Positions 1 through 63,675 of a DNA stretch of 63,675 nt are shown piece after piece. Source of the stretch: a candidate division Zixibacteria bacterium HGW-Zixibacteria-1 (lineage in GTDB: Bacteria; Zixibacteria; MSB-5A5; GN15; PGXB01); contig PGXB01000019.1 in assembly GCA_002838945.1 (NCBI GenBank), positions 1 to 63,675 on the forward strand, in the 5' to 3' direction. Made by a program: the position numbers and the translations under genes. Position 1 is the stretch's first letter; each line of letters begins with the position of its first letter. The notes beneath the pieces were generated by a model that saw only the letters and a list, made by a program, of their open reading frames with translations, was not told the DNA's origin and did no database searches.

Positions 1-536
1 CGGAACTGGCGGTACCGGTTCTGATGACGGTCCAGGGTTCACTGATGCCGCCGCCGGCGCCGAATCTAACCTCGCCGGATAACGGCGCGACCGACGTCGT
101 TCAACCGGTGATGCTTGACTGGGACGATGTTTCGACGGTGACGCAGTATGAGGTTCAGGTCGATGTTACGGACGCCTTTGATGCGCTCGTGACGGATACG
201 AGCCTGGGTGTTTCGCAGTGGCAGATAACCGGTCTTGACGAGGGTGTGACCTTCTTCTGGCGGGTTCGGGCGCAGAACGCGGCCGGCTGGAGCGACTGGT
301 GCGCCTGCCAGAGCTTCACGACCGAGATCACCTGGGTCTGCGGCGATGCCAACGGCGACGGGCTGACCAATCTGCTCGATATCACCTTCGTGATCAGTTA
401 CATTTATCGGCAGGGACCGGCTCCGGAGCCAGTGGCGAGTGCCAATGTTGACGGATCGGGCGGGATTACCATTCTTGATGTCAGTTACATGATTAACTAC
501 ATCTATAAGGATGGTCCGCCTTACAACTGCCAGTAA
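1..536 (+). CDS. Dockerin-terminated secreted protein, 5' end cut by window
   Basis: The first complete codon is at position 3 and the frame is open from the window edge, so only the C-terminal 177 residues are present. They begin with the end of a beta-sandwich (VPVLMTVQGS), followed by a fibronectin type III-like module (LTSPDNGATD, PVMLDWDD, WRVRAQNAAGWSDW). The end is a paired dockerin-like domain with calcium-loop spacing D-x-N-x-D-x3-N-x2-D (GDANGDGLTNLLD) and a more degenerate second loop (NVDGSGGITILD). The protein is presumably exported, although its signal peptide lies outside the window. The neighbouring protein at 819-4943 has the same C-terminal architecture. The role of the missing N-terminal part is unknown. 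Confidence 0.85.
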   Translation, partial: ELAVPVLMTVQGSLMPPPAPNLTSPDNGATDVVQPVMLDWDDVSTVTQYEVQVDVTDAFDALVTDTSLGVSQWQITGLDEGVTFFWRVRAQNAAGWSDWCACQSFTTEITWVCGDANGDGLTNLLDITFVISYIYRQGPAPEPVASANVDGSGGITILDVSYMINYIYKDGPPYNCQ

Positions 537-559
537 CGAGACGATTACAACAATAACAG

Positions 560-594
560 CCGGGGATGGAGCCGCCACCTCCATCCCCGGTTTT
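560..594 (+). terminator. Rho-independent terminator
   Basis: A perfect 11-bp stem (ccggggatgga at 560-570 with its complement at 580-590) has a 9-nt loop and is followed directly by TTTT. It lies 24 nt after the stop codon of the first dockerin gene. Confidence 0.85.
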
Positions 595-818
595 AATGAG
601 AGGACAAAAAAAATTAAAGACGGCCAGTAAGAGCGCCGTCGGTTAACCCCACATTTATTTGTCCGATAATAAGATAGGATGAATTGTAAAGCGAACAATT
701 ATTGACTGGATAATGGGGTATTTTATTTTACGATATATATAGATACATCCGTAATATGGATGAGTTTTGGAAATATGAAATTATGAAGAATTACTTATAA
801 TAGTTTGAGGATACCGCG

Positions 819-3800
819 GTGAATAAACAGGCCATCATAATTACTCTTCTTTCATGCTTTCTTCTTTTTGCCCTTGCCGCCCAAGGCAGTGAGACATATT
901 TCAAATTTAAGATCGACTCGCCAAAAGAAATAAGCAGGCTTACCAAAATTATATCAATAGACAATGTTAAAGATAATATCGTCTATGCCTACGCCAATGA
1001 CCGGGAGCTTGAAAATTTTAAACAACTCGGAATCGAGTTTGAAATTCTTCAGCATCCGGGGACACTGATTCAGCCAGAAATGAGTTCCGATAAAGCGGAT
1101 ATTCAGGAATGGGATTCATACCCGACTTATGAAGGTTATGTCAGCATGATGAACCAGTTCGCCGCTGATTATCCTTCGTTATGCCAGATTGTGAATGCCG
1201 GAAGCAGTGTTCAGGGGCGCAGTATCCTCTTTGCAAAAATTTCGGACAATGTCGGAACCGAGGAAAACGAACCGGAAGTCATGTTCACCAGCTCGATGCA
1301 TGGGGATGAACTGACCGGATTTGTCCTGACCCTTCATCTGATTGATTCTCTTTTGAGCGCCTACGGCAGCGATTCATTGATAACGCGCCTGGTGGATAGC
1401 TGCGAAATCTGGATAAACCCGGCCGCCAACCCTGACGGCACCTACCATGGCGGGAATAGTTCTGTTTATGGCGCCACCAGGTATAATGCCAACAGCGTCG
1501 ATCTGAATCGGAATTTTCCCGATCCCCAGGACGGTGATCATCCCGATGGCAATAGTTGGCAGCCGGAAACGATAGTCATGATGAATTTTGCCACGGCGCA
1601 CAGTTTTGCCATCTCGGCCAATTTTCACGGAGGGGCCGAGGTGGTCAATTATCCCTGGGATACCTGGTCACAATTGCATGCGGACGACCAATGGTATTAT
1701 GATATCAGCCGCGATTATGCCGATTCGGCGCATTATTACAGCCCCAGCGGTTATTTGAATGATCTGAACAACGGCATTACCAACGGTTATGCCTGGTATG
1801 AAGTGGATGGCGGCCGCCAGGATTACATGAACTACTGGCGCGGTTGCCGCGAGGTGACGATTGAAATTTCAAGTGTCAAGCTTTTGACCGCCAGCCAGCT
1901 TCCGGCTCATTGGAACTATAATCGGGTCTCCTTTCTCAACTGGTTCGAAAATGCTCTTTATGGTATCCGCGGAATCGTGACCGATTCTGTATCGGGTCTG
2001 CCGATCGCCGCGACTGTGACGGTGGTCGGTCATGATATCACCAATTCGCAGGTCTATACCGACCCCGACGTCGGCGACTACCACCGCATGATTGAAGCCG
2101 GGACATATACATTGGATTTCAGTGCCCCCGGATATACCACCAAAACGATCTCGAACATAACTGTGACCGATAATAATGCGGTCGTGATCGATGCCGCTCT
2201 GGCGCCGCTTACAGCCGATCCGGTCATAGTATTTAACAGCCAGACCGCCGGCGAAGCCGGTCCGGGCGATACCGTCACTTTTAATATTCAGCTAAAAAAC
2301 AATGGCGGGGGTAATGCTTATAATACCAGCGGTCTGCTGGGAATCGATGACAGTTATATCACTGTCAGCCAGCCGAGTTCCACTTATCCCACAATTTCGG
2401 CACAGGGCGGCACCGCCACTTCGAATTCTGCATACCAATTTATAATCGCTGAGGACAGCCCGGATCTCAGAAATGTCCAATTTTATATCGATGTTACCGC
2501 CGATGGCGACTATTCCGACCGGCTATATTTTGACTACTTCGTAGGCAAGAGGTCGGTAGCCTTTTACGATGATTTTTCATTCGATCAGGGCTGGACCGGC
2601 CTTGGCGGTTTGGGCGAATGGACCATCGGTCCTGCCACCGGCGGCGACGGCGGATCGGGTGCCGGCGATCCCTCGCTGGATCATACCCCCACCGGCGACA
2701 ACTACCTGCTCGGCAATGACCTCACCCTTGCCGATGGCTCCTACAGCGCTTCTCTGGGGACCACCTACTGGGTGACTTCCCCCTACCTCGACTGCACCAA
2801 CTTAACCGGTGTTCAAATTTCATTTTTCCGCTGGCTGGGAGTGGAAAGCAGCACCTATGATCATGCTTATTTTCAGGCTTATAACGGCTCCGGCTGGGTG
2901 ACTCTTTATCAAAACGGCGGAACCCTTGATGAATCCTCATGGAATCAGCAGTCTTATGATCTCTCGGCATTGGCCGATGCCAACCCCAATTTTCAGGTTC
3001 GTTTTGGAATCGGGCCGACCGATGGTTCGGCTCAATATTGCGGGTGGAACATCGATGATATAAAAATCGAAGGTTATGGCGAAGTCGCCTCCGGTGCACC
3101 GGTTCTGGCGATACTGCCGTCCGAACTTGCCGACACGCTGCATCTCGGCGACATTATTATCGATACACTAAAAATATTTAACAACGGCGACGCGCTGTTA
3201 AGAATACGCTTCAATTCGTCCAATACCTGGCTGAGCTTTAACGAGGATCAACAGAATGTCAATCCCGGCGACAGTCTGCTCCTTCCGGTCACGATCAATT
3301 CCACGGGGCTTCCCACCGGCGACAATGTCGGAAACATCGGCTATACCAGCAACGACCTGAATAATCTTTCGGGAAGTATTTCCGTCAATCTGCATATATA
3401 TGCCCCGGATATTCAGTTTCCGCAGACATCGATCGCGGAAACGCTTCCAAGCGGGGAACAGACCTCGCAGGAATTTATTATCAATAACAACGGTCCGGGC
3501 CGATTGGACTATGAAATCAGCCGGCTGATGTTCAGCGGCAAATCGACTGAGACCACGGCCGCAAAATCACTGGCGGCGGAACCTATTGGCTATTTTGCCA
3601 ATGATCCTGACCGCCCCGGCGACATCGCGCCGGTTTTCAATACGGCCGATAAAGGCAATGGCGGTCCCGACAACTGGGGACATATCTGGGTCGATTCCGA
3701 TGATCCTTCCGGGCCGGCTTATGAATGGGTTGATATTGCCTCTGTCGGCACTGAGATTATCGGCTTCGGCGATGATGATTCAAGCGCCGCACTTCCGATC

Positions 3801-4943
3801 GGCTTCGAATTCCCCTTCTACGAAAACAGCTACTCGACTTTGCACGTCGGCTCCAACGGCATCGTGACTTTCGGCGGCGGTTCGACCTCAAGAACCAACA
3901 CCATCCTCCCCTATAATGTCGTACCTAATAATCTGATTGCCCTCTGGTGGGACGATCTGGATCCCCGCAAGGGAGGAAATATCTACTATTATTTTGATGC
4001 CGCAAATCAGCGTTTTATCGTCAGCTTTGTGGATATGAAAAATTACTATTCCACCACGGGAACCGGTTCGCTGAATTTTCAGGCAATTCTTTATCCCAAC
4101 GGTCAGATCATACTGCAATATGGTATCATGAATCCCGGCGCCGATGCCGCCGGATTATCCGGTGCGACCGTTGGCGTCGAGAACAGCGGCGGCAGTGACG
4201 GCCTTAGTGTGGTCTTTGACGCCGCCTATATGCATGACAATCTATCGATTCAACTATTGGCGGCCAATTGGCTTTCGGTCTCCCCCGGTTCCGGCACCAT
4301 TGAACCATACAGCTCGGATACGGTGAACGTCGGTTTTGATGCTACCGATCTGACCGAAGACACTTATGCCGGACAACTGACCATTAACTCCAACGACCCG
4401 GACTCGCCCGTGATCGATATACCGGTCACCATGACGGTATCGGGCCAATCAATGCCGCCGGAAACGCCCGGCCTGACAAGCCCCGACAATGGCGCCGTTG
4501 ATATTTTGCTCCCCGTCATGCTTGATTGGAACGATGCCGCCACAGCCGATTTATATCAGCTTCAGATCGACACCGCGCTATCATTCAGTTCGCCTGTTGA
4601 CGATACGACGATGTCATTATCGGAGTGCCTGATTTCTATTTTGGATCAGGGAAGGATTTTTTATTGGCATGTCCGGGCTCATAACAGCGCCGGCTGGAGC
4701 GATTGGAGTACGACAAGGAGTTTCGAGACAAAGGCCTTATTTATTTGCGGCGATATTGACGGCAGCGGTGCGGTGAATATCCTGGATGTTACCTCGCTGA
4801 TTAATTATCTTTATAAAGGCGGCGCGGAGCCTGATCCGGCAGAAGCCGGCGATGTGAATAATTCCGGCGGCCTCAATATTCTCGATGCCACATATCTGAT
4901 AAGCTATCTTTATAAGAGCGGCCCGGCACCGTATTGCCCTTAA
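819..4943 (+). CDS. Secreted M14 zinc carboxypeptidase with dockerin domain
   Basis: A GTG start follows TTTGAGG by 8 nt. A signal peptide (about 1-21) precedes the M14 metallocarboxypeptidase domain (about 95-385). Its zinc ligands are visible as HGDE (H161, E164) and FHGG (H270), with the substrate-binding DLNRNFPD segment and catalytic glutamate E349 in REVTIEIS. Next come a carboxypeptidase regulatory-like beta module (about 387-460), several beta-sandwich regions, a jelly-roll-like segment (about 590-770), a nidogen-like segment (FPFYENSYSTLHVGSNGIV), an Fn3-like module and a paired dockerin (about 1308-1374). The protein should cleave C-terminal residues of peptides outside the cytoplasm. 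At 1374 residues it is far longer than a simple M14 enzyme because of the accessory modules. The M14 call is firm; the other module names are approximate. Confidence 0.92.
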   Translation: MNKQAIIITLLSCFLLFALAAQGSETYFKFKIDSPKEISRLTKIISIDNVKDNIVYAYANDRELENFKQLGIEFEILQHPGTLIQPEMSSDKADIQEWDSYPTYEGYVSMMNQFAADYPSLCQIVNAGSSVQGRSILFAKISDNVGTEENEPEVMFTSSMHGDELTGFVLTLHLIDSLLSAYGSDSLITRLVDSCEIWINPAANPDGTYHGGNSSVYGATRYNANSVDLNRNFPDPQDGDHPDGNSWQPETIVMMNFATAHSFAISANFHGGAEVVNYPWDTWSQLHADDQWYYDISRDYADSAHYYSPSGYLNDLNNGITNGYAWYEVDGGRQDYMNYWRGCREVTIEISSVKLLTASQLPAHWNYNRVSFLNWFENALYGIRGIVTDSVSGLPIAATVTVVGHDITNSQVYTDPDVGDYHRMIEAGTYTLDFSAPGYTTKTISNITVTDNNAVVIDAALAPLTADPVIVFNSQTAGEAGPGDTVTFNIQLKNNGGGNAYNTSGLLGIDDSYITVSQPSSTYPTISAQGGTATSNSAYQFIIAEDSPDLRNVQFYIDVTADGDYSDRLYFDYFVGKRSVAFYDDFSFDQGWTGLGGLGEWTIGPATGGDGGSGAGDPSLDHTPTGDNYLLGNDLTLADGSYSASLGTTYWVTSPYLDCTNLTGVQISFFRWLGVESSTYDHAYFQAYNGSGWVTLYQNGGTLDESSWNQQSYDLSALADANPNFQVRFGIGPTDGSAQYCGWNIDDIKIEGYGEVASGAPVLAILPSELADTLHLGDIIIDTLKIFNNGDALLRIRFNSSNTWLSFNEDQQNVNPGDSLLLPVTINSTGLPTGDNVGNIGYTSNDLNNLSGSISVNLHIYAPDIQFPQTSIAETLPSGEQTSQEFIINNNGPGRLDYEISRLMFSGKSTETTAAKSLAAEPIGYFANDPDRPGDIAPVFNTADKGNGGPDNWGHIWVDSDDPSGPAYEWVDIASVGTEIIGFGDDDSSAALPIGFEFPFYENSYSTLHVGSNGIVTFGGGSTSRTNTILPYNVVPNNLIALWWDDLDPRKGGNIYYYFDAANQRFIVSFVDMKNYYSTTGTGSLNFQAILYPNGQIILQYGIMNPGADAAGLSGATVGVENSGGSDGLSVVFDAAYMHDNLSIQLLAANWLSVSPGSGTIEPYSSDTVNVGFDATDLTEDTYAGQLTINSNDPDSPVIDIPVTMTVSGQSMPPETPGLTSPDNGAVDILLPVMLDWNDAATADLYQLQIDTALSFSSPVDDTTMSLSECLISILDQGRIFYWHVRAHNSAGWSDWSTTRSFETKALFICGDIDGSGAVNILDVTSLINYLYKGGAEPDPAEAGDVNNSGGLNILDATYLISYLYKSGPAPYCP

Positions 4944-5009
4944 TTTAAGTATGAAATAATAAAGGATTACATAATTCCCAGCCCTGATATTTACTTCAAG
5001 GCCCAATGC

Positions 5010-5044
5010 AAAAGGGACAGCCGAAAGGCTGTCCCTTTTGTTTT
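5010..5044. terminator. Bidirectional terminator between convergent genes
   Basis: A 13-bp stem (aaaagggacagcc / ggctgtccctttt) with a GAAA tetraloop is followed by T-rich sequence on the plus strand. The A-run at its left serves as a U-tract for the minus strand. It sits between the convergent M14 and cysteine-rich dockerin genes. Confidence 0.88.
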
Positions 5045-5059
5045 GCTGTGTATGCTCAG

Positions 5060-8000
5060 CTATTGATGAGTCGGTGCCGCACCACCTTTATACAGGTAAT
5101 TGATCAGCCTTGACAGATCCAGAATGTTGGTAGTGCCGTCACCATTGGTGTCAGCAACTTCCGGAATCGGTCTCGGCAGAGCACCGCTCTTGTACAGGTA
5201 ATTGATCAAATAAGTCACATCAAGAATGTTGATGTTGCCGTCAAAATTGATATCACCCGACTTATGACCAACCATGGTCAATGAACCGGCCTGACTCCAC
5301 GGCGTTGCGCCGGCAGTGAATTCACCGGTTACAGTAAAGGTGTAGATATCTACATCCCAAAGCAGCGGGTAACAGTCAATGAATTGCGGCATGTTGCAGG
5401 CAATCTTCATTACTTCACCGGTGAAGCCTTCATAGCTGGGAAGGATTTCCACCGTCTCCGGGGTCATGGTTGCGACCGAACCGCTGACTTCAAGCGTCGT
5501 CACATCGATTTCGGACACGACATGACCGCCGCCGGCGAAATCACCGCCCAGGAAGATATTGGCCTCCATATCTCCGCCATAGACATACTTCATCAGGGCG
5601 TAGATTGGGGCCGGTTCAATAGTGATAGTGTTATTGCCTGTTTGGCCGACTTCAATAGTCACCGGAACGACATCGACGCCCTTCAGACCTGTATGTGAAA
5701 TAATCAGGTCTGCCGTATAGACGCCATCATCCATTCCGGCGGTATTGTAACTGACCGTAACCGGAAGCGTTCCGTTACCGGGAACTGTTCCCGAAGTCGG
5801 GGCAGCGCTCAGCCAGTAAATCGGGGGCTCACCGGCATCACAGGAGGCGGTGAACCAGTAGCCATTACCGGAGCCGCAGGGGCTTCCTGTAAATTGCTGA
5901 TGGCTCATAAACAACCAGTAAACTCCCGGACCACAAGTCTTGGTGACTGAAATTACATCGTTCGGGTTGCCGGTGGCATACGGATTAAGTGCCGAAGCCA
6001 GAGCGCAATCGGACGTATCGACAAAACCGATTACCGCGAGGAATTCGGCTTTGGCGGTAATTGTCACCGGACCGGTTTGATTCATGGTCAGGAGGAACCA
6101 GTCGGTATCACGAGTATCGCCATCCGCCCAGACGGTTCCGCAAATAGTGTCGCCGCAATTGATTGGTTCGTAAGCGGGAACCACCATATTGCAGCCGCCG
6201 TTGGTGTCATCACCGCAGGCTTCGCTTTCGGCAATACCACCGGGCGGACATTCGAACGGCAATGGCGGAGCATGTGTCACCGCATTGATGACATATCCAC
6301 CAGAACTTGATCCATAGCCGTCAACAACGATGTAATAGGTGTTACCGGGTGTTACATCGACATTGAATAACGCCGAGGTATAATCACCCCAGTAATCGTC
6401 GTTGCAGGCGATTACGGTGCTGGATGAATTCTCGAAGATATAGATCTTGGTATCATATCCCGAGCCGGCCATATCGACATCAAGTTGTGTGGCTTCGGTC
6501 GGAGCAAAGGAATAAACCACGTCGGGCGCGGTCGATCCGGTGTACGGGCAGACTGCGTCGTAATCGTTGGTATATCCTGCTGTCGTTCCGGTACTGCTGA
6601 ACGGAAACGCTACTATCGGAACGGCCGTTGCGATATTATCTCCGCCCTGCCTAGTGACGTTTTCATCAGGCGGCGGGGCCGGCGGACCGCTGTACGGGGC
6701 CTTTTCGGGAGCAGTTACCGAAAGTCTGGTATTCCCCTGATTCGTGCTGAGCCGCTTACCGGTGTAGGAGATATCGATACTGAAATCGACATCCATCGCA
6801 CCATCGACGGAAAGCGTCAGGGGCATGCTGCCGGTCTCACCTTCGCCGACAAGGCCGAAATCGATCGCGGTCGGATCGGTTGAAAGCTCGGGAGCTTCGC
6901 CGCCGACCATAATCGTATAATCTTCGGCTTCACCATAGGATGTTGTACCGCATGGTGCAGGAACTCCGTTATATGTCAGGCGGACGCGCATTAAAGTACT
7001 GCCCAGAACGGCATCCCCGGGAACCACGACGGTTCCGGTATATGGGCCGGTACCGCTTGAAACATCAAGAATCACCGTTTCAGTAGCAAGATCAAAACAG
7101 AAATCCTGGTTCCAGTCAATCCAGACTCCGCCATAGTCGGAACTGTAGGGATTGCCGATCGTGATCGTGATCGGATAACTGAGACCGGGAGCCATATAGC
7201 CGATCTGGCTCGTGAAATCACCATAGCCCTCGCAAGCCGAGGTATTGTTGATGGTGGAAACGCTTACGTTCTCGATGTATTCATCGCAACCGCCGGAGGC
7301 CGCACAATAATTGCTCACTTCGGTGGCCAGAACATTGATCGTGTACGGCCCTTCGCAATATGATGACGGATAACTCGGGTGGTTGGCCAGCACCGGAATA
7401 TAATAGGTGCCGGCAGGCAGGCAGTTGAAATACATTGTCACATTTCCATCGCCGCCGCAAAGATTCCAATTGGTCGAGCTGGCATATGTTAAGGTGCTTG
7501 TGGCACTGCAGGGGCATCCCTGCATTAATATGACATAGACCAGATCGAATGAAGGTGTTGTTCCGCAATAATCAATCGTCACATTCGACATGCCGGTCGT
7601 GGTGAAGGCTTCCCAGGCATGACCGTTATCAGCAAATATTGCGGGACACTCGTTGGTGGCATTGGTATTGTCACCGGTGAATGTGGTCGTAACACCCATG
7701 GTAAGCGTCGCCGGCGTTACATCTTCACACAGGTCGTTCGCCGGAGGTGTTCCGGTATCCGGGACGATATACAGATTGAAGGCCGGAATACAGGCAGGCG
7801 CCGGCCAGGTGTCGATCATCAGGTAATAGATACCCGCATCAAGCGCCACCTCGAAACTCTTCGGGGAACTGCTTGAGCTGGTGACTTTGGCAATACAGTC
7901 GCTGGTGCCGGCCGGAAGCGGGCAGACATCACTTATGGCCATACCGGCATAAGTCGTTCCCTGCGGATCAAGCGTAAACGTGTAAGTGCCGGAAGCATCG

Positions 8001-10045
8001 ACATCAATTTCATAAATGATGTCTTCGCCGCCGTCATAAGAACCGAGACAGGTGTTGCTGTAATTATTGTTCCTGCCGCAGGTATAATCGCTGGAAACAA
8101 GACCGTCGACGCCGATGTCGTCCGGGATCTTGAGAAGCAGCGGATTGCCGCAGTTGTCGCCGGGATTACCAACGGCCGCGGCAGCAATGGTCAGATCGAA
8201 ATCGGGAATACAGGTCGGGCTCGGCCAGGTATCGATCATAACATAGTATGAACCCGGCTCAAGATGAATCGCCAGCAGTTTCAGTGTGGCGCTGGTATAA
8301 CCGGCTGTGGTATATGCAATACAGGTTGCGGCCGGCGGGCATACCGCGCCAATGGCCATACCTATATAATTGGTCCCCTTCGGGTCCATGGTGAAATCAA
8401 GATCAACCGCGCTCTCGACATCGAGCCAGTAAATAATGTCTTCACCGCCGTCATAGGAGCCAAGACAGGTTTCGGCATAATCGTTGCCGCGGGCGCAGGT
8501 ATACTGATTCAGATCAGCATAAGGCAGATCGCCCGGAATCTTGACTTCAATCGGATTGGAGCAGTTGTCGCCGGGTCCTGCCACCGGGCAAGGATTGGTG
8601 GCACAATTGAGAGCATCGTCCCAGGCGCCGCCGAGGGCCAGACAATCGACCTCGGTAAGATCATCGCAACTGGGAGCACCCGGATCACCATAACAGCAGC
8701 GTCCCACCGGATCGGCCCAGGTTTCGATGGTCAGGTCGAAATCCGGAATGCAATCCGGGGTCGGCCAGGTATCGACAATAATGAAATACGTTCCGGCATT
8801 CAATGCAATGGCCGAATCGGAGCTGTACTGGCTGCTGCCGGTGTTCCGATAATAGGTTATGCAGCTGCCGCTGGGCGGAACACAACTGGTACGAATTTCC
8901 CAGTACGTCCAGGTGGTGCCGTTCGGATTCATGGTCACTCTGATCTGGACCGGTTCGGTCACCGTCAGTTCATAGACCACATCCTCGCCGCCACCATAGC
9001 CGTAGGTGTAACACATGTCCGCTGCGGCATAATCATTGCCGCGGCCGCAGGTGTACTGGCCGGCGTCGGTATAAGGCATATCGCCGGGAAGCGTAACCTG
9101 AATCGGGTTGAAACAGTTGTCGCCGGGGCCGGCAATCGGGCAGGCATTGGTGCAATCGGTCGTGCCGTCCCAGATGCCGCCGAGGGTCGTACATTCGGCC
9201 TCAGTGATATCGTCGCAACTCGGGGCCAGCGGATCGCCGTAACAGCAGCGTCCGGTGGGAGCCGGGTTGTCGTCGACCGAAATCAAATCGAGCGAGGCCT
9301 GGGCGCCATCGACACCAACATAGCGGAAGCCAAGTTTGAAGTCGGCTACGCCCACATAAGCGGCCAGGCTGACCGTCGTTTCATACCAGGTCCAGCTGGT
9401 GAAGAGCCCGTAATTGGCCTCTTCCCAGAGCAAAGTCGTATCATTGCCTACAATGGCATGAACTTCGATATCATAGTTATCATAGGGATCGACACCCCAA
9501 TAATAGCTCATCAGCCAATGGAATGTGACTTTGATATCGGAAGTCACCGCCGTGAAATCCATTGAAGGCGTTATAAGCCATTCATCCTGCGGTACCAGCA
9601 GTTCATCATATTTGCAGTCCGCATAATATGAGCCTGAGTAGGGATTGTAGTCATCCTGGTACCAGGTCATTGTATCGCCGTGGGTGGCTATAAAATCCCA
9701 ACCTGCCGGCGGTACGGAAACTTCGAAATCTTCCGAAAGGACCGAAGCCTTGACATCACGCAAATCCTTGGCGCTGCCGGCAACGGTGCTGAATTTCGAA
9801 GTCAGTCTGTCGATTTCCATTTCTTCATTTGTCGGTTGTTGTTCTTCCTCCCCCACCAACGGGACATATGTGTCCACATGCATATCTTCATCGGTCGGAC
9901 GGGGATCAGGCGTTATGACATTTGGTGAAACTTGCAGTTCGCTCTGTACGGCACCCTGCTTTTCCTGTCCTGAGGCTGTCAGGAAAACCCCCAGGACCAA
10001 GAGGAACGAAAGAACAAGCAACGTGGTAACTTTTGGTCTGTGCAT
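5060..10045 (-). CDS. Giant secreted cysteine-rich GEVED/dockerin protein
   Basis: The ATG at 10045 is preceded by AGAGAGGT at good spacing; an in-frame TTG at 10066 lacks such a site and was not chosen. The 1661-residue product has a signal peptide (LLVLSFLLVLGVFLTASGQ). A cleaved-adhesin jelly-roll (choice-of-anchor J-like, about 85-260) follows. Then come repeats built from GRCCYGDPxAPSCDD and PGDNCxNPI...GGEDIIY units (two of the former, three of the latter), resembling pre-peptidase C-terminal-like beta modules. A GEVED-like domain ends in GEAEDYTIMV, another PPC-like segment follows, and the end is a paired dockerin (NILDVTYLINYLYKSG, NILDLSRLINYLYKG). No catalytic motif is recognised. 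It is probably a surface or extracellular adhesive protein. High cysteine content suggests disulfides and export. Confidence 0.85.
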   Translation of the reverse strand: MHRPKVTTLLVLSFLLVLGVFLTASGQEKQGAVQSELQVSPNVITPDPRPTDEDMHVDTYVPLVGEEEQQPTNEEMEIDRLTSKFSTVAGSAKDLRDVKASVLSEDFEVSVPPAGWDFIATHGDTMTWYQDDYNPYSGSYYADCKYDELLVPQDEWLITPSMDFTAVTSDIKVTFHWLMSYYWGVDPYDNYDIEVHAIVGNDTTLLWEEANYGLFTSWTWYETTVSLAAYVGVADFKLGFRYVGVDGAQASLDLISVDDNPAPTGRCCYGDPLAPSCDDITEAECTTLGGIWDGTTDCTNACPIAGPGDNCFNPIQVTLPGDMPYTDAGQYTCGRGNDYAAADMCYTYGYGGGEDVVYELTVTEPVQIRVTMNPNGTTWTYWEIRTSCVPPSGSCITYYRNTGSSQYSSDSAIALNAGTYFIIVDTWPTPDCIPDFDLTIETWADPVGRCCYGDPGAPSCDDLTEVDCLALGGAWDDALNCATNPCPVAGPGDNCSNPIEVKIPGDLPYADLNQYTCARGNDYAETCLGSYDGGEDIIYWLDVESAVDLDFTMDPKGTNYIGMAIGAVCPPAATCIAYTTAGYTSATLKLLAIHLEPGSYYVMIDTWPSPTCIPDFDLTIAAAAVGNPGDNCGNPLLLKIPDDIGVDGLVSSDYTCGRNNNYSNTCLGSYDGGEDIIYEIDVDASGTYTFTLDPQGTTYAGMAISDVCPLPAGTSDCIAKVTSSSSSPKSFEVALDAGIYYLMIDTWPAPACIPAFNLYIVPDTGTPPANDLCEDVTPATLTMGVTTTFTGDNTNATNECPAIFADNGHAWEAFTTTGMSNVTIDYCGTTPSFDLVYVILMQGCPCSATSTLTYASSTNWNLCGGDGNVTMYFNCLPAGTYYIPVLANHPSYPSSYCEGPYTINVLATEVSNYCAASGGCDEYIENVSVSTINNTSACEGYGDFTSQIGYMAPGLSYPITITIGNPYSSDYGGVWIDWNQDFCFDLATETVILDVSSGTGPYTGTVVVPGDAVLGSTLMRVRLTYNGVPAPCGTTSYGEAEDYTIMVGGEAPELSTDPTAIDFGLVGEGETGSMPLTLSVDGAMDVDFSIDISYTGKRLSTNQGNTRLSVTAPEKAPYSGPPAPPPDENVTRQGGDNIATAVPIVAFPFSSTGTTAGYTNDYDAVCPYTGSTAPDVVYSFAPTEATQLDVDMAGSGYDTKIYIFENSSSTVIACNDDYWGDYTSALFNVDVTPGNTYYIVVDGYGSSSGGYVINAVTHAPPLPFECPPGGIAESEACGDDTNGGCNMVVPAYEPINCGDTICGTVWADGDTRDTDWFLLTMNQTGPVTITAKAEFLAVIGFVDTSDCALASALNPYATGNPNDVISVTKTCGPGVYWLFMSHQQFTGSPCGSGNGYWFTASCDAGEPPIYWLSAAPTSGTVPGNGTLPVTVSYNTAGMDDGVYTADLIISHTGLKGVDVVPVTIEVGQTGNNTITIEPAPIYALMKYVYGGDMEANIFLGGDFAGGGHVVSEIDVTTLEVSGSVATMTPETVEILPSYEGFTGEVMKIACNMPQFIDCYPLLWDVDIYTFTVTGEFTAGATPWSQAGSLTMVGHKSGDINFDGNINILDVTYLINYLYKSGALPRPIPEVADTNGDGTTNILDLSRLINYLYKGGAAPTHQ

Positions 10046-10476
10046 GAACTTACCTCTCTTCTGCAATTAGTTACTCAAGCTGTTTGGGTGAGATTTTTGC
10101 TGGATTGGTAAACAGCATATTTTCAATAAAGGGTTATTCTATAGAATCACCTCCTTAAAAAACAATATTTTAGGTTTAAAAACCTTTACAAGTTAATATT
10201 AATTCAATCCACATAGCCAAAAGAACTCGGCAAGACTTTCCCCAAGTGTTTATGAAGGAAGATAGCCTGGTATATAGTTAAATTTATTTATTTTAATGCC
10301 AAAGTCAAGACAAATTTGACACTGTTTAGACCCTATATACATAAAAAAAACGGCTTCTGAACGGCGAAATCGAAGGACCCGCCAGTTTTTTGAGAATTTT
10401 GAAAGACGTGTTGATTACGGAGAGTTTTTACAACGGATCAATTCATGTTTTTGCCAAAATTTTATGCCGGGGAATT
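10046..10476. other. Non-coding stretch upstream of the cysteine-rich dockerin gene
   Basis: This stretch holds the presumed promoter and 5' leader of the minus-strand gene starting at 10045. I see no gene or RNA. The only distinct element is the palindrome plus SD-like block at 10136-10157, listed separately. The rest is AT-rich without clear structure. Confidence 0.6.
10136..10157 (-). promoter_or_regulatory. 12-bp palindrome abutting an orphan anti-SD complement
   Basis: On the plus strand attctatagaat (10136-10147) is a perfect palindrome, immediately followed by cacctcctt. Read on the minus strand this gives AAGGAGGTGATT, nearly a full complement of the 16S rRNA 3' end, about 90 nt upstream of the dockerin gene start. 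No start codon lies at a usable distance behind it. A regulatory role (operator or ribosome standby site) is inference only. Confidence 0.3.
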
Positions 10477-10855
10477 TTAATTAATTGACGGCTTTTTTAA
10501 TGTTTTGGATTTTTGACTGTTTTGAGCGGCCTTGAGTGACTTTTTGACCCAGGCGGCCAGGATTGTCGGATCTTCAAGAACATATTCCGGGACTTCATGA
10601 TAACTCATGGAATATGATTTATCTCCGAACGGCCTGAAGGGCCCATATTGGCCTCTTCATAATCTCCGCGATTTTCCTCATTAACCTTGAGATATACGTA
10701 TTGTCCGCAGCCAAAGCAAAAGGCAGTCGGTCGTAGAATATGCCCAGCCCCCCAAACATTTTCCGCCAGCGTACCGGCACAACCCGCTGGAGTCTTTCAA
10801 CTATATATTCTCTGTATTCCTCGGTCACCGGCGTAATCGCAAAACCTCCCGCCAT
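10477..10855 (-). pseudogene. TfoX N-terminal domain-like gene with two frameshifts
   Basis: The first frame gives a TfoX/Sxy N-terminal domain-like start (YREYIVERLQRVVPVRWRKMFGGLGIFY ... FALAADNT). Near 10699 the reading must shift to continue as YLKVNEENRGDYEEANMGP. Near 10641 it must shift again to continue as RPFGDKSYSMSYHEVPEYVLEDP and on to a lysine-rich tail ending at 10477. Each break is explained by one missing base: ACG-xTA-TAT would read T-L-Y-L-K, and CCT-TxC-AGG would read P-F-R. The uninterrupted product would be about 126 residues, typical for stand-alone TfoX_N proteins. Both breaks are in short T runs, so sequencing error is possible. It lies just downstream of the TM2 gene on the same strand. 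Confidence 0.8.
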
Positions 10856-10858
10856 GGA

Positions 10859-11206
10859 CTATTTTCTCAGGAGCATAATTACTTCATACGCCTGCTTTTG
10901 ATTATATTCAAAGGCAATTCTGCGGAAAGTGATTACATCGATAATCGTCCCGATACCGCAAATTCCCGCAGTCAACAGGTAAATCAGTCCCAGACCCATT
11001 TGCTCCACGAAAAATCTCTGAATGCCGGCAATTCCCAAAAAACCAAGAATTGTCAGCAGAAGGACTGTTTGAGGATCTTTCCTCCTTACCCTGTAAATTG
11101 TGGCAAATCTCTGAGTCGTATCATCATCAGTATCCCTGAGCAGTGATTGTATGTAAATCAGTTCATCGCCCTGAATCTCGGGCAGTAATTGAAACACATC
11201 GGCCAT
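10859..11206 (-). CDS. TM2 domain membrane protein
   Basis: The ATG at 11206 has a strong SD (GGGAGGT, 5 nt away). The 115-residue product has a soluble N-terminus (about 1-45) and then a TM2-type hairpin of two membrane segments with the family's G-x-x-G-I-Q-R-F pattern (LLLTILGFLGIAGIQRFF, then GLIYLLTAGICGIGTIIDVITF). TM2 proteins are small inner-membrane proteins without a settled bacterial function. Its first 44 nt overlap the 3' end of the DUF2752 gene in another frame, which suggests cotranscription. Four bases separate it from the broken TfoX-like gene downstream. Confidence 0.85.
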   Translation of the reverse strand: MADVFQLLPEIQGDELIYIQSLLRDTDDDTTQRFATIYRVRRKDPQTVLLLTILGFLGIAGIQRFFVEQMGLGLIYLLTAGICGIGTIIDVITFRRIAFEYNQKQAYEVIMLLRK

Positions 11207-11546
11207 AGTGACCTCCCGGTTTATGCTTAATATTAACTTTTGACTTGTACAGGAGAGTAAATATACGGAATAAAATAATAATCAATACGAAAATTCCCAG
11301 GGGATGCGAACTGAATGAAGATGCCGGATCGCCCCGATAAATGTATGCTATTGAGCGCCCCAATCCGCAGCCCGGGCAAAACTCAAGACCCAAGTTACTG
11401 AACAGGCACAGCGTGAAATGCTGCTCGCTTTCGGGATTGACCAGCAACAGAAGCCCCAGCGCCAGAATCCATAAGATGGCTTCCGGCTCTATGGCCCTGA
11501 TAGCTTTGAAAAACGCCTTAATTCCGGCTATGTTGTTATTTTTCAT
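11163..11546 (-). CDS. DUF2752 membrane protein
   Basis: The hallmark CPGCGLGRS motif sits between hydrophobic segments (ILWILALGLLLLVNP before it, LGIFVLIIILFRIFTLLY after it), matching the DUF2752 family of small membrane proteins of unknown function. The start is uncertain: ATG at 11546 is listed, with an in-frame TTG at 11573 possible, and neither has a clear SD. The last 44 nt encode the start of the TM2 gene in another frame. From memory DUF2752 and TM2 genes often occur together, so the pair probably acts in one envelope process. The tail (GGHYGRCVSITARDSGR) is shaped by the overlap and may not be conserved. Confidence 0.75.
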   Translation of the reverse strand: MKNNNIAGIKAFFKAIRAIEPEAILWILALGLLLLVNPESEQHFTLCLFSNLGLEFCPGCGLGRSIAYIYRGDPASSFSSHPLGIFVLIIILFRIFTLLYKSKVNIKHKPGGHYGRCVSITARDSGR

Positions 11547-12064
11547 ATTGTGAACTGCAAAAACATATTTCAAGAGATCATCAATTCAGTAAATCCGGCC
11601 ATCCTTAAGACGGCTCTTTTTGCGGCTTTGTTTCGACCCGGCACGCAGCAGACACTCGCTTTGGCATAATCAGAGAAACTCATTTATCACAAAAAAACCC
11701 TATTTTCTGTCAGATATACTGCGCTTAATTATTAATATTCAGGTGCTTGCAGAATTTATTAAATCTTCGAACCAGTTGCCTCACTTACTCTTTGAAAAGT
11801 ATGTAATATTATGCATATCTTTGTGATTTAAATTGCATTTAATAGTGTCAATTTTGTTGTCATTCTGCACATTTTCAAATAACAGCATCGGTTTCTTTGT
11901 GTAAATATTAAATATAAAATTTTATAAGTCATTATATGACAAGCTATTTCGACCTTCAAAAGCGCTAATAATAAGAGCCATTATCCCGTGGCAAGCTTAT
12001 TGCATACTATTCTCGTGGAGTAGTTTATTATATTGAATATAATTTATCAACGAAGGGTTATACA
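11547..12064. other. Non-coding stretch before the PEP-CTERM gene
   Basis: This AT-rich region separates the divergent DUF2752 and PEP-CTERM genes and should carry both promoters. A short open frame within it (11620-11826, plus) has no SD and no recognisable product. I see no RNA gene or repeat. Confidence 0.55.
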
Positions 12065-12652
12065 ATGAAACGTCTGATTCTCTCAGTCACCACCATCATT
12101 TTAATGGCACTATTGGCGCCATCGGCAATGTCGGCGGTTTATACTTTTACCCCCTCTCCTGAAGATTTATGGGGCCTTGATCATGATTATTATTATTCAT
12201 GGGGTCTTGAGTGGAATCATCCCGGTGAGCGAATTGTTGACGCGGTTCTGACATTTAATGATATTTATGACTGGCGGGTGGAACCGGGCGACAGTCTTTA
12301 TATGCATTTGCTAGATAACCCCTCGGTTGGCACATTTGCCGGATATGAAGGCTACACCAATGGCGATTATTTTTCCGGCCAGGGAACTCTGATTGACATT
12401 TGGTCCGATCCAAACGGGGGAGTCCCCAACGGGACGAACCTCAGCTATCGCTTCAGCGATCTGGGCCTTGTCGGCACACTGAATGATTATGCTTCCAATG
12501 GCGTTTTCGGATTTGGTTTTGATCCCCATTGCCACTATTTCAACAGCGGCGTTGAGCTGAAAGTAATTACGGCCGTTCCTGAGCCTTCAACGATGCTCCT
12601 GGTTGGAATGGGGTTGATTGGTGCCGGGCTTCTTCGGCGTAGAAAATCTTAA
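12065..12652 (+). CDS. PEP-CTERM sorted exported protein
   Basis: The 195-residue protein has a signal peptide (about 1-23, LILSVTTIILMALLAPSAMS) and a textbook C-terminal PEP-CTERM signal: VPEPSTMLLVGMGLIGAGLL followed by RRRKS. That tripartite tail directs exosortase-dependent processing at the inner membrane and export, usually in exopolysaccharide-producing bacteria. The central region is rich in aromatic residues, Gly and Asp, resembling other beta-rich PEP-CTERM proteins; its function is unknown. A GAAGGG sequence about 9 nt upstream is the likely SD. It has its own terminator and is monocistronic. No exosortase gene is in the window. Confidence 0.9.
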   Translation: MKRLILSVTTIILMALLAPSAMSAVYTFTPSPEDLWGLDHDYYYSWGLEWNHPGERIVDAVLTFNDIYDWRVEPGDSLYMHLLDNPSVGTFAGYEGYTNGDYFSGQGTLIDIWSDPNGGVPNGTNLSYRFSDLGLVGTLNDYASNGVFGFGFDPHCHYFNSGVELKVITAVPEPSTMLLVGMGLIGAGLLRRRKS

Positions 12653-12672
12653 TCGAAATAATAGAAATTATT

Positions 12673-12710
12673 AAGAAAGGCTTTCCGGGTGGAAAGCCTT
12701 TCTTCTTTTT
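12673..12710 (+). terminator. Strong rho-independent terminator
   Basis: A 14-bp stem (aagaaaggctttcc / ggaaagcctttctt) with a 4-nt loop is followed by CTTTTT, 20 nt after the PEP-CTERM stop codon. Confidence 0.93.
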
Positions 12711-12770
12711 GAAATTTTAGTCACGCCGATTTCCGACCATCGATGCAACCGACCTCAACGAATGGGCCGA

Positions 12771-13229
12771 TCAGATATCACCCGATTTGTCTCTGTGATG
12801 GATCCCATCGAGATGCTGCTGAAGGAATCGATTATCAATGGTGATCTGATTGGTCTGTACCTTGAGTATATCCCGCAACGATATCAAACCGACCAACTGC
12901 TCCTCCACCAGAATCGGCACATGGCGGATATAATTTTTGTTCATGACGCCGGCGATATATTCGATCTTGTCTTCCGGCAGGCCGACAATAACCGCCGATG
13001 TCATCACATCCTCGAGTTTGAGAGAATGATATTCGCCGCCCGTTTCATGAATCTTCCGGAAAATATCCTTATCACTGACAATCCCTATCAACTGTCCCTT
13101 GGTATCGACGATCGGAAGACACCCGATATTATTGGTAATCATCAGATTCATGGCTTCATCGACTGAAGTCGACGGCCCGGCGGTGATAATATTTCTCTGG
13201 TTTTTCTTAATTATGTCATTTACTATCAT
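12771..13229 (-). CDS. Tandem CBS domain protein
   Basis: The 152-residue product contains only two CBS domains (about 5-65 and 70-130), with the pattern IITAGPSTSVDEAMNLMITNNIGCLPIVDTKGQLIGIVSDKDIF followed by VMTSAVIVGLPEDKIEYIAGVMNKNYIRHVPIL. Such pairs bind adenosine nucleotides and regulate partner proteins. I chose the ATG at 13229 because GGAG lies 6 nt upstream; the ATG at 13241 lacks an SD and adds only MEYV. It stands alone, downstream of the Fe-S protein gene on the same strand with a gap of about 150 nt. The partner is unknown. Confidence 0.88.
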   Translation of the reverse strand: MIVNDIIKKNQRNIITAGPSTSVDEAMNLMITNNIGCLPIVDTKGQLIGIVSDKDIFRKIHETGGEYHSLKLEDVMTSAVIVGLPEDKIEYIAGVMNKNYIRHVPILVEEQLVGLISLRDILKVQTNQITIDNRFLQQHLDGIHHRDKSGDI

Positions 13230-13382
13230 AACATACTCCATAAAGAGTTTACCGATATCTTTTTTTTGCAGGGAGCCCGCAGTTAAATATAGCCAATTTT
13301 GACTCCATTAACAAGCAAAATATGGCTTATTTTGTCCATTGGCGGCCGGCCGGGAATCGTCTGCTTGCCCTATCCTGTCGAC

Positions 13383-14639
13383 TCAAGCACCCTGTTGCAG
13401 TTTTTCAAGAAAACGTGATCGCAGTCTGTCACCCATAAGAGCCTTCTTGACCGGCGGAATTCTTAGAAACCCTCCGACAAATGCCCGCATAAATTTATGA
13501 CTCATACTTTGCGGGTTGTCAAAAACCAGATTCTGGAGGGTGCCCTGCTCCAGGCTTTGAAGAATGATCCTTTCAAATGCAGTCTCGGGATGAATGACCC
13601 TTTGCCCTCTTTTTGTAAGACGCATGGCATGGGTGTCGCAGCTGTGGGCACAGACTCCGCAGCCGACACAAATATCATCATCTATTTCGGGCGGTCCTTC
13701 GGCCGGCATGGTTATGGCATTGATCGGACAGGAAGCGGCGCAGGTTCCGCATTCAATACAAGTGTCTTTATCAGTCCGCGCAATGTAGCTCGAAGTAACC
13801 AGCATATGGGGATAGCCGAACTTGCTTATACCGAGCAGCACATTGCAGCAACAGCTGCAGCAGTGACAAATAAACGAGACATCCTTTTGGACATTATCGG
13901 CACACAGCACCAGCCCGGCTTCCTTGGAACGCGCCAGGTTATCCAGCATCTCGCTTTTCGAGACTTCTCTGGCAAACCCGTGGCCGACCATGTACTCCAC
14001 CGCTCCGCCCATACTCGAACAGGTTTCAAGCGGAATATCACACTTTTTCTCGCCGACATGCAGCTTCTCGTGACGGCAGGAGCAGATGCCGATGCTGAAT
14101 CTTTCGGTCCGGTCGATAATGACGCTGGCCTTTTCATAGTCAAGAATTTCAACATATTCGGATTCGGCAATGGTCTCCTCATAAGGCAGGGCCCGTAATG
14201 GCGATATCTTGGCCCCATGTCCGAAATTGGCCGAATAATAGGTGTCCTTATCCTGAAGATAATCATGAAATAATCTGGCCCATTCACGGTAATTAAGTTC
14301 CCCCCTGGTTCTCATCATGGTAAACTCAAATATCCCGATGATTAGCGGAGAAACCGCATAACGGTATTGCCGGCCGTCCCACATATCGAAAACAAGTCCC
14401 TTTTCCGCCAGTCCACCAAGAAGGCGCTCCAGATTCGGGCGGTCAATTTTGGTGTACTGCTCTATCTTATCGATGGGCGCCAATCCATACGGCATCATTG
14501 CCACCAGCTCAGCCTCATCGCTGGTATAAAGCTCCTTCAATATGGCATATAGCTTTTCATTCCACGGAGCGTGAGCGGTCAAACTGTCAATCTTCTTACC
14601 CAGACCGCGATATGCATCTTTTGCAGAAAGATGTCCCAT
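13383..14639 (-). CDS. Winged-helix/Fe-S protein with 2x[4Fe-4S] ferredoxin domain
   Basis: The 418-residue protein starts with a winged-helix-like region (about 20-110, IDKIEQYTKIDRPNLERLLGGLAEKGLVF). A cysteine-rich domain follows (ICSCRHEKLHVGEKKCDIPLETC) with an unusual cluster FICHCCSCCCNVLLG. A bacterial ferredoxin-type module then carries two clusters (CIECGTCAASCP and CVGCGVCAHSCD). It resembles cytoplasmic Fe-S proteins of anaerobes annotated simply as 4Fe-4S binding proteins, whose electron partners are mostly unknown. The second half could transfer electrons and the winged helix could bind nucleic acid or mediate contacts. No obvious redox partner is adjacent. Confidence 0.8.
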   Translation of the reverse strand: MGHLSAKDAYRGLGKKIDSLTAHAPWNEKLYAILKELYTSDEAELVAMMPYGLAPIDKIEQYTKIDRPNLERLLGGLAEKGLVFDMWDGRQYRYAVSPLIIGIFEFTMMRTRGELNYREWARLFHDYLQDKDTYYSANFGHGAKISPLRALPYEETIAESEYVEILDYEKASVIIDRTERFSIGICSCRHEKLHVGEKKCDIPLETCSSMGGAVEYMVGHGFAREVSKSEMLDNLARSKEAGLVLCADNVQKDVSFICHCCSCCCNVLLGISKFGYPHMLVTSSYIARTDKDTCIECGTCAASCPINAITMPAEGPPEIDDDICVGCGVCAHSCDTHAMRLTKRGQRVIHPETAFERIILQSLEQGTLQNLVFDNPQSMSHKFMRAFVGGFLRIPPVKKALMGDRLRSRFLEKLQQGA

Positions 14640-14804
14640 AATTATGCCTTTTGATTATCCTGATAAGGTTCAGGAAACAAGTCAAATAATAAATTGATAA
14701 TTAAAGATAATATAAATTAAAAAAACCTACAATCAAAAAAAACACGGAGCCCGAAAATTTCGGTCGTTTAGAATGTTGTCATATATGTCTTTTTGTGATA
14801 CCGA

Positions 14805-15233
14805 TTACTTGCTGCGGAAAGGCAATATTCTGGAGAAAAGGCCCCCTTGCGCTGATTTTTTTCGGCCGTTTGTCGCATTCATGGCCTCACACTCCTGAAT
14901 CATCCATTGGCGAATCAATTCATGAACGATTTTCTTGTCTTTGGCACTGACATAGCGGAGTTTATGGCCGGAATCATATTTCCCGGTTGCCTCATTTTTG
15001 CGACACCAGCGGCATTCGGCATCGAAAAAAACTTCCTTATTCCCCAATATCTTGCGTGGTAATTCCATCCTGCAATACAGGAGGCCGGAAACTTTCACCG
15101 GCTTTTCAACAATAAGCTTCATCCCCTCGACAGTCATATTTGCGACCTGACCGATCGGTTGGTTGGAACTTATGTCATAAACTGTAAGATTGTCAGCAGC
15201 TTTTCTTCTGACAAGCTTTTGCTGTCTAGCCAA
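14805..15233 (-). CDS. PilZ-like domain protein
   Basis: This 142-residue product has a PilZ-like pattern (RRKAADNLTVYDISSNQPIGQVANMTVEGMKLI, then CRMELP and AECRWCRK). The first Arg-rich segment and the D/N-x-S/T-x-x-G segment correspond to where c-di-GMP binding is seen in the family, but the canonical RxxxR and D/NxSxxG are only approximate. The TTG at 15233 is chosen because GGAGAGG lies 6 nt before it; an in-frame TTG at 15248 has no SD. A basic tail ends the protein (FSRILPFRSK). It is probably a c-di-GMP effector or degenerate PilZ protein. It is divergent from the YhiN-type gene. Confidence 0.7.
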   Translation of the reverse strand: MARQQKLVRRKAADNLTVYDISSNQPIGQVANMTVEGMKLIVEKPVKVSGLLYCRMELPRKILGNKEVFFDAECRWCRKNEATGKYDSGHKLRYVSAKDKKIVHELIRQWMIQECEAMNATNGRKKSAQGGLFSRILPFRSK

Positions 15234-15428
15234 AATGTACCTCTCCAAAAAGTAAAATATAAAGACCTCGTTCTATCCGGATTATCGGAACAAAACAGAT
15301 AATTCTTTAGAAAAATGATTCAACTCATTAGCTATTAATGAATTACAAGCAATTAGCATATTTTTTTCCACGAAACGACAAATTATCTTATTATATAGGA
15401 GATTTTTGGGGAAGTAAGATAATCCGAT

Positions 15429-16697
15429 ATGAATATGGCACAGAAACGCATCATTGTTGTCGGTGGAGGAGCTGCCGGTCTCATGGCCGCCGGACAGGCC
15501 GCCCTGAACGGAGCCGCAACAACTATCCTGGAAAAGAAAGAACGCCCCGGCCGTAAACTTAGAATAACCGGCAAAGGACGCTGCAACCTGACCAACAATG
15601 CGCCGCTGACTGAATTTATCGGGCGTTTTAGCGCCGGGGGCAAATTCCTTCGGCAGGCATTTTCGCGATTCTTTACGCCCGACTTGATCGAATTTTTCGC
15701 CCGGATTGGCGTTGCTACCGAATTGGAACGGGGCGGACGCGTCTTTCCCGAAAACAATGATGCCAAGAAAGTGGCTGAGGCTCTTGATAAATGGGCGCGC
15801 GACTGCGGTGTCGATATCCTGACGCATTCATCGGTCCAATCTCTGATCATAAAGAATGGGCAGCTTACCGAGATCGGCGTTACGGACAGGAATGGCAATT
15901 CTTCTTTCTATAATACTGATGCCGTTATCATTGCCACCGGCGGCGCTTCATACCCCGCTACCGGCTCGACCGGCGACGGCTATCGTTTGGCTGAATCGGT
16001 CGGCCATACGATTATTTCGGTTCGCCCGTCATTGGTCCCGGTCGAGACTGCCGGCGATACTGCTCTGCGGCTTCAGGGTGTGAGTCTGCGTAATGTCAGT
16101 GCTCGCCTCTGGATAAATGGCAAAAAGAAGGATGAAAGATTCGGTGAAATGTTATTCACGCATTTCGGACTTTCCGGGCCGATAATCCTGTCACTCAGCC
16201 GGCAGATAGTCGATGCCGTCCGCACGAAAGCAAAAATCGAACTTTCAATCGACCTGAAACCGGCCCTCAGTGAAGATAAACTCGATCAGCGTCTCCTCAG
16301 GGATCTGGACAGCCACGGGAAACAGAAATTCAGCACTCTCCTGAAGGCGCTTCTCCCCCGCAAACTGGTCCCGATCTGTTCGGAAATGACCAAAATTGAT
16401 CCTGATAAATCAGGTCACCAGATTTCTGCGCCGGAGCGCAAGCGGCTCGGCCGGTGGCTGAAGGATTTTCGCTTCGAAATCAGTGGATATCGTCCTTTTG
16501 AAGAAGCAATTATTACTGCGGGGGGAGTGGATACCAAGGAAATCAATCCGCGGACAATGGAATCGCTTTTGGTCAAGGGCCTGTATTTTGCCGGAGAAGT
16601 CATGGATATCGACGCCGATACGGGCGGCTTCAATCTCCAGGCGGCCTTCTCGACCGGCTGGCTGGCGGGCCTTTCGGCGGCCCTGGCCGGGTCATAA
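15429..16697 (+). CDS. HI0933/YhiN-family flavoprotein
   Basis: The 422-residue protein opens with an FAD-binding Rossmann motif (RIIVVGGGAAGLMAAG). The family signature RPGRKLRITGKGRCNLTNN follows, and the protein closes with GLYFAGEVMDIDADTGGFNLQAAFSTGWLAG. These identify the HI0933-like NAD(P)/FAD-dependent oxidoreductases, cytoplasmic flavoproteins of poorly defined substrate. Length is typical. ATG 15429 or 15435 could be used; both sit behind GGGGAAGT. The gene is divergent from the PilZ gene and followed after 86 nt by a small membrane protein gene. Confidence 0.92.
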   Translation: MNMAQKRIIVVGGGAAGLMAAGQAALNGAATTILEKKERPGRKLRITGKGRCNLTNNAPLTEFIGRFSAGGKFLRQAFSRFFTPDLIEFFARIGVATELERGGRVFPENNDAKKVAEALDKWARDCGVDILTHSSVQSLIIKNGQLTEIGVTDRNGNSSFYNTDAVIIATGGASYPATGSTGDGYRLAESVGHTIISVRPSLVPVETAGDTALRLQGVSLRNVSARLWINGKKKDERFGEMLFTHFGLSGPIILSLSRQIVDAVRTKAKIELSIDLKPALSEDKLDQRLLRDLDSHGKQKFSTLLKALLPRKLVPICSEMTKIDPDKSGHQISAPERKRLGRWLKDFRFEISGYRPFEEAIITAGGVDTKEINPRTMESLLVKGLYFAGEVMDIDADTGGFNLQAAFSTGWLAGLSAALAGS

Positions 16698-16783
16698 TGA
16701 TCCTCAGCCCATTCGTCAGAATGATTGTAAATTGTCCGCAATGACCTGTTATTCGAGCCGGGCATTGGATGACGGGGTGATAT

Positions 16784-17230
16784 ATGCATGCCATATCGGA
16801 CCTGATTAAAAACAAAAACGTTTTGGCATGGACCTTGATGGTCAGTGCCGTGGCCCTGCATGTGGCCGATGAGACCATCCACGATTTTCTTCCCTTTTAC
16901 AACAACCTGGTCCTCAATTTGAAGGACAAACTGGGATTTTTTCCCATGCCGACTTTCTCATTCCCGGCCTGGCTGGGCGGTCTGATTACAGCCGTAATCG
17001 CAGGCTATCTAGTAATTCCTATTGTCCTTCGCGGCGGGCGGGTAATTCGAAAACTGACTATTATTCTGGGAATTATTATGACAGCGAACGCCTTGGGGCA
17101 CATAGTCGGGTCATTTTATGCCGAAAGGCTGATCCCCGGATTCTGGAGCTCCTGGATTCTTCTTCCGGCGGCGATCTTTGTAATAATACGGGGCGTCAAA
17201 GCATCCCGGTCTGCGCCCAAATGCCGGTAA
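16784..17230 (+). CDS. Four-helix inner-membrane protein, possibly HXXEE-like
   Basis: The 148-residue product has about four hydrophobic segments (LAWTLMVSAVALHVADE, WLGGLITAVIAGYLVIPIVL, LTIILGIIMTANALGHIVG, WILLPAAIFVIIRGV). The first helix ends in HVADE, and another His is in ALGHI, which recalls the HXXEE membrane family, though HVADE is not an exact match. The start follows CGGGGTGA. Function is unknown. It may be cotranscribed with the flavoprotein gene upstream; a separate promoter follows for the cupin gene. Confidence 0.65.
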   Translation: MHAISDLIKNKNVLAWTLMVSAVALHVADETIHDFLPFYNNLVLNLKDKLGFFPMPTFSFPAWLGGLITAVIAGYLVIPIVLRGGRVIRKLTIILGIIMTANALGHIVGSFYAERLIPGFWSSWILLPAAIFVIIRGVKASRSAPKCR

Positions 17231-17317
17231 TATGATAGAGACCTTGTCTTCTCCCCTATCTAAGAGAGTGGTACCGGCAGTCAGAATGGCGCCGACACCA
17301 TTGAAATCACTTCTTTG

Positions 17318-17346
17318 TTGACAATATTCATAGTGTTGCTTAAATA
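17318..17346 (+). promoter_or_regulatory. Sigma-70-like promoter for the cupin/pgi pair
   Basis: TTGACA at 17318-17323 and TAAATA at 17341-17346 are separated by exactly 17 bp. It lies about 75 bp before the cupin start, so it probably drives both the cupin and pgi genes. Confidence 0.7.
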
Positions 17347-17420
17347 TTTCTCAAATAATTTATGATCCGACCTGGTATGATATGCTATGAACAGGATTTT
17401 AACTTTGTCACATTTACAGG

Positions 17421-17822
17421 ATGGGCCTTATGACTGACGAGGTACTGAAGAGAATTATCACGGATATCAGACCATGGGGTAATTTTATTCAATATACCAA
17501 TAATGAGATATGCACGGTAAAAATTATCACGGTTGACCCCAATCAGACACTCAGCCTCCAATCCCATAAAAAAAGAGACGAGCTTTGGGTGGTTCTGGAT
17601 GAGGGTCTCAGGGTCGAATTGGATGATGAGACCTTGACACCAAAACCGGGCGATCAAATTTTCATACCGCGACATACCAAACATCGGCTGGGTTCCATCG
17701 GCAAAAGAGCCAGAGTCATGGAAATCTCATTCGGTTATTTTGACGAAAATGATATCGAAAGATATGACGATATCTACGGACGAATAAAAAAGAATAAAGA
17801 TATTTCCGATACAGAGAAATAA
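17421..17822 (+). CDS. Type II mannose-6-phosphate isomerase-like cupin
   Basis: A 133-residue single cupin: RPWGNFIQYTNNE is the usual opening of the phosphomannose isomerase type II domain. The core is LSLQSHKKRDELWVVLDEG and GDQIFIPRHTKHRLGS, with metal-binding His/Glu positions. Length fits stand-alone enzymes that interconvert mannose-6-P and fructose-6-P, or related sugar-phosphate cupins. The next gene is pgi, which shares fructose-6-P as substrate. ATG 17421 is listed; ATG 17430 (MTDEVL) is nearly as good because AGGA lies 8-9 nt before it. Confidence 0.85.
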   Translation: MGLMTDEVLKRIITDIRPWGNFIQYTNNEICTVKIITVDPNQTLSLQSHKKRDELWVVLDEGLRVELDDETLTPKPGDQIFIPRHTKHRLGSIGKRARVMEISFGYFDENDIERYDDIYGRIKKNKDISDTEK

Positions 17823-17858
17823 ATAACGGACCAGCATTAAATAACCGGAGCATAATCA

Positions 17859-19253
17859 ATGGATATAAAAATCGATTTGACCAACTTGTTCGAACCCCAC
17901 CTGCCATCACCGCACGGTCTCACAAGGCAGGATATTGAAGGATTATCGGGTCGTCTTGGGGAAGCCTTCGGAAAAATTTCCGATATGAGGCAAAAGGGGG
18001 ATCTGGTCTTTCTTGATATGCCATATAAGAAAGAAGCGGTGGCGCAGGTTAATGATTTTGTCGCAGAAAGAGCCGGCGAATTTACGGACATGTTGACGAT
18101 CGGCATCGGCGGTTCCGCTCTCGGTTCCATTGCCGTATTCGACGCCCTGGGTCATCCCTATCACAATTTGCGGGATGTTGCGCATCGTGAGAATAAACCA
18201 CGCCTGTTTTATCTGGACAATGTGGATCCCGACCGGCTCAATGCCCTTCTGGACATTCTGGACATTGAAAAAACATTGGTAAATGTAATCAGCAAAAGCG
18301 GAAGCACAGTCGAGACCACCGCCAATTTTCTTATTCTCAGAAAGATATTGATTGACCGGCTGGGTGAGAAATCATATAAACGCAATCTGGTCCTGACAAC
18401 CTCACTGAGTAAAGGTGAAATGAGAAAGATCGCTGACGCTGAGAACATCCCCTCGCTGTCCATGCCCGATAATCTTGGCGGACGCTATTCGGTTCTTTCG
18501 ACGGTAGGTCTTCTGGGTGCGGCCTTTCTTGGTTTTGATATCGAGGAATTCATGGCCGGGGCCAGGTCGATGGATCGCAGGTTCAAGGAAGATGATGTCT
18601 GGAAAAATCCGGTCTCCCTCTACGCCGCCGCACACTATATTGCCGATGTCAAAAAAAGTCTTAATATTTTCGTTCTTATGCCGTACAGCCATGCTTTGCG
18701 CACCATTTCCGACTGGTATGCCCAATTGCTGGCCGAAAGTCTCGGCAAAGTGACGGCCGACGGCGAACATGTGGGCCCGACGCCGGTCAAAGCTTTGGGC
18801 GTGACCGATCAGCATTCCCAGCTGCAGGCATACGTTCAAGGCAAGATTGACAAGGTCATTACATTTCTGGCGGTGGAGAAATTTAAATCAAATCACCGGA
18901 TTCCCAAAGCATATGCCGGATATCCCTCATTCGAATATCTGGGCGGTTCCGATATTGCCGACTTGTTCGAGGCCGAACGCCGAGCGACCGAGTTATCACT
19001 TACCAAAAACAACCGGCCCAATTGCACTATATATCTTCCGCAAATAAACCCATACGCATTAGGGCAGTTGTTTTACTTTTTTGAAGCAAGTGTCATTGTG
19101 ATGGGTCAGCTTTATGGTGTCAACCCTCTCGACCAGCCCGGCGTCGAGGAAAGCAAGGAGTACGCCAAGGGGCTCATGGGCCTTAAGGGATACGAAGATA
19201 AGAAACGTGAAGTCGATGCCGTTACCGGCAAGAAAAGAGAATATTGTTTGTAG
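17859..19253 (+). CDS. pgi: Glucose-6-phosphate isomerase
   Basis: The 464-residue enzyme converts glucose-6-P to fructose-6-P. Visible family features are the sugar-phosphate-binding loops MLTIGIGGSALGS and VISKSGSTVET, followed by NLGGRYSVLSTVGLLGAAFLG. Further on are a glutamine-rich active-site stretch (TDQHSQLQAYVQG) and the C-terminal lysine region (EESKEYAKGLMG). Length matches the shorter bacterial PGI form. It is 36 nt behind the cupin gene and probably in one transcript with it. Confidence 0.96.
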   Translation: MDIKIDLTNLFEPHLPSPHGLTRQDIEGLSGRLGEAFGKISDMRQKGDLVFLDMPYKKEAVAQVNDFVAERAGEFTDMLTIGIGGSALGSIAVFDALGHPYHNLRDVAHRENKPRLFYLDNVDPDRLNALLDILDIEKTLVNVISKSGSTVETTANFLILRKILIDRLGEKSYKRNLVLTTSLSKGEMRKIADAENIPSLSMPDNLGGRYSVLSTVGLLGAAFLGFDIEEFMAGARSMDRRFKEDDVWKNPVSLYAAAHYIADVKKSLNIFVLMPYSHALRTISDWYAQLLAESLGKVTADGEHVGPTPVKALGVTDQHSQLQAYVQGKIDKVITFLAVEKFKSNHRIPKAYAGYPSFEYLGGSDIADLFEAERRATELSLTKNNRPNCTIYLPQINPYALGQLFYFFEASVIVMGQLYGVNPLDQPGVEESKEYAKGLMGLKGYEDKKREVDAVTGKKREYCL

Positions 19254-19293
19254 GCAAATATATTCAGCGGTTTATTCGTGAAAATATTTTCAA

Positions 19294-19323
19294 GGGGCGG
19301 CCGGCAGGGCCGCCCCATTTTAG
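19294..19323. terminator. Hairpin terminator between pgi and dockerin gene
   Basis: A perfect 9-bp GC stem (ggggcggcc / ggccgcccc) with a 5-nt loop is followed by ATTTTAGTTT. It separates convergent genes and could act for both; the U-tract is short on the plus strand. Confidence 0.75.
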
Positions 19324-19326
19324 TTT

Positions 19327-21003
19327 CTAAATACATTGCGGCGCCGGACCGCTTTTATACACGTAATTTATCAGATAGGTAATATCAAGTATATTCAAAC
19401 TTCCGGAGCCGTTGACATCGGCAATACTCTCGGGATCGGGCGCGGGGCCGCTCTTATAAAGATAGCTCAACAAGTAAGTCACATCCAGAAGATTTATCGC
19501 CCCATTGCCATTGACATCACCACATAATCCGCTGACCGAAACCACACCCGGGAAGTTCAGCGGCTCGTATGCATAGATATCGATCCCTCCGAATTGCGGG
19601 ATACGGGTCGAGTAACCATCCAATTCAATCACCGCTGTCTGGCCGAATGATGCCGCCGGTGCGATAGTGAAGAATAATTTTAAAAGCAAGCCGCTGCCGG
19701 CCGCCATCGCTGATGTCGTTCCACCTACATCATTAGAAATTTGAAAATAGGCACGTTTATTCGTCGGGTCAGAAGAGGACATCGTGGCATTATCCATATT
19801 TTCGGTACGACAGCCGACGGTTGTAAACGAATCCAAGGTTAGATTCAGCGTTCCGGGATATTCCATTGGGATTTTCATCAGTGAAAGAGGGATTGTGTTG
19901 CTACCGTAAATTCCGACTTCAACTGTCTCGCCCGGGTCACCATCGACCGCGGCGGCCCATAATGTATCCGCCAGGGCCATAATATACTTTTTTTGCGTGT
20001 GTGAATAACTTTCCCCACCGGAAGTTATATTCAAAGTGACATTATAAATGCCCCGCTCCTGGTAGATATGCGTCGGAGATTGAATATCGGCACTGCCGCC
20101 GTCTCCAAAGTCCCAGTTCCAGGTGTCCACCGATAAGCGGGAGGATCCATCAAAATTGACCTCAAAAGGAACCCAGCCGACCGTTGTGTCAGCCTCAAAA
20201 TTGACATAATAGCTGATAAAAAAAACTTTATCGCCCGAAAAGCTCGGCACCGCAATAATATTGTCGCGAATATTATAATCCAGCCCGGCCGGTTCCGGAA
20301 TCCCGCTATAGATGACTTCAGGAGGGTTGGTGAAGGTGCTGTCATATTTTATGATTTCCCCGTTAACATGGGAGCCGAGAAAAACATTGCCGCGATTATC
20401 CATGGTAATGCCGTCAAAATAACCGGTCGGCGATACGACCAGATCATAAACCGTTGAGTCGTCAAGATTAATTGCCTGGACCGGCGCATTGGCCGAATAA
20501 CCGGCCACCAGAAGGCGGTTGTGCCGGATATCGAAAAATATATCCTGGGTCCACGTCGCCAGACCGGTGCTGGCAAAAACCCAGTATTGCCGGTCACTTA
20601 TGCGGACCTTGAAAATTTTTCCTCCGGTATCGACCACATAGACATATCCCGAAGTATCGGTCGTCACCCCGTCCGCATTTTGTATTGTCGGCAGCGAAAT
20701 GCTGAAGATAATTTCGTCGGTGGCCAGATCGACCGCAAAAAGACCGGTTCCGGTTCCCACAAAAAGAGTGTCATTTTTTATGCAGTTTCCGAAACATCCC
20801 GGGAGATTGGTCTTATAATTACTGATATTCCCATCCTGATCGATTTGAACAAGAGATTTATTGTTCAAACTTGACACGATATAGCGATTTCGCAATGAGT
20901 CGAAGGCGACGCTTTCGGCGCCATCGATAAGATTCTGGCCATATGCACTTCCCCAAAGCGTCAGAAAGATGCAAAAAGCCGTTAACACATACCCCTGTTT
21001 CAT
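19327..21003 (-). CDS. Secreted propeller-PKD-cohesin-like-dockerin protein
   Basis: The 558-residue protein has a signal peptide (about 1-22). An NHL/SMP-30-like beta-propeller (about 25-270) has recurring units such as ADGVTTDTSGYVYVVDTGGKIFKV and FDGITMDNRGNVFLGSHVNGEI. A PKD domain (about 270-345, DTWNWDFGDGGSADIQSPTHIYQERGIYNVTLNI) follows, then a cohesin-like beta sandwich (about 350-490, DGDPGETVEVGIYGSNTIPLSLMKIPMEY ... GLLLKLFFTI). It ends with a paired dockerin (DVNGNGAINLLD and DVNGSGSLNILD). The start has a GAGGAG SD. The cohesin-like assignment rests on pattern only. The propeller suggests ligand binding or adhesion rather than proven catalysis. Confidence 0.82.
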   Translation of the reverse strand: MKQGYVLTAFCIFLTLWGSAYGQNLIDGAESVAFDSLRNRYIVSSLNNKSLVQIDQDGNISNYKTNLPGCFGNCIKNDTLFVGTGTGLFAVDLATDEIIFSISLPTIQNADGVTTDTSGYVYVVDTGGKIFKVRISDRQYWVFASTGLATWTQDIFFDIRHNRLLVAGYSANAPVQAINLDDSTVYDLVVSPTGYFDGITMDNRGNVFLGSHVNGEIIKYDSTFTNPPEVIYSGIPEPAGLDYNIRDNIIAVPSFSGDKVFFISYYVNFEADTTVGWVPFEVNFDGSSRLSVDTWNWDFGDGGSADIQSPTHIYQERGIYNVTLNITSGGESYSHTQKKYIMALADTLWAAAVDGDPGETVEVGIYGSNTIPLSLMKIPMEYPGTLNLTLDSFTTVGCRTENMDNATMSSSDPTNKRAYFQISNDVGGTTSAMAAGSGLLLKLFFTIAPAASFGQTAVIELDGYSTRIPQFGGIDIYAYEPLNFPGVVSVSGLCGDVNGNGAINLLDVTYLLSYLYKSGPAPDPESIADVNGSGSLNILDITYLINYVYKSGPAPQCI

Positions 21004-21080
21004 TTTCTTCTCCTCTAAATTTGGGCTTTGGCTTCACAGACTATTCGGATAATCAACTTCCGGTCATTCAGCAATATACC

Positions 21081-21123
21081 AAGACATGGTTCTTTGGATT
21101 TATTGCTCCACAAAGACATGGTT
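21081..21123. promoter_or_regulatory. Two 11-bp direct repeats in a divergent promoter region
   Basis: AAGACATGGTT occurs at 21081-21091 and again at 21113-21123, 32 bp apart (about three helical turns). It lies between the divergent dockerin gene (start 21003) and sigma factor gene (start 21281). This geometry fits a regulator binding site, but no regulator is identified. Confidence 0.4.
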
Positions 21124-21280
21124 TCTAACAGCAGACAGACTATTTTCCCGGAATATTTCAAGATTTTTCGGCAGAGATTATTGCAAATTTCGAGTCAGTG
21201 GTCCAAAAAGTCCGCTTGCTTTTCGAAAACCGACCGATATATTTAGTAATTAATATACTATAAGGTCTGGTTAGTTTAAG

Positions 21281-21817
21281 TTGGGACTCAACGATTTATA
21301 TAAAAACTCGCTTTCAGGCGGCGAAACAGAGGAAAAGAAATTTTTCCTTTCCCTGACTGAAAGATTTCAACTGGTCGCGGAGCAAAAGATAATGAATGAG
21401 TCGGACCGCCAGGAAGTGGTGCAAAATGCGCTCATGGTGGTTGTGAAAAAGTACAAAGAAATGAATTTTGAGGTCAGCTTCAGCGCCTGGGCATATGATA
21501 TCCTTCAAAAGGAGATTCTTAAGTATTACCGAACCAGAGGCGGCCGGGTGAAAAGATTCTCAGGAGAAGAGGACGATTTCTATAATGCCAGAGTTAAATC
21601 GATTGATCCTGCCCTGAGAAGAAACTTGCTCGACTGCCTGAAAAAAATATGCGGGTTCAATCAGCGTTTTGCCAGGGTCCTGAATCTTAAATATCAGGGA
21701 TATGGCGTCGATGAAATTTGCCTCAGGCTTGAAGTAAATATGAGCAACCTGTATGTCATTCTGTCCCGAGCCCGATCGAAACTTAAATTATGCCTCGAAA
21801 AAGGGGTAATTGAATAA
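21281..21817 (+). CDS. ECF-like RNA polymerase sigma factor
   Basis: The 178-residue protein has a region 2-like stretch (about 25-75, SDRQEVVQNALMVVVKKYKEMNFEVSFSAWAYDILQKEILKYYR). A region 4 helix-turn-helix follows (about 110-170, FARVLNLKYQGYGVDEICLRLEVNMSNLYVILSRARSKLKLCL). It should redirect RNA polymerase to a small regulon. Translation appears to start at the TTG at 21281; the SD is weak. Its stop codon overlaps the start of the next gene by one base (TAATG), so the two are translationally coupled, as for a sigma/anti-sigma pair. Confidence 0.85.
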   Translation: MGLNDLYKNSLSGGETEEKKFFLSLTERFQLVAEQKIMNESDRQEVVQNALMVVVKKYKEMNFEVSFSAWAYDILQKEILKYYRTRGGRVKRFSGEEDDFYNARVKSIDPALRRNLLDCLKKICGFNQRFARVLNLKYQGYGVDEICLRLEVNMSNLYVILSRARSKLKLCLEKGVIE

Positions 21818-24093
21818 TGGCTGAATGTCCGGATAAAACATTCAGGGACATGCTCCCTTTATATGAGCTCGATCTTTTGCCCGAAGCGGATCGGGAAAAA
21901 TTCGAGCGTCACCTTTTCGAATGCGATTATTGTTTTGAGGCGGTGAAGCAGTTTCGCGATGAAACCTTTTTGCTCAACAATGACGCTGAAGTCAGGGAGA
22001 CGGTGGCCGAGAACCTTGAAAAGCCCGTACCATCGGTTGTTGATAAGCCCGCTTCAAAATCAAAAAGGCTTCTTCCCTCTCTCATTCCGACAATAATAAT
22101 TGCGGCGGCTTTGATTGTCCTGATCATAAAGCCGTGGCAAATCGAATTCAGACCGGAACATGAGGCCACCGCTTCGGAAAACCGCCTGGCCATAATGTAC
22201 TTCAACAACCTGTCGGCTCGTGATGATCCTGAGCGCCTGGGCCAGATTGTCACCAGTCTTCTCATAACGGATCTTTCCGAATCTCAGTACGTCCGGGTGG
22301 TATCACTTGAACAGCTCTTTGACCTGCTCAGATTTCTTGGCAAAGAGGAGATTGTCACAATCAACCGGGAGACCGCCCTGGAGATTGCCAAAAGAGCGGG
22401 AGCCAGGTGGATTCTGATGGGTGACCTGTTTGAAAATGACTCGATATTTACGATTGCATCGCAGCTTATTGAAGTTGCCTCCGGTGATATTATAGCCGGG
22501 CAGAAAATAACCGGAGAGGCTGATGAAGATATATTTGCCATGGTGGACAGGCTCACCGTGGAGGTAAAAAGCGATCTGTCGCTTCCGACCGGAGCTCTTA
22601 ACGAAATGGATTACAAGGTGGCCGACGTCACCACCCATTCGGCTGATGCTTATCGATATTATCTGGAAGGCATTAATTATGCATCCAAGGTCTATCGTCC
22701 CGAGGCCGCCGAAAGTTTCTCCAACGCTTTGCATTATGATACGACTTTTGCCATGGCGTATTATTATCTCTCCCTATATGCTAACCGCGAATATATAAAC
22801 GACGCCGTCAAATATATGGAAAACGCCACTCGCCGGGAAAAAATGTACATCATGAGCCGAAATGCCACCCTTTCGGGAGAATATAAAACTGCAAATAATA
22901 TTCTTTTGGAATTGATTCGGGTGTATCCGGATGAAAAAAAGGCTTATTTGCGACTGGCTGAATCCTTCAACAGTATCGGCCGGTATCGCGAAGCGGCTGA
23001 TTATCTCGAGAAGGCGATTGCACTCGATCCGCTCTATAAAGAGGCTTACAATCTCCTCACTTACCAATATGAATTTCTGGGTGAGACCGACCGTGCCCTT
23101 GAGACAATCGACCGATATATCGCTATTGCACCTGATGAGGCCAATCCTTACGATACCCGAGGCGAAATATACGCACGAAGCGGAATGATCGAAGAAGCCA
23201 TCGAATCATACAAAATGGCTCTGCAAAAGAAGCCCGACTTCGAGAACTCTGTCTGGATGCTTGGCCAGCTTTCTCTTTTTGCAGGCCATTATGAAGAAGC
23301 CGACAGCATCTTCCGAAAATTGGCCCTGCATAGCAAGTCCGGTTATGAGCTGTCAGCCAGGCTGGCGTTATCATATATTCCGATGCGCCAGGGAAAATAC
23401 AATGAAGCGCTGAGTACCCTTGATGACGCTGTCGCGGCTAACAGGCTGGAAAAGGTTGCCGGTTTTGGAAGGGCGATGGTCTATCTGGCTAAGGCCCTTG
23501 TTTATATGGAACTTGGCGATAAGATATCCGCTCAGAATGCAATTTCCGAATACATGACCATACATAAAAATGAATTCCCTGATAACATGCAGTGCTTCCA
23601 ATGTTTCGAGACGCAGATTCTTGCTGAAAGCGGCCGCATAGACGAGGCGGAGCAATCCGCGAAGGAATTGAAACACACCCTCGATTCATTGGAGATTACC
23701 CTGGAATATTATTGGTATGCACTAGGGACGATAGCCATGGCCCGGCAGGATTACCGGACAGCCGTCGATTATTTCAAGACGGCCGCAGAAGATATTCCTG
23801 ATTTTTATGCTCAGTACATGCTTGCCCTGGCCAGATTGAAAGCAGGTGAGTATGCGCAAGCGGCGGAAGATTTCGTAAAGGTGCAAAAGTCGATCAATTC
23901 CTGGAAAGCGATGTTTTCGGTCTGGGATGTTAAGACCTTGTATTACTCGGGCCTGGCCTATGACAAACTTGGTGACAGAGAAATGGCCTCGAAGTACTTC
24001 AGAAACTACCTCGACATCCTCAAGAACGCCGATCGCGACGCCCCTGAGATGATCGACGCGCGACAAAAACTCGAATCCTATAAGAACATCTGA
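21817..24093 (+). CDS. Zinc-finger/TM/FlgO-like/TPR protein, probable anti-sigma regulator
   Basis: The 758-residue protein begins with a putative anti-sigma zinc finger (C4, H32-x3-C36-x2-C39). One membrane helix (about 86-105) is followed by a FlgO-like domain (about 122-255, LAIMYFNNLSARDDPERLGQIVTSLLITDLSESQYVRVVS ... GARWILMGDLF). A long TPR array (about 290-755, units such as AYLRLAESFNSIGRYREAADYLEKAIALDP) completes it. The cytoplasmic zinc finger probably sequesters the sigma factor encoded just upstream, with the FlgO/TPR part sensing or assembling on the periplasmic side. The topology is inference; the domain order is read from sequence. Confidence 0.83.
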   Translation: MAECPDKTFRDMLPLYELDLLPEADREKFERHLFECDYCFEAVKQFRDETFLLNNDAEVRETVAENLEKPVPSVVDKPASKSKRLLPSLIPTIIIAAALIVLIIKPWQIEFRPEHEATASENRLAIMYFNNLSARDDPERLGQIVTSLLITDLSESQYVRVVSLEQLFDLLRFLGKEEIVTINRETALEIAKRAGARWILMGDLFENDSIFTIASQLIEVASGDIIAGQKITGEADEDIFAMVDRLTVEVKSDLSLPTGALNEMDYKVADVTTHSADAYRYYLEGINYASKVYRPEAAESFSNALHYDTTFAMAYYYLSLYANREYINDAVKYMENATRREKMYIMSRNATLSGEYKTANNILLELIRVYPDEKKAYLRLAESFNSIGRYREAADYLEKAIALDPLYKEAYNLLTYQYEFLGETDRALETIDRYIAIAPDEANPYDTRGEIYARSGMIEEAIESYKMALQKKPDFENSVWMLGQLSLFAGHYEEADSIFRKLALHSKSGYELSARLALSYIPMRQGKYNEALSTLDDAVAANRLEKVAGFGRAMVYLAKALVYMELGDKISAQNAISEYMTIHKNEFPDNMQCFQCFETQILAESGRIDEAEQSAKELKHTLDSLEITLEYYWYALGTIAMARQDYRTAVDYFKTAAEDIPDFYAQYMLALARLKAGEYAQAAEDFVKVQKSINSWKAMFSVWDVKTLYYSGLAYDKLGDREMASKYFRNYLDILKNADRDAPEMIDARQKLESYKNI

Positions 24094-24174
24094 TTCCTAA
24101 CTAGCCCATTAATTTTATCTATTGGTGAAGGAAGCCCTCTTACCTATACTTTTTTCATAACATACTGTGTGCAC

Positions 24175-24227
24175 CAGATCCTTCCCTTCCAAGCTCGGGG
24201 CTTGTGAGGCTCAGAAGGTCTGTCCAC
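24175..24227 (+). repeat. Dispersed 53-bp repeat, copy 1
   Basis: The sequence beginning cagatccttcccttc, then aagctc, gggcttg, ggctcag and ending ctgtccac matches the minus strand of 62533-62585 at roughly four of five positions. The two copies are inverted and 38 kb apart, both in non-coding DNA. Confidence 0.75.
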
Positions 24228-24260
24228 ATCTGCCCGTCGACAAATGGCCCTTTCAGGCGC

Positions 24261-24480
24261 TATAAAACTATGATTATTTGGGGAAAATGATCGCTATGGC
24301 AGACCAAAGGCCAAAACGGGCTTTCGCGCCCAGACCGAAGGCCAAAAAGATACTATTATATGTGGCAATATAGGACATTTATAAAGCTATGACTATGATG
24401 GGAAACAGAAGCTGGACGCCACGCCGAAGGCCAAATGGCGCTGTTGCGCCCAGACCGAAGGCCAAAAACCATATCGCTAT
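24261..24480 (+). repeat. Imperfect tandem repeat, 119-120 bp period, two units
   Basis: Unit 1 starts at 24261 (tataaaactatga) and unit 2 at 24380 (tataaagctatga). The best-conserved core, gcgcccagaccgaaggcc plus AAAAA, is at 24326-24348 and 24446-24468. Each unit also holds a second, weaker AGGCCAAA core and a small hairpin (GGCGC-tgtt-GCGCC in unit 2, GGGC/GCCC in unit 1). Its function is unknown. Confidence 0.8.
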
Positions 24481-24481
24481 A

Positions 24482-24572
24482 TGGCGGAGAGGCAGGGATT
24501 CGAACCCTGGAGGGGAGTTACCCCCTACACACTTTCCAGGCGTGCTCCTTCGGCCAACTCGGACACCTCTCC
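24482..24572 (-). tRNA. tRNA-Ser (GGA)
   Basis: On the minus strand the gene has a 7-bp acceptor stem (GGAGAGG / CCTCTCC) and D-arm sequence GAGTTGGCCGAAGGAGC. The anticodon loop CTGGAAA gives anticodon GGA. A long variable arm (GTAGGGGGTAACTCCCC) and the T-arm GGGTTCGAATCCC follow. The discriminator base is G and CCA is encoded. The long variable arm is diagnostic of type II serine tRNAs. Confidence 0.97.
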
Positions 24573-24666
24573 GATCATGACTTACCTCACGGGTCTTGAA
24601 AATCAGGCCCGCCAAAGAAAAGGCAATTTACTCAAAATTACGGGAAAATCAAGAAGAAATAAACCG

Positions 24667-25422
24667 TCAGCCGATAAACTGCTGGGCGGCATTGAAGAAT
24701 CGCCGGACCGACATCTCGACCGAAATCACCGCTGAAATCGACACCGCCAGCAATAACATATAACCAACCACCAACTGGATCAGGACCGCATCGAGCGGCG
24801 AAGCCCCGGCCAGTATCATGCCGGTCATGGCGCCCGGAAGCGCCACCAGCCCGACCGTTTTAAGAAAATTCAGAATCGAAATCATACCGGCTTTAACCGA
24901 AGCCCGGTAGAAATCGCGCGAGGCCTCTTTCCAGGTTTTCCCCAGCGATAGCGCCGTCTCCACGGCCAGCTTATTGGTTTTCAAATCGGAGCCGATACGA
25001 TTGAATGCGATTGCGGTGGCATTCATCGAATTCGAGATAATCATCCCCGACAAGGGAATAATATATCGCGCTTCGATAGTGATAATTCTCAGGATTAGCA
25101 TCAGGCCCATAGTAACCAGCGAGCCGACCCCCATTGCCACCAGGGCGATCCAGAAACCGTTTTTGTAATGTTCGGCACGTTGCCCGGCGGTGTATGCGCC
25201 GACTACCAGCATAACCGCCACAGACAACAGTATCAGCCAGATTGACTCACTCTTAAAAATAAATTCAAGAGCATAACCGACTGCGATCAGCTGGACAAAG
25301 GCTCGCACCGAGCCAAAAGCAATTTCCTTTTCCACCGGAATCGTCTTAATTTTTGTCAGAATCAGGGCGACCAGAGCCAACCCGGCCGCTGCCAGAACCT
25401 GAAGATACCCGGTTTCTATCAT
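24667..25422 (-). CDS. fetB: FetB/YbbM-type ABC transporter permease
   Basis: The 251-residue protein has about seven membrane helices. Family segments are VRAFVQLIAVGYALEFIF, SGMIISNSMNATAIAFNRIG and VALPGAMTGMILAGASPLDAVLIQLVVGYML, placing it in the UPF0014 family. Escherichia coli FetB works with FetA in iron export and resistance to oxidative stress; the substrate here is inferred from that. Its start overlaps the end of the ATPase gene by 4 nt (ATGA), so the pair is translationally coupled. It ends 95 nt before the tRNA-Ser gene. Confidence 0.9.
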   Translation of the reverse strand: MIETGYLQVLAAAGLALVALILTKIKTIPVEKEIAFGSVRAFVQLIAVGYALEFIFKSESIWLILLSVAVMLVVGAYTAGQRAEHYKNGFWIALVAMGVGSLVTMGLMLILRIITIEARYIIPLSGMIISNSMNATAIAFNRIGSDLKTNKLAVETALSLGKTWKEASRDFYRASVKAGMISILNFLKTVGLVALPGAMTGMILAGASPLDAVLIQLVVGYMLLLAVSISAVISVEMSVRRFFNAAQQFIG

Positions 25423-26153
25423 TCCAGCTCCTTGCTCAAATACTTCTGACCCAATTCGGTTGAAGGCTCGGTTAGCATCTCGGCGCTGTCCCCGGTTTCG
25501 ATCAGCCTCCCCTTAACAAGAAGGAGCGCTTTGCCGCCAAGTCTCAGGGCCTGCTCGGGACTGTGGGTCACTACTATTATGGTCAGGCATAGTTCTCTGG
25601 AAAGAGCGAGAATCAATTCTTCAATCCTGCGCGATGAGGTCGGATCAAGCGCCGAGGTCGGCTCATCGAGCAATAAAATATCCGGCCCCTGGAATAACGA
25701 CCGCGCCAGGGCGACCCGTTGTTTCTCCCCGACCGATAAATCATCGGCATCCTTATCGGAATACTCCGGCTTCAATCCGACCCGTTTCAAATGAAAGTCA
25801 ATGTCGGCAGTATCCGATTTTGAACAACAATAGTTGAGATTATCCCGAACCTTCCCCGGAAAAAGATAAGGCGTCTGAAAAAGCATGGAGATTTTCTTGC
25901 GCAGTTCGGTCGGCTCATAAGATTGAATCGGTTTGTCATAATATGTCACCTCGCCCCCGGTTGGTTCATCGAGCCGGTTGAGAAGTCTCAAAAACGATGA
26001 TTTTCCCGCCCCGGAGGGCCCGACAATATTGTAAACCAGCCCTTTATTAAATTCAAAGGTGACCGAATCGACCGTCCTGATGACCGAGCCGTTTTTGGCT
26101 ATCTCGCGGGTAAGATCCCGGGTTTTAAGTATAATTGATTGATTGCAGGACAT
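25419..26153 (-). CDS. fetA: FetA/YbbL-type ABC transporter ATPase
   Basis: The 244-residue nucleotide-binding protein has Walker A GPSGAGKSS, Q-loop MLFQTPYLFPG, signature LSVGEKQRVALARSL, Walker B ILLLDEPTSALD and H-loop VVTHSPEQ. It lies directly upstream of and overlaps fetB, so it should energise that permease. The start is only 6 nt after the stop of the nuclease gene and its SD is weak (AACCTGCC). The motif set is complete, so it should be an active ATPase. Confidence 0.9.
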   Translation of the reverse strand: MSCNQSIILKTRDLTREIAKNGSVIRTVDSVTFEFNKGLVYNIVGPSGAGKSSFLRLLNRLDEPTGGEVTYYDKPIQSYEPTELRKKISMLFQTPYLFPGKVRDNLNYCCSKSDTADIDFHLKRVGLKPEYSDKDADDLSVGEKQRVALARSLFQGPDILLLDEPTSALDPTSSRRIEELILALSRELCLTIIVVTHSPEQALRLGGKALLLVKGRLIETGDSAEMLTEPSTELGQKYLSKELE

Positions 26154-26159
26154 GGCAGG

Positions 26160-27092
26160 TTACTTATCTTCACCAAAATATATATGCCGGCTGATAAGAT
26201 TGACATATTCCGACCAGCCACTGCCGCCGGTCTTTTCGCGGATTCTATCGATCGCGCCCATCTTGGCATCCAGTTCATCAACATAGTAAAGCACAAATGC
26301 TTCCGGAATCTGCGGCACCACCGGCGAGGCAAATTCTATTTGCCCATGATGCGATAATATCAAATGTCTTAGTTTCATGAGCAGGTTGGGCGGAAATGTC
26401 TCAATCTGCCCGGCTTTTTCAGTAATAATGGAATCGGCTATGCTGATATGCCCGATCAGGCGCCCTTCATCCGAATAGTCGATAAACGAAGTAATCTTGT
26501 ATTGATACATCTTGCCCATATCATGAAACAGCCCGCCAAAAATAAGCAAATCTCGATCCAGATATTGATATTTCCTGGCAATATCAAGGCAAAGTTCCGT
26601 GACGTTCAATGAATGTTCGGCCAGTCCGCCGATGAAGGCGTGGTGCCACAGTTTGCCGCCGGCAGCTTTCAGATATTCGTCGAAAAAGCCCTGATCGTTC
26701 CAGAATAAATCCAGCAACTTGCGAATATAGCTGCTTTCGACCCGCTCGGTCAACGAAAGTATTTTACCTTTCAACTCATCTTTTGTAAATTGGGAATGCG
26801 GGAGAAGGTCGGCCAGATTATATTCATCCTCTTTGGCCGGCCTTAATTTTACAACTTTTAACTGCGGCTTGCCGCGATATTGTGCCACCGTGCCCTTGAT
26901 TTTGACAATATCGCCTTCTTCGAGTTCCTCGATGGCCGACTGGTCCGGTTCCCACCAAACCGCCTGAATACGGCCCGAGGCATCGCCGAACTCGAAGGAA
27001 ATATAAGTGTTGCCGTTATATTCCTTGACGTCTTTCCTGCGAACCGCCAGAAAGGCGGTCACCGTATCGGATATGACAAAATCTTTGATCAT
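26160..27092 (-). CDS. YhaM-like OB-fold/HD-domain 3'-5' exoribonuclease
   Basis: The 310-residue protein has an N-terminal OB-fold nucleic-acid binding module (about 8-90, KEYNGNTYISFEFGDASGRIQAVWW ... GDIVKIKGTVAQYRGKPQL). An HD domain (about 140-290) has metal-binding positions in HHAFIGGLAEHSLNV, FHDMGKMYQY and LSHHG. This architecture matches YhaM/CBF1-type 3'-5' exonucleases acting on RNA or ssDNA in the cytoplasm. It leads the yhaM-fetA-fetB cluster and is divergent from lptF. Confidence 0.88.
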   Translation of the reverse strand: MIKDFVISDTVTAFLAVRRKDVKEYNGNTYISFEFGDASGRIQAVWWEPDQSAIEELEEGDIVKIKGTVAQYRGKPQLKVVKLRPAKEDEYNLADLLPHSQFTKDELKGKILSLTERVESSYIRKLLDLFWNDQGFFDEYLKAAGGKLWHHAFIGGLAEHSLNVTELCLDIARKYQYLDRDLLIFGGLFHDMGKMYQYKITSFIDYSDEGRLIGHISIADSIITEKAGQIETFPPNLLMKLRHLILSHHGQIEFASPVVPQIPEAFVLYYVDELDAKMGAIDRIREKTGGSGWSEYVNLISRHIYFGEDK

Positions 27093-27196
27093 AATTTATT
27101 GAATTTATCTCCCGGTTAAGATAAGCAGATTTGTATAACTGGTAAAGTAGTTTTTCTTTGTTTAAAGACCATGAAATTAATATATTGCTACCGGAC

Positions 27197-28516
27197 ATGA
27201 AGATATTAAACCGATATATTCTCCGGGAACATATCCCCCCCTTCTTGTTCTCGGTCTTTATTATCACCTTTCTGCTTATTTTGGAAACCATTCCAAAAAT
27301 AGTTGATATGGTCATCGACAAGGACATCTCATTCATTGTCGTTCTGGAGCTGATTCTTCTCAACCTGGCCTGGATGGTTGCCCTGTCGGTTCCAATGGGC
27401 GTCCTTGTGGCGACTCTTCTGACTTTTGGGCGCATGACTTCAGATTTCGAAATAATTGCCATTAAAACCTCCGGAATAAACCTGTTGCGAATTCTTATTC
27501 CCCTGTTGATAGCCGCCGGGGTGCTTACCTGGGGCATGATTCAGTTCAGCGACAAGATTCTGCCGATTCTCAACCATGAGGCCAGAACCCTTAGCGGCGA
27601 TATCAGGTCTATGCGGCCGACCTTGATTTTTAAGCCCGGGATTTTTATTACCGATATTGACGGCTATATCATGCTGATCGATCACATTGATCACACCACC
27701 TCGGAAGTCCAGGGCGTCCGCATAACCGAGATCAGAAATCCAACCCAGCCGCGAATTACCGTAGCCAAATCGGGTTTAATGAAATTTATCGATGGCGGCC
27801 AGACGGTTCAATTTACTCTTTATGACGGCGAAATTCACATGCTCGACACCAAAGAGCCGGGCAATTATCGAAAGCTGGATTTCAAGGAGCATGTTATCAA
27901 TGTCGGAGGGATCGGCTCCGAATTCAAACGATCCGAATCGACTTTTAAGACCGACCGGGAGATGAATATCTCGGAAATGCAACGAGTTATTGATAATGCC
28001 CAAAATGCCATCGTCCCGTTTTATCAGAAAATAGACAAGACTGTGGAGACCAAGCTGGATTTTCTCTTTTCCGACAGCCTCGATTACCCGGCCGACACCG
28101 CCATGACCGATTCGAGTGCCCTGTCATTCATGCGGGGCGATATGAAGACAATATATCAGAAAATCAAGCGCGATGCCGACCAGATCAGGGACCAGAAAAT
28201 ATTAATGAATAAATATAAGATTGAAATTTACAAAAAATACTCTATCCCCGCGGCCTCATTTGCCTTCGTGCTGATCGGCGCTCCCCTGGCTATTTTAACC
28301 CGGCGAGGGGGAATGGGCATTGCCGTAACGGTCTCAATCGTTATATTCACGGTCTTTTGGGGATTTTTGATCGGCGGGGAAGATTTATCCGACCGCGGCA
28401 TCATATCTCCATTTGTGGCCATGTGGGGAGCGGATATATTAACCGGTGTGGCAGGCTTGTACCTGCTTATAAAAGTCATAACCGAAAAACCGCTGCTGTC
28501 GTTTTTCAGGAAATAG
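27197..28516 (+). CDS. lptF: LPS export permease LptF
   Basis: The 439-residue protein belongs to the YjgP/YjgQ permease family: MKILNRYILREHIPPFLFSVFIITFLLIL at the N-terminus, helices 2-3 with VPMGVLVATLLTFGRM. A large periplasmic beta domain (about 115-300) and three C-terminal helices including APLAILTRRGGMGIAV follow. It should form the LptB2FG transporter that extracts lipopolysaccharide from the inner membrane. ATG 27197 was chosen because it matches the family's start; an in-frame TTG at 27158 would add 13 unrelated residues. LptG follows after 1 nt. The insertion near 275-330 (EMNISEMQRVIDNAQ ...) lengthens the periplasmic or loop part. Confidence 0.9.
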   Translation: MKILNRYILREHIPPFLFSVFIITFLLILETIPKIVDMVIDKDISFIVVLELILLNLAWMVALSVPMGVLVATLLTFGRMTSDFEIIAIKTSGINLLRILIPLLIAAGVLTWGMIQFSDKILPILNHEARTLSGDIRSMRPTLIFKPGIFITDIDGYIMLIDHIDHTTSEVQGVRITEIRNPTQPRITVAKSGLMKFIDGGQTVQFTLYDGEIHMLDTKEPGNYRKLDFKEHVINVGGIGSEFKRSESTFKTDREMNISEMQRVIDNAQNAIVPFYQKIDKTVETKLDFLFSDSLDYPADTAMTDSSALSFMRGDMKTIYQKIKRDADQIRDQKILMNKYKIEIYKKYSIPAASFAFVLIGAPLAILTRRGGMGIAVTVSIVIFTVFWGFLIGGEDLSDRGIISPFVAMWGADILTGVAGLYLLIKVITEKPLLSFFRK

Positions 28517-28517
28517 G

Positions 28518-29597
28518 ATGATAAAAGTTTTCGACAGATACCTCCTGCGCTATTTCTTATTATCGTTGATTACCGTGGCGCTCGGTATTGGTATTCTCAT
28601 CGTTGTCATAAATATGATCGAGGAATTGCGGCATTTCATTGACCACAAGGTGCCGCTGGTCGATATATTCACATATTATCTTTATTTTGCCGGGTGGGTA
28701 ATAAAGACATTCCTGCCGGTTTTTGTTCTGCTGGCAGCGCTGATTTCGGTCGGCATCCTCGCCCGGCGCAACGAAATTCTGGCCATGAAGGCCAGCGGTA
28801 TTTCGCTCTATCGCATTGCCGCGCCCCTTCTGATATTTTGCTTCCTGTTAAGCGTCGGACATATATACTATAATGAAATTATTTTCCCTCAGGCCAACAA
28901 GCGGCGCGTCGAAATCAAGGAATACACTATCGACAGACAACCGGAGAAAAAACGACTGACGACAACCAACATATACCGACAGGTGAGCAAAGATCTTTTC
29001 TACACCATAAATGCCTACAATATTGCCAAAATGGAAGGCAGCGATGTAAAACTCTACCGCTCGAATGAAAACAAGCTCATCGAATTGATAACCGCCCAGA
29101 AAATACGCTATACCGACAAGAACTGGATGCTTTATAGCGGCGTCAAGCGGGTATTTTCCGGCGACAATGAACAATTTATCACATTTGACTCATTATCCGT
29201 GGCCTATATCAAAGAGCTCCCTTCGGATTTTGAGGTCCCCCTGGGAAAACCGGAAGACATGGGCTATTTCGAACTGGAACATTATATCAATACCATGAAA
29301 AGGACCGGCGGCCCGTACATACGCGAACTGGTCGATCTGAAACTGAAGCTGTCCTATCCCCTCACATCATTCATTGTAATTTTAATCTGTATGCCGATTG
29401 CCTCAAATCCGCGGCGCGGCGGTATTGCGGTATCTTTTGCCCAGGGAGCCGGGATTGCCCTTTTTTACTTTGTTGCCTTCAAAATTACCCAGTCTTTCGG
29501 CTACAACGAAAAGCTCTCGCCCGATCTCGCCGCCTGGCTCATCAATGGGATTTTCTTTCTGCTCGGACTTGTTATCATATTGAGAACCAAGAAATAG
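28518..29597 (+). CDS. lptG: LPS export permease LptG
   Basis: The 359-residue YjgP/YjgQ-family permease (FDRYLLRYFLLSLITVALGIGILIVV, then LPVFVLLAALISVGILARRNEILAMKASGISLYRIA) has an internal periplasmic beta domain and C-terminal helices (SFIVILICMPIASNPRRGGIAVSFAQGAG). It pairs with LptF in the inner-membrane Lpt complex. The SD (AGGAAATAGG) lies in the last codons of lptF. No LptB, LptC or LptA gene is in the window. Confidence 0.9.
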   Translation: MIKVFDRYLLRYFLLSLITVALGIGILIVVINMIEELRHFIDHKVPLVDIFTYYLYFAGWVIKTFLPVFVLLAALISVGILARRNEILAMKASGISLYRIAAPLLIFCFLLSVGHIYYNEIIFPQANKRRVEIKEYTIDRQPEKKRLTTTNIYRQVSKDLFYTINAYNIAKMEGSDVKLYRSNENKLIELITAQKIRYTDKNWMLYSGVKRVFSGDNEQFITFDSLSVAYIKELPSDFEVPLGKPEDMGYFELEHYINTMKRTGGPYIRELVDLKLKLSYPLTSFIVILICMPIASNPRRGGIAVSFAQGAGIALFYFVAFKITQSFGYNEKLSPDLAAWLINGIFFLLGLVIILRTKK

Positions 29598-29718
29598 TTG
29601 ATTATAATCCGGCAAGATTCTCTACGCATTTCTTCTATAATACACATATATCAATGGCTTTTTATTTTAGCATTTTATGTTGGCCCATTAATTCATTTGC
29701 CGGCTAATATTTTCATTG

Positions 29719-29746
29719 TTGATTTATGGGTCATATATTATATTAT
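29719..29746 (+). promoter_or_regulatory. Possible sigma-70-like promoter
   Basis: TTGATT at 29719-29724 and TATTAT at 29741-29746 are separated by 16 bp, 60 bp upstream of the S41-like dockerin gene. The region is very AT-rich, so a chance match is possible. Confidence 0.4.
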
Positions 29747-29805
29747 ATAAAATCGACTGTTCAATCATATAAGCAGCTCTGAGCGACAACCGGAGGGATA
29801 TTCCA

Positions 29806-31749
29806 ATGAACGCTCACGCCAGAACTTTCATTTGTCTTTTGATTGCCATATTTCTTTTTGCCGCCGATTTTTCCGCCGAAACATACACCCCGCCTGATGA
29901 ACTTCAGCTTCAATTCGTTCCCCGACATCCCGCACCCAATTATATTGCCAAACGACCCGGCCACTACTCCGGGGACGACTGGCAGGCCGTAATTGACTCA
30001 ACCTGGGGCGACGGGCACTCCGTCGGTTTGGAGTCTTATCTCTTTCGCAAATTCTGGCAGGAAATCGATTCGGTGTTCCCCTGTTTTAATTATCTCGATA
30101 CCAACGTCTGGGATTCGTTATACGATAAATATTATCCTGAGATCCTGGACTCGGTCAGTCGTGGGAGATTCAGTGCCATATTGACCCATGCCACCATGGC
30201 CCTGCGTGAAAGTCATACCAGGGCCTATGATTCCGTCGTCCTCATGACTGAACCGGCTCCGGGCGTCCCGCTGCTGTGCATTGGCGGCTGGGGAGAAAAC
30301 AACCACTTCGGGGCTGGTCTGACACCTTTGCCGGACAGCTCTCTGCTGGTTTACACTGCCGTTGACAATCACCCCCTCGGTCTTGTCCCCGGTGATGTCG
30401 TCTTGGGCTATGACGGGATTCCATGGAAATTATTATATCCCGAATTACTGGACGCGGAATTGCCGGTTTGCCGGCCATTTTGGGGTAGTTCGGAAGAGAC
30501 CTTCACTCATGCCATTCTAATGGCCGCCGGACTGAACTGGCATCTGTACGACACCATCGATATTGCCAAATATGGAACTGACGACACTATTCACCTTCCC
30601 ACAAGTTTGATGGATGGCCAACTCTTACCGCTTTTTGCAACGGAGCAGTTACCTGTCCCGGGTGTTCCCTTTCCTATCTATACCGATGCCGGCGATACTC
30701 TTGTCACCCGGGGTTTGATCGAAGAAACTAATATAGGTTATATATATGTGCTGGGATGGTTCGGCAGCTCGGGGAGCGATTTTTACAACGCGGTATCGGA
30801 AATAATGTTCGACCATGAAACAATCGGATTGATCATTGATTTTCGAACTACTTATGGAGGCTGGGTCGTTTATCAGGACGGCCTGAAGCTTCTCTATGAT
30901 ACAACCATGGAAACCTCCAAATGGGTCAAACGCTGCGATCCCGATGATCATTATGCCATGTGCCCCAATCCCTCATTTGATTCGGCCATGCTTATTCGCG
31001 GAGATCCCAACTCATACTATAATAAACCGATTGCCGTCCTGACCGGGCCGGGGGCCGTCAGCGCCGGTGACCAGGGCGCGCTGGCGATGTCATATCATCC
31101 GATGGTAAAATTCTTCGGCAAACCGACACGCGGAGCCTTCAACTCCAAACGGTTTATGCTTCTTTACGATGACATCGGCGGCTTTGTGGCCATAAACGAG
31201 TCATATCAGGTCAAGGACTCGGGCCGCTATCTTACTCACCTTAATTTTCCGAGTGTTGAGGATTTCCCCGATGTCCCTTACGAGGATATCTGGCTTTCGA
31301 GGGACGGCGCCGCACAGGGGAAGGACGATGTTGTCGAAGCGGCTATGGCTTGGATCAATAGCTTTGATGCCGACGCTGACGGCGTCCAAAACGGCAGTGA
31401 CAACTGCCCGCTCACATTCAACCCGCTGCAGGAAGAATATGACGGCGACGGTATTGGTGACAGTTGCGATAATTGCATTATAATTGCTAATCCTGATCAG
31501 GCCGACACGAATAGCAATAATATCGGCGATATATGCGAATTCACTTGCGGTGACGCCAATGGCGATGGTTTGGTCAATATCCTTGATATTACATTTTTAA
31601 TAAATTATCTTTATAAGAACGGTAATGCACCAGTACCGCAGGAAGCTGCCGATCTGAATTCTTCAGGCAATATCAATATTCTGGATATTACTTATCTCAT
31701 TAATTACCTGTACAAGAGCGGGCCGGAACCTTCCTGCCGGGGATTCTAA
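29806..31749 (+). CDS. Secreted S41-peptidase-like protein with TSP3 and dockerin
   Basis: The 647-residue protein has a signal peptide (about 1-24) and a tail-specific protease (S41)-like region (about 60-515). A PDZ-like part is suggested by HPLGLVPGDVVLGYDGIPW, and an S41-like catalytic core by NIGYIYVLGWFG, GLIIDFRTTYGG and AVLTGPGAVSAGDQGALAMS, where the serine is the candidate nucleophile. Thrombospondin type 3 calcium repeats follow (about 522-580, DADADGVQNGSDNCP and DGDGIGDSCDNC), then a paired dockerin (about 583-645). A GGAGGG SD precedes ATG. It is likely an extracellular protease, but the catalytic dyad is not certain from sequence alone. Confidence 0.85.
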   Translation: MNAHARTFICLLIAIFLFAADFSAETYTPPDELQLQFVPRHPAPNYIAKRPGHYSGDDWQAVIDSTWGDGHSVGLESYLFRKFWQEIDSVFPCFNYLDTNVWDSLYDKYYPEILDSVSRGRFSAILTHATMALRESHTRAYDSVVLMTEPAPGVPLLCIGGWGENNHFGAGLTPLPDSSLLVYTAVDNHPLGLVPGDVVLGYDGIPWKLLYPELLDAELPVCRPFWGSSEETFTHAILMAAGLNWHLYDTIDIAKYGTDDTIHLPTSLMDGQLLPLFATEQLPVPGVPFPIYTDAGDTLVTRGLIEETNIGYIYVLGWFGSSGSDFYNAVSEIMFDHETIGLIIDFRTTYGGWVVYQDGLKLLYDTTMETSKWVKRCDPDDHYAMCPNPSFDSAMLIRGDPNSYYNKPIAVLTGPGAVSAGDQGALAMSYHPMVKFFGKPTRGAFNSKRFMLLYDDIGGFVAINESYQVKDSGRYLTHLNFPSVEDFPDVPYEDIWLSRDGAAQGKDDVVEAAMAWINSFDADADGVQNGSDNCPLTFNPLQEEYDGDGIGDSCDNCIIIANPDQADTNSNNIGDICEFTCGDANGDGLVNILDITFLINYLYKNGNAPVPQEAADLNSSGNINILDITYLINYLYKSGPEPSCRGF

Positions 31750-31754
31750 GTAAT

Positions 31755-31780
31755 AAAAAACGGCGGACCGCCCGCCGTTT
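31755..31780. terminator. Bidirectional hairpin terminator
   Basis: A 9-bp stem (aaacggcgg / ccgccgttt) with a 5-nt loop. On the minus strand it is followed by TTTTTTATTA, a good terminator for the TonB-like gene. On the plus strand the U-tract is poor, so termination of the S41-like gene is less certain. Confidence 0.75.
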
Positions 31781-31824
31781 GTCGTCAATATTATTAAATG
31801 AAGACTATCAGATCATGTGCCGCC

Positions 31825-32217
31825 TTATGATTCCTCGTCCGTCTTATCACCAAGATCAAACTTTACCTTGTAAGCCACCCAGATAGCCACCGGTTTAACA
31901 CCTTGTTTAGCCGGGGTAAATTTATTCTTATATGCCGCCCGGACTGCCGAACTATCAAGGGCCTCATTTCCGGATGTTTTCCCCACCAGCACTTTAACAA
32001 CGGAGCCGTTCGTATCGACCAGCGCCTTGATCATCACATCACCCTCAATACGAGCCTGTTTTGCCGCCTCCGGATAAACGGGCGGTATATTTTCAATCAT
32101 CTGCGGCATCGAATCCACCGCAATGAATTCGTCCGGTCCCGGCAGCTTATCCTGGGATTGAACCAAAGTGGCCAGAGCAAAAATCATTACAGCCAGCGCC
32201 AAACACTTCATTTTCAT
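31825..32217 (-). CDS. TonB C-terminal domain protein
   Basis: The 130-residue protein has a signal sequence (about 1-22, CLALAVMIFALATLVQS). A TonB C-terminal domain follows (about 45-125, PPVYPEAAKQARIEGDVMIKALVDTNGSVVKVLVGKTSGNEALDSSAVRAA ... KFTP ... VWVAYKVKF). It lacks the long proline-rich periplasmic spacer of true TonB, so it is a short TonB-like protein anchored or secreted in the periplasm. ATG 32217 has AGGAGGC 5 nt upstream; the more upstream ATG is disfavoured. A damaged second copy of the same domain lies just upstream. Confidence 0.85.
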   Translation of the reverse strand: MKMKCLALAVMIFALATLVQSQDKLPGPDEFIAVDSMPQMIENIPPVYPEAAKQARIEGDVMIKALVDTNGSVVKVLVGKTSGNEALDSSAVRAAYKNKFTPAKQGVKPVAIWVAYKVKFDLGDKTDEES

Positions 32218-32301
32218 TATGCCTCCTGTCAAATTTCTGTCATTGTTTTTTAGAGATACTTTACAGAGTTAATATTTCATTCCGCGCAGAAATAATATTT
32301 T

Positions 32302-32385
32302 CTAATCCATGGCAAACTTGACGGTATAGGTCACCCACACCGCCACCGGCTTATTCCCCTGGGCCGCCGGTTTGTATTTATTCTT
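32302..32385 (-). pseudogene. 3' fragment of a second TonB C-terminal domain gene
   Basis: Minus-strand codons read SKNKYKPAAQGNKPVAVWVTY, then TVKFAMD and a stop. This aligns with YKNKFTPAKQGVKPVAIWVAYKVKF of the intact gene at 31825-32217. Homology stops abruptly at about 32385, where the sequence becomes the start of a sigma factor in another frame. The fragment has no start or signal peptide and should not be functional. Confidence 0.8.
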
Positions 32386-32512
32386 ACTGGGTGATATCGC
32401 CGGCCGCATCTTTGTCGCCGAGCATTCTAAGCGCGAAATTATATACCCGATCCTTATGCCCGTAAAATATTTCGCCAAATCTCTTGTTCATGCCGTCAAC
32501 GGACTCTGTCAA
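32384..32512 (-). pseudogene. 5' fragment of an ECF sigma factor gene
   Basis: A TTG at 32512 preceded by GGAAGGA opens 42 codons reading FGEIFYGHKDRVYNFALRML, GDKDAAGDITQ and then a stop. This is a near-perfect ECF sigma region 2.1-2.2 beginning. Sequence beyond the stop belongs to the TonB fragment, so regions 2.3-4 are missing. The simplest history is a deletion joining the head of a sigma gene to the tail of a TonB gene. Confidence 0.8.
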
Positions 32513-32589
32513 GGTGGCTTCCTTCCGGAATCTTTTTCTATCTTAAAGACACACCAATTCAATAAATGTCGCCTTTTTTTTGCCCAATC

Positions 32590-32622
32590 AATAAAAAAGT
32601 CAGGCCGGTGCGGCCTGACTTT
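32590..32622 (-). terminator. Rho-independent terminator of ahcY
   Basis: On the minus strand an 11-bp stem (aaagtcaggcc / ggcctgacttt) with a 5-nt loop is followed by TTTTTTATTG, 35 nt after the ahcY stop codon. Confidence 0.92.
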
Positions 32623-32657
32623 CATAAATTACCCGAAATCCTGAAAATTCTGCGGCT

Positions 32658-35091
<2,434 letters not shown>

Positions 35092-35125
35092 CTATATCCT
35101 CCTTATTGCATTTTTCCGATTAGAA

Positions 35126-36106
35126 TTACCCGACTTCCGATGAGCCGCCGACATTAAAACGATTGAACGTGCCCCTGACAATTGCTTTATCCCCGATCAG
35201 GGAAGATTCCAGAAGGCTGTTCTCCACAATAGCTTTATCACAAATAACGGAATCGCGGATAATCGAGCGAACAATCTGCGCCCCCTCCGAAATCGATACA
35301 TATGGCCCAATTATCGAATCTTCCAGGGTCGCCGATGAGGCAATATAAACCGGCGGGATAATAATCGATCCCGGGTGGTTATTGACTTCACTCGATTCCA
35401 AAAGCAGCTTTCGATTCGTCGACAACAGAGTCTCCCTCTTGCCGCAATCAAACCAATCATCAACCAGAAACGGCTTTATTATATGCCCGTCTCTGGCCAT
35501 AAATTCCATGGCGTCGGTCAGCTGAACCTCACCGCCGGTCTTTTGCCCGAGAGTGATTACCTTACTCAAATATTTCTTTAGATTGTCGGATTCTTCGAAA
35601 TAATAAAGCCCGATCACCGCCAGATCCGACCGCGGCTTATTCGGTTTTTCCTCAAGCGCAATTATCCGTTCGTCCTCGACAACAGCCACTCCAAAACGGC
35701 GCGGGTCGTCGACTTTCTGCAAGCCGATCACATTATCACCATGTTTGATAAAAGATGTGAAATCGGTTTTGGCTATGGTATCACCCAAAACGACCAGAAT
35801 TGGGCCGTTGGTCAGATCCTGAAGCGCCAGATGGATGGCAAAACCCAATCCAAGAAGCTCCGTTTGCTCGACAAATCTGGCCTTGAACTTATAAGTGGCC
35901 TTAATGTAATCGACAATATGATGGCCCAAGTGTCCGATTACAAATATGATTTCTTCCGGTTTCAACGCCAGAAGCGGCTGAATTATATGCGCCAGAATCG
36001 GCTTTCCTGCAATGCTTATCAGCGGCTTGGGAACGGTAAATGTATGCGGTTGAAGCCTGGTCCCGATGCCGGCGACCGGAATTATTATTTTTAGATTCTT
36101 TCTCAT
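35126..36106 (-). CDS. RmlA-like sugar nucleotidyltransferase with left-handed beta-helix tail
   Basis: The 326-residue protein has the nucleotidyltransferase signature IIIPVAGIGTRLQPHTFTVPKPLISIAGKPIL, then the metal-binding LGDT and a sugar-binding WFDCGKRETLL region. A C-terminal hexapeptide-repeat beta-helix (about 240-320, IYIASSATLEDSIIGPYVSISEGAQIVRSI ...) follows. It resembles long-form glucose-1-phosphate thymidylyl- or uridylyltransferases that supply sugar nucleotides. ATG 36106 matches the family's start; the frame is open a further 57 codons upstream but that part encodes no recognisable domain. It heads the metK-ahcY cluster. Confidence 0.85.
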   Translation of the reverse strand: MRKNLKIIIPVAGIGTRLQPHTFTVPKPLISIAGKPILAHIIQPLLALKPEEIIFVIGHLGHHIVDYIKATYKFKARFVEQTELLGLGFAIHLALQDLTNGPILVVLGDTIAKTDFTSFIKHGDNVIGLQKVDDPRRFGVAVVEDERIIALEEKPNKPRSDLAVIGLYYFEESDNLKKYLSKVITLGQKTGGEVQLTDAMEFMARDGHIIKPFLVDDWFDCGKRETLLSTNRKLLLESSEVNNHPGSIIIPPVYIASSATLEDSIIGPYVSISEGAQIVRSIIRDSVICDKAIVENSLLESSLIGDKAIVRGTFNRFNVGGSSEVG

Positions 36107-36246
36107 CTCAAATTTTCGGCTTAATATAGGGAGAAATAAACATAAAAGGCAAATCAATTCTGGCACTATCCTGGCTGAACATATAAACCATATACGAATC
36201 AGGCGGTTATGACGATAACAAAATGCTTGGAATATGAAAAATAAGA

Positions 36247-36897
36247 CTAAAAGATCTGGCGGAGACTGCCGCCCCATTCATAAAACAGAAATTCCGCCCG
36301 CCCTATCAAAAGCGATATTCGTCCCATCACCGTATAGCCGAAATGCGCCCCAAAAGCGATCATTATAAACCAAATACCTACCCGGGCCGTTACGCCCAGA
36401 ACCCCCTTATGTTCCTTTGAGAAATAGAAATATATCAGGGTCGAAATGACACCAACAATCACAATAACGGCCAGAAGACCACCCGAAAAACCTTTGGCTC
36501 CGGTCAATGAACCCATGGTTGAATAAAGCTGCGGAAATATGAGGCCGTGAAGCGCATTGACCAGATATATGCCGGCCGTGTTTCCAATGACAAAAGCCAG
36601 TGATACGCGGCTGACCCAGGTCCATTTGGGTATCAGACGCGCAAACATCAGAACCCCCAGAAGCCCCGGTATAATCAGAAGATATTCCCCTTCATCGAAA
36701 ACAGGATTGAGCAGCTGTTGGATTATAACCGTCTGCCATATTAATCCAACATAATATCCCGCCGAAAGCCCCGCAAAAATATGCTCGGAAAATTTGTAAA
36801 ACCTATTGTCCTTGTACAGAAATGAGAAAAGCGAAAGGATGAGATAGGCTCTCAGCCATATCTGGAAATGCTCCAAAAAGGTCAGACTCTCAACCAT
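36247..36897 (-). CDS. Polytopic membrane protein, gene 4 of DUF6754-like operon
   Basis: The 216-residue protein has about six hydrophobic helices (LRAYLILSLFSFLY, HIFAGLSAGYYVGLIWQTVII, YLLIIPGLLGVLMFARLI, VSLAFVIGNTAGIYLVNALHG, GGLLAVIVIVGVISTLIYFYF, VGIWFIMIAFGAHFGYTVMG) with no catalytic motif seen. It starts 2 nt after the preceding gene ends. I do not recognise a named family; its place in a conserved-looking tight cluster suggests a subunit of one membrane complex. Confidence 0.8.
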   Translation of the reverse strand: MVESLTFLEHFQIWLRAYLILSLFSFLYKDNRFYKFSEHIFAGLSAGYYVGLIWQTVIIQQLLNPVFDEGEYLLIIPGLLGVLMFARLIPKWTWVSRVSLAFVIGNTAGIYLVNALHGLIFPQLYSTMGSLTGAKGFSGGLLAVIVIVGVISTLIYFYFSKEHKGVLGVTARVGIWFIMIAFGAHFGYTVMGRISLLIGRAEFLFYEWGGSLRQIF

Positions 36898-36899
36898 TA

Positions 36900-37730
36900 C
36901 TAATGACCCTTCTCGCTCTTGCGTGTCGCAAAGTAGGCGATATTCCCGACAACGACAAAAAAGATTATCAGAAAATGAACCATCGACTGGGAGTCCATTC
37001 CCCTCGTGGCGGTTCCGGTGATATTGACCAGCTTTTCATATTCCGCCGCGCCCTTCATACCGCCCAGAAGCCCGGTCAACTGCCCGGTTTCGATAAAAGC
37101 ATACATCTTGGGCGCGACAACCGCCGTCACCCCGCCCCCGACCGGAATGCCATACTGGGCGTTAACAATCGAAATCCAGTAATCTATGGTGGCATTGTCC
37201 GCAACCACAAAAATAAATCTGATATCGTTATAATTCTTGACCTTCTGCATCAAGGGCAAATCTTTTAGTGGTGTCCCGGTAAAATCAGCCTTGAAAATCG
37301 ATTCGATCGAACTGGCCAGGCCATGCATCACCGCCGTATAATTGGCTCTATATCCCAGATTGACATAATCCGCTCCATACACTTTCCCGTACTCTTTTGC
37401 AATCGCCCTGGTTACATCTTCGGCAATGGTCGGCCCGCCCAGAGGAATATTGGAGAGCGTGACGACTTTCATATTTTTGGAAAACATATGCCTTAAAGCG
37501 GCAATCGACATCGGCCGCGTCTCGGCCATTGCGGACGGATAATAATCGAAGGTCAGCATCACAATACTGCTGTCGGGAAGGTTATTGATGGCGTCGAATA
37601 ACTGTTCGGCCTCCGGTGTCAATTCAACCGGAAACTGCATGATGAAAATCATGGGGAAAAAGACGGCAATCGCCACCAGAAGATAAATCCAGCGCCGATC
37701 GATGTTCGATACTTTTTCCCAGAATGCCAT
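36900..37730 (-). CDS. Membrane-anchored protein, gene 3 of DUF6754-like operon
   Basis: The 276-residue protein has one N-terminal helix (about 14-33, WIYLLVAIAVFFPMIFIMQF) and one C-terminal helix (FLIIFFVVVGNIAYFATR). Between them is a soluble domain of about 200 residues (LTPEAEQLFDAINNLPDSSIVMLTFDYYPSAMAETRPMSI ..., IYFVVADNATIDYW-like segment, GIPVGGGVTAVVAPKMYAFIETGQLTGLLGGMKGAAEYE). The soluble part has an alternating alpha/beta look. The SD (AAAGGAT) sits in the end of the previous gene. Function is unknown. Confidence 0.8.
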   Translation of the reverse strand: MAFWEKVSNIDRRWIYLLVAIAVFFPMIFIMQFPVELTPEAEQLFDAINNLPDSSIVMLTFDYYPSAMAETRPMSIAALRHMFSKNMKVVTLSNIPLGGPTIAEDVTRAIAKEYGKVYGADYVNLGYRANYTAVMHGLASSIESIFKADFTGTPLKDLPLMQKVKNYNDIRFIFVVADNATIDYWISIVNAQYGIPVGGGVTAVVAPKMYAFIETGQLTGLLGGMKGAAEYEKLVNITGTATRGMDSQSMVHFLIIFFVVVGNIAYFATRKSEKGH

Positions 37731-37731
37731 A

Positions 37732-38442
37732 TTATCCTTTCCCCATATATGTCCGCTCTATCCCCAGGAGGATCCGCAGCGACATCGAAGCCATACCCAG
37801 CGCCGCCCCGATAATAATGCCGCGCTGAACCGACATATTAAAACCCTTCATAACATACATATTTATATATTCCGGAAGATTGTCGCTGAACAACCGCAGG
37901 AAGGCCTCACCCATCGGCACCCGCCAGACCATAACGATACAAGCCGTAATCAGCAGTAACGTCGCTTCCGCCGACCGGGCTCGAAACGCCCGATATGCCG
38001 CCGACGCAATATAAAAAGCCAGCGTCGCAAACATCGTCTCCATCATCGGTGAATCGACATAATTAAACAGCCAGTCATAGATGGAGTTGGGCCCGGTTCC
38101 AAAAGCACCCGCCCAGCTTTCCGGAAAGATGCTGTAAAAAATCTTGCCGAAAGATGAACTGGACGAGGTCGGAAGCATCGACGGCAGGGCCATCGCGAAT
38201 ACCGAAACCACCGTCGCCAGCTTGTATATCCAGCCGTCACTGCGGCGTGAAACGGCCCGCGCATTTACCCTGACAATTGAGAAGACACCCAAAACCAGGG
38301 TGAAACCGCCCACGATAGTCACCCATTGAAGCAGATTCTCCTGAAACTGGCCCAGCACGGTCCGCTCCGGATTGAAAAAGAAACTTATGACCATCGCTAT
38401 TCCAGCTAGAAAAGCAACTATGACAGGTAATGTCGATCGCAT
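37732..38442 (-). CDS. Polytopic membrane protein, gene 2 of DUF6754-like operon
   Basis: The 236-residue protein has about six hydrophobic segments (LPVIVAFLAGIAMVISFFF, WVTIVGGFTLVLGVFSIV, LATVVSVFAMALPSML, MMETMFATLAFYIASAAYRAF, ATLLLITACIVMVWRVP, IIIGAALGMASMSLRILLGIE). A cytoplasmic Arg-rich loop (VNARAVSRRSDG) is present. It follows gene 1 after 6 nt and precedes gene 3 by 1 nt. No motif links it to a known transporter class. Confidence 0.8.
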   Translation of the reverse strand: MRSTLPVIVAFLAGIAMVISFFFNPERTVLGQFQENLLQWVTIVGGFTLVLGVFSIVRVNARAVSRRSDGWIYKLATVVSVFAMALPSMLPTSSSSSFGKIFYSIFPESWAGAFGTGPNSIYDWLFNYVDSPMMETMFATLAFYIASAAYRAFRARSAEATLLLITACIVMVWRVPMGEAFLRLFSDNLPEYINMYVMKGFNMSVQRGIIIGAALGMASMSLRILLGIERTYMGKG

Positions 38443-38448
38443 AAATCC

Positions 38449-39327
38449 TTAGGATACGTTAAAAATATCGCTGTACCATGAAGCATCGCCAAAAAGGGCC
38501 AGTATCACCCCGATCAGAATGGCGATGATTATCAAAATTTTTATAAAATCCTGTCCCTTTAGTCCGCCCAGGAGAAGCGGTTCGCGGCTGAGATAGCTCG
38601 ACGCCGCGTATAGTTCCTCGCCCATCAGTGTGTAATCGCAGGCGGCGATAAAAAACGGTAACTGCTCCGGTCGGGCGGTTCCCGCGATCTGAATGGCTCC
38701 CGCCGCATTGCCGGTCTCGGCCAGAAGCAGCGATTCCGCAAAAAAGGCGCCCATATAAATATTGGCCGCCGGCTTCTCGCGCATCATCCAACCGTTCACC
38801 GTCGCCGTATAAGCAAACTGCTCGCCGGCCACATATCTGACCGTATCCTTATCGTAAGCGTCATGATGACCCGCCTCGAGATAAGCCTGCTCAACCACCT
38901 CCTGCCCCGCCGCCAGAACCATCGGATAGCGAACCGGAACCGAAAGAGGCGTTCCGTAGGTAGCGATTATTTTGGCCACACGGCCCAGAATCGACAGGCC
39001 GGCAATCGTCTCGATATCTTCGACATCAGCGATGCCCGGAATAAACAAAACCGGTTTGCCCATTTCGGTGGCGCGGCCGACCGCCTCTTCCACCGCGGCA
39101 ATACCGGGAATTTTGCGGACATAAAGCTCTTTGCCCTTTTTTGCCCACCGGGTGTAAAGCAATACCGCCGCCGAAAAAACGATCATAAATATCAGTATTG
39201 CAAACCGGTCGATCCGGAATATCGGATCCTCCGCTGTCTGGGCTGAAGCAGATAGAGCGAAAATGCCTGTGAGGAGCAAGGCAATGGCTGTTAACCTGAA
39301 GCTGTTCGTTAGCAGTCTTTTAATCAC
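38449..39327 (-). CDS. DUF6754-like membrane protein, gene 1 of a four-gene operon
   Basis: The 292-residue protein has an N-terminal signal or anchor (LTAIALLLTGIFALSASAQ), a second helix (about 41-60, RFAILIFMIVFSAAVLLYTRW) and a C-terminal helix (FIKILIIIAILIGVILALFG). Between lies a conserved-looking soluble domain (GKPVLFIPGIADVEDIETIAGLSILG ..., YLEAGHHDAYDKDTVRYVAGEQFAYTATV, MREKPAANIYMGAFFAESLLLAETG). From memory it resembles proteins annotated DUF6754. It leads a very tight cluster of four membrane genes with gaps of 1-6 nt. Its biochemical role is not known. Confidence 0.8.
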   Translation of the reverse strand: MIKRLLTNSFRLTAIALLLTGIFALSASAQTAEDPIFRIDRFAILIFMIVFSAAVLLYTRWAKKGKELYVRKIPGIAAVEEAVGRATEMGKPVLFIPGIADVEDIETIAGLSILGRVAKIIATYGTPLSVPVRYPMVLAAGQEVVEQAYLEAGHHDAYDKDTVRYVAGEQFAYTATVNGWMMREKPAANIYMGAFFAESLLLAETGNAAGAIQIAGTARPEQLPFFIAACDYTLMGEELYAASSYLSREPLLLGGLKGQDFIKILIIIAILIGVILALFGDASWYSDIFNVS

Positions 39328-39434
39328 GTGGCAATATTAGAAATTTTGTCCTGTTTGTCAACTCAATTACTTCTAAGACGGGCCAGGGCTCAATAATGTT
39401 TTATTTTTTTGCCGCGCAACGCCGTCCGGCAAAA

Positions 39435-40283
39435 TTAGACAAGTTTCATATTATCGATCAACCGAACACCATAAAGCCGAACCGCCAGTGAACAAATACT
39501 GTTTTGATCGACTTTTTTGACCGGAAGCAGCGTTTCCTGATCCGTGAAAGCAATATAATCAACCTTCGCAACCGGACATATGTTCTTGATTACTTTGGTC
39601 ATCTCGCGTCGCAAACGCGCCGGATTATCGATTTTATCGACCCGAACCAACCCGCGGGCCTTAATCAATGCCTCATACAGACAAACTGCTTCCTGGCGCT
39701 GTTCCGGCGTGAAATACTTGTTTCGCGAAGACATCGCCAGACCGTCCTTCTCCCTGACCGTCGGGGCAATTATAAGGTCGAAGGGATAATTCAGGTCGGC
39801 CGCCATTTTTTTCAGGACCACCGCCTGCTGAAAATCCTTCTGCCCGAAAACAGCAACATCCGGTCGCGTAATATTAAACAGCTTGGCAACAATAGTAGTA
39901 ACGCCGCGGAAATGCCCCGGCCGCGAAGCGCCCTCAAGCAGATCGGTTATCCCCTCGACATCGACATATGTTCGGTAATTCGCGGGGTACATATCAGTCG
40001 CCTTGGGGATAAAGACGATATCCCCACCCGCTTCTTTAATCTTTTTGACATCCCCTTTTTCATCACGGGGATATTTATCGAGATCCTCCGACGGCGCAAA
40101 CTGCTTCGGATTGACAAAAATCGTGGTGATAACCACATCAGACAGCTTTTTGGCTCGCTTTATCAGCGAAATATGCCCCTTATGCAAAAAACCCATCGTC
40201 GGCACCAGCCCGATTACTTTCCCCTCGGCGGCCAGCCTCCTCGAGAGCCTCTGCATCTGCTCTATCGATCTTATGATTCTCAT
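39435..40283 (-). CDS. panC: Pantothenate synthetase
   Basis: The 282-residue enzyme ligates pantoate and beta-alanine with ATP. Visible motifs are VPTMGFLHKGHISLI (HxGH nucleotide-binding), FVNPKQFAPSEDLDKYPR, the pantoate site GHFRGVTTIVAKLFNI and QKDFQQ, and the KMSKS-like AMSSRNKYF. Aspartate decarboxylase, which makes beta-alanine, is encoded at 58306-58653. It lies 107 nt upstream of the DUF6754-like operon. Confidence 0.96.
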   Translation of the reverse strand: MRIIRSIEQMQRLSRRLAAEGKVIGLVPTMGFLHKGHISLIKRAKKLSDVVITTIFVNPKQFAPSEDLDKYPRDEKGDVKKIKEAGGDIVFIPKATDMYPANYRTYVDVEGITDLLEGASRPGHFRGVTTIVAKLFNITRPDVAVFGQKDFQQAVVLKKMAADLNYPFDLIIAPTVREKDGLAMSSRNKYFTPEQRQEAVCLYEALIKARGLVRVDKIDNPARLRREMTKVIKNICPVAKVDYIAFTDQETLLPVKKVDQNSICSLAVRLYGVRLIDNMKLV

Positions 40284-40320
40284 AATAAATTATTTGCGGC
40301 TTTACAACCGCCCTTGCTTC

Positions 40321-40400
40321 CTAATTTCCCCTCTTGAGAGGGGTGCCCGAAGGGTTGAAAATCCAGAACATAGTGAAGGGCGGGGTGTGTCCATTACTGA
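40321..40400. repeat. Hairpin-bearing intergenic repeat-like element
   Basis: The stretch between panC and lpxH begins with a perfect hairpin (CCCCTC-TTGA-GAGGGG, 40328-40343), then gtgcccgaaggg and ggcggggtgtgtcc. From memory similar CCCCTC...GAGGGG elements are dispersed in genomes of several uncultured phyla. Only this copy is in the window, so its repeat nature is inference. Confidence 0.4.
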
Positions 40401-40416
40401 TTCCCGCCTGAGCCCG

Positions 40417-41133
40417 TCATATATATTCTAATGTAACCTTCCCGTTTTCCATTCTCCCATACGAAAAATGCTTGATAAAATCGCCTGTATTCAAATAAAT
40501 CCCGCCGGTTAATTGCTTTAATATCGGCACATGAAGGTGCCCGATCACGACCGCATCATAACCCTCGGCCAGCTTTTTCCCGGCATATTCTTCATAATCC
40601 TTGATAAACTCGGTCGTGCGGCCGGAGGTGTAATTCCTCGACGATCCCGACACCAGTTTCGCCAGCGGTATTCCCCAATCGGCCGGGAGTTTCTGGTAGA
40701 GCCAGATATTGACCTTGCTGCGCAGAATCTTTTTCAACAGCCGGTATCCCTTATCGGAGGGTGAGATCCCGTCGCCGTGAATCATAAACAGCCGTTTCCC
40801 CTGCTCGACCGTTTCATAATAATCGCGATGAATGGTAATCCCTGCCTCGCGGCTCAGGAAATTACCCAGCCAGAAATCATGATTGCCGGATATATAATGA
40901 ACCTCTTTGCCCTCATCGATCAGCGATGACAGCTTGAAGACCACTTTCAGGTGGTCCTTGGGGATGGCATGTTTATACTCGAACCAGAAATCGAACAAGT
41001 CGCCCAGAATGAACAGCTTCTCGCCGTCATTTTTGACCATCTCCAGAAAAGCAAAAATCTTCTCCAGTTTGGCCTTCTCGCGAACTTTGTCATTTTCGCC
41101 AAGATGCGCATCCGAGAAAAAATAAACAGCCAT
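40417..41133 (-). CDS. lpxH: UDP-2,3-diacylglucosamine diphosphatase-like LpxH
   Basis: The 238-residue calcineurin-like phosphoesterase has metal motifs FFSDAHLG (DxH), LFILGDLFDFW (GDxxD), ISGNHDFW (GNHD), IHGDG and VIGHLHVP. Its size and DLFDFW/NHDFW spacing fit LpxH, which releases UMP from UDP-2,3-diacylglucosamine in lipid A synthesis. ATG 41133 (MAVYFF) matches family starts; an upstream ATG adds MLFGGDLLYSPF and is unlikely. Other lipid A genes are absent nearby, so LpxH versus a related phosphoesterase is not fully settled. Confidence 0.8.
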   Translation of the reverse strand: MAVYFFSDAHLGENDKVREKAKLEKIFAFLEMVKNDGEKLFILGDLFDFWFEYKHAIPKDHLKVVFKLSSLIDEGKEVHYISGNHDFWLGNFLSREAGITIHRDYYETVEQGKRLFMIHGDGISPSDKGYRLLKKILRSKVNIWLYQKLPADWGIPLAKLVSGSSRNYTSGRTTEFIKDYEEYAGKKLAEGYDAVVIGHLHVPILKQLTGGIYLNTGDFIKHFSYGRMENGKVTLEYI

Positions 41134-41545
41134 AAAGGGAGAGTATAATAAATCCCCCCCGAAAAGCAATTAAAAGAAAAAGTTCAATTCAGGTAGGCGC
41201 CTGATATTCACAGCCCCCCCTAATGAGTGAAGGAACTGCCCCTTTTGAACCTAAAACCTAAACTGACGACTTGGGCCGACTAATATCTAATGGCAATATC
41301 TGACTATGTGAATAAGCAGAAAAATTGAAAGTATTATCGCCATCTTTCCATTTCTTATTTGCGCCCATTATTTCCTTGCCATAAAATAAAATACTAATAT
41401 CTTTATTTCGTGGGTTGCCTCATCTTTGATTGTCACCTGGACGGATAATTCGCTCGGAAATTTAAAGAGAGATATTGTAATAAAGTGTAAAATCGGAATT
41501 TAGGTCTATTAAAAGCCTACATAAAAATCTATTGGAGGTCATAAT
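41134..41545. other. Non-coding stretch upstream of the SIR2-kinase gene
   Basis: This region separates the divergent lpxH and SIR2-kinase genes and is markedly AT-rich in its right half. No repeat, tRNA or integrase-like sequence is seen. A good SD (GGAGGT) ends it, 7 nt before the SIR2-kinase ATG. Confidence 0.55.
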
Positions 41546-43936
41546 ATGAGTATCGATAAAAATCACCCTGATTATATTAATCTTCGAAAACGAATCAGGG
41601 AAAATTCAAAAGATTTTATTGCTATAATTGGTGCGGGATTATCAAGGCCAGCTGGGCTGCCATCTTGGGATGAATTAAGAAATTTATTGATTAATGATGC
41701 TTTTGCCAGATTAAGCGAATATCCAGAGGACGAGCAAGACGGATACAAAAAAAAACTCGCATCGCTGCGCAGCTATAACGATTTATGGAAATGTTTTCAG
41801 GAACTTAAAAAATTACTACCCGGTCAGGCCTACATATCAGCAATCAAGAGTAAGCTAGAGATATTAGATAAGTCGAGAATTCCTGAAACATATGATATGT
41901 TATGGCGGCTTAAAATCAAAGGCATTGTTACTTTTAATATCGATACCTGCGCTATTGACTCTTTTGCAAGGGAAAATAAATGCCATGTTGACATGGCAAC
42001 CTCATTAGAAACTCATAAATATTCACAATTTCTTTCTGGAACTCATAATTTCGTGTTTCATCCTCACGGCATCTTAATGGACCCCACATCATGGGTATTT
42101 ACAGAGGGAGAGAAGACCCAACTGCTATGTAAAAGGGAATATATTTCATTCATGAGTAATCTGTGTCAGACCAAAAATCTCCTTATTCTTGGATACAATT
42201 TGGAGGATTTTGCATTTAAATATATTATTCAGCATGCATTGATAACCTCTCATTCAACCGAAGCCAAGCACTTTATCTTATTGCCTAATCCAAATCGTTT
42301 CGATATTGAAGATCTAGGGAATAAATCCATCGCCGTAATACCATATAAGCCTGATGACCCGGAAAAACATACTGAAATAGGGCAATTCTTAAATGACTGT
42401 CTGTCTTATATTCCAAAGGACACTATACCTTCGTCGGTCTTTACTGGTGAGGAGAGATCTTTAGGAGATCTACCCAATGATGACGAACTTATCAACATGT
42501 CAATAAATGACGCCAGATGGCTATTGAATTCCGCGATAAGAAATATCATTCCGCCGGATCGGCAGGCTACTTTGGAAGATATTGATAAGTTGGAATATTT
42601 TTATAATGATCACCTCAAGGCCATACATATGGCTTGGCTTGTATCAAAGAACTCCAATTATGATACTCTTTATGGATATAAAATTATTGATGAGATAGGA
42701 AGTGGGGCGTTTGGTCAGGTCTATGAAGTTGAGAATATTAACACTAAAGAAAGAGCCGCTATAAAGATATTACATCTAAATGTTCGTGACAAAAAGGATT
42801 ACCTTAATAGTTTCCGTAGAGGCGTTTATTCTATGAGGATTCTAACTGAAAAGAAGGTTCTTCGAATGGTGAAAATTATAGAGGCCTATGAAGTTCCGGC
42901 CTGTATACTGATGGAATATATTGACGGATTGACTCTTTCAAAGGCTAAGGAATATAAGTTTCTAGAAAGTTTAGAAACCTGTCTGGAGGTCCTATTACAA
43001 ATTGGTGATGTTGTATATAGAGCTCATAGCCTGGACGAAATAGTTTTGCATAGGGATTTAAAACCGGATAACGTTATATTGAAGGACTTTTATAATATTA
43101 ATAATGATATAGACGTTATAGTACTAGATTTCGACTTATCATGGCATAAGGGTGCATCTGATCTTTCCGTGGTCCATGGTGCTCGCGCCCAGGGATATGC
43201 TGCACCCGAGCAGACAGCATCAGGTAGACAAATGGGAATAAGTACTAGAAATACTGCCGTCGATGTGTTTGGATATGGCATGTTAGCATATTTTGTCTTT
43301 GTTGGGGATGACCCCAGACCAAATGCGCAAAAATTCTCCGATTTTTCAGATAATGTTAGAAAAACAATAATAAAAAAATATGCATATAAATGGCATTGTC
43401 TTCCTGATTACCTTACAGGAATAATTATTGGATGCACAAAAGATAATCAAAATGAGCGTATCTCATTTTCTGAGGCCAAAGACGCATTTCAGGCTGCTTA
43501 TGATATGGCTTCTTCCGATAAGATAAGACATAGTGATCCACTTCTGCTCAGAGAAGTAGCATGCAGAATCGATCCCGATGGTCAATTCAGTATTAGCGAC
43601 TTTGACCGCGAACTTAGCATTCGCTCAGGTGATGGATCTAAGACTATTATTCTTAAATTAATAAGTATTGAAAATAAGCCATATGTTTATACAAAACTGA
43701 CGAAGATAAAATCCGCTGGTGATCATAGATATGCTGGGAAATATATTAATCGCACAAGGGACAAAGCCGTTTCTATGCTTAATGTCCATCCATTTGTAAA
43801 TCCTAATGGTATAATAGGGCAAAGCCTACTAGAAATTGAAGCCTACTGGCCGTTAGATGATTTTATAAGTCTGGAATTGATTGATAAGGTGACTGAGCGA
43901 ATAATCGCCGCTCGGGCTGAAATGCAATTTGAATAG
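41546..43936 (+). CDS. SIR2-like NADase fused to Ser/Thr protein kinase, putative defence effector
   Basis: The 796-residue protein has an N-terminal SIR2-like fold (about 20-290). It contains GAGLSRPAGLPSWDEL (G29-x-G31), TFNIDT (N131, D133), catalytic-type HPHG (H172/H174) and LGYNLEDFAFKYI. A linker leads to a protein kinase domain (about 378-640). The kinase has a Gly loop IGSGAFGQVY (from I384), AAIKIL lysine K407, catalytic loop LHRDLKPDNV (H502-R503-D504) and GYAAPEQ. The usual DFG is DFD (528-530). The last 140 residues match nothing I know. SIR2 domains in bacterial immunity deplete NAD+; the kinase could sense or gate this. No partner gene adjoins. The AT-richer composition than its neighbours suggests horizontal transfer. 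Confidence 0.88.
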   Translation: MSIDKNHPDYINLRKRIRENSKDFIAIIGAGLSRPAGLPSWDELRNLLINDAFARLSEYPEDEQDGYKKKLASLRSYNDLWKCFQELKKLLPGQAYISAIKSKLEILDKSRIPETYDMLWRLKIKGIVTFNIDTCAIDSFARENKCHVDMATSLETHKYSQFLSGTHNFVFHPHGILMDPTSWVFTEGEKTQLLCKREYISFMSNLCQTKNLLILGYNLEDFAFKYIIQHALITSHSTEAKHFILLPNPNRFDIEDLGNKSIAVIPYKPDDPEKHTEIGQFLNDCLSYIPKDTIPSSVFTGEERSLGDLPNDDELINMSINDARWLLNSAIRNIIPPDRQATLEDIDKLEYFYNDHLKAIHMAWLVSKNSNYDTLYGYKIIDEIGSGAFGQVYEVENINTKERAAIKILHLNVRDKKDYLNSFRRGVYSMRILTEKKVLRMVKIIEAYEVPACILMEYIDGLTLSKAKEYKFLESLETCLEVLLQIGDVVYRAHSLDEIVLHRDLKPDNVILKDFYNINNDIDVIVLDFDLSWHKGASDLSVVHGARAQGYAAPEQTASGRQMGISTRNTAVDVFGYGMLAYFVFVGDDPRPNAQKFSDFSDNVRKTIIKKYAYKWHCLPDYLTGIIIGCTKDNQNERISFSEAKDAFQAAYDMASSDKIRHSDPLLLREVACRIDPDGQFSISDFDRELSIRSGDGSKTIILKLISIENKPYVYTKLTKIKSAGDHRYAGKYINRTRDKAVSMLNVHPFVNPNGIIGQSLLEIEAYWPLDDFISLELIDKVTERIIAARAEMQFE

Positions 43937-43994
43937 CCAGAGTGCCCCATCCGCCTCGGTGGACTGTGGGTTCGTCTCTTTTCAGGAAGTCTGT

Positions 43995-46220
43995 CTACGC
44001 TTTCGCCAGTAATTTCGGCAGGCTGTCGTAATAAGCGTCTTCGAGCTTCTTCAATGAAACATTCACCAGATCGTTGATGCTCAGATGCCCGCCGCCGACA
44101 ATCCCGATCGCCTGTATCGAGACATTATTCATGATGCACAAATCAACCAGCTTCGCGGCAGAACCATTTTGCACCGAGACCACCACCCGCGACTGCGATT
44201 CGCCGAACAGGATGCAGTCATGCCGCATATCATCCTCGACCCGCACCGAGGCGCCGATCATGTTCTCGCGGTAGCCGATACAGCACTCGGCCAGCGTCAC
44301 CGCCAGCCCGCCGTCGGAGCAGTCATGCGCCGATTTGATATATCCCCGGCGGATCGCTTCCAGAAGCGTCTCCTGAAGACGTTTCTCTTCGTACAGGTCA
44401 AGCTCGGGAACCGGCCCGGTATTCTTGCCGTAAATCGTATGCAGGTATTCCGAGGCCCCCAGTTCTTCTTCATTTTCGCCGAGCAGGAAGATCAGATCAC
44501 CGGCATCCTTGAAATTCTGCGTCGTGATATGCGCCACATCATCGACAATACCGAGCATCCCGATCGTCGGCGTGGGGAACACCGCCCGCTCCGGATCCTC
44601 GTTATAGAAACTGACATTGCCGCCGGTCACCGGCGTCCCGAACGCCCGGCAGGCTTCGCCCATCCCGGCCACCGCCTCGGCAAAACCATAATAAATTTCC
44701 GGCTTGTAGGGGTTGCCGAAATTCAGGCAGTTGGTGATCGCCACCGGTTTTCCGCCCGAGCATACAATATTGCGCGCCGACTCGGCCACCGCCTGTATGG
44801 CGCCCTTGCGCGGATTGAGATAACAGTACCGGCCGTTGCAGTCGGTCGTTACGGCCAGTGCCTTATTGGTCTTGCGCACTCTCAGCACCGCCGCATCCGA
44901 ACCCGGCCCGACCGCCGTATTCGTCCGCACCATCGAATCATACTGGTCGAACACCCAGCCTTTATAGCAAATATTCGGCGCCGCCAGCAGTGTCAGAAGG
45001 TCCTGCGTCCAGTTGCGATCTTCAGGATATTCATCAAAATTTATCTTCGAAAGCTGGTCGATATAAGCCGGTTTCTTGGTTTCGCGATGATACACCGGTG
45101 TGTCGCCTCCAAGCGCCAGCGACTTTGCCGGAATTTCCACCACCGTCTCGCCGCTCTTGAGAACCTTGAATATGCCGCTGTTGTTGGCATAGCCGATTAT
45201 GGTCGAATCCAGTTCCCATTTATCGAATACTTTTTTGACCTCGTTCTCCAACCCTTTTTTGACACAAACCAACATCCGCTCCTGCGACTCCGACAGAAGA
45301 ATCTCATACGGGGTCATGTGATCCTCGCGCACCGGGATATCATCTATTTCGATGGTCACTCCGGCGCCGCCGCGGAACGACATTTCCGAACAGGAACAGG
45401 TGATTCCGGCCGCGCCCATATCCTGCACGCCGACAATCAAGTCTTTGTCGATAATCTCGAGCGTCGCTTCGAGCAGCAGTTTCTCGGTAAAAGGATCCCC
45501 GATTTGCACCGACGGCCGTTTCTCCTGTGATTTTGCGGTTAGTTCTTCCGAAGCGAAGGTCGCCCCATGAATCCCGTCGCGTCCTGTCTTGGACCCGACA
45601 ATCATAACCGGATTACCCTCGCCGGAAATAGTGGCCGAGACCAGCCCGTCGCTTTTGACAATGCCGACCGCCATGGCATTGATCAATGGATTGCCGGTAT
45701 AGGCATCATCGAAATATGTCTCCCCGGCCACGGTCGGAACGCCGAATGAATTGCCGTAATCGCCGATCCCGCGCACGACGCCGTCCACCAGATACCGCAC
45801 CCGCGGATTATCGGGTGAACCGAATCGAAGCGAATCGAGCGAGGCAATCGGCCGCGCCCCCATGGTGAAAATATCACGCAAAATACCGCCGACACCGGTC
45901 GCCGCGCCCTGGTATGGTTCGACCGCCGAGGGGTGGTTATGTGACTCAATCTTGAAAACAACCGCAAGGCCGCCACCGATATCGACGGCGCCGGCATTTT
46001 CTTCGCCTGCTTTTGTCAGAAGCGCCTCGCCGTCACGCGGCAGGGTTTTCAGCAAAGCGATTGAATTCTTATATGAGCAGTGCTCCGACCACATGACCGA
46101 AAATACACCCAGTTCGGTAAAATTCGGCTCACGTCCCAATATTTCCTGTATCTTTTTATATTCTTCCTCATTCAAGCCATGATCTTTGACCATCTGAGGG
46201 GTAACTTTAGGCTGTTTCAT
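43995..46220 (-). CDS. purL: Phosphoribosylformylglycinamidine synthase subunit PurL
   Basis: The 741-residue enzyme makes FGAM in purine synthesis. [34 protein letters not shown]-like segments and duplicated ATP-grasp-like AIR synthase cores ([14 protein letters not shown]) identify the small PurL type that needs PurQ and PurS. ATG 46220 has GGAGG 5 nt upstream; the TTG at 46232 overlaps that SD and was rejected. No purQ or purS is nearby. It is convergent with the SIR2-kinase gene. Confidence 0.95.
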
Positions 46221-46317
46221 CGATTCCTCCAAATAATTAAGATACGAATATAGGCGGATGGATATGGAGAGTCAAACTAATATTTGATGAGATTATAAGT
46301 TGTTTCCCGGCCGACGC

Positions 46318-46923
46318 TTAGTCCTGCCGGACAAATATCCCCGAGAGCTTGAATCCCAGCCCTCCCGGAACCGACCAGAGAATGCTGTTGCTGCTAACGC
46401 AAGTCATGCCCGATTCTTCGTCATAATGAGACTGAGTCTGAAACGCCAGCGAATCGGCATTCACAATATCGAACATAAGAGTATCAAAATATTTTGCATA
46501 TGGATCATATTCAATCTGCCAGGCATCATAAAAAGCGGCCCAGGTATAATCAACCGAAAAAATCATCCGCTTACCGCGTTTTCTGTACTCCCCTTTTAAT
46601 TCTTTTTGCAGGATATTTCGGTCATCAAAAATTTTTAGTTCAAACCTTGAGTTGCGCAGAGCCAAAACCGATTTAAGAGGAAGATCAATCATATATCTGC
46701 CATAAACCGGATGATAAATTTCTATCGGATCGGGCACTTCCCCCGGCTGAGGTTCGGATTCCGGTACGATGATATCGTCAAAACCGGTTTTATATGTCTC
46801 CGACCATGTTCCCACAAGCGAATTTTGATAGCTCCCGGTCGGCAGTTCATCGCTGCATCCGGCAATGATTACCGTCATTATGGCCGCAAGTCCGATTAAG
46901 AATAAATTCCTATTTGAAAACAT
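46318..46923 (-). CDS. Lipoprotein of unknown function (copy A)
   Basis: The 201-residue product has a lipoprotein signal with lipobox IIAGC (Cys about 23) and a mature part with a WSETYKTG, RYMIDLPLKSVLAL, KGEYRKRGKRMIFSVDY and NADSLAFQTQS pattern. It resembles its neighbour at 46910-47485 in layout (an xxTPxKSVV / LPLKSVLAL element, NADSL, and a closing GVFIRE/GIFVRQ). Its first 14 nt overlap that gene. It is probably an exported envelope protein; no function is recognised. Confidence 0.75.
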   Translation of the reverse strand: MFSNRNLFLIGLAAIMTVIIAGCSDELPTGSYQNSLVGTWSETYKTGFDDIIVPESEPQPGEVPDPIEIYHPVYGRYMIDLPLKSVLALRNSRFELKIFDDRNILQKELKGEYRKRGKRMIFSVDYTWAAFYDAWQIEYDPYAKYFDTLMFDIVNADSLAFQTQSHYDEESGMTCVSSNSILWSVPGGLGFKLSGIFVRQD

Positions 46924-47485
46924 GATATCTCTCCCTTATAAAAACGCCCCGGCCTTGTAGAGATAAATTATAAGGCCCGGCATCCCACAAAATTAAATTC
47001 TCTCCTACTATAAAACAAACCGGGCCGGTTGTGTCGGCATATCTGAAATCGAAAATATACAAGGAATCCGCATTGCGGAATTCATAACCGAATATTCTGT
47101 CTATGCCGTTTTCTTCATAAATATAAAAAGTGTCGCGGCTGACCCGAAACCGTCCGGCATGATGCGTCACCAAAGTTTCATCATCTTTAAAAACCTTGAC
47201 ATCAAAAAGGCTGTCTTCAAAAACAACCACCGATTTCATAGGTGTGATAGAGGTGGTGCAAGTTTTGGGTGGAACATAAATCCAGCCGGAATCCACAAAT
47301 ACAACACTGTCAATAATAAATGGTATTGTTATCGCATTGAAATTATCTATCCAAAACCCGTCAAACGATGGTGTTTCCGGTACTGTAATTAAGACTCGAT
47401 CCTTATCACAACCCATTGGCATAATTAACATGGAAATGCCTGTAATAATAAGAACGAAGCCAGCTATTTTATTGAATTGTTTCAT
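46910..47485 (-). CDS. Lipoprotein of unknown function (copy B)
   Basis: The 191-residue product carries a signal peptide with lipobox-like IMPMGC. Its mature region has elements shared with the downstream neighbour: TPMKSVVVFEDSLFDVKVFKDDETL against LPLKSVLALRNSRFELKIFDDRNIL, and FRNADSLYIF against VNADSLAFQ. The two are diverged tandem paralogs translated with a 14-nt overlap. The gene is divergent from tilS. A beta-barrel or lipocalin-like sandwich is possible but unproved. Confidence 0.78.
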   Translation of the reverse strand: MKQFNKIAGFVLIITGISMLIMPMGCDKDRVLITVPETPSFDGFWIDNFNAITIPFIIDSVVFVDSGWIYVPPKTCTTSITPMKSVVVFEDSLFDVKVFKDDETLVTHHAGRFRVSRDTFYIYEENGIDRIFGYEFRNADSLYIFDFRYADTTGPVCFIVGENLILWDAGPYNLSLQGRGVFIRERYHVFK

Positions 47486-47607
47486 TATCCATTGATGATA
47501 AGTCCGACCATATTACTTTATTACAATATAAAAATAATCACGGACTCGTCAACCATTTATATACAATAACTGCTTTAATCTTCCCAAAAAATTATTATAT
47601 TCAAACT

Positions 47608-49014
47608 ATGGCAGATATTGTTAAGAAGGTCGAAAAAAATATTCTGGAATTGAGCCTGATTGAGAGCGGCGATAAAATCCTTGTCTCTTTTTCAGGCGGC
47701 CCCGATTCCACGGCCCTGCTCTATTCCCTGGCTCGACTGGCCCGGAAATTCAACTTCACTCTCGCGGCCTGTTATATAAATCACAAAATCCGACCTCGGG
47801 CGGTAAAAAAGGAAATCGAATTCTGTCGTGGTATTTGTGCGAAACTTAAAGTTCCCTTTGGCGTTATCGAGGCCGATGTCCCGGCGGCCGCCGCCGAACA
47901 CAAGATTTCGGTGGAAGATGCCGGTCATCGCTTCCGGAAGGAAGCCCTGGCCTGGATGGCTAACGAATTCGACTGCAATAAAATAGCCCTGGGGCATCAC
48001 CTTGACGATTTGGTCGAAACCGTCCTGTTTCGTCTTATCAGGGGAACCGGCCCGCAGGGGCTGAATCCGATAAAACCGATTGAAAACGGACGAGTTCGGC
48101 CGCTATTCAATATTCCGCGCCGTGAGATCGAGGAATATTTGAAAAAGAACAAGATTCCCTTTATGACTGACCTTTCGAATTTGAAATCAAAATACAGCCG
48201 GAATTATATCAGGAACATGATCCTTCCCCTCGTCGAGAAGCAATTCGGCGAAAAATACCGTTCCTCCATTTATAATTTCACCCGGATTTTGGCGGATGAA
48301 AATCGTTTTCTCGACGACTTTGCCGGTGAGTTGGCTAAAAAAATATGTTCGATCACTCCGGGAGGGAAAATTATTGTTGATTTGGCTGGCATTTCGGCTT
48401 ATGATGTTTGGCTGAAAAGGCGCCTGATTAAGCAACTGCTCGAATGGGCAAGCGGGCGCCCGGGAATGGGAAGCTTTGAAGACGTTAATCGCATTTTAGA
48501 ATTAATTGAGGGTCGAATCAAAGCGCTGAGTTTAACTGACGGCATCACTGCGGTTAATGAGAGAAATCGGCTGATTCTGTTCAGCCGAAAAACAAGTATT
48601 GAAAAGTCGCCGCTTGTATTAAATGGTATTGCTGAACTCAAAGGGATTAATAAAAAAATTAAATGCTCGACTGTCTCGCCGGCCAGAGCCTTGCTTAAGC
48701 GACAAAAGGGCGGACGAAAAATCGTCGTTGATTTCGACGCTCTTTCGCTCCCGCTTTACGTAAGAGGTATGAAACCGGGAGACAGCTTCATCCCGCTGGG
48801 CATGAAGCAGACCAAAAAACTGGGAGATTTTTTAACCGACAGGAAGATACTGAGATATATCAGGGATGAGATACCGGTGGTATGTGATCAGCTGGGGGTT
48901 GTCTGGCTGGCCGGATACCAAATCGCGGATCGCGTCAAAATAAATACATCAACAAAAAAGGTACTTGCAATTGAAAGTCTCGACAATGAAATCACCCGAA
49001 TTACAAAAATTTGA
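47608..49014 (+). CDS. tilS: tRNA(Ile)-lysidine synthetase
   Basis: The 468-residue PP-loop enzyme has the ATP motif SGGPDST (S29-G30-G31), the ALGHHLDDLVETVLFRLIRGTG segment and a C-terminal lysidine synthetase domain (RGMKPGDSFIPLGMKQTKKLGDFLTDRKI). It modifies cytidine 34 of tRNA-Ile(CAU) to lysidine, and is normally essential. Its 3' end overlaps the start of hpt by 29 nt. tilS-hpt-ftsH is a widely conserved bacterial gene order, which supports all three assignments. Confidence 0.95.
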   Translation: MADIVKKVEKNILELSLIESGDKILVSFSGGPDSTALLYSLARLARKFNFTLAACYINHKIRPRAVKKEIEFCRGICAKLKVPFGVIEADVPAAAAEHKISVEDAGHRFRKEALAWMANEFDCNKIALGHHLDDLVETVLFRLIRGTGPQGLNPIKPIENGRVRPLFNIPRREIEEYLKKNKIPFMTDLSNLKSKYSRNYIRNMILPLVEKQFGEKYRSSIYNFTRILADENRFLDDFAGELAKKICSITPGGKIIVDLAGISAYDVWLKRRLIKQLLEWASGRPGMGSFEDVNRILELIEGRIKALSLTDGITAVNERNRLILFSRKTSIEKSPLVLNGIAELKGINKKIKCSTVSPARALLKRQKGGRKIVVDFDALSLPLYVRGMKPGDSFIPLGMKQTKKLGDFLTDRKILRYIRDEIPVVCDQLGVVWLAGYQIADRVKINTSTKKVLAIESLDNEITRITKI

Positions 49015-49522
49015 ACTTCTGCTGCCCCAGGATAAAATCGCCCAGGCAATTAAGCGTCTGGGGAAACAGATATCCCGGGACTATAAGAATCGGGAACCGA
49101 TTATGATCGGCATTTTGAAAGGATGCATTGTCTTCATGGCCGATTTGATCAGGAATATATCCATCCCGATAGAAGTCGAATTTATATCGGCAACAAGTTA
49201 CTCCAACGGCCAGACACGCGATGAAAAGGTTGATATGTACGGCGGGCCGGATACGCCGTTGGCTGGAAGACATCTTTTGATCGTTGAAGGCGTCGTCGAT
49301 TCGGGGCGGACCGCTCAGACAATTATAAAACAGCTTAAAAAGCAGGAACCTGCCTCGATAGAAATTGTTACACTTTTGGATAAAAGCAAGTGCCGGCAGG
49401 TAGATATCGATATAAAATATCGCGGTTTCGATGTCGGCGATGACTTTGTTATCGGATTTGGTCTTGATGAGTCGCAAAAATATCGAAACTTGCCGTTCAT
49501 AGGCAAAGTAATAAATGAGTAA
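48986..49522 (+). CDS. hpt: Hypoxanthine phosphoribosyltransferase
   Basis: The 178-residue enzyme salvages hypoxanthine (and probably guanine) to IMP/GMP. The PRPP-binding motif is LLIVEGVVDSGRTAQTI, with GILKGCIVFMADLIRNI and FISATSYSNGQTRDEKVD upstream. The family consensus has D where this sequence has E-G (VEDIVDTG against VEGVVDSG). ATG 48986 was chosen; an in-frame TTG at 48965 would add seven residues. It overlaps tilS by 29 nt and is followed by ftsH after 57 nt. Confidence 0.92.
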   Translation: MKSPELQKFELLLPQDKIAQAIKRLGKQISRDYKNREPIMIGILKGCIVFMADLIRNISIPIEVEFISATSYSNGQTRDEKVDMYGGPDTPLAGRHLLIVEGVVDSGRTAQTIIKQLKKQEPASIEIVTLLDKSKCRQVDIDIKYRGFDVGDDFVIGFGLDESQKYRNLPFIGKVINE

Positions 49523-49579
49523 AGAAATACTGAATTTTTTGCTGATTATGTTGTATATTACTGATGGAGAAAGATTTTG

Positions 49580-51559
49580 ATGAAATTTGACGAAGATAAT
49601 AAGAAATTTTCCAGTCAACCCCCTGATAAACGCGGACGTCCCGGTAAAGATGATCCCAATGGAAAAGACTCTTTCAGCTGGAAAGGGCCGGTCAAATCGC
49701 TGGGATTTTGGGTTGTAATAATTCTGGCGTTTATTTTTGCCTACAGCCTGTATTCGTCCTCCGACAGTGACATCGCGGAAATCACCTATTCCGAGTTTCT
49801 CAAACAGCTCAGCAGCGGAAATATAGAATCGGTCACCTTTGTCGAAAAAACCCTTGAAGGTCGTTTGGTACAGGAAACCTCCCTGACAACTCAAAAAGGA
49901 ACTGCCCGATATACCAAATTCAAGGCCAGAATTCCGTTCGATGATAACAACTTTACTCTCGTTAATCGCCTTGAAGCCGCCGGTGTTACTATCGACGCCA
50001 AAACCGAGGGGCCGAATTATTTTTCACTATTGATGTCATTTGCCCCCTGGTTGTTGCTGATTTTCATCTGGCTGTTTTTCCTGCGCCAGATGCAGGGTGC
50101 CTCCGGGCCTAAGGGATTATTCTCATTCGGCAAAAGCCGCGCCAAGCTCATGACTGATGAGCGTCCAAAAGTGACTTTCGATGATGTCGCGGGTGTCGAT
50201 GAAGCCAAAGTGGAACTTCATGAAGTTATCGAATTTCTGAAAGACCCCGGTAAATTTCAGAGGCTGGGCGGCAAAATCCCGAAAGGCGCCCTCCTGTTGG
50301 GACCTCCCGGGTCGGGAAAAACCCTTCTGGCGCGAGCCGTCGCCGGCGAAGCCGGGGTGCCGTTCTTCTCGATGTCCGGCTCCGACTTCGTGGAAATGTT
50401 TGTCGGTGTCGGCGCCAGCCGTGTCAGGGACCTGTTCGAACAGGGCAAGAAAAATGCGCCCTGCATTATATTTATTGATGAAATCGATGCCGTCGGCCGC
50501 CATCGCGGCGCCGGTCTTGGGGGCGGTCATGATGAACGCGAGCAAACCCTCAATCAGCTTCTGGTCGAAATGGACGGTTTTGAATCCAATGACGGTGTCA
50601 TTTTAGTTGCGGCCACCAATCGTCCCGATATACTTGATCCGGCACTTTTGCGGCCGGGCCGCTTCGACCGCCAGATTGTCGTCGATGCGCCCGATGTGCG
50701 CGGCCGTGAAGGCATTTTGAGCGTGCATACCAAAAAGATAAAACTCAACGATGACGTTAAGCTCGATATCCTGGCCAGGGGCACACCCGGTTTATCCGGA
50801 GCCGATCTGGCGAATTTGGTAAATGAGGCGGCGCTTCTGGCCGCTCGAATTAATCGCGATTCGGTCACCATGATTGACTTCGAAGAGGCCAAAGACAAAG
50901 TTATGATGGGCGTCGAACGGAGATCCCTGGTCATACCCGAAGGTGAGAAAAAAGTGATTGCATATCATGAGGCCGGACACGCTCTTGTGGCCAAATTCCT
51001 TCCTGATGCCGACCCGGTCCATAAAGTGACTATCATCCCCCGTGGCCTGGCGCTGGGCCTGACTCATTACCTGCCTGTCGACGAGCGGCATATTCATACC
51101 AAACGGCGTCTGGAAACCAGGCTGGTTTACGCCATGGCCGGCCGCCTCGCGGAAAAAATCGTCTTTGATCAGACTTCGACCGGAGCCGGAAATGACCTTG
51201 AACGGGCCACCGATATCGCCCAAAAAATGGTCTGCCAGTGGGGTATGTCCGAAAAACTGGGGCCGATTGCGTATGGCAAACGGGAAGAGCAGATATTCCT
51301 GGGTCGCGAAATTGCCCAGCATCGCGATTATTCCGAAGATACGGCAAGAATGATCGACGAAGAAGTCAAGAAAATTCTGGTAAAGGCCGAGGAAACCGGG
51401 TATCGGATTTTAACCGAAAATCGTGACAAACTGGAAAAGCTGGCCTTGGCTCTTCTTGAGCTTGAAGTCATTACAGGCGACCAGATTGATGCCATTATCG
51501 GAACTGATGGATCGAAGGATCAATTCCAGCCGGAGCCGGCTCCCGAAATAGATGGATAA
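49580..51559 (+). CDS. ftsH: ATP-dependent zinc metalloprotease FtsH
   Basis: The 659-residue protein has two N-terminal helices (about 37-57 and 155-173). The AAA+ domain has Walker A GPPGSGKT (241-248), Walker [13 protein letters not shown], an [13 protein letters not shown] pore loop and second-region-of-homology sequence ([19 protein letters not shown]). The peptidase domain has HEAGH (H463-E464, H467). It degrades misfolded membrane and short-lived regulatory proteins. GGAGAAAG precedes the ATG at 49580; an in-frame TTG one codon earlier was not used. Its stop overlaps the folE start by 8 nt. Confidence 0.96.
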
Positions 51560-52106
51560 GGAAAAAATTACAAAAGGGGTCAGGCTGATACTTGAAGGTA
51601 TCGGCGAGGACCCCGACCGCGAAGGCCTTGTCAGGACACCCGAGCGCGTTTATAAATTCTACCGCGAAATTTTCAGCGGTCTCAGGGCCAAACCGGAAAA
51701 AGCTCTCAAGCTGTACACTTCCATCAACAAGGATGAACTGATAATCGTCCGCGACGTTGCCTTTCATTCCGTGTGCGAACATCACCTTCTTCCCTTTTTT
51801 GGCAAGGTCCACATCGCCTACATCCCGCAGAAAAACAAAATAACCGGATTTTCGAATCTGGTGAAAATAGTCGAGATGTATTCGCACCGGCCGACCATTC
51901 AGGAACGCATGACCACCGAAATCGCCGAAACGATTTACAACAGCCTCGATGCCAAGGGTGTCCTGGTCATCATCGAGGCCGAACATCTTTGCCTGACCAT
52001 GACAGGTGTCAAAAAGTCGGGATCGAAGACAGTGACTTCGGCGGTGCGGGGGCTGCTTCGCGAAGATGCCACCCGCGCCGAAGCCATGGCACTCATCAAA
52101 CAGTAG
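51552..52106 (+). CDS. folE: GTP cyclohydrolase I
   Basis: The 184-residue enzyme converts GTP to 7,8-dihydroneopterin triphosphate, the first step of folate synthesis. The zinc ligands are visible as C75 (VCEHHLLPFFG, with H78) and C147 (EHLCLTMTGVKKSG). The GEDPDREGLVRTPERV opening and QERMTTEIAETI segment are typical. It overlaps ftsH by 8 nt and is followed by folP after 118 nt. Confidence 0.96.
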   Translation: MDKEKITKGVRLILEGIGEDPDREGLVRTPERVYKFYREIFSGLRAKPEKALKLYTSINKDELIIVRDVAFHSVCEHHLLPFFGKVHIAYIPQKNKITGFSNLVKIVEMYSHRPTIQERMTTEIAETIYNSLDAKGVLVIIEAEHLCLTMTGVKKSGSKTVTSAVRGLLREDATRAEAMALIKQ

Positions 52107-52224
52107 ATCAATATTACCGAATTTCTTAATATCTGCTCTCTGATAACAATCTTAAATATTGCCTTGCCGTATCAATTTTTGATATCTATATTAACCGTGA
52201 ATCGATTAATTCCGGGGACAGAAA

Positions 52225-53094
52225 ATGACCAGAACAGATACACCGGTTGCGGAAAAATTATCATTGCCGGGAGGCCGACACCTTGATCTTTCCCGGCCGC
52301 TCGTCATGGGAATCATAAATGCCACGCCCGATTCCTTTTCCGACGGCGGGAAGTACCACGACTTCAAGGATGCCGTGACAAGGGCCGAACAACTGATCGA
52401 CGAAGGAGCCGATATTATTGATATCGGAGGCGAATCCTCCCGCCCCGGATCAGTCTCAATCCACCTTGACGAGGAACTGAGAAGGACGATCCCGGTTATT
52501 GAAGCCATCAGACAAATATCCAATATTCCTGTTTCCATTGACACGACCAAGTCGGAAGTGGCGCAACGGGCCGTCGATGCCGGCGCTGATATGATCAATG
52601 ATATCTCGGCGCTTCGCTTTGACAAAAAAATGGCCGATGTCGCCGCAAAATTCGAAGGACCGATTGTACTGATGCATATGCTTGGAACCCCCAAGACCAT
52701 GCAGGCCGATCCCCACTATAAAGACTGCATCGGAGATGTCGGCCGGTTTTTCGAGGAACGGCTGGCCTTCTGCGATCAGAATGGAATTGATCGAAGCCGG
52801 GTAATTCTGGATCCCGGCATCGGTTTCGGCAAACGCCTCGAGGATAATCTGAATATCATAAGAAATTTCGGGCAGTTTTCGAAGTTCGGCTGTCCCCTTC
52901 TTTTGGGTGCCTCAAGAAAGTCTTTTATTGCCATGATAACCGGAATTACGGGGAATGCCGATAAAAGAATCGGCGGCTCGCTGGCCGCCCTGATTTATGC
53001 CATCAATGCCGGGTGCAATATATTGCGGGTGCATGATGTCGCCGAGACAGTGGAAGCCATAAACGTCATGAGAGCCATAGAAAGACCCTTTTAG
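52225..53094 (+). CDS. folP: Dihydropteroate synthase
   Basis: The 289-residue TIM-barrel enzyme joins p-aminobenzoate to the pterin. Signatures are VMGIINATPDSFSDGGKY, GADIIDIGGESSRPGS, VSIDTTKSEVAQRAVDAGADMINDIS, LMHMLGTPKTMQ and the closing RVHDVAETVEAI. GGGGACAG precedes the ATG. cdaA starts 5 nt after its stop, the common folP-cdaA (glmM) type of arrangement. Confidence 0.96.
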   Translation: MTRTDTPVAEKLSLPGGRHLDLSRPLVMGIINATPDSFSDGGKYHDFKDAVTRAEQLIDEGADIIDIGGESSRPGSVSIHLDEELRRTIPVIEAIRQISNIPVSIDTTKSEVAQRAVDAGADMINDISALRFDKKMADVAAKFEGPIVLMHMLGTPKTMQADPHYKDCIGDVGRFFEERLAFCDQNGIDRSRVILDPGIGFGKRLEDNLNIIRNFGQFSKFGCPLLLGASRKSFIAMITGITGNADKRIGGSLAALIYAINAGCNILRVHDVAETVEAINVMRAIERPF

Positions 53095-53099
53095 CGAAT

Positions 53100-53861
53100 A
53101 TGGAATTCTTCAGAATAGATTTTTTGTCGTTCCGCCTGAGCGATCTGATCGATATCCTGATCGTCTCATTCATCATCTATCGCCTGCTGGCCCTTATGAA
53201 AGGCACCCGGGCGGCGCAGATGGTGACCGGGCTGGTCCTGATATTTATTATCGCTTTTGTCTCATTCTGGTTTCAGCTTCAGGGCCTGAGCTGGCTGTTT
53301 ACCAACCTGGGAACGGTCGGTTTTATCGTCCTGGTAATTGTCTTTCAGCCGGAACTTCGTTCCATGCTGGCGCAGATGGGCCATTCGAGGCTGTTTCAAT
53401 ATTTTATCAAAGTCGAAGAGCGCAAATCACTCAAAGAAGTCACCCGGGCGGCCATCAGGCTTTCGGAACTGCGCTATGGCGGACTGATTGTAATCGAGAA
53501 GGGGGTCGGCCTCAAAAACTTTATCGAGACCGGGAAAAATATAAACGCCGAATTATCGGCCGAGGTAATCATCACCCTGTTTACCCCATATACGCCGTTG
53601 CATGACGGTGCCATTATCATTGCCGGCGAAATGATATCGGCCGCGGCCTGTACTTTGCCGTTGACTCAGAATCCGCGTTATCGAAAACTCTATGGCATGC
53701 GCCACAAAGCGGCTATCGGGGTCACCGAAGTATCCGACGCTGTCGGTGTCGTGGTCTCGGAGGAGACCGGAGAAATCTCAATTACTTACAAAGGATATAT
53801 GGAAAAGGGAATCAGCCGCGATGACGTCCGTCATCGCCTGGCCGAATACCTCAAGAGATAA
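53100..53861 (+). CDS. cdaA: Membrane diadenylate cyclase CdaA
   Basis: The 253-residue protein has three N-terminal helices (about 15-80) and a DisA_N diadenylate cyclase domain with the DGA motif (HDGAIII, D169-G170-A171) and RHKAAIG (R201-H202). It synthesises c-di-AMP, a second messenger linked to turgor, potassium and cell wall. It follows folP after 5 nt. No CdaR regulator or glmM lies next to it. All motifs needed for catalysis appear present. Confidence 0.93.
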   Translation: MEFFRIDFLSFRLSDLIDILIVSFIIYRLLALMKGTRAAQMVTGLVLIFIIAFVSFWFQLQGLSWLFTNLGTVGFIVLVIVFQPELRSMLAQMGHSRLFQYFIKVEERKSLKEVTRAAIRLSELRYGGLIVIEKGVGLKNFIETGKNINAELSAEVIITLFTPYTPLHDGAIIIAGEMISAAACTLPLTQNPRYRKLYGMRHKAAIGVTEVSDAVGVVVSEETGEISITYKGYMEKGISRDDVRHRLAEYLKR

Positions 53862-53979
53862 AAATCTGTTGCCCTTGCCCTCCTTCCAAAAGTCTGGCTC
53901 TTAAGGAATAATTTTCGTATAATGTTCTTTTGAACAAGTTCCGGCAATTTTACCGGAGAAACATTTACTTTATTTTAAT

Positions 53980-54966
53980 ATGTTTGTTGATTATGCAGAA
54001 ATTGAGGTGATAGGCGGCTCCGGCGGCGATGGGTGCGTCTCGTTTCGCCGTGAGAAGTTTATCCGCAAAGGCGGTCCCAATGGCGGCGACGGCGGCCGCG
54101 GGGGCAGTGTTGTTTTTGTTACCGACGCCAATCTGACCACCCTGCTCGATTTTCGATATAAAAAAACTTATAGTGCCGAGGATGGCCGGCCCGGTGAAGG
54201 CAGCCTCAGATCCGGCAAATCCGGGGATCCGATTATGATTAAAATACCCGCCGGCACGATTATAAAAAATAAAGAGACCGGACAGATCATTGCCGATCTC
54301 AATGAAGTAGGCATCGAGTTTATCGCGGCCATTGGTGGCCGCGGCGGTCATGGCAACGATCATTACAAATCGCCGACCAACCAGACACCCCGATACGCCG
54401 AGCGCGGGCAGCCCGGACAGCGGGTGAAACTTATTCTGGAGCTTAAACTGCTGGCCGATGTCGGTCTGGTCGGTCTGCCCAACGCCGGAAAATCAACCAT
54501 GCTGGCTAAATATTCCGCCGCCAGGCCCAAAATCGCCGATTACCCATTCACGACCCTGATTCCGAATTTGGGCATCGTCAAATTGAGGGAGTTCAAGTCC
54601 TTTGTCATGGCCGATATCCCGGGCATAATCGAAGGTGCCTCGGCCGGAAAGGGCCTGGGTATCCAGTTCCTGAAACATATTCAGCGCACCCGGGTCATAG
54701 TTTACCTGATTGATGTATTCGTCGATGACGTAGCTTCGACGCTGGAAATCCTTAAAAAAGAATTGCGCAAATTCGACAAAAACCTGGTCAATAAACCCTC
54801 GATCGTCGTGCTGAATAAGGTTGACCTGCTCAATGAAGAAGAGCTGAAAGTGATTTCCGATAAAGCCGATTCTGATTATATTCTTTTTTCGGCCGTTTCC
54901 GGCTATGGGGAAAAAGAACTTCTGGCAAGAATCGAAAGGGAGCTTGATAAACAAGTTGTCGAATGA
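53980..54966 (+). CDS. obg: Obg-family GTPase
   Basis: The 328-residue protein has the glycine-rich N-terminal Obg fold (GGSGGDGCVSFRREKFIRKGGPNGGDGGRGGSV) and a G domain with G1 GLPNAGKST (165-173), G3 DIPG (212-215) and G4 NKVD (279-282). The variable C-terminal domain is absent, as in short Obg forms. It acts in late 50S ribosome assembly and stress signalling. It precedes dprA, which starts within its last codons. Confidence 0.95.
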   Translation: MFVDYAEIEVIGGSGGDGCVSFRREKFIRKGGPNGGDGGRGGSVVFVTDANLTTLLDFRYKKTYSAEDGRPGEGSLRSGKSGDPIMIKIPAGTIIKNKETGQIIADLNEVGIEFIAAIGGRGGHGNDHYKSPTNQTPRYAERGQPGQRVKLILELKLLADVGLVGLPNAGKSTMLAKYSAARPKIADYPFTTLIPNLGIVKLREFKSFVMADIPGIIEGASAGKGLGIQFLKHIQRTRVIVYLIDVFVDDVASTLEILKKELRKFDKNLVNKPSIVVLNKVDLLNEEELKVISDKADSDYILFSAVSGYGEKELLARIERELDKQVVE

Positions 54967-56056
54967 CCGAAAAAAACATCTGGTCGATCTGATTGCCCTG
55001 GGTGCTATCGAAGGTGTCGGCGTTGCTCGCATGTACGCACTTATTGAAGCCTTCGGTTCGGCGGAGACGGCCCTGGATGCATCCATCAGCGAATTGACCG
55101 ATGTTCCCGGAATCGGACGCGAGACCGCCTCGGCTATCAAAGAACTTCAGGACCGCGAAAAGGCGGCTGCGATTGTTGATAAAATCATGGGGCATGGATG
55201 GAAGTATTTTATTTATGACGATGATGACTATCCCGAGCCCCTGAAAAACATTCCCGAACGACCGCCCTACCTGTTTTACCTGGGCGATTATATCGATGCC
55301 GACTCAAACGCCATCGCCATTGTCGGATCACGCACCGCGACCGAGGAGGGCCGCTCCTTTGCCGAGACCCTTGCGGCCGGATTAGTCGAAAATGGTGTCA
55401 CCGTTGTATCGGGTATGGCCCGCGGCATCGATACCGCCGTCCATCGTGGCGCCCTGAAGGGAAATGGCAGGACCCTGGCGGTTTTTGGCTCATCACTCGA
55501 TATAATTTACCCCCCTGAAAGCCGCAGCCTTGCCGCTAAAATCATAGATTCCGGATGCATATTTTCCGAATATCTGCCCGGCACCGAACCCTACGGCCCC
55601 AATTTCCCCAAACGAAATCGTATTATCTCGGGTTTGTCTCAGGGAGTGGTCGTGATCGAAGCGGCGGACCGATCGGGCGCTCTTTCAACCGCCGGGCATG
55701 CGTTGCTGCAAAATCGTGAAGTCTTCGCGGTCCCCGGATCGCCCCGGTTGGCCACCTGCCGCGGAACCAACCAATTGATCAAGGACGGAGCCGCCCTGCT
55801 GATATCGATTGATGATATATTCGAGGCTCTTCCTCGTCTGAAAGGAAAAGTGGCTGTCCGACAAATCGAAAAAATTGAGGACCTTACCGAACTGGAAAAG
55901 GAGATACTGCGCCACTTCGAAGATGACCCGATTCAGGTGGACAGATTATCCCGTCAGGCAAAAACACCCATGCCGGATCTGCTTCAGGTCCTTCTGGCCC
56001 TTGAATTAAAAGGTATCGTAAAAGAAATTTCAGGCAAAAGGTATATTTTGAATTGA
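54956..56056 (+). CDS. dprA: DNA processing protein DprA
   Basis: The 366-residue protein has an N-terminal HhH/SAM-like region (about 5-75), the Rossmann-fold DprA core (IAIVGSRTATEEGRSFAETLAAGLVE, VVSGMARGIDTAVHRGAL, FPKRNRIISGLSQGVVVIEAADRSGALSTAGHAL, REVFAVPGSPRLATCRGTNQLI) and a C-terminal winged helix (about 300-365). DprA loads RecA on incoming ssDNA in transformation. The start is uncertain: TTG 54956 gives the family-like MSNDRKKHLVDLI, overlapping obg by 11 nt; the frame is open upstream to ATG 54905. Confidence 0.9.
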   Translation: MSNDRKKHLVDLIALGAIEGVGVARMYALIEAFGSAETALDASISELTDVPGIGRETASAIKELQDREKAAAIVDKIMGHGWKYFIYDDDDYPEPLKNIPERPPYLFYLGDYIDADSNAIAIVGSRTATEEGRSFAETLAAGLVENGVTVVSGMARGIDTAVHRGALKGNGRTLAVFGSSLDIIYPPESRSLAAKIIDSGCIFSEYLPGTEPYGPNFPKRNRIISGLSQGVVVIEAADRSGALSTAGHALLQNREVFAVPGSPRLATCRGTNQLIKDGAALLISIDDIFEALPRLKGKVAVRQIEKIEDLTELEKEILRHFEDDPIQVDRLSRQAKTPMPDLLQVLLALELKGIVKEISGKRYILN

Positions 56057-56066
56057 GAAATAAATA

Positions 56067-56342
56067 ATGGTTCAAAAGTCGGTAAAAGTTATAAATAGAC
56101 TGGGGATGCACGCCCGCCCCTCGGCAATGTTTGTCACTCATTCCTCGCGCTACAAGTCCGAAATTTTTATTGAAAAGGCGGGATTGCAGGTGAATGGAAA
56201 ATCGATTATGGGCGTGATGACCCTTGCGGCTGAAATGGGCTCGGAATTAATCATAACGGCCAAGGGAGAAGATGAAAATGAGGCCGTCAGGGATCTGGTG
56301 GAACTGGTTGCTTCCGGTTTCGGGGAATTAAAAAATTTATAA
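56067..56342 (+). CDS. HPr-family phosphocarrier protein
   Basis: The 91-residue protein has phosphorylatable His15 (GMHARPS) and the regulatory Ser46 (NGKSIMGVM), both at canonical positions. It accepts phosphate from enzyme I, encoded next (56399). No enzyme II sugar permease is in the window, so the pair may serve regulation or a distant PTS. It begins 10 nt after dprA. Confidence 0.93.
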   Translation: MVQKSVKVINRLGMHARPSAMFVTHSSRYKSEIFIEKAGLQVNGKSIMGVMTLAAEMGSELIITAKGEDENEAVRDLVELVASGFGELKNL

Positions 56343-56398
56343 TTTAGTTGTTATTAAATGCCGGCCGGTGTTATTATTTTACTAATTCGGAAAATGAT

Positions 56399-58147
56399 AT
56401 GATAGCAGTCCCAAAAAGAATAAAATTGCGCGGTCTTGCGGCCGGTCCGGGCCTGACCTTTGGTGAAGCTCGTGTTGTCTATAATTGGGAGCAGACCATC
56501 GAAGAGCGCACCATTGAGCCTGAGGAAGTCGAATCCGAACTGGCGCGGCTTGATAGTGCGGTCGAGGAATCCCTGGCCGAATTGCAGACTCTGAAAGAAT
56601 TGGCCGCTCAGAAAATCGGCGGCCCGGTGGCCAAAATTTTTGAAAGCCAGTTGATGATCGCCACCGACCAGGAATTTCTGAGGGGCGTCAAAACGGAAAT
56701 CGAGTCCAAGCTTAAGAACGCCGAATATATCTACAGCCTGCTGGTTGAAAAAACAATCGCCCCGCTTCGTGCCTCGCGTGATTCCTATATGCGGCAGATG
56801 GTCATCGATATCGAGGCGGTATCAAGCCGGGTCATCCGCCGCCTGACGGGCCGAACGATTCGCCACATCGGCCAGGCGCCGCAGGATACGATTTTTGTGG
56901 GCAAGAATTTCTCTCCGGCTGAAGTGATGAGCCTCTTTGAAAGAAAGGTCAAGGCCATCGTCACCTCGACCGGCGGCGTCAACTCCCATATGGCCCTGAT
57001 CTCACGGTCTCTCCTGATCCCCACCGTGGTCGGGGTCCCCGAGGCCCATCTCAAGATATCATCGGGCGACCGTTTAATTGTCGATGGCGACAAGGGCATC
57101 GTGATTGCCAATCCCTCCCAGGACGAATGGAATGAACTCAGAAAGAAAAAAGCCAAGGTCACCGCTCTTCAGATACTGAAGCTGGACAAGCTCCCCGACT
57201 TCCCGCCTAGAACCGCCGATCATATTGATATCGATGTCGCCGCCAACTATGATGTGCCCGGGCCGATCGATCAGATTCTGGCCGATCATAAAGTCGGCAT
57301 CGGGCTCTATCGAACCGAATTTATCTACCTTCAAAATGGAAAATTCCCTTCGGAAAACGAACAGTTCCAGATATATAATTCCGTCGCCAAAAGGCATTAT
57401 CCCCGCCCTGTCGTGATCAGAACCTTCGATCTCGGCTCCGACAAATACTATCCGTCCGACAATAATATTAAGGAGGACAACCCTGCTCTCGGATGGCGGG
57501 GAATCAGGGCATCATTTGATATGCCCAATGTTTTCAAAGACCAGGTGAAGGCAATTCTGAGAGCCTCGGCCCGCGGCAACGTCAAGATTCTGCTGCCGAT
57601 GATTGCCGATATTACCGAACTGGGGAAGGCTCGCAGATTTATCCGGCAGGGCATGACCGAACTGCGAAAGGAAGGTATTCCGTTTGACAGAAATATCCCG
57701 ATCGGAATCATGATCGAAGTTCCTTCGGCCGCTGTCGCGGCTGACATCCTGGCCGAAAAAGTGTCGTTCTTTTCAATCGGCTCCAATGATCTCACTCAAT
57801 ATACCCTGGCTGCCGATCGCGACAATCAAAGACTGGCCAAAACATTCGCGCCCCTGCATCCGGCCGTTCTCAGGTTGATCAGGATGACTATCGAAGCCGC
57901 CCAGAAACATAATATACCGGTGGCCGTCTGCGGCGAAATGGCCGGCGATGTCATGGCCATACCGCTCTTGATCGGAATGGGGATCACCCAGTTGTCAATG
58001 AACCCCTCGAAATTATATAATGCCTGCCGCCTGATCCCCAGGATCAAATACTCCGACATAATCAAGCTCGCCCAGGAAGCCTCAAGATTGACTACCCTGA
58101 AGGAAATTGAGAGTCTGCTCCTGAATTACAATTTGTCGGTGGAGTAA
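56399..58147 (+). CDS. ptsI: PTS enzyme I (phosphoenolpyruvate-protein phosphotransferase)
   Basis: The 582-residue enzyme transfers phosphate from PEP to HPr. The active-site His is H197 in TGGVNSHMALISRSLLIPTVVG. The PEP-binding C-terminal barrel contains GIGLYRTEFIYL, NPALGWRGIRA, LPMIADITEL, GIMIEVPSAAVAADILAEKVSFFSIGSNDLTQYTLAADR and VCGEMAGD. ATG 56399 follows GGAAAA; an in-frame upstream TTG adds unrelated residues. It is 56 nt behind the HPr gene. All catalytic regions look intact. Confidence 0.95.
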   Translation: MIAVPKRIKLRGLAAGPGLTFGEARVVYNWEQTIEERTIEPEEVESELARLDSAVEESLAELQTLKELAAQKIGGPVAKIFESQLMIATDQEFLRGVKTEIESKLKNAEYIYSLLVEKTIAPLRASRDSYMRQMVIDIEAVSSRVIRRLTGRTIRHIGQAPQDTIFVGKNFSPAEVMSLFERKVKAIVTSTGGVNSHMALISRSLLIPTVVGVPEAHLKISSGDRLIVDGDKGIVIANPSQDEWNELRKKKAKVTALQILKLDKLPDFPPRTADHIDIDVAANYDVPGPIDQILADHKVGIGLYRTEFIYLQNGKFPSENEQFQIYNSVAKRHYPRPVVIRTFDLGSDKYYPSDNNIKEDNPALGWRGIRASFDMPNVFKDQVKAILRASARGNVKILLPMIADITELGKARRFIRQGMTELRKEGIPFDRNIPIGIMIEVPSAAVAADILAEKVSFFSIGSNDLTQYTLAADRDNQRLAKTFAPLHPAVLRLIRMTIEAAQKHNIPVAVCGEMAGDVMAIPLLIGMGITQLSMNPSKLYNACRLIPRIKYSDIIKLAQEASRLTTLKEIESLLLNYNLSVE

Positions 58148-58305
58148 TAAAAAAACATCCACAGACCGGTATTGACACCCAAGTTACTAAATATCAGATG
58201 CTTATGATGAATATCGGGATAATGGCCGAAATCAATTTCGTACTTGCCAAAAAATCGGAAACTATTATATTATTGCCCGGTTTATATTATGTGAGTGATT
58301 AAGTT

Positions 58306-58653
58306 ATGTTAATATCAGTTTGTAAATCGAAAATCCATCGGGCGACAATAACTGAAGCCAATTTGGATTATGAAGGCTCAATAACAATTGATGCCGACTT
58401 GATGAAGGCGGCCGATGTTGTCGAATATGAAAAGGTCCAGATCGCCAATGTCAGCAATGGCGAACGCCTTGAAACTTACGTAATTAAAGGTAAACCTGGA
58501 TCGGGCATAATCTGCTTGAACGGGGCCGCCGCCCGCAAAGGAAATAAGGGGGATATTATTATTATTATTTCATATGGCCTGATTGAAAAAGAAAAGGCCG
58601 CCTCCTTCAAACCAAATGTCGTTAAAGTTGACGCTCATAATAAAGCTGTATAA
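58306..58653 (+). CDS. panD: Aspartate 1-decarboxylase
   Basis: The 115-residue proenzyme self-cleaves between Gly24 and Ser25 (DYEGSITID) to create the pyruvoyl group, and decarboxylates aspartate to beta-alanine. [20 protein letters not shown] and [21 protein letters not shown] are family-typical. panC, its pathway partner, is 18 kb away on the other strand. Noncoding sequence of about 160 bp separates it from ptsI. Confidence 0.96.
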
Positions 58654-58670
58654 GACTTCTTCTGCATATC

Positions 58671-59408
58671 ATGACTCATAAGAAATCCGCCATTATTCTT
58701 GCCGCCGGTAAAGGCAAGCGCATGAAATCAGATTTGCCCAAAGTGTTGCATACGCTGGCCGATAAGCCGCTGATAAGATACCTGCTGGAAACACTGTCAA
58801 AACTTGACTTCGATCATATTGTCGTTGTCATTGGCCACAAAGGTGAACAGGTAATTGAAAATACTAAGGATTTCAATGTTGAATTTGTCTGGCAGAGAAA
58901 ACAGCTTGGAACCGGTCACGCCGTCCTGATGGCGCGCGAAATATTCGAAAATTATGATGGTGACATTATTGTCGCCGCCGGTGATGTCCCGTTTCTTTCC
59001 GCCGATTCAGTCGATCTGGTCTTTGATACACATAAAAATTTTTCCGCCTCTGTAACCTGCCTGTCGGCTGAGTTTGACGATCCAACCGGCTATGGACGCA
59101 TAATCAAGAAACCGGGAACACAAATTCTGCTTGAAATCATCGAGCAAAAGGATGCCGACGCTGAGACCTTGAAGATTAAAGAAATCAATAGTGGTACATT
59201 TTGTTTTAACAGCCGTGACCTCTTTTCCGTCCTGCCGGAAGTGGGTGATGACAACGCCCAGAAAGAGCAATATCTGACCGATACAATTAAGCTCCTTAAT
59301 GCCAGAGGTAAACTCTGCGCCGTGGTCAAAGCCCCCCATCCCCTTGAGGTTAAAGGCGTTAATTCAGTCGAGGAATTGCTGGCCCTCGAAAATGAAATAA
59401 AAAATTAG
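58671..59408 (+). CDS. GlmU-type nucleotidyltransferase lacking the acetyltransferase domain
   Basis: The 245-residue protein has the pyrophosphorylase signature IILAAGKGKRMKSDLPKVLHTLADKPLI. The uridyltransferase core LGTGHAVLMA, AAGDVPFL and TGYGRII, and the closing EYLTDTIKLLNARGKL-like region, match the N-terminal half of GlmU. The left-handed beta-helix acetyltransferase half (about 200 residues) is absent, so this is a single-domain UTP/GlcNAc-1-P-type enzyme or a relative. It follows panD after 17 nt. Glucosamine acetylation would need another gene. Confidence 0.85.
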   Translation: MTHKKSAIILAAGKGKRMKSDLPKVLHTLADKPLIRYLLETLSKLDFDHIVVVIGHKGEQVIENTKDFNVEFVWQRKQLGTGHAVLMAREIFENYDGDIIVAAGDVPFLSADSVDLVFDTHKNFSASVTCLSAEFDDPTGYGRIIKKPGTQILLEIIEQKDADAETLKIKEINSGTFCFNSRDLFSVLPEVGDDNAQKEQYLTDTIKLLNARGKLCAVVKAPHPLEVKGVNSVEELLALENEIKN

Positions 59409-59493
59409 ACGATTTGTCCCCTTTATCAGTATTATATAATGAGAATAATTTTTGCGTCTGAAACGCCGAAACTATATATGGGCCAGAAATTTA

Positions 59494-59522
59494 TTGACAT
59501 TAGTTTGAAAACTTGATAGCTT
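59494..59522 (+). promoter_or_regulatory. Sigma-70-like promoter
   Basis: TTGACA at 59494-59499 and TAGCTT at 59517-59522 have a 17-bp spacer, 33 bp upstream of the exported-protein start. The -10 match is weak. Confidence 0.45.
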
Positions 59523-59554
59523 TGCTTTAGCCTGCTTTTAGCGGGGGATTATTT

Positions 59555-60043
59555 ATGAAAAAGTTATTTATCATCCTATGTGTCCTGTTGGCGGCATTTG
59601 CTTCAAATGCCTTTGGCCAGTTGGCCGATAAGGCGGACGTCCAGTCGGCAAAACAGGATTACCTGGGCCTGAATCCGGTTGGCAAGCCATTTTCCCTGAT
59701 AGATTTATCACGCATAAAATGGTCCAACTCGTATTCTGTAAGCTATTTTTCCGGTGGCGGTACCTCGACTTCGCTGGGATTTTACACAAGTTCGATCTTT
59801 TATGAATTTACACCCTCATTATCCATTGATGTGCAGTTGGGCATCGCTCATAATCCGGGGGCGCTATTCAGTCAAAATGTCGAAAATGATGCCTCTTTCT
59901 TTCCGGCCGTGAATATCGATTATCATCCCTCAGAAAGATTCCGCTTGTCGATTGGTGTTGCATCTTATCCCGGTTATTATTATAATCCTTACAATACATA
60001 TAATCCGTATAGAATATATGATTGGAGGCGGCCGTTAGAATAA
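59555..60043 (+). CDS. Small exported protein of unknown function
   Basis: The 162-residue product has a clear signal peptide (about 1-21, KKLFIILCVLLAAFASNAFG). The rest is rich in Ser, aromatic and Asn residues and alternates like a small outer-membrane beta protein (IKWSNSYSVSYFSGGGTSTSLGFYTSSIFYEFTPSLSIDVQLGIAHN). A terminal Tyr/Pro/Asn-rich tail (YPGYYYNPYNTYNPYRIYDW) ends it. The SD AGCGGGGGA lies ahead of the ATG. I do not recognise the family. It lies between the nucleotidyltransferase and LytR_C genes. Confidence 0.75.
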   Translation: MKKLFIILCVLLAAFASNAFGQLADKADVQSAKQDYLGLNPVGKPFSLIDLSRIKWSNSYSVSYFSGGGTSTSLGFYTSSIFYEFTPSLSIDVQLGIAHNPGALFSQNVENDASFFPAVNIDYHPSERFRLSIGVASYPGYYYNPYNTYNPYRIYDWRRPLE

Positions 60044-60079
60044 ATATTTGCCTTACCCCCTCCTGATAGACTTAACCAA

Positions 60080-60571
60080 ATGTTTAGAAAAAAATCTGCT
60101 GGAAACTCAACTGTAAAGAGGCGGTCTCCCCGCCCCAAAAAAAATTCGAGACTGCTCGAAATGGCTATCGTGGCTATTTTCGCCCTCGTTATTATTTATG
60201 GGGCCAGTTTTGCCATCAGGATCACGCACGGGTTTTCGAAGACGGTTGATTCACCCGAATACACCATCAGGCTGCAAATTCTCAACGGCTGTGGTGCCGA
60301 CGGGGCCGCCGGAAAAGTCGCCCGTAAATTACCGAAGATAATAAAATTGCCTCTTGAGATAGATATTGTTGACGTGGGCGATTTTGATGCTTATCATGTA
60401 AAAGAATCCTTTCTGATTCTTAGAGACAAGAATCAGAAAGGCGCCGAAATTTTCGCCGGACAAATCGGACTGGATCCCGACAATACGACCTTCGAACCAA
60501 TCGAAAATAATATCCGGAATGTTTCGGTGACCCTGGTCGTGGGTGAGGATTTCGAGAAGTTTTTTAAATGA
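60080..60571 (+). CDS. LytR_C domain membrane protein
   Basis: The 163-residue product has a basic N-terminus, one helix (about 34-53, MAIVAIFALVIIYGASFAI) and a LytR_C domain (about 70-160, IRLQILNGCGADGAAGKVARKL ... LILRDKNQKGAEIFAGQIGL). The domain occurs at the end of LytR-CpsA-Psr wall enzymes; here it is alone. It overlaps rsfS by 4 nt (ATGA), so it is translated together with it. Its function is unknown, probably envelope-linked. Confidence 0.85.
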   Translation: MFRKKSAGNSTVKRRSPRPKKNSRLLEMAIVAIFALVIIYGASFAIRITHGFSKTVDSPEYTIRLQILNGCGADGAAGKVARKLPKIIKLPLEIDIVDVGDFDAYHVKESFLILRDKNQKGAEIFAGQIGLDPDNTTFEPIENNIRNVSVTLVVGEDFEKFFK

Positions 60572-60948
60572 CGGAAAACAAGGAGAAATTAGAAAGAAGT
60601 TTGAAACAAACATCATTAACCATCGCTCGAACAGCAGGGAAACTTGCCCTCTCCAAAAAAGGTTTCGACGTAAAAATTCTCAAACTAAAAAACCTCAGCA
60701 GCATTTGCGATTATTTCGTCCTGGTCAGCGGTGATGTTGACGTGCATGTTAAGGCTATTAGCGATGCCATAGAAGAAGGACTTCTCGAAAAAGGTGTCAA
60801 AGCCTGGCATCGCGAGGGAGTTCGCGGAGGTAAATGGATTCTGCTGGACTATGTTGATGTCGTCGTGCATATTTTCCAGAAATCTGCCAGAGAATTTTAT
60901 GCGCTTGAAAAACTGTGGGGAGACGCCCCTGCTGAAGAATTGAATTAA
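60568..60948 (+). CDS. rsfS: Ribosome silencing factor RsfS
   Basis: The 126-residue protein carries the RsfS/Iojap fold: KKGFDVKILKLKNLSSICDYFVLVSGDVDVHVKAISDAIEE, then WHREGVRGGKWILLDYVDVVVHIFQKSAREFYALEKLWGDAP. It binds ribosomal protein uL14 to block subunit joining when nutrients are low. It overlaps the LytR_C gene by 4 nt and precedes rho by 54 nt. Confidence 0.95.
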   Translation: MTENKEKLERSLKQTSLTIARTAGKLALSKKGFDVKILKLKNLSSICDYFVLVSGDVDVHVKAISDAIEEGLLEKGVKAWHREGVRGGKWILLDYVDVVVHIFQKSAREFYALEKLWGDAPAEELN

Positions 60949-61002
60949 CTCCCCAATTCAAATTCAGAACAAATAATTAACTTAACTATATGAGTAACCG
61001 CT

Positions 61003-62277
61003 ATGAATAAGACTGATATTGACATTTCGGACAGTGAAAAACTGAAAGCCAAAACGATTGCAGAACTGCTGCAAATTGCGGAAGGACTGGATATTCCCGG
61101 GGTCTCTGGTCTTCGGAAATCGGAGTTAATCTTCAAAGTTATGGAAGCGGCTTCGGCCAAACAGGAAGGGATGATCTTCGCTGAAGGCGTCCTCGAAATC
61201 CTCAATGAAGGTTATGGCTTCCTCCGCTCCCCTGATTACAATTATCTGCCCGGACCGGATGATATCTATGTCTCCCCGTCGCAGATCAAAAGATTCGATC
61301 TCCGAACCGGCGACACCATCTCCGGCCAGGTTCGTCCGCCGAAAGACAACGAACGCTATTTTGCGCTTCTGAAAATCGAGGCCATCAATTTCGAGGATCC
61401 CGAAATCTCCAAAACCAAGACCCTGTTCGACAACCTGACGCCGCTTTATCCCAATGATCCGTTCATGCTCGAGATTAATGCCGATGAAATGACCACGCGT
61501 ATCATGGATTTGATGACGCCTATCGGCATGGGTCAGCGCGCTTTGATTACCTCTCCTCCGAAAGCCGGCAAAACCATCATCCTGCAAAAAATCGCCAACT
61601 CGATTGCCACGAATCATCCCAAAGTGAAATTGATCGTGCTTCTCATCGACGAGCGCCCGGAAGAGGTCACCGATATGCGCCGTTCGGTCAAGGGCGAAGT
61701 TATTTCATCCACTTTCGATGAGCCGGCCGACCGGCATGTGCAGGTGGCCGACATGGTCCTCGAGAAGGCCAAACGGCTGGTCGAGCATAAGTATGACGTC
61801 GTCATTCTGCTGGACAGTATCACCCGTCTCGCCCGTGCCCACAACGCGGTCGTCCCGCACTCCGGAAAAATTCTCTCCGGCGGTGTCGACAGTAACGCCC
61901 TCCATAAACCGAAACGGTTTTTCGGTGCGGCGCGAAATATCGAAGAAGGCGGCTCGCTGACTATTATCGGCACGGCCCTGATCGAAACCGGATCCCGCAT
62001 GGATGAAGTTATTTTCGAAGAATTCAAGGGCACCGGTAACCTCGAAATGGTGCTGGATCGCCGGCTGTCCGACCGAAGGATCTTCCCGGCTATGGATCTC
62101 AATCGCAGTTCGACGCGTAAAGAAGAGTTGTTGATGCCGCCGGAAGTTCTGGCCAAGGTTTGGATTTTGCGTAAGTTCCTGGCCGAGATGAATCCGATAG
62201 AGGCCATGGAATTTTTGGTTGACCGTATGAAAAAGACCAAGAACAACCAGAAGTTCCTCAGCTCCATGAAGGACTGA
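61003..62277 (+). CDS. rho: Transcription termination factor Rho
   Basis: The 424-residue hexameric RNA helicase has an N-terminal RNA-binding domain with [30 protein letters not shown]. The ATPase core has Walker A PPKAGKTI (K190-T191 region), Walker [17 protein letters not shown] and the Q-loop/R-loop [13 protein letters not shown], ending in [10 protein letters not shown]. It terminates untranslated transcripts. It closes the plus-strand housekeeping run, and no hairpin terminator is obvious after it. Confidence 0.96.
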
Positions 62278-62333
62278 CGCCGGGTTAATTGATTGTCGTT
62301 ATTATTGACGGGACTATTGCGATAATTCGAACA

Positions 62334-62351
62334 GCCGGTCTTGCGACCGGC
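62334..62351. repeat. Short hairpin
   Basis: GCCGGTC / GACCGGC (7 bp) with a TTGC loop lies 57 nt after rho, followed by CACTAATCC. It lacks a U-tract, so it is not a classic terminator for rho. Confidence 0.55.
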
Positions 62352-62417
62352 ACTAATCCGCCTGCCACAGAATAGCATTATGTAGTCGGCACTAATCCGC
62401 CTGCATGAAATAGCATT
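62348..62417 (+). repeat. Direct repeat, two copies, 39-bp period
   Basis: The 18-mer cggcactaatccgcctgc occurs at 62348-62365 and identically at 62387-62404. Each is followed by a near match ending ATAGCATT (62366-62379 and 62405-62417). Confidence 0.85.
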
Positions 62418-62532
62418 CTTTGATTTCGTAGAAATATGTGATCGCCTGTACGTATTTTCTATGTATCTGCTGGATATATTTTTGTGCCTGTTGCCCTATC
62501 CGCCCCAAATCGTGGGCGGCCCGCCGTGGCGG

Positions 62533-62585
62533 GTCCACAGGCCTCCTGAGCCACGCAAGCCCTGAGCTTTGAAGGGAAGGATCTG
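62533..62585 (-). repeat. Dispersed 53-bp repeat, copy 2
   Basis: The minus strand of this stretch (cagatccttcccttc, aagctc, gggcttg, ggctcag, ctgt) matches 24175-24227 on the plus strand at roughly four of five positions. Confidence 0.75.
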
Positions 62586-62773
62586 CCCCCGGCAATCATC
62601 CCCCCATAATACTCCCGCGAACCCAATCACCATCAAAGTACTATCGTTTTTGCAGCGTTTTTGGCGAATATTTTCTTGTACTATTGTTTCTTTCATTCGA
62701 TTACACGGAATTGGGTTCGTTTTCCCATTTTTAAAGTTTCAACTTCATTTTGTTGGCGAAATTGTAATCATAG

Positions 62774-62796
62774 GGGCCGACCCGCGTGGTCGGCCC
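62774..62796. repeat. 9-bp GC-rich hairpin
   Basis: GGGCCGACC / GGTCGGCCC with loop CGCGT is a perfect stem. It stands 22 nt before a two-stem palindrome and is not next to any gene end. Confidence 0.8.
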
Positions 62797-62817
62797 GCAT
62801 TTACCAGTCTTAAGCAG

Positions 62818-62862
62818 GGCAGGATCCGATATTCCGCCTTTGGCGGAACGAGTGATCCTGCC
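62818..62862. repeat. Nested two-stem palindrome
   Basis: The outer stem GGCAGGATC / GATCCTGCC (9 bp) and inner stem TTCCGCC / GGCGGAA (7 bp, TTT loop) are joined by a symmetric 5/5 internal loop (CGATA / CGAGT). Both strands should fold alike. It resembles REP-type elements. Confidence 0.85.
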
Positions 62863-63009
62863 TATTCTCTTCGCCTTCAAGAAATCCACAACCCCCATTT
62901 TTGACACACTTATAGCCATAGTTTTATAGTATTCCCTCTATAATACCCCCCGATGACCCATTTACCATCAAACTGATGGCGTTCTTGTAATAGAATATGT
63001 TTCAAGAAA

Positions 63010-63028
63010 CCCGGAGCGGCGCTCCGGG
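63010..63028. repeat. 8-bp GC hairpin
   Basis: CCCGGAGC / GCTCCGGG with a GGC loop is perfect; it lies before the HerA-like 3' end. Confidence 0.75.
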
Positions 63029-63090
63029 CCACGCCCGGCCGCAGTTTCGACCTACTCGGACTGAGATTGGATGTCATTCTTTTTTATTTA

Positions 63091-63578
63091 TTAGCTATAC
63101 CACTTTCCAAAATCAGGATCCTCGGATTTTGGAATTGGATTCGCAATAGGAGCTATAATGCGAATAGGAACTGGGACACTAGCACCAAAAATAAGCGCCT
63201 GCTGCCTTGGCAATCCTGAAATCCGACTTAGCTCCAGACGGTCAAACCACTCCCCGGCCGCACCGACAGCCTTAAGATCATATTCTGAGGTCAAACGAAA
63301 GGTTACCCATGTCCCGCATTGCGATAAGACAGTAGTGGATACTTCAGATGGTCTTTGTGTGCTTATCCAAAGCCCTAAGCCAAATTTGCGCCCCTCCTTC
63401 GCTAATCTTTCATAAGCCAAACTTTGTCGAATGCTTTCTTCATCTCCGGTGAATTGGCGCAAATAGTGATGGGCCTCTTCCAAAATTAGTAATGTGGGAT
63501 AAGTCCTACCTTGACCCCTTCTAAACAATTCAAAAGCATAAAGCTCCAGTAATGACCCTAAAACCATAGGCATTAGAT
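63091..63578 (-). pseudogene. HerA-like ATPase, 3' fragment
   Basis: The fragment reads PMVLGSLLELYAFELFRRG, a Walker B-like TLLILEEAHHYL, and the Arg-rich REGRKFGLGL-type motif (ERLAKEGRKFGLGLWISTQRPSEVSTTVLSQCGTWVTFRLTSEYDL). These are the C-terminal half of HerA/DUF87-type DNA translocases, which work with NurA in end resection or in defence. The N-terminal HAS barrel and Walker A are missing. Homology stops near 63579 where IS-like sequence begins, although the frame stays open to the window edge. Probably a gene broken by insertion; it could instead be an edge-cut intact gene. Confidence 0.65.
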
Positions 63579-63675
63579 TGAAGTTCCCCCGATTTAGTGG
63601 ACACGGAGAAAGGATACTATTATTATGATTCTTTCTCATCCTGAGTCCCGAAGGACAGGAGGTGTTCAGATGTTG
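63579..63675 (+). mobile_element. Probable left end of an IS3-family-like element, cut by window
   Basis: From 63579 the sequence reads tgaagttccccc then gatttagtggacac, similar from memory to the TGAACTGCCCC...TGGACA-type ends of IS3-family elements. A strong SD (AGGAGGT, 63657-63663) lies 6 nt before an ATG at 63670, placed about 90 bp inside the end as expected for the first transposase frame. Only two codons remain before the window ends. It abuts truncated HerA-like homology. Confidence 0.5.

Follow-up and report, generated by a model that had tools for sequence, protein, structure and literature searches.

The window, the whole stretch of 63,675 nt that was analysed, carries on its minus strand the head of an ECF sigma factor gene set directly against the tail of a TonB gene. 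The question raised by this locus is how two partial genes came to abut, what stood between them before, and whether the remnant still does anything. We describe the two fragments, compare the locus with that of related genomes, and weigh the explanations of the junction.

Gene fragments at the junction

A TTG codon at 32512-32510 of the minus strand opened a reading frame of 42 codons, LTESVDGMNKRFGEIFYGHKDRVYNFALRMLGDKDAAGDITQ, whose last codon ended at 32387, and a TAA at 32386-32384, formed by the join itself, closed it. The product of this truncated gene (32387 to 32512, minus strand), as read from the TTG codon at 32512, was GEIFYGHKDRVYNFALRMLGDKDAAGDITQ (ECF sigma region 2). Codons 19-42 corresponded to positions 5-28 of the 71 in Pfam Sigma70_r2 (17.4 bits, E 0.004), a score under the family cut-off because the fragment alone is present. 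The sigma head shared 62% identity with the N-terminal end of the complete ECF sigma factor at the same locus of the related genome G001 (tblastn E 3e-14 in a small locus set). When the whole genome to which the window belongs was searched with the G001 sigma protein, the scar was recovered at E 9e-11 as a truncated match containing stops. The remnant contained only part of region 2 and no region 4, and thus lacks the pair of regions by which an ECF sigma factor is recognised; its ORF is stopped by the TAA made at the join and is therefore unable to make a sigma factor.

The minus-strand frame beginning at 32385, shifted relative to that of the sigma head, reads KNKYKPAAQGNKPVAVWVTYTVKFAMD and stops at 32302. 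This tail, the last 27 codons of a gene together with its stop (32302 to 32385, minus strand), matched positions 55-78 of the 79 in Pfam TonB_C with 15.1 bits. The first ATG of an intact gene for a short secreted TonB_C protein of 130 aa (31825 to 32217, minus strand; TonB_C E 7e-19) lies at 32217, 84 nt past the stop of the tail, and across 24 aa the tail shared 71% identity with the C-terminal end of the protein that this gene encodes. An earlier note on this DNA had claimed that the sigma head stops exactly where TonB_C continues in another frame, and that the tail is a paralogue of the intact TonB gene 84 nt downstream. The coordinates and the partial Pfam domains agreed with the first claim base for base, and the identity to the intact gene bears out the second. 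As judged from these comparisons, chance does not explain two such specific partial matches that meet at a single base, in a locus whose two genes are complete in a relative.

On the upstream side the locus is anchored by an intact AHCY gene (S-adenosylhomocysteine hydrolase; 32658 to 33935, minus strand), with a match to Pfam AdoHcyase at E 2.5e-61 and 88% identity to that of G001. An intrinsic terminator with a 13-bp stem, a 3-nt loop and a T run follows it at 32595 to 32623 on the minus strand (fold of -23 kcal/mol, z -3.4), and this terminator was present in G001 too.

The intact locus in a related genome

G001, with a fragmented assembly of 470 contigs, was the one other species of the genus compared. 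Its gene order is AHCY, ECF sigma, zf-HC2 anti-sigma, TonB_C fusion gene, short TonB and lptG/lptF, with the step from the third gene to the short TonB gene spanning a gap between contigs. Contig C79 (L035) holds the first part of the order and breaks off within the signal peptide of the gene after the fusion, and contig C410 (L051) holds the end and begins inside the short TonB gene. The sigma factor was complete, with 168 aa and both Sigma70_r2 and Sigma70_r4_2 (Pfam). The anti-sigma protein of 157 aa had a zf-HC2 domain and one hydrophobic span, and its gene adjoins the sigma gene, as in an ECF sigma/anti-sigma operon. The third protein, 423 aa long, was secreted and carried TonB_C as its last 80 residues. 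The short TonB protein of C410 was orthologous to that of the window (58% identical), with lptG and lptF following as near the window. The earlier note had proposed that related genomes be compared, and had supposed a former layout of sigma, maybe anti-sigma, and two TonB-like genes. In G001 all four were found in an intact sigma-anti-sigma-TonB_C-TonB arrangement, and the anti-sigma was confirmed as zf-HC2.

The window aligned to G001 on both sides of the scar. The upstream alignment comprised the AHCY terminator, the promoter-like motif, the start codon (TTG) and the sigma gene to codon 42; the downstream alignment began 27 codons before the stop of the fusion gene and took in this stop and the following intergenic stretch. 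Both window fragments are thus parts of genes that are complete at the same locus of G001. Comparison of both flanks with L035 placed the junction at 32385 to 32387 (minus strand), with the break after 32387, and there 2,055 bp of G001 were missing. These cover the larger part of the sigma gene, the anti-sigma gene in full and the third gene up to its last 27 codons. No base was shared at the breakpoint relative to G001, and within 30 bp of both G001 ends the shared words were at most 6 bp long; a short microhomology in the ancestral sequence is possible.

The missing interval of about 2 kb was present nowhere else in the source assembly (3.8 Mb, a draft in 82 contigs, estimated 97% complete). 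A search of this genome at E<=1e-5 found no homologue of the third gene, and no close sigma paralogue was found in it, the best other sigma factor being at most 33% identical.

Probable loss of the operon and rival explanations

With two gene ends abutted, a stop made by the join, the interval absent from the genome and a collinear intact locus in the sister genome, the arrangement is very probably what a single deletion of about 2 kb left inside a sigma operon that the sister genome still has intact. Downstream of AHCY, the ancestor would have had a probably autoregulated operon of a sigma factor, a single-span zf-HC2 anti-sigma and a secreted TonB_C protein, and then the short TonB_C gene. 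In such an intact cassette the membrane anti-sigma would hold the sigma factor until an envelope signal arrived, and the freed sigma factor would activate its own operon. The sequence after sigma codon 42 would then have been cut out as far as the last 27 codons of the third gene, so that most of region 2, region 4 in full, the complete anti-sigma gene and the third gene except its end were lost. A promoter-like motif without its sigma factor would be left over, plus the short TonB gene. We infer a loss in a single event in which sigma and anti-sigma went together, apparently by illegitimate joining, as the join showed no direct repeat. The scar has no difference of substance from a pseudogene made by internal deletion, in which gene head and tail abut, the interval is gone and a relative is intact. 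It appears to be ordinary gene loss, cleanly documented by comparison, and makes a clean example of an accessory sigma/anti-sigma switch lost in one step; because the two genes were lost together, no unrestrained sigma factor would be left. A search of the literature on lost ECF/anti-sigma loci, at the level of titles and abstracts, found no paper on the scar locus.

The source genome is a draft and the only assembly of its species that was compared, and the two ends at the junction might have been wrongly joined in it while the organism itself carries the intact operon. The join, however, keeps the gene order and orientation of the intact locus. With no base shared at the break, and only words of up to 6 bp shared within 30 bp of the two G001 ends, an assembler had no overlap to misuse, and the 2 kb lie nowhere else in an assembly of this completeness. 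A misjoin is therefore very unlikely. It is hardly credible that the remnant is a functional small gene, either a 42-aa peptide of sigma region 2 or a leader ORF controlling the downstream TonB gene. Its ORF is open, its TTG start is placed as in G001 and the promoter-like motif is intact, but it ends inside sigma region 2 without region 4, its stop is an accident of the join, and the short form was absent from all other genomes examined. An open ORF is also what the simulation described below leads one to expect after a recent deletion.

The origin of the tail is a separate matter within the same deletion. The earlier note had explained the junction by a deletion between a sigma gene and a duplicated TonB gene. 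The deletion stands, with G001 intact and its flanks aligned, whereas the plain duplicate is less likely: the lost TonB gene probably encoded a secreted protein of an orphan family fused to TonB_C. A separate duplicated TonB gene would suit the identities, the tail being slightly nearer to short TonB proteins (70-71%; 70% for the short TonB of G001) than to the G001 fusion protein (59%). It would suit the distribution of the fusion as well, which among eight aligned third proteins occurred in G001 only, G003 and the other aligned cassette loci being without it. Against this, the tail sits at the position of the 3' end of the fusion gene and has the same final residue (...D*), it is followed by matching intergenic sequence and then by the short TonB gene, and over only 27 residues the difference between 16 and 19 identities is not decisive. 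We regard a separate TonB gene as an unlikely source of the tail, and a fusion gene like that of G001 as the probable one.

Age of the proposed deletion

Both fragments were still open. Their divergence from G001 (62% identity for the sigma head and 59% for the tail) was similar to that of genes still intact there (the short TonB protein is 58% identical), and simulated decay was fast, so that the deletion is probably young compared with the split from G001. In a simple neutral model with an assumed indel rate, the joint chance that both fragments remained without stops or indels was about 7% at 0.1 substitutions per site and <1% at 0.2.

The promoter-like motif

An ECF-type promoter-like motif of the lost operon, GACATTT-N13-GTCTTTA, was located at 32544 to 32570 on the minus strand. 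Each of the ten loci, the scar and nine intact cassettes, had the pattern RAHHTTY-N13-GTCTTYA upstream of the sigma gene, with a spacing of exactly 13 nt. An earlier pattern with a spacing of 14-17 nt gave no relevant match because the true spacing is 13. When the 3.8-Mb genome was searched with a slightly stricter pattern than RAHHTTY-N13-GTCTTYA, the scar motif was the sole match. Other matches in the cassette-bearing genomes were few and mostly within the expectation from a reversed-pattern control, and the module may therefore control little besides itself. Many ECF promoters typically carry GTC in the -10 element. The motif, conserved across the loci, is a candidate for an autoregulated promoter of the sigma operon. 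Positive autoregulation is described as common among ECF factors, with FecI-like systems as an exception (PMC8103513).

The short TonB gene now lies about 0.3 kb from the motif, compared with about 2.4 kb in the intact layout. Its expression, if any, now relies on other promoters or on another sigma factor that uses the orphan motif.

The cassette across the phylum

Matches to the third gene were obtained in 12 of 132 genomes of the phylum, ten of them strong. In nine of nine strongly matching loci examined, the third gene follows a sigma and an anti-sigma gene; the tenth strong match, at the edge of a contig in G100, falls outside this count. G124 and G126 gave a weak match to the third gene, next to sigma and anti-sigma genes that were distantly cassette-like, and the motif was absent from both. 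A profile of the third protein had no significant match among PDB sequences and Pfam.

The N-terminal part of the third protein (L035 2647-3621 and its relatives) constitutes a secreted family without a Pfam match above the cut-off. The anti-sigma proteins of the cassettes (L035 2163-2633, L040 and L064-L069) have a C-terminal motif past the membrane span, with the consensus QPVQxIVLTEADIV. This stretch may sense a signal or be handed one, and is a candidate for the signal-receiving part.

The G001 cassette resembles known ECF/zf-HC2 (ZAS-like) operons, as its sigma factor has regions sigma2 and sigma4 only, its adjoining zf-HC2 anti-sigma has one span, and a conserved motif lies upstream. It differs from them in its third gene, which encodes a secreted family without Pfam assignment and, of the aligned loci, carries a TonB_C fusion in G001 alone; the window, for its part, keeps no functional part of such an operon. 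With FecI-FecR-FecA it shares a sigma factor, an anti-sigma and a TonB connection within one locus. However, the cassette has no TonB-dependent receptor (Pfam assigned zf-HC2 and TonB_C only), its TonB_C is on a secreted protein, and its anti-sigma is of the zf-HC2 type and not FecR-like.

From a search that covered one phylum, we tentatively suggest that the lost cassette represents an undescribed ECF signalling module, a reading we hold to be possible rather than probable. The module would consist of a sigma factor, a single-span zf-HC2 anti-sigma with QPVQxIVLTEADIV and a secreted protein whose family has no name. With its promoter-like motif lying chiefly at its own operon in the genomes that carry it, it would be self-contained, gained and lost as a unit, and fused to TonB_C in this genus. 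If this is true, the loss of the sigma factor here left a promoter beside a TonB gene. Analysis of the scar drew attention to this small, conserved ECF module, whose third protein lies outside Pfam, and the module in the relatives is of greater interest.

The AHCY-lptG site in the family

In G003, a member of the same family, the cassette was again found between AHCY and lptG. Other family members had different genes at this position, and the stretches examined beside their AHCY genes contained neither the motif nor a sigma fragment as a remnant of the cassette. Since G003 has the cassette at the same place and other family members are without it, the cassette was probably at the AHCY-lptG site in a family ancestor and was probably lost more than once; its independent gain is a possible alternative. 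When the short TonB protein was used to look for this locus among GTDB contigs, the only match was an unrelated TonB of Flavobacteriales.

In G005, the match to AHCY (L045) ended at residue 137-138 and was followed by a run of undetermined residues, which is probably masked sequence or an assembly gap. In the window, a plus-strand gene at 29806-31749, between the short TonB gene and lptG, encodes a secreted S41 peptidase with TSP_3 and dockerin type I repeats. On C410 of G001, lptG directly follows the short TonB gene, without the S41 peptidase gene, which was therefore either gained here or lost in G001.
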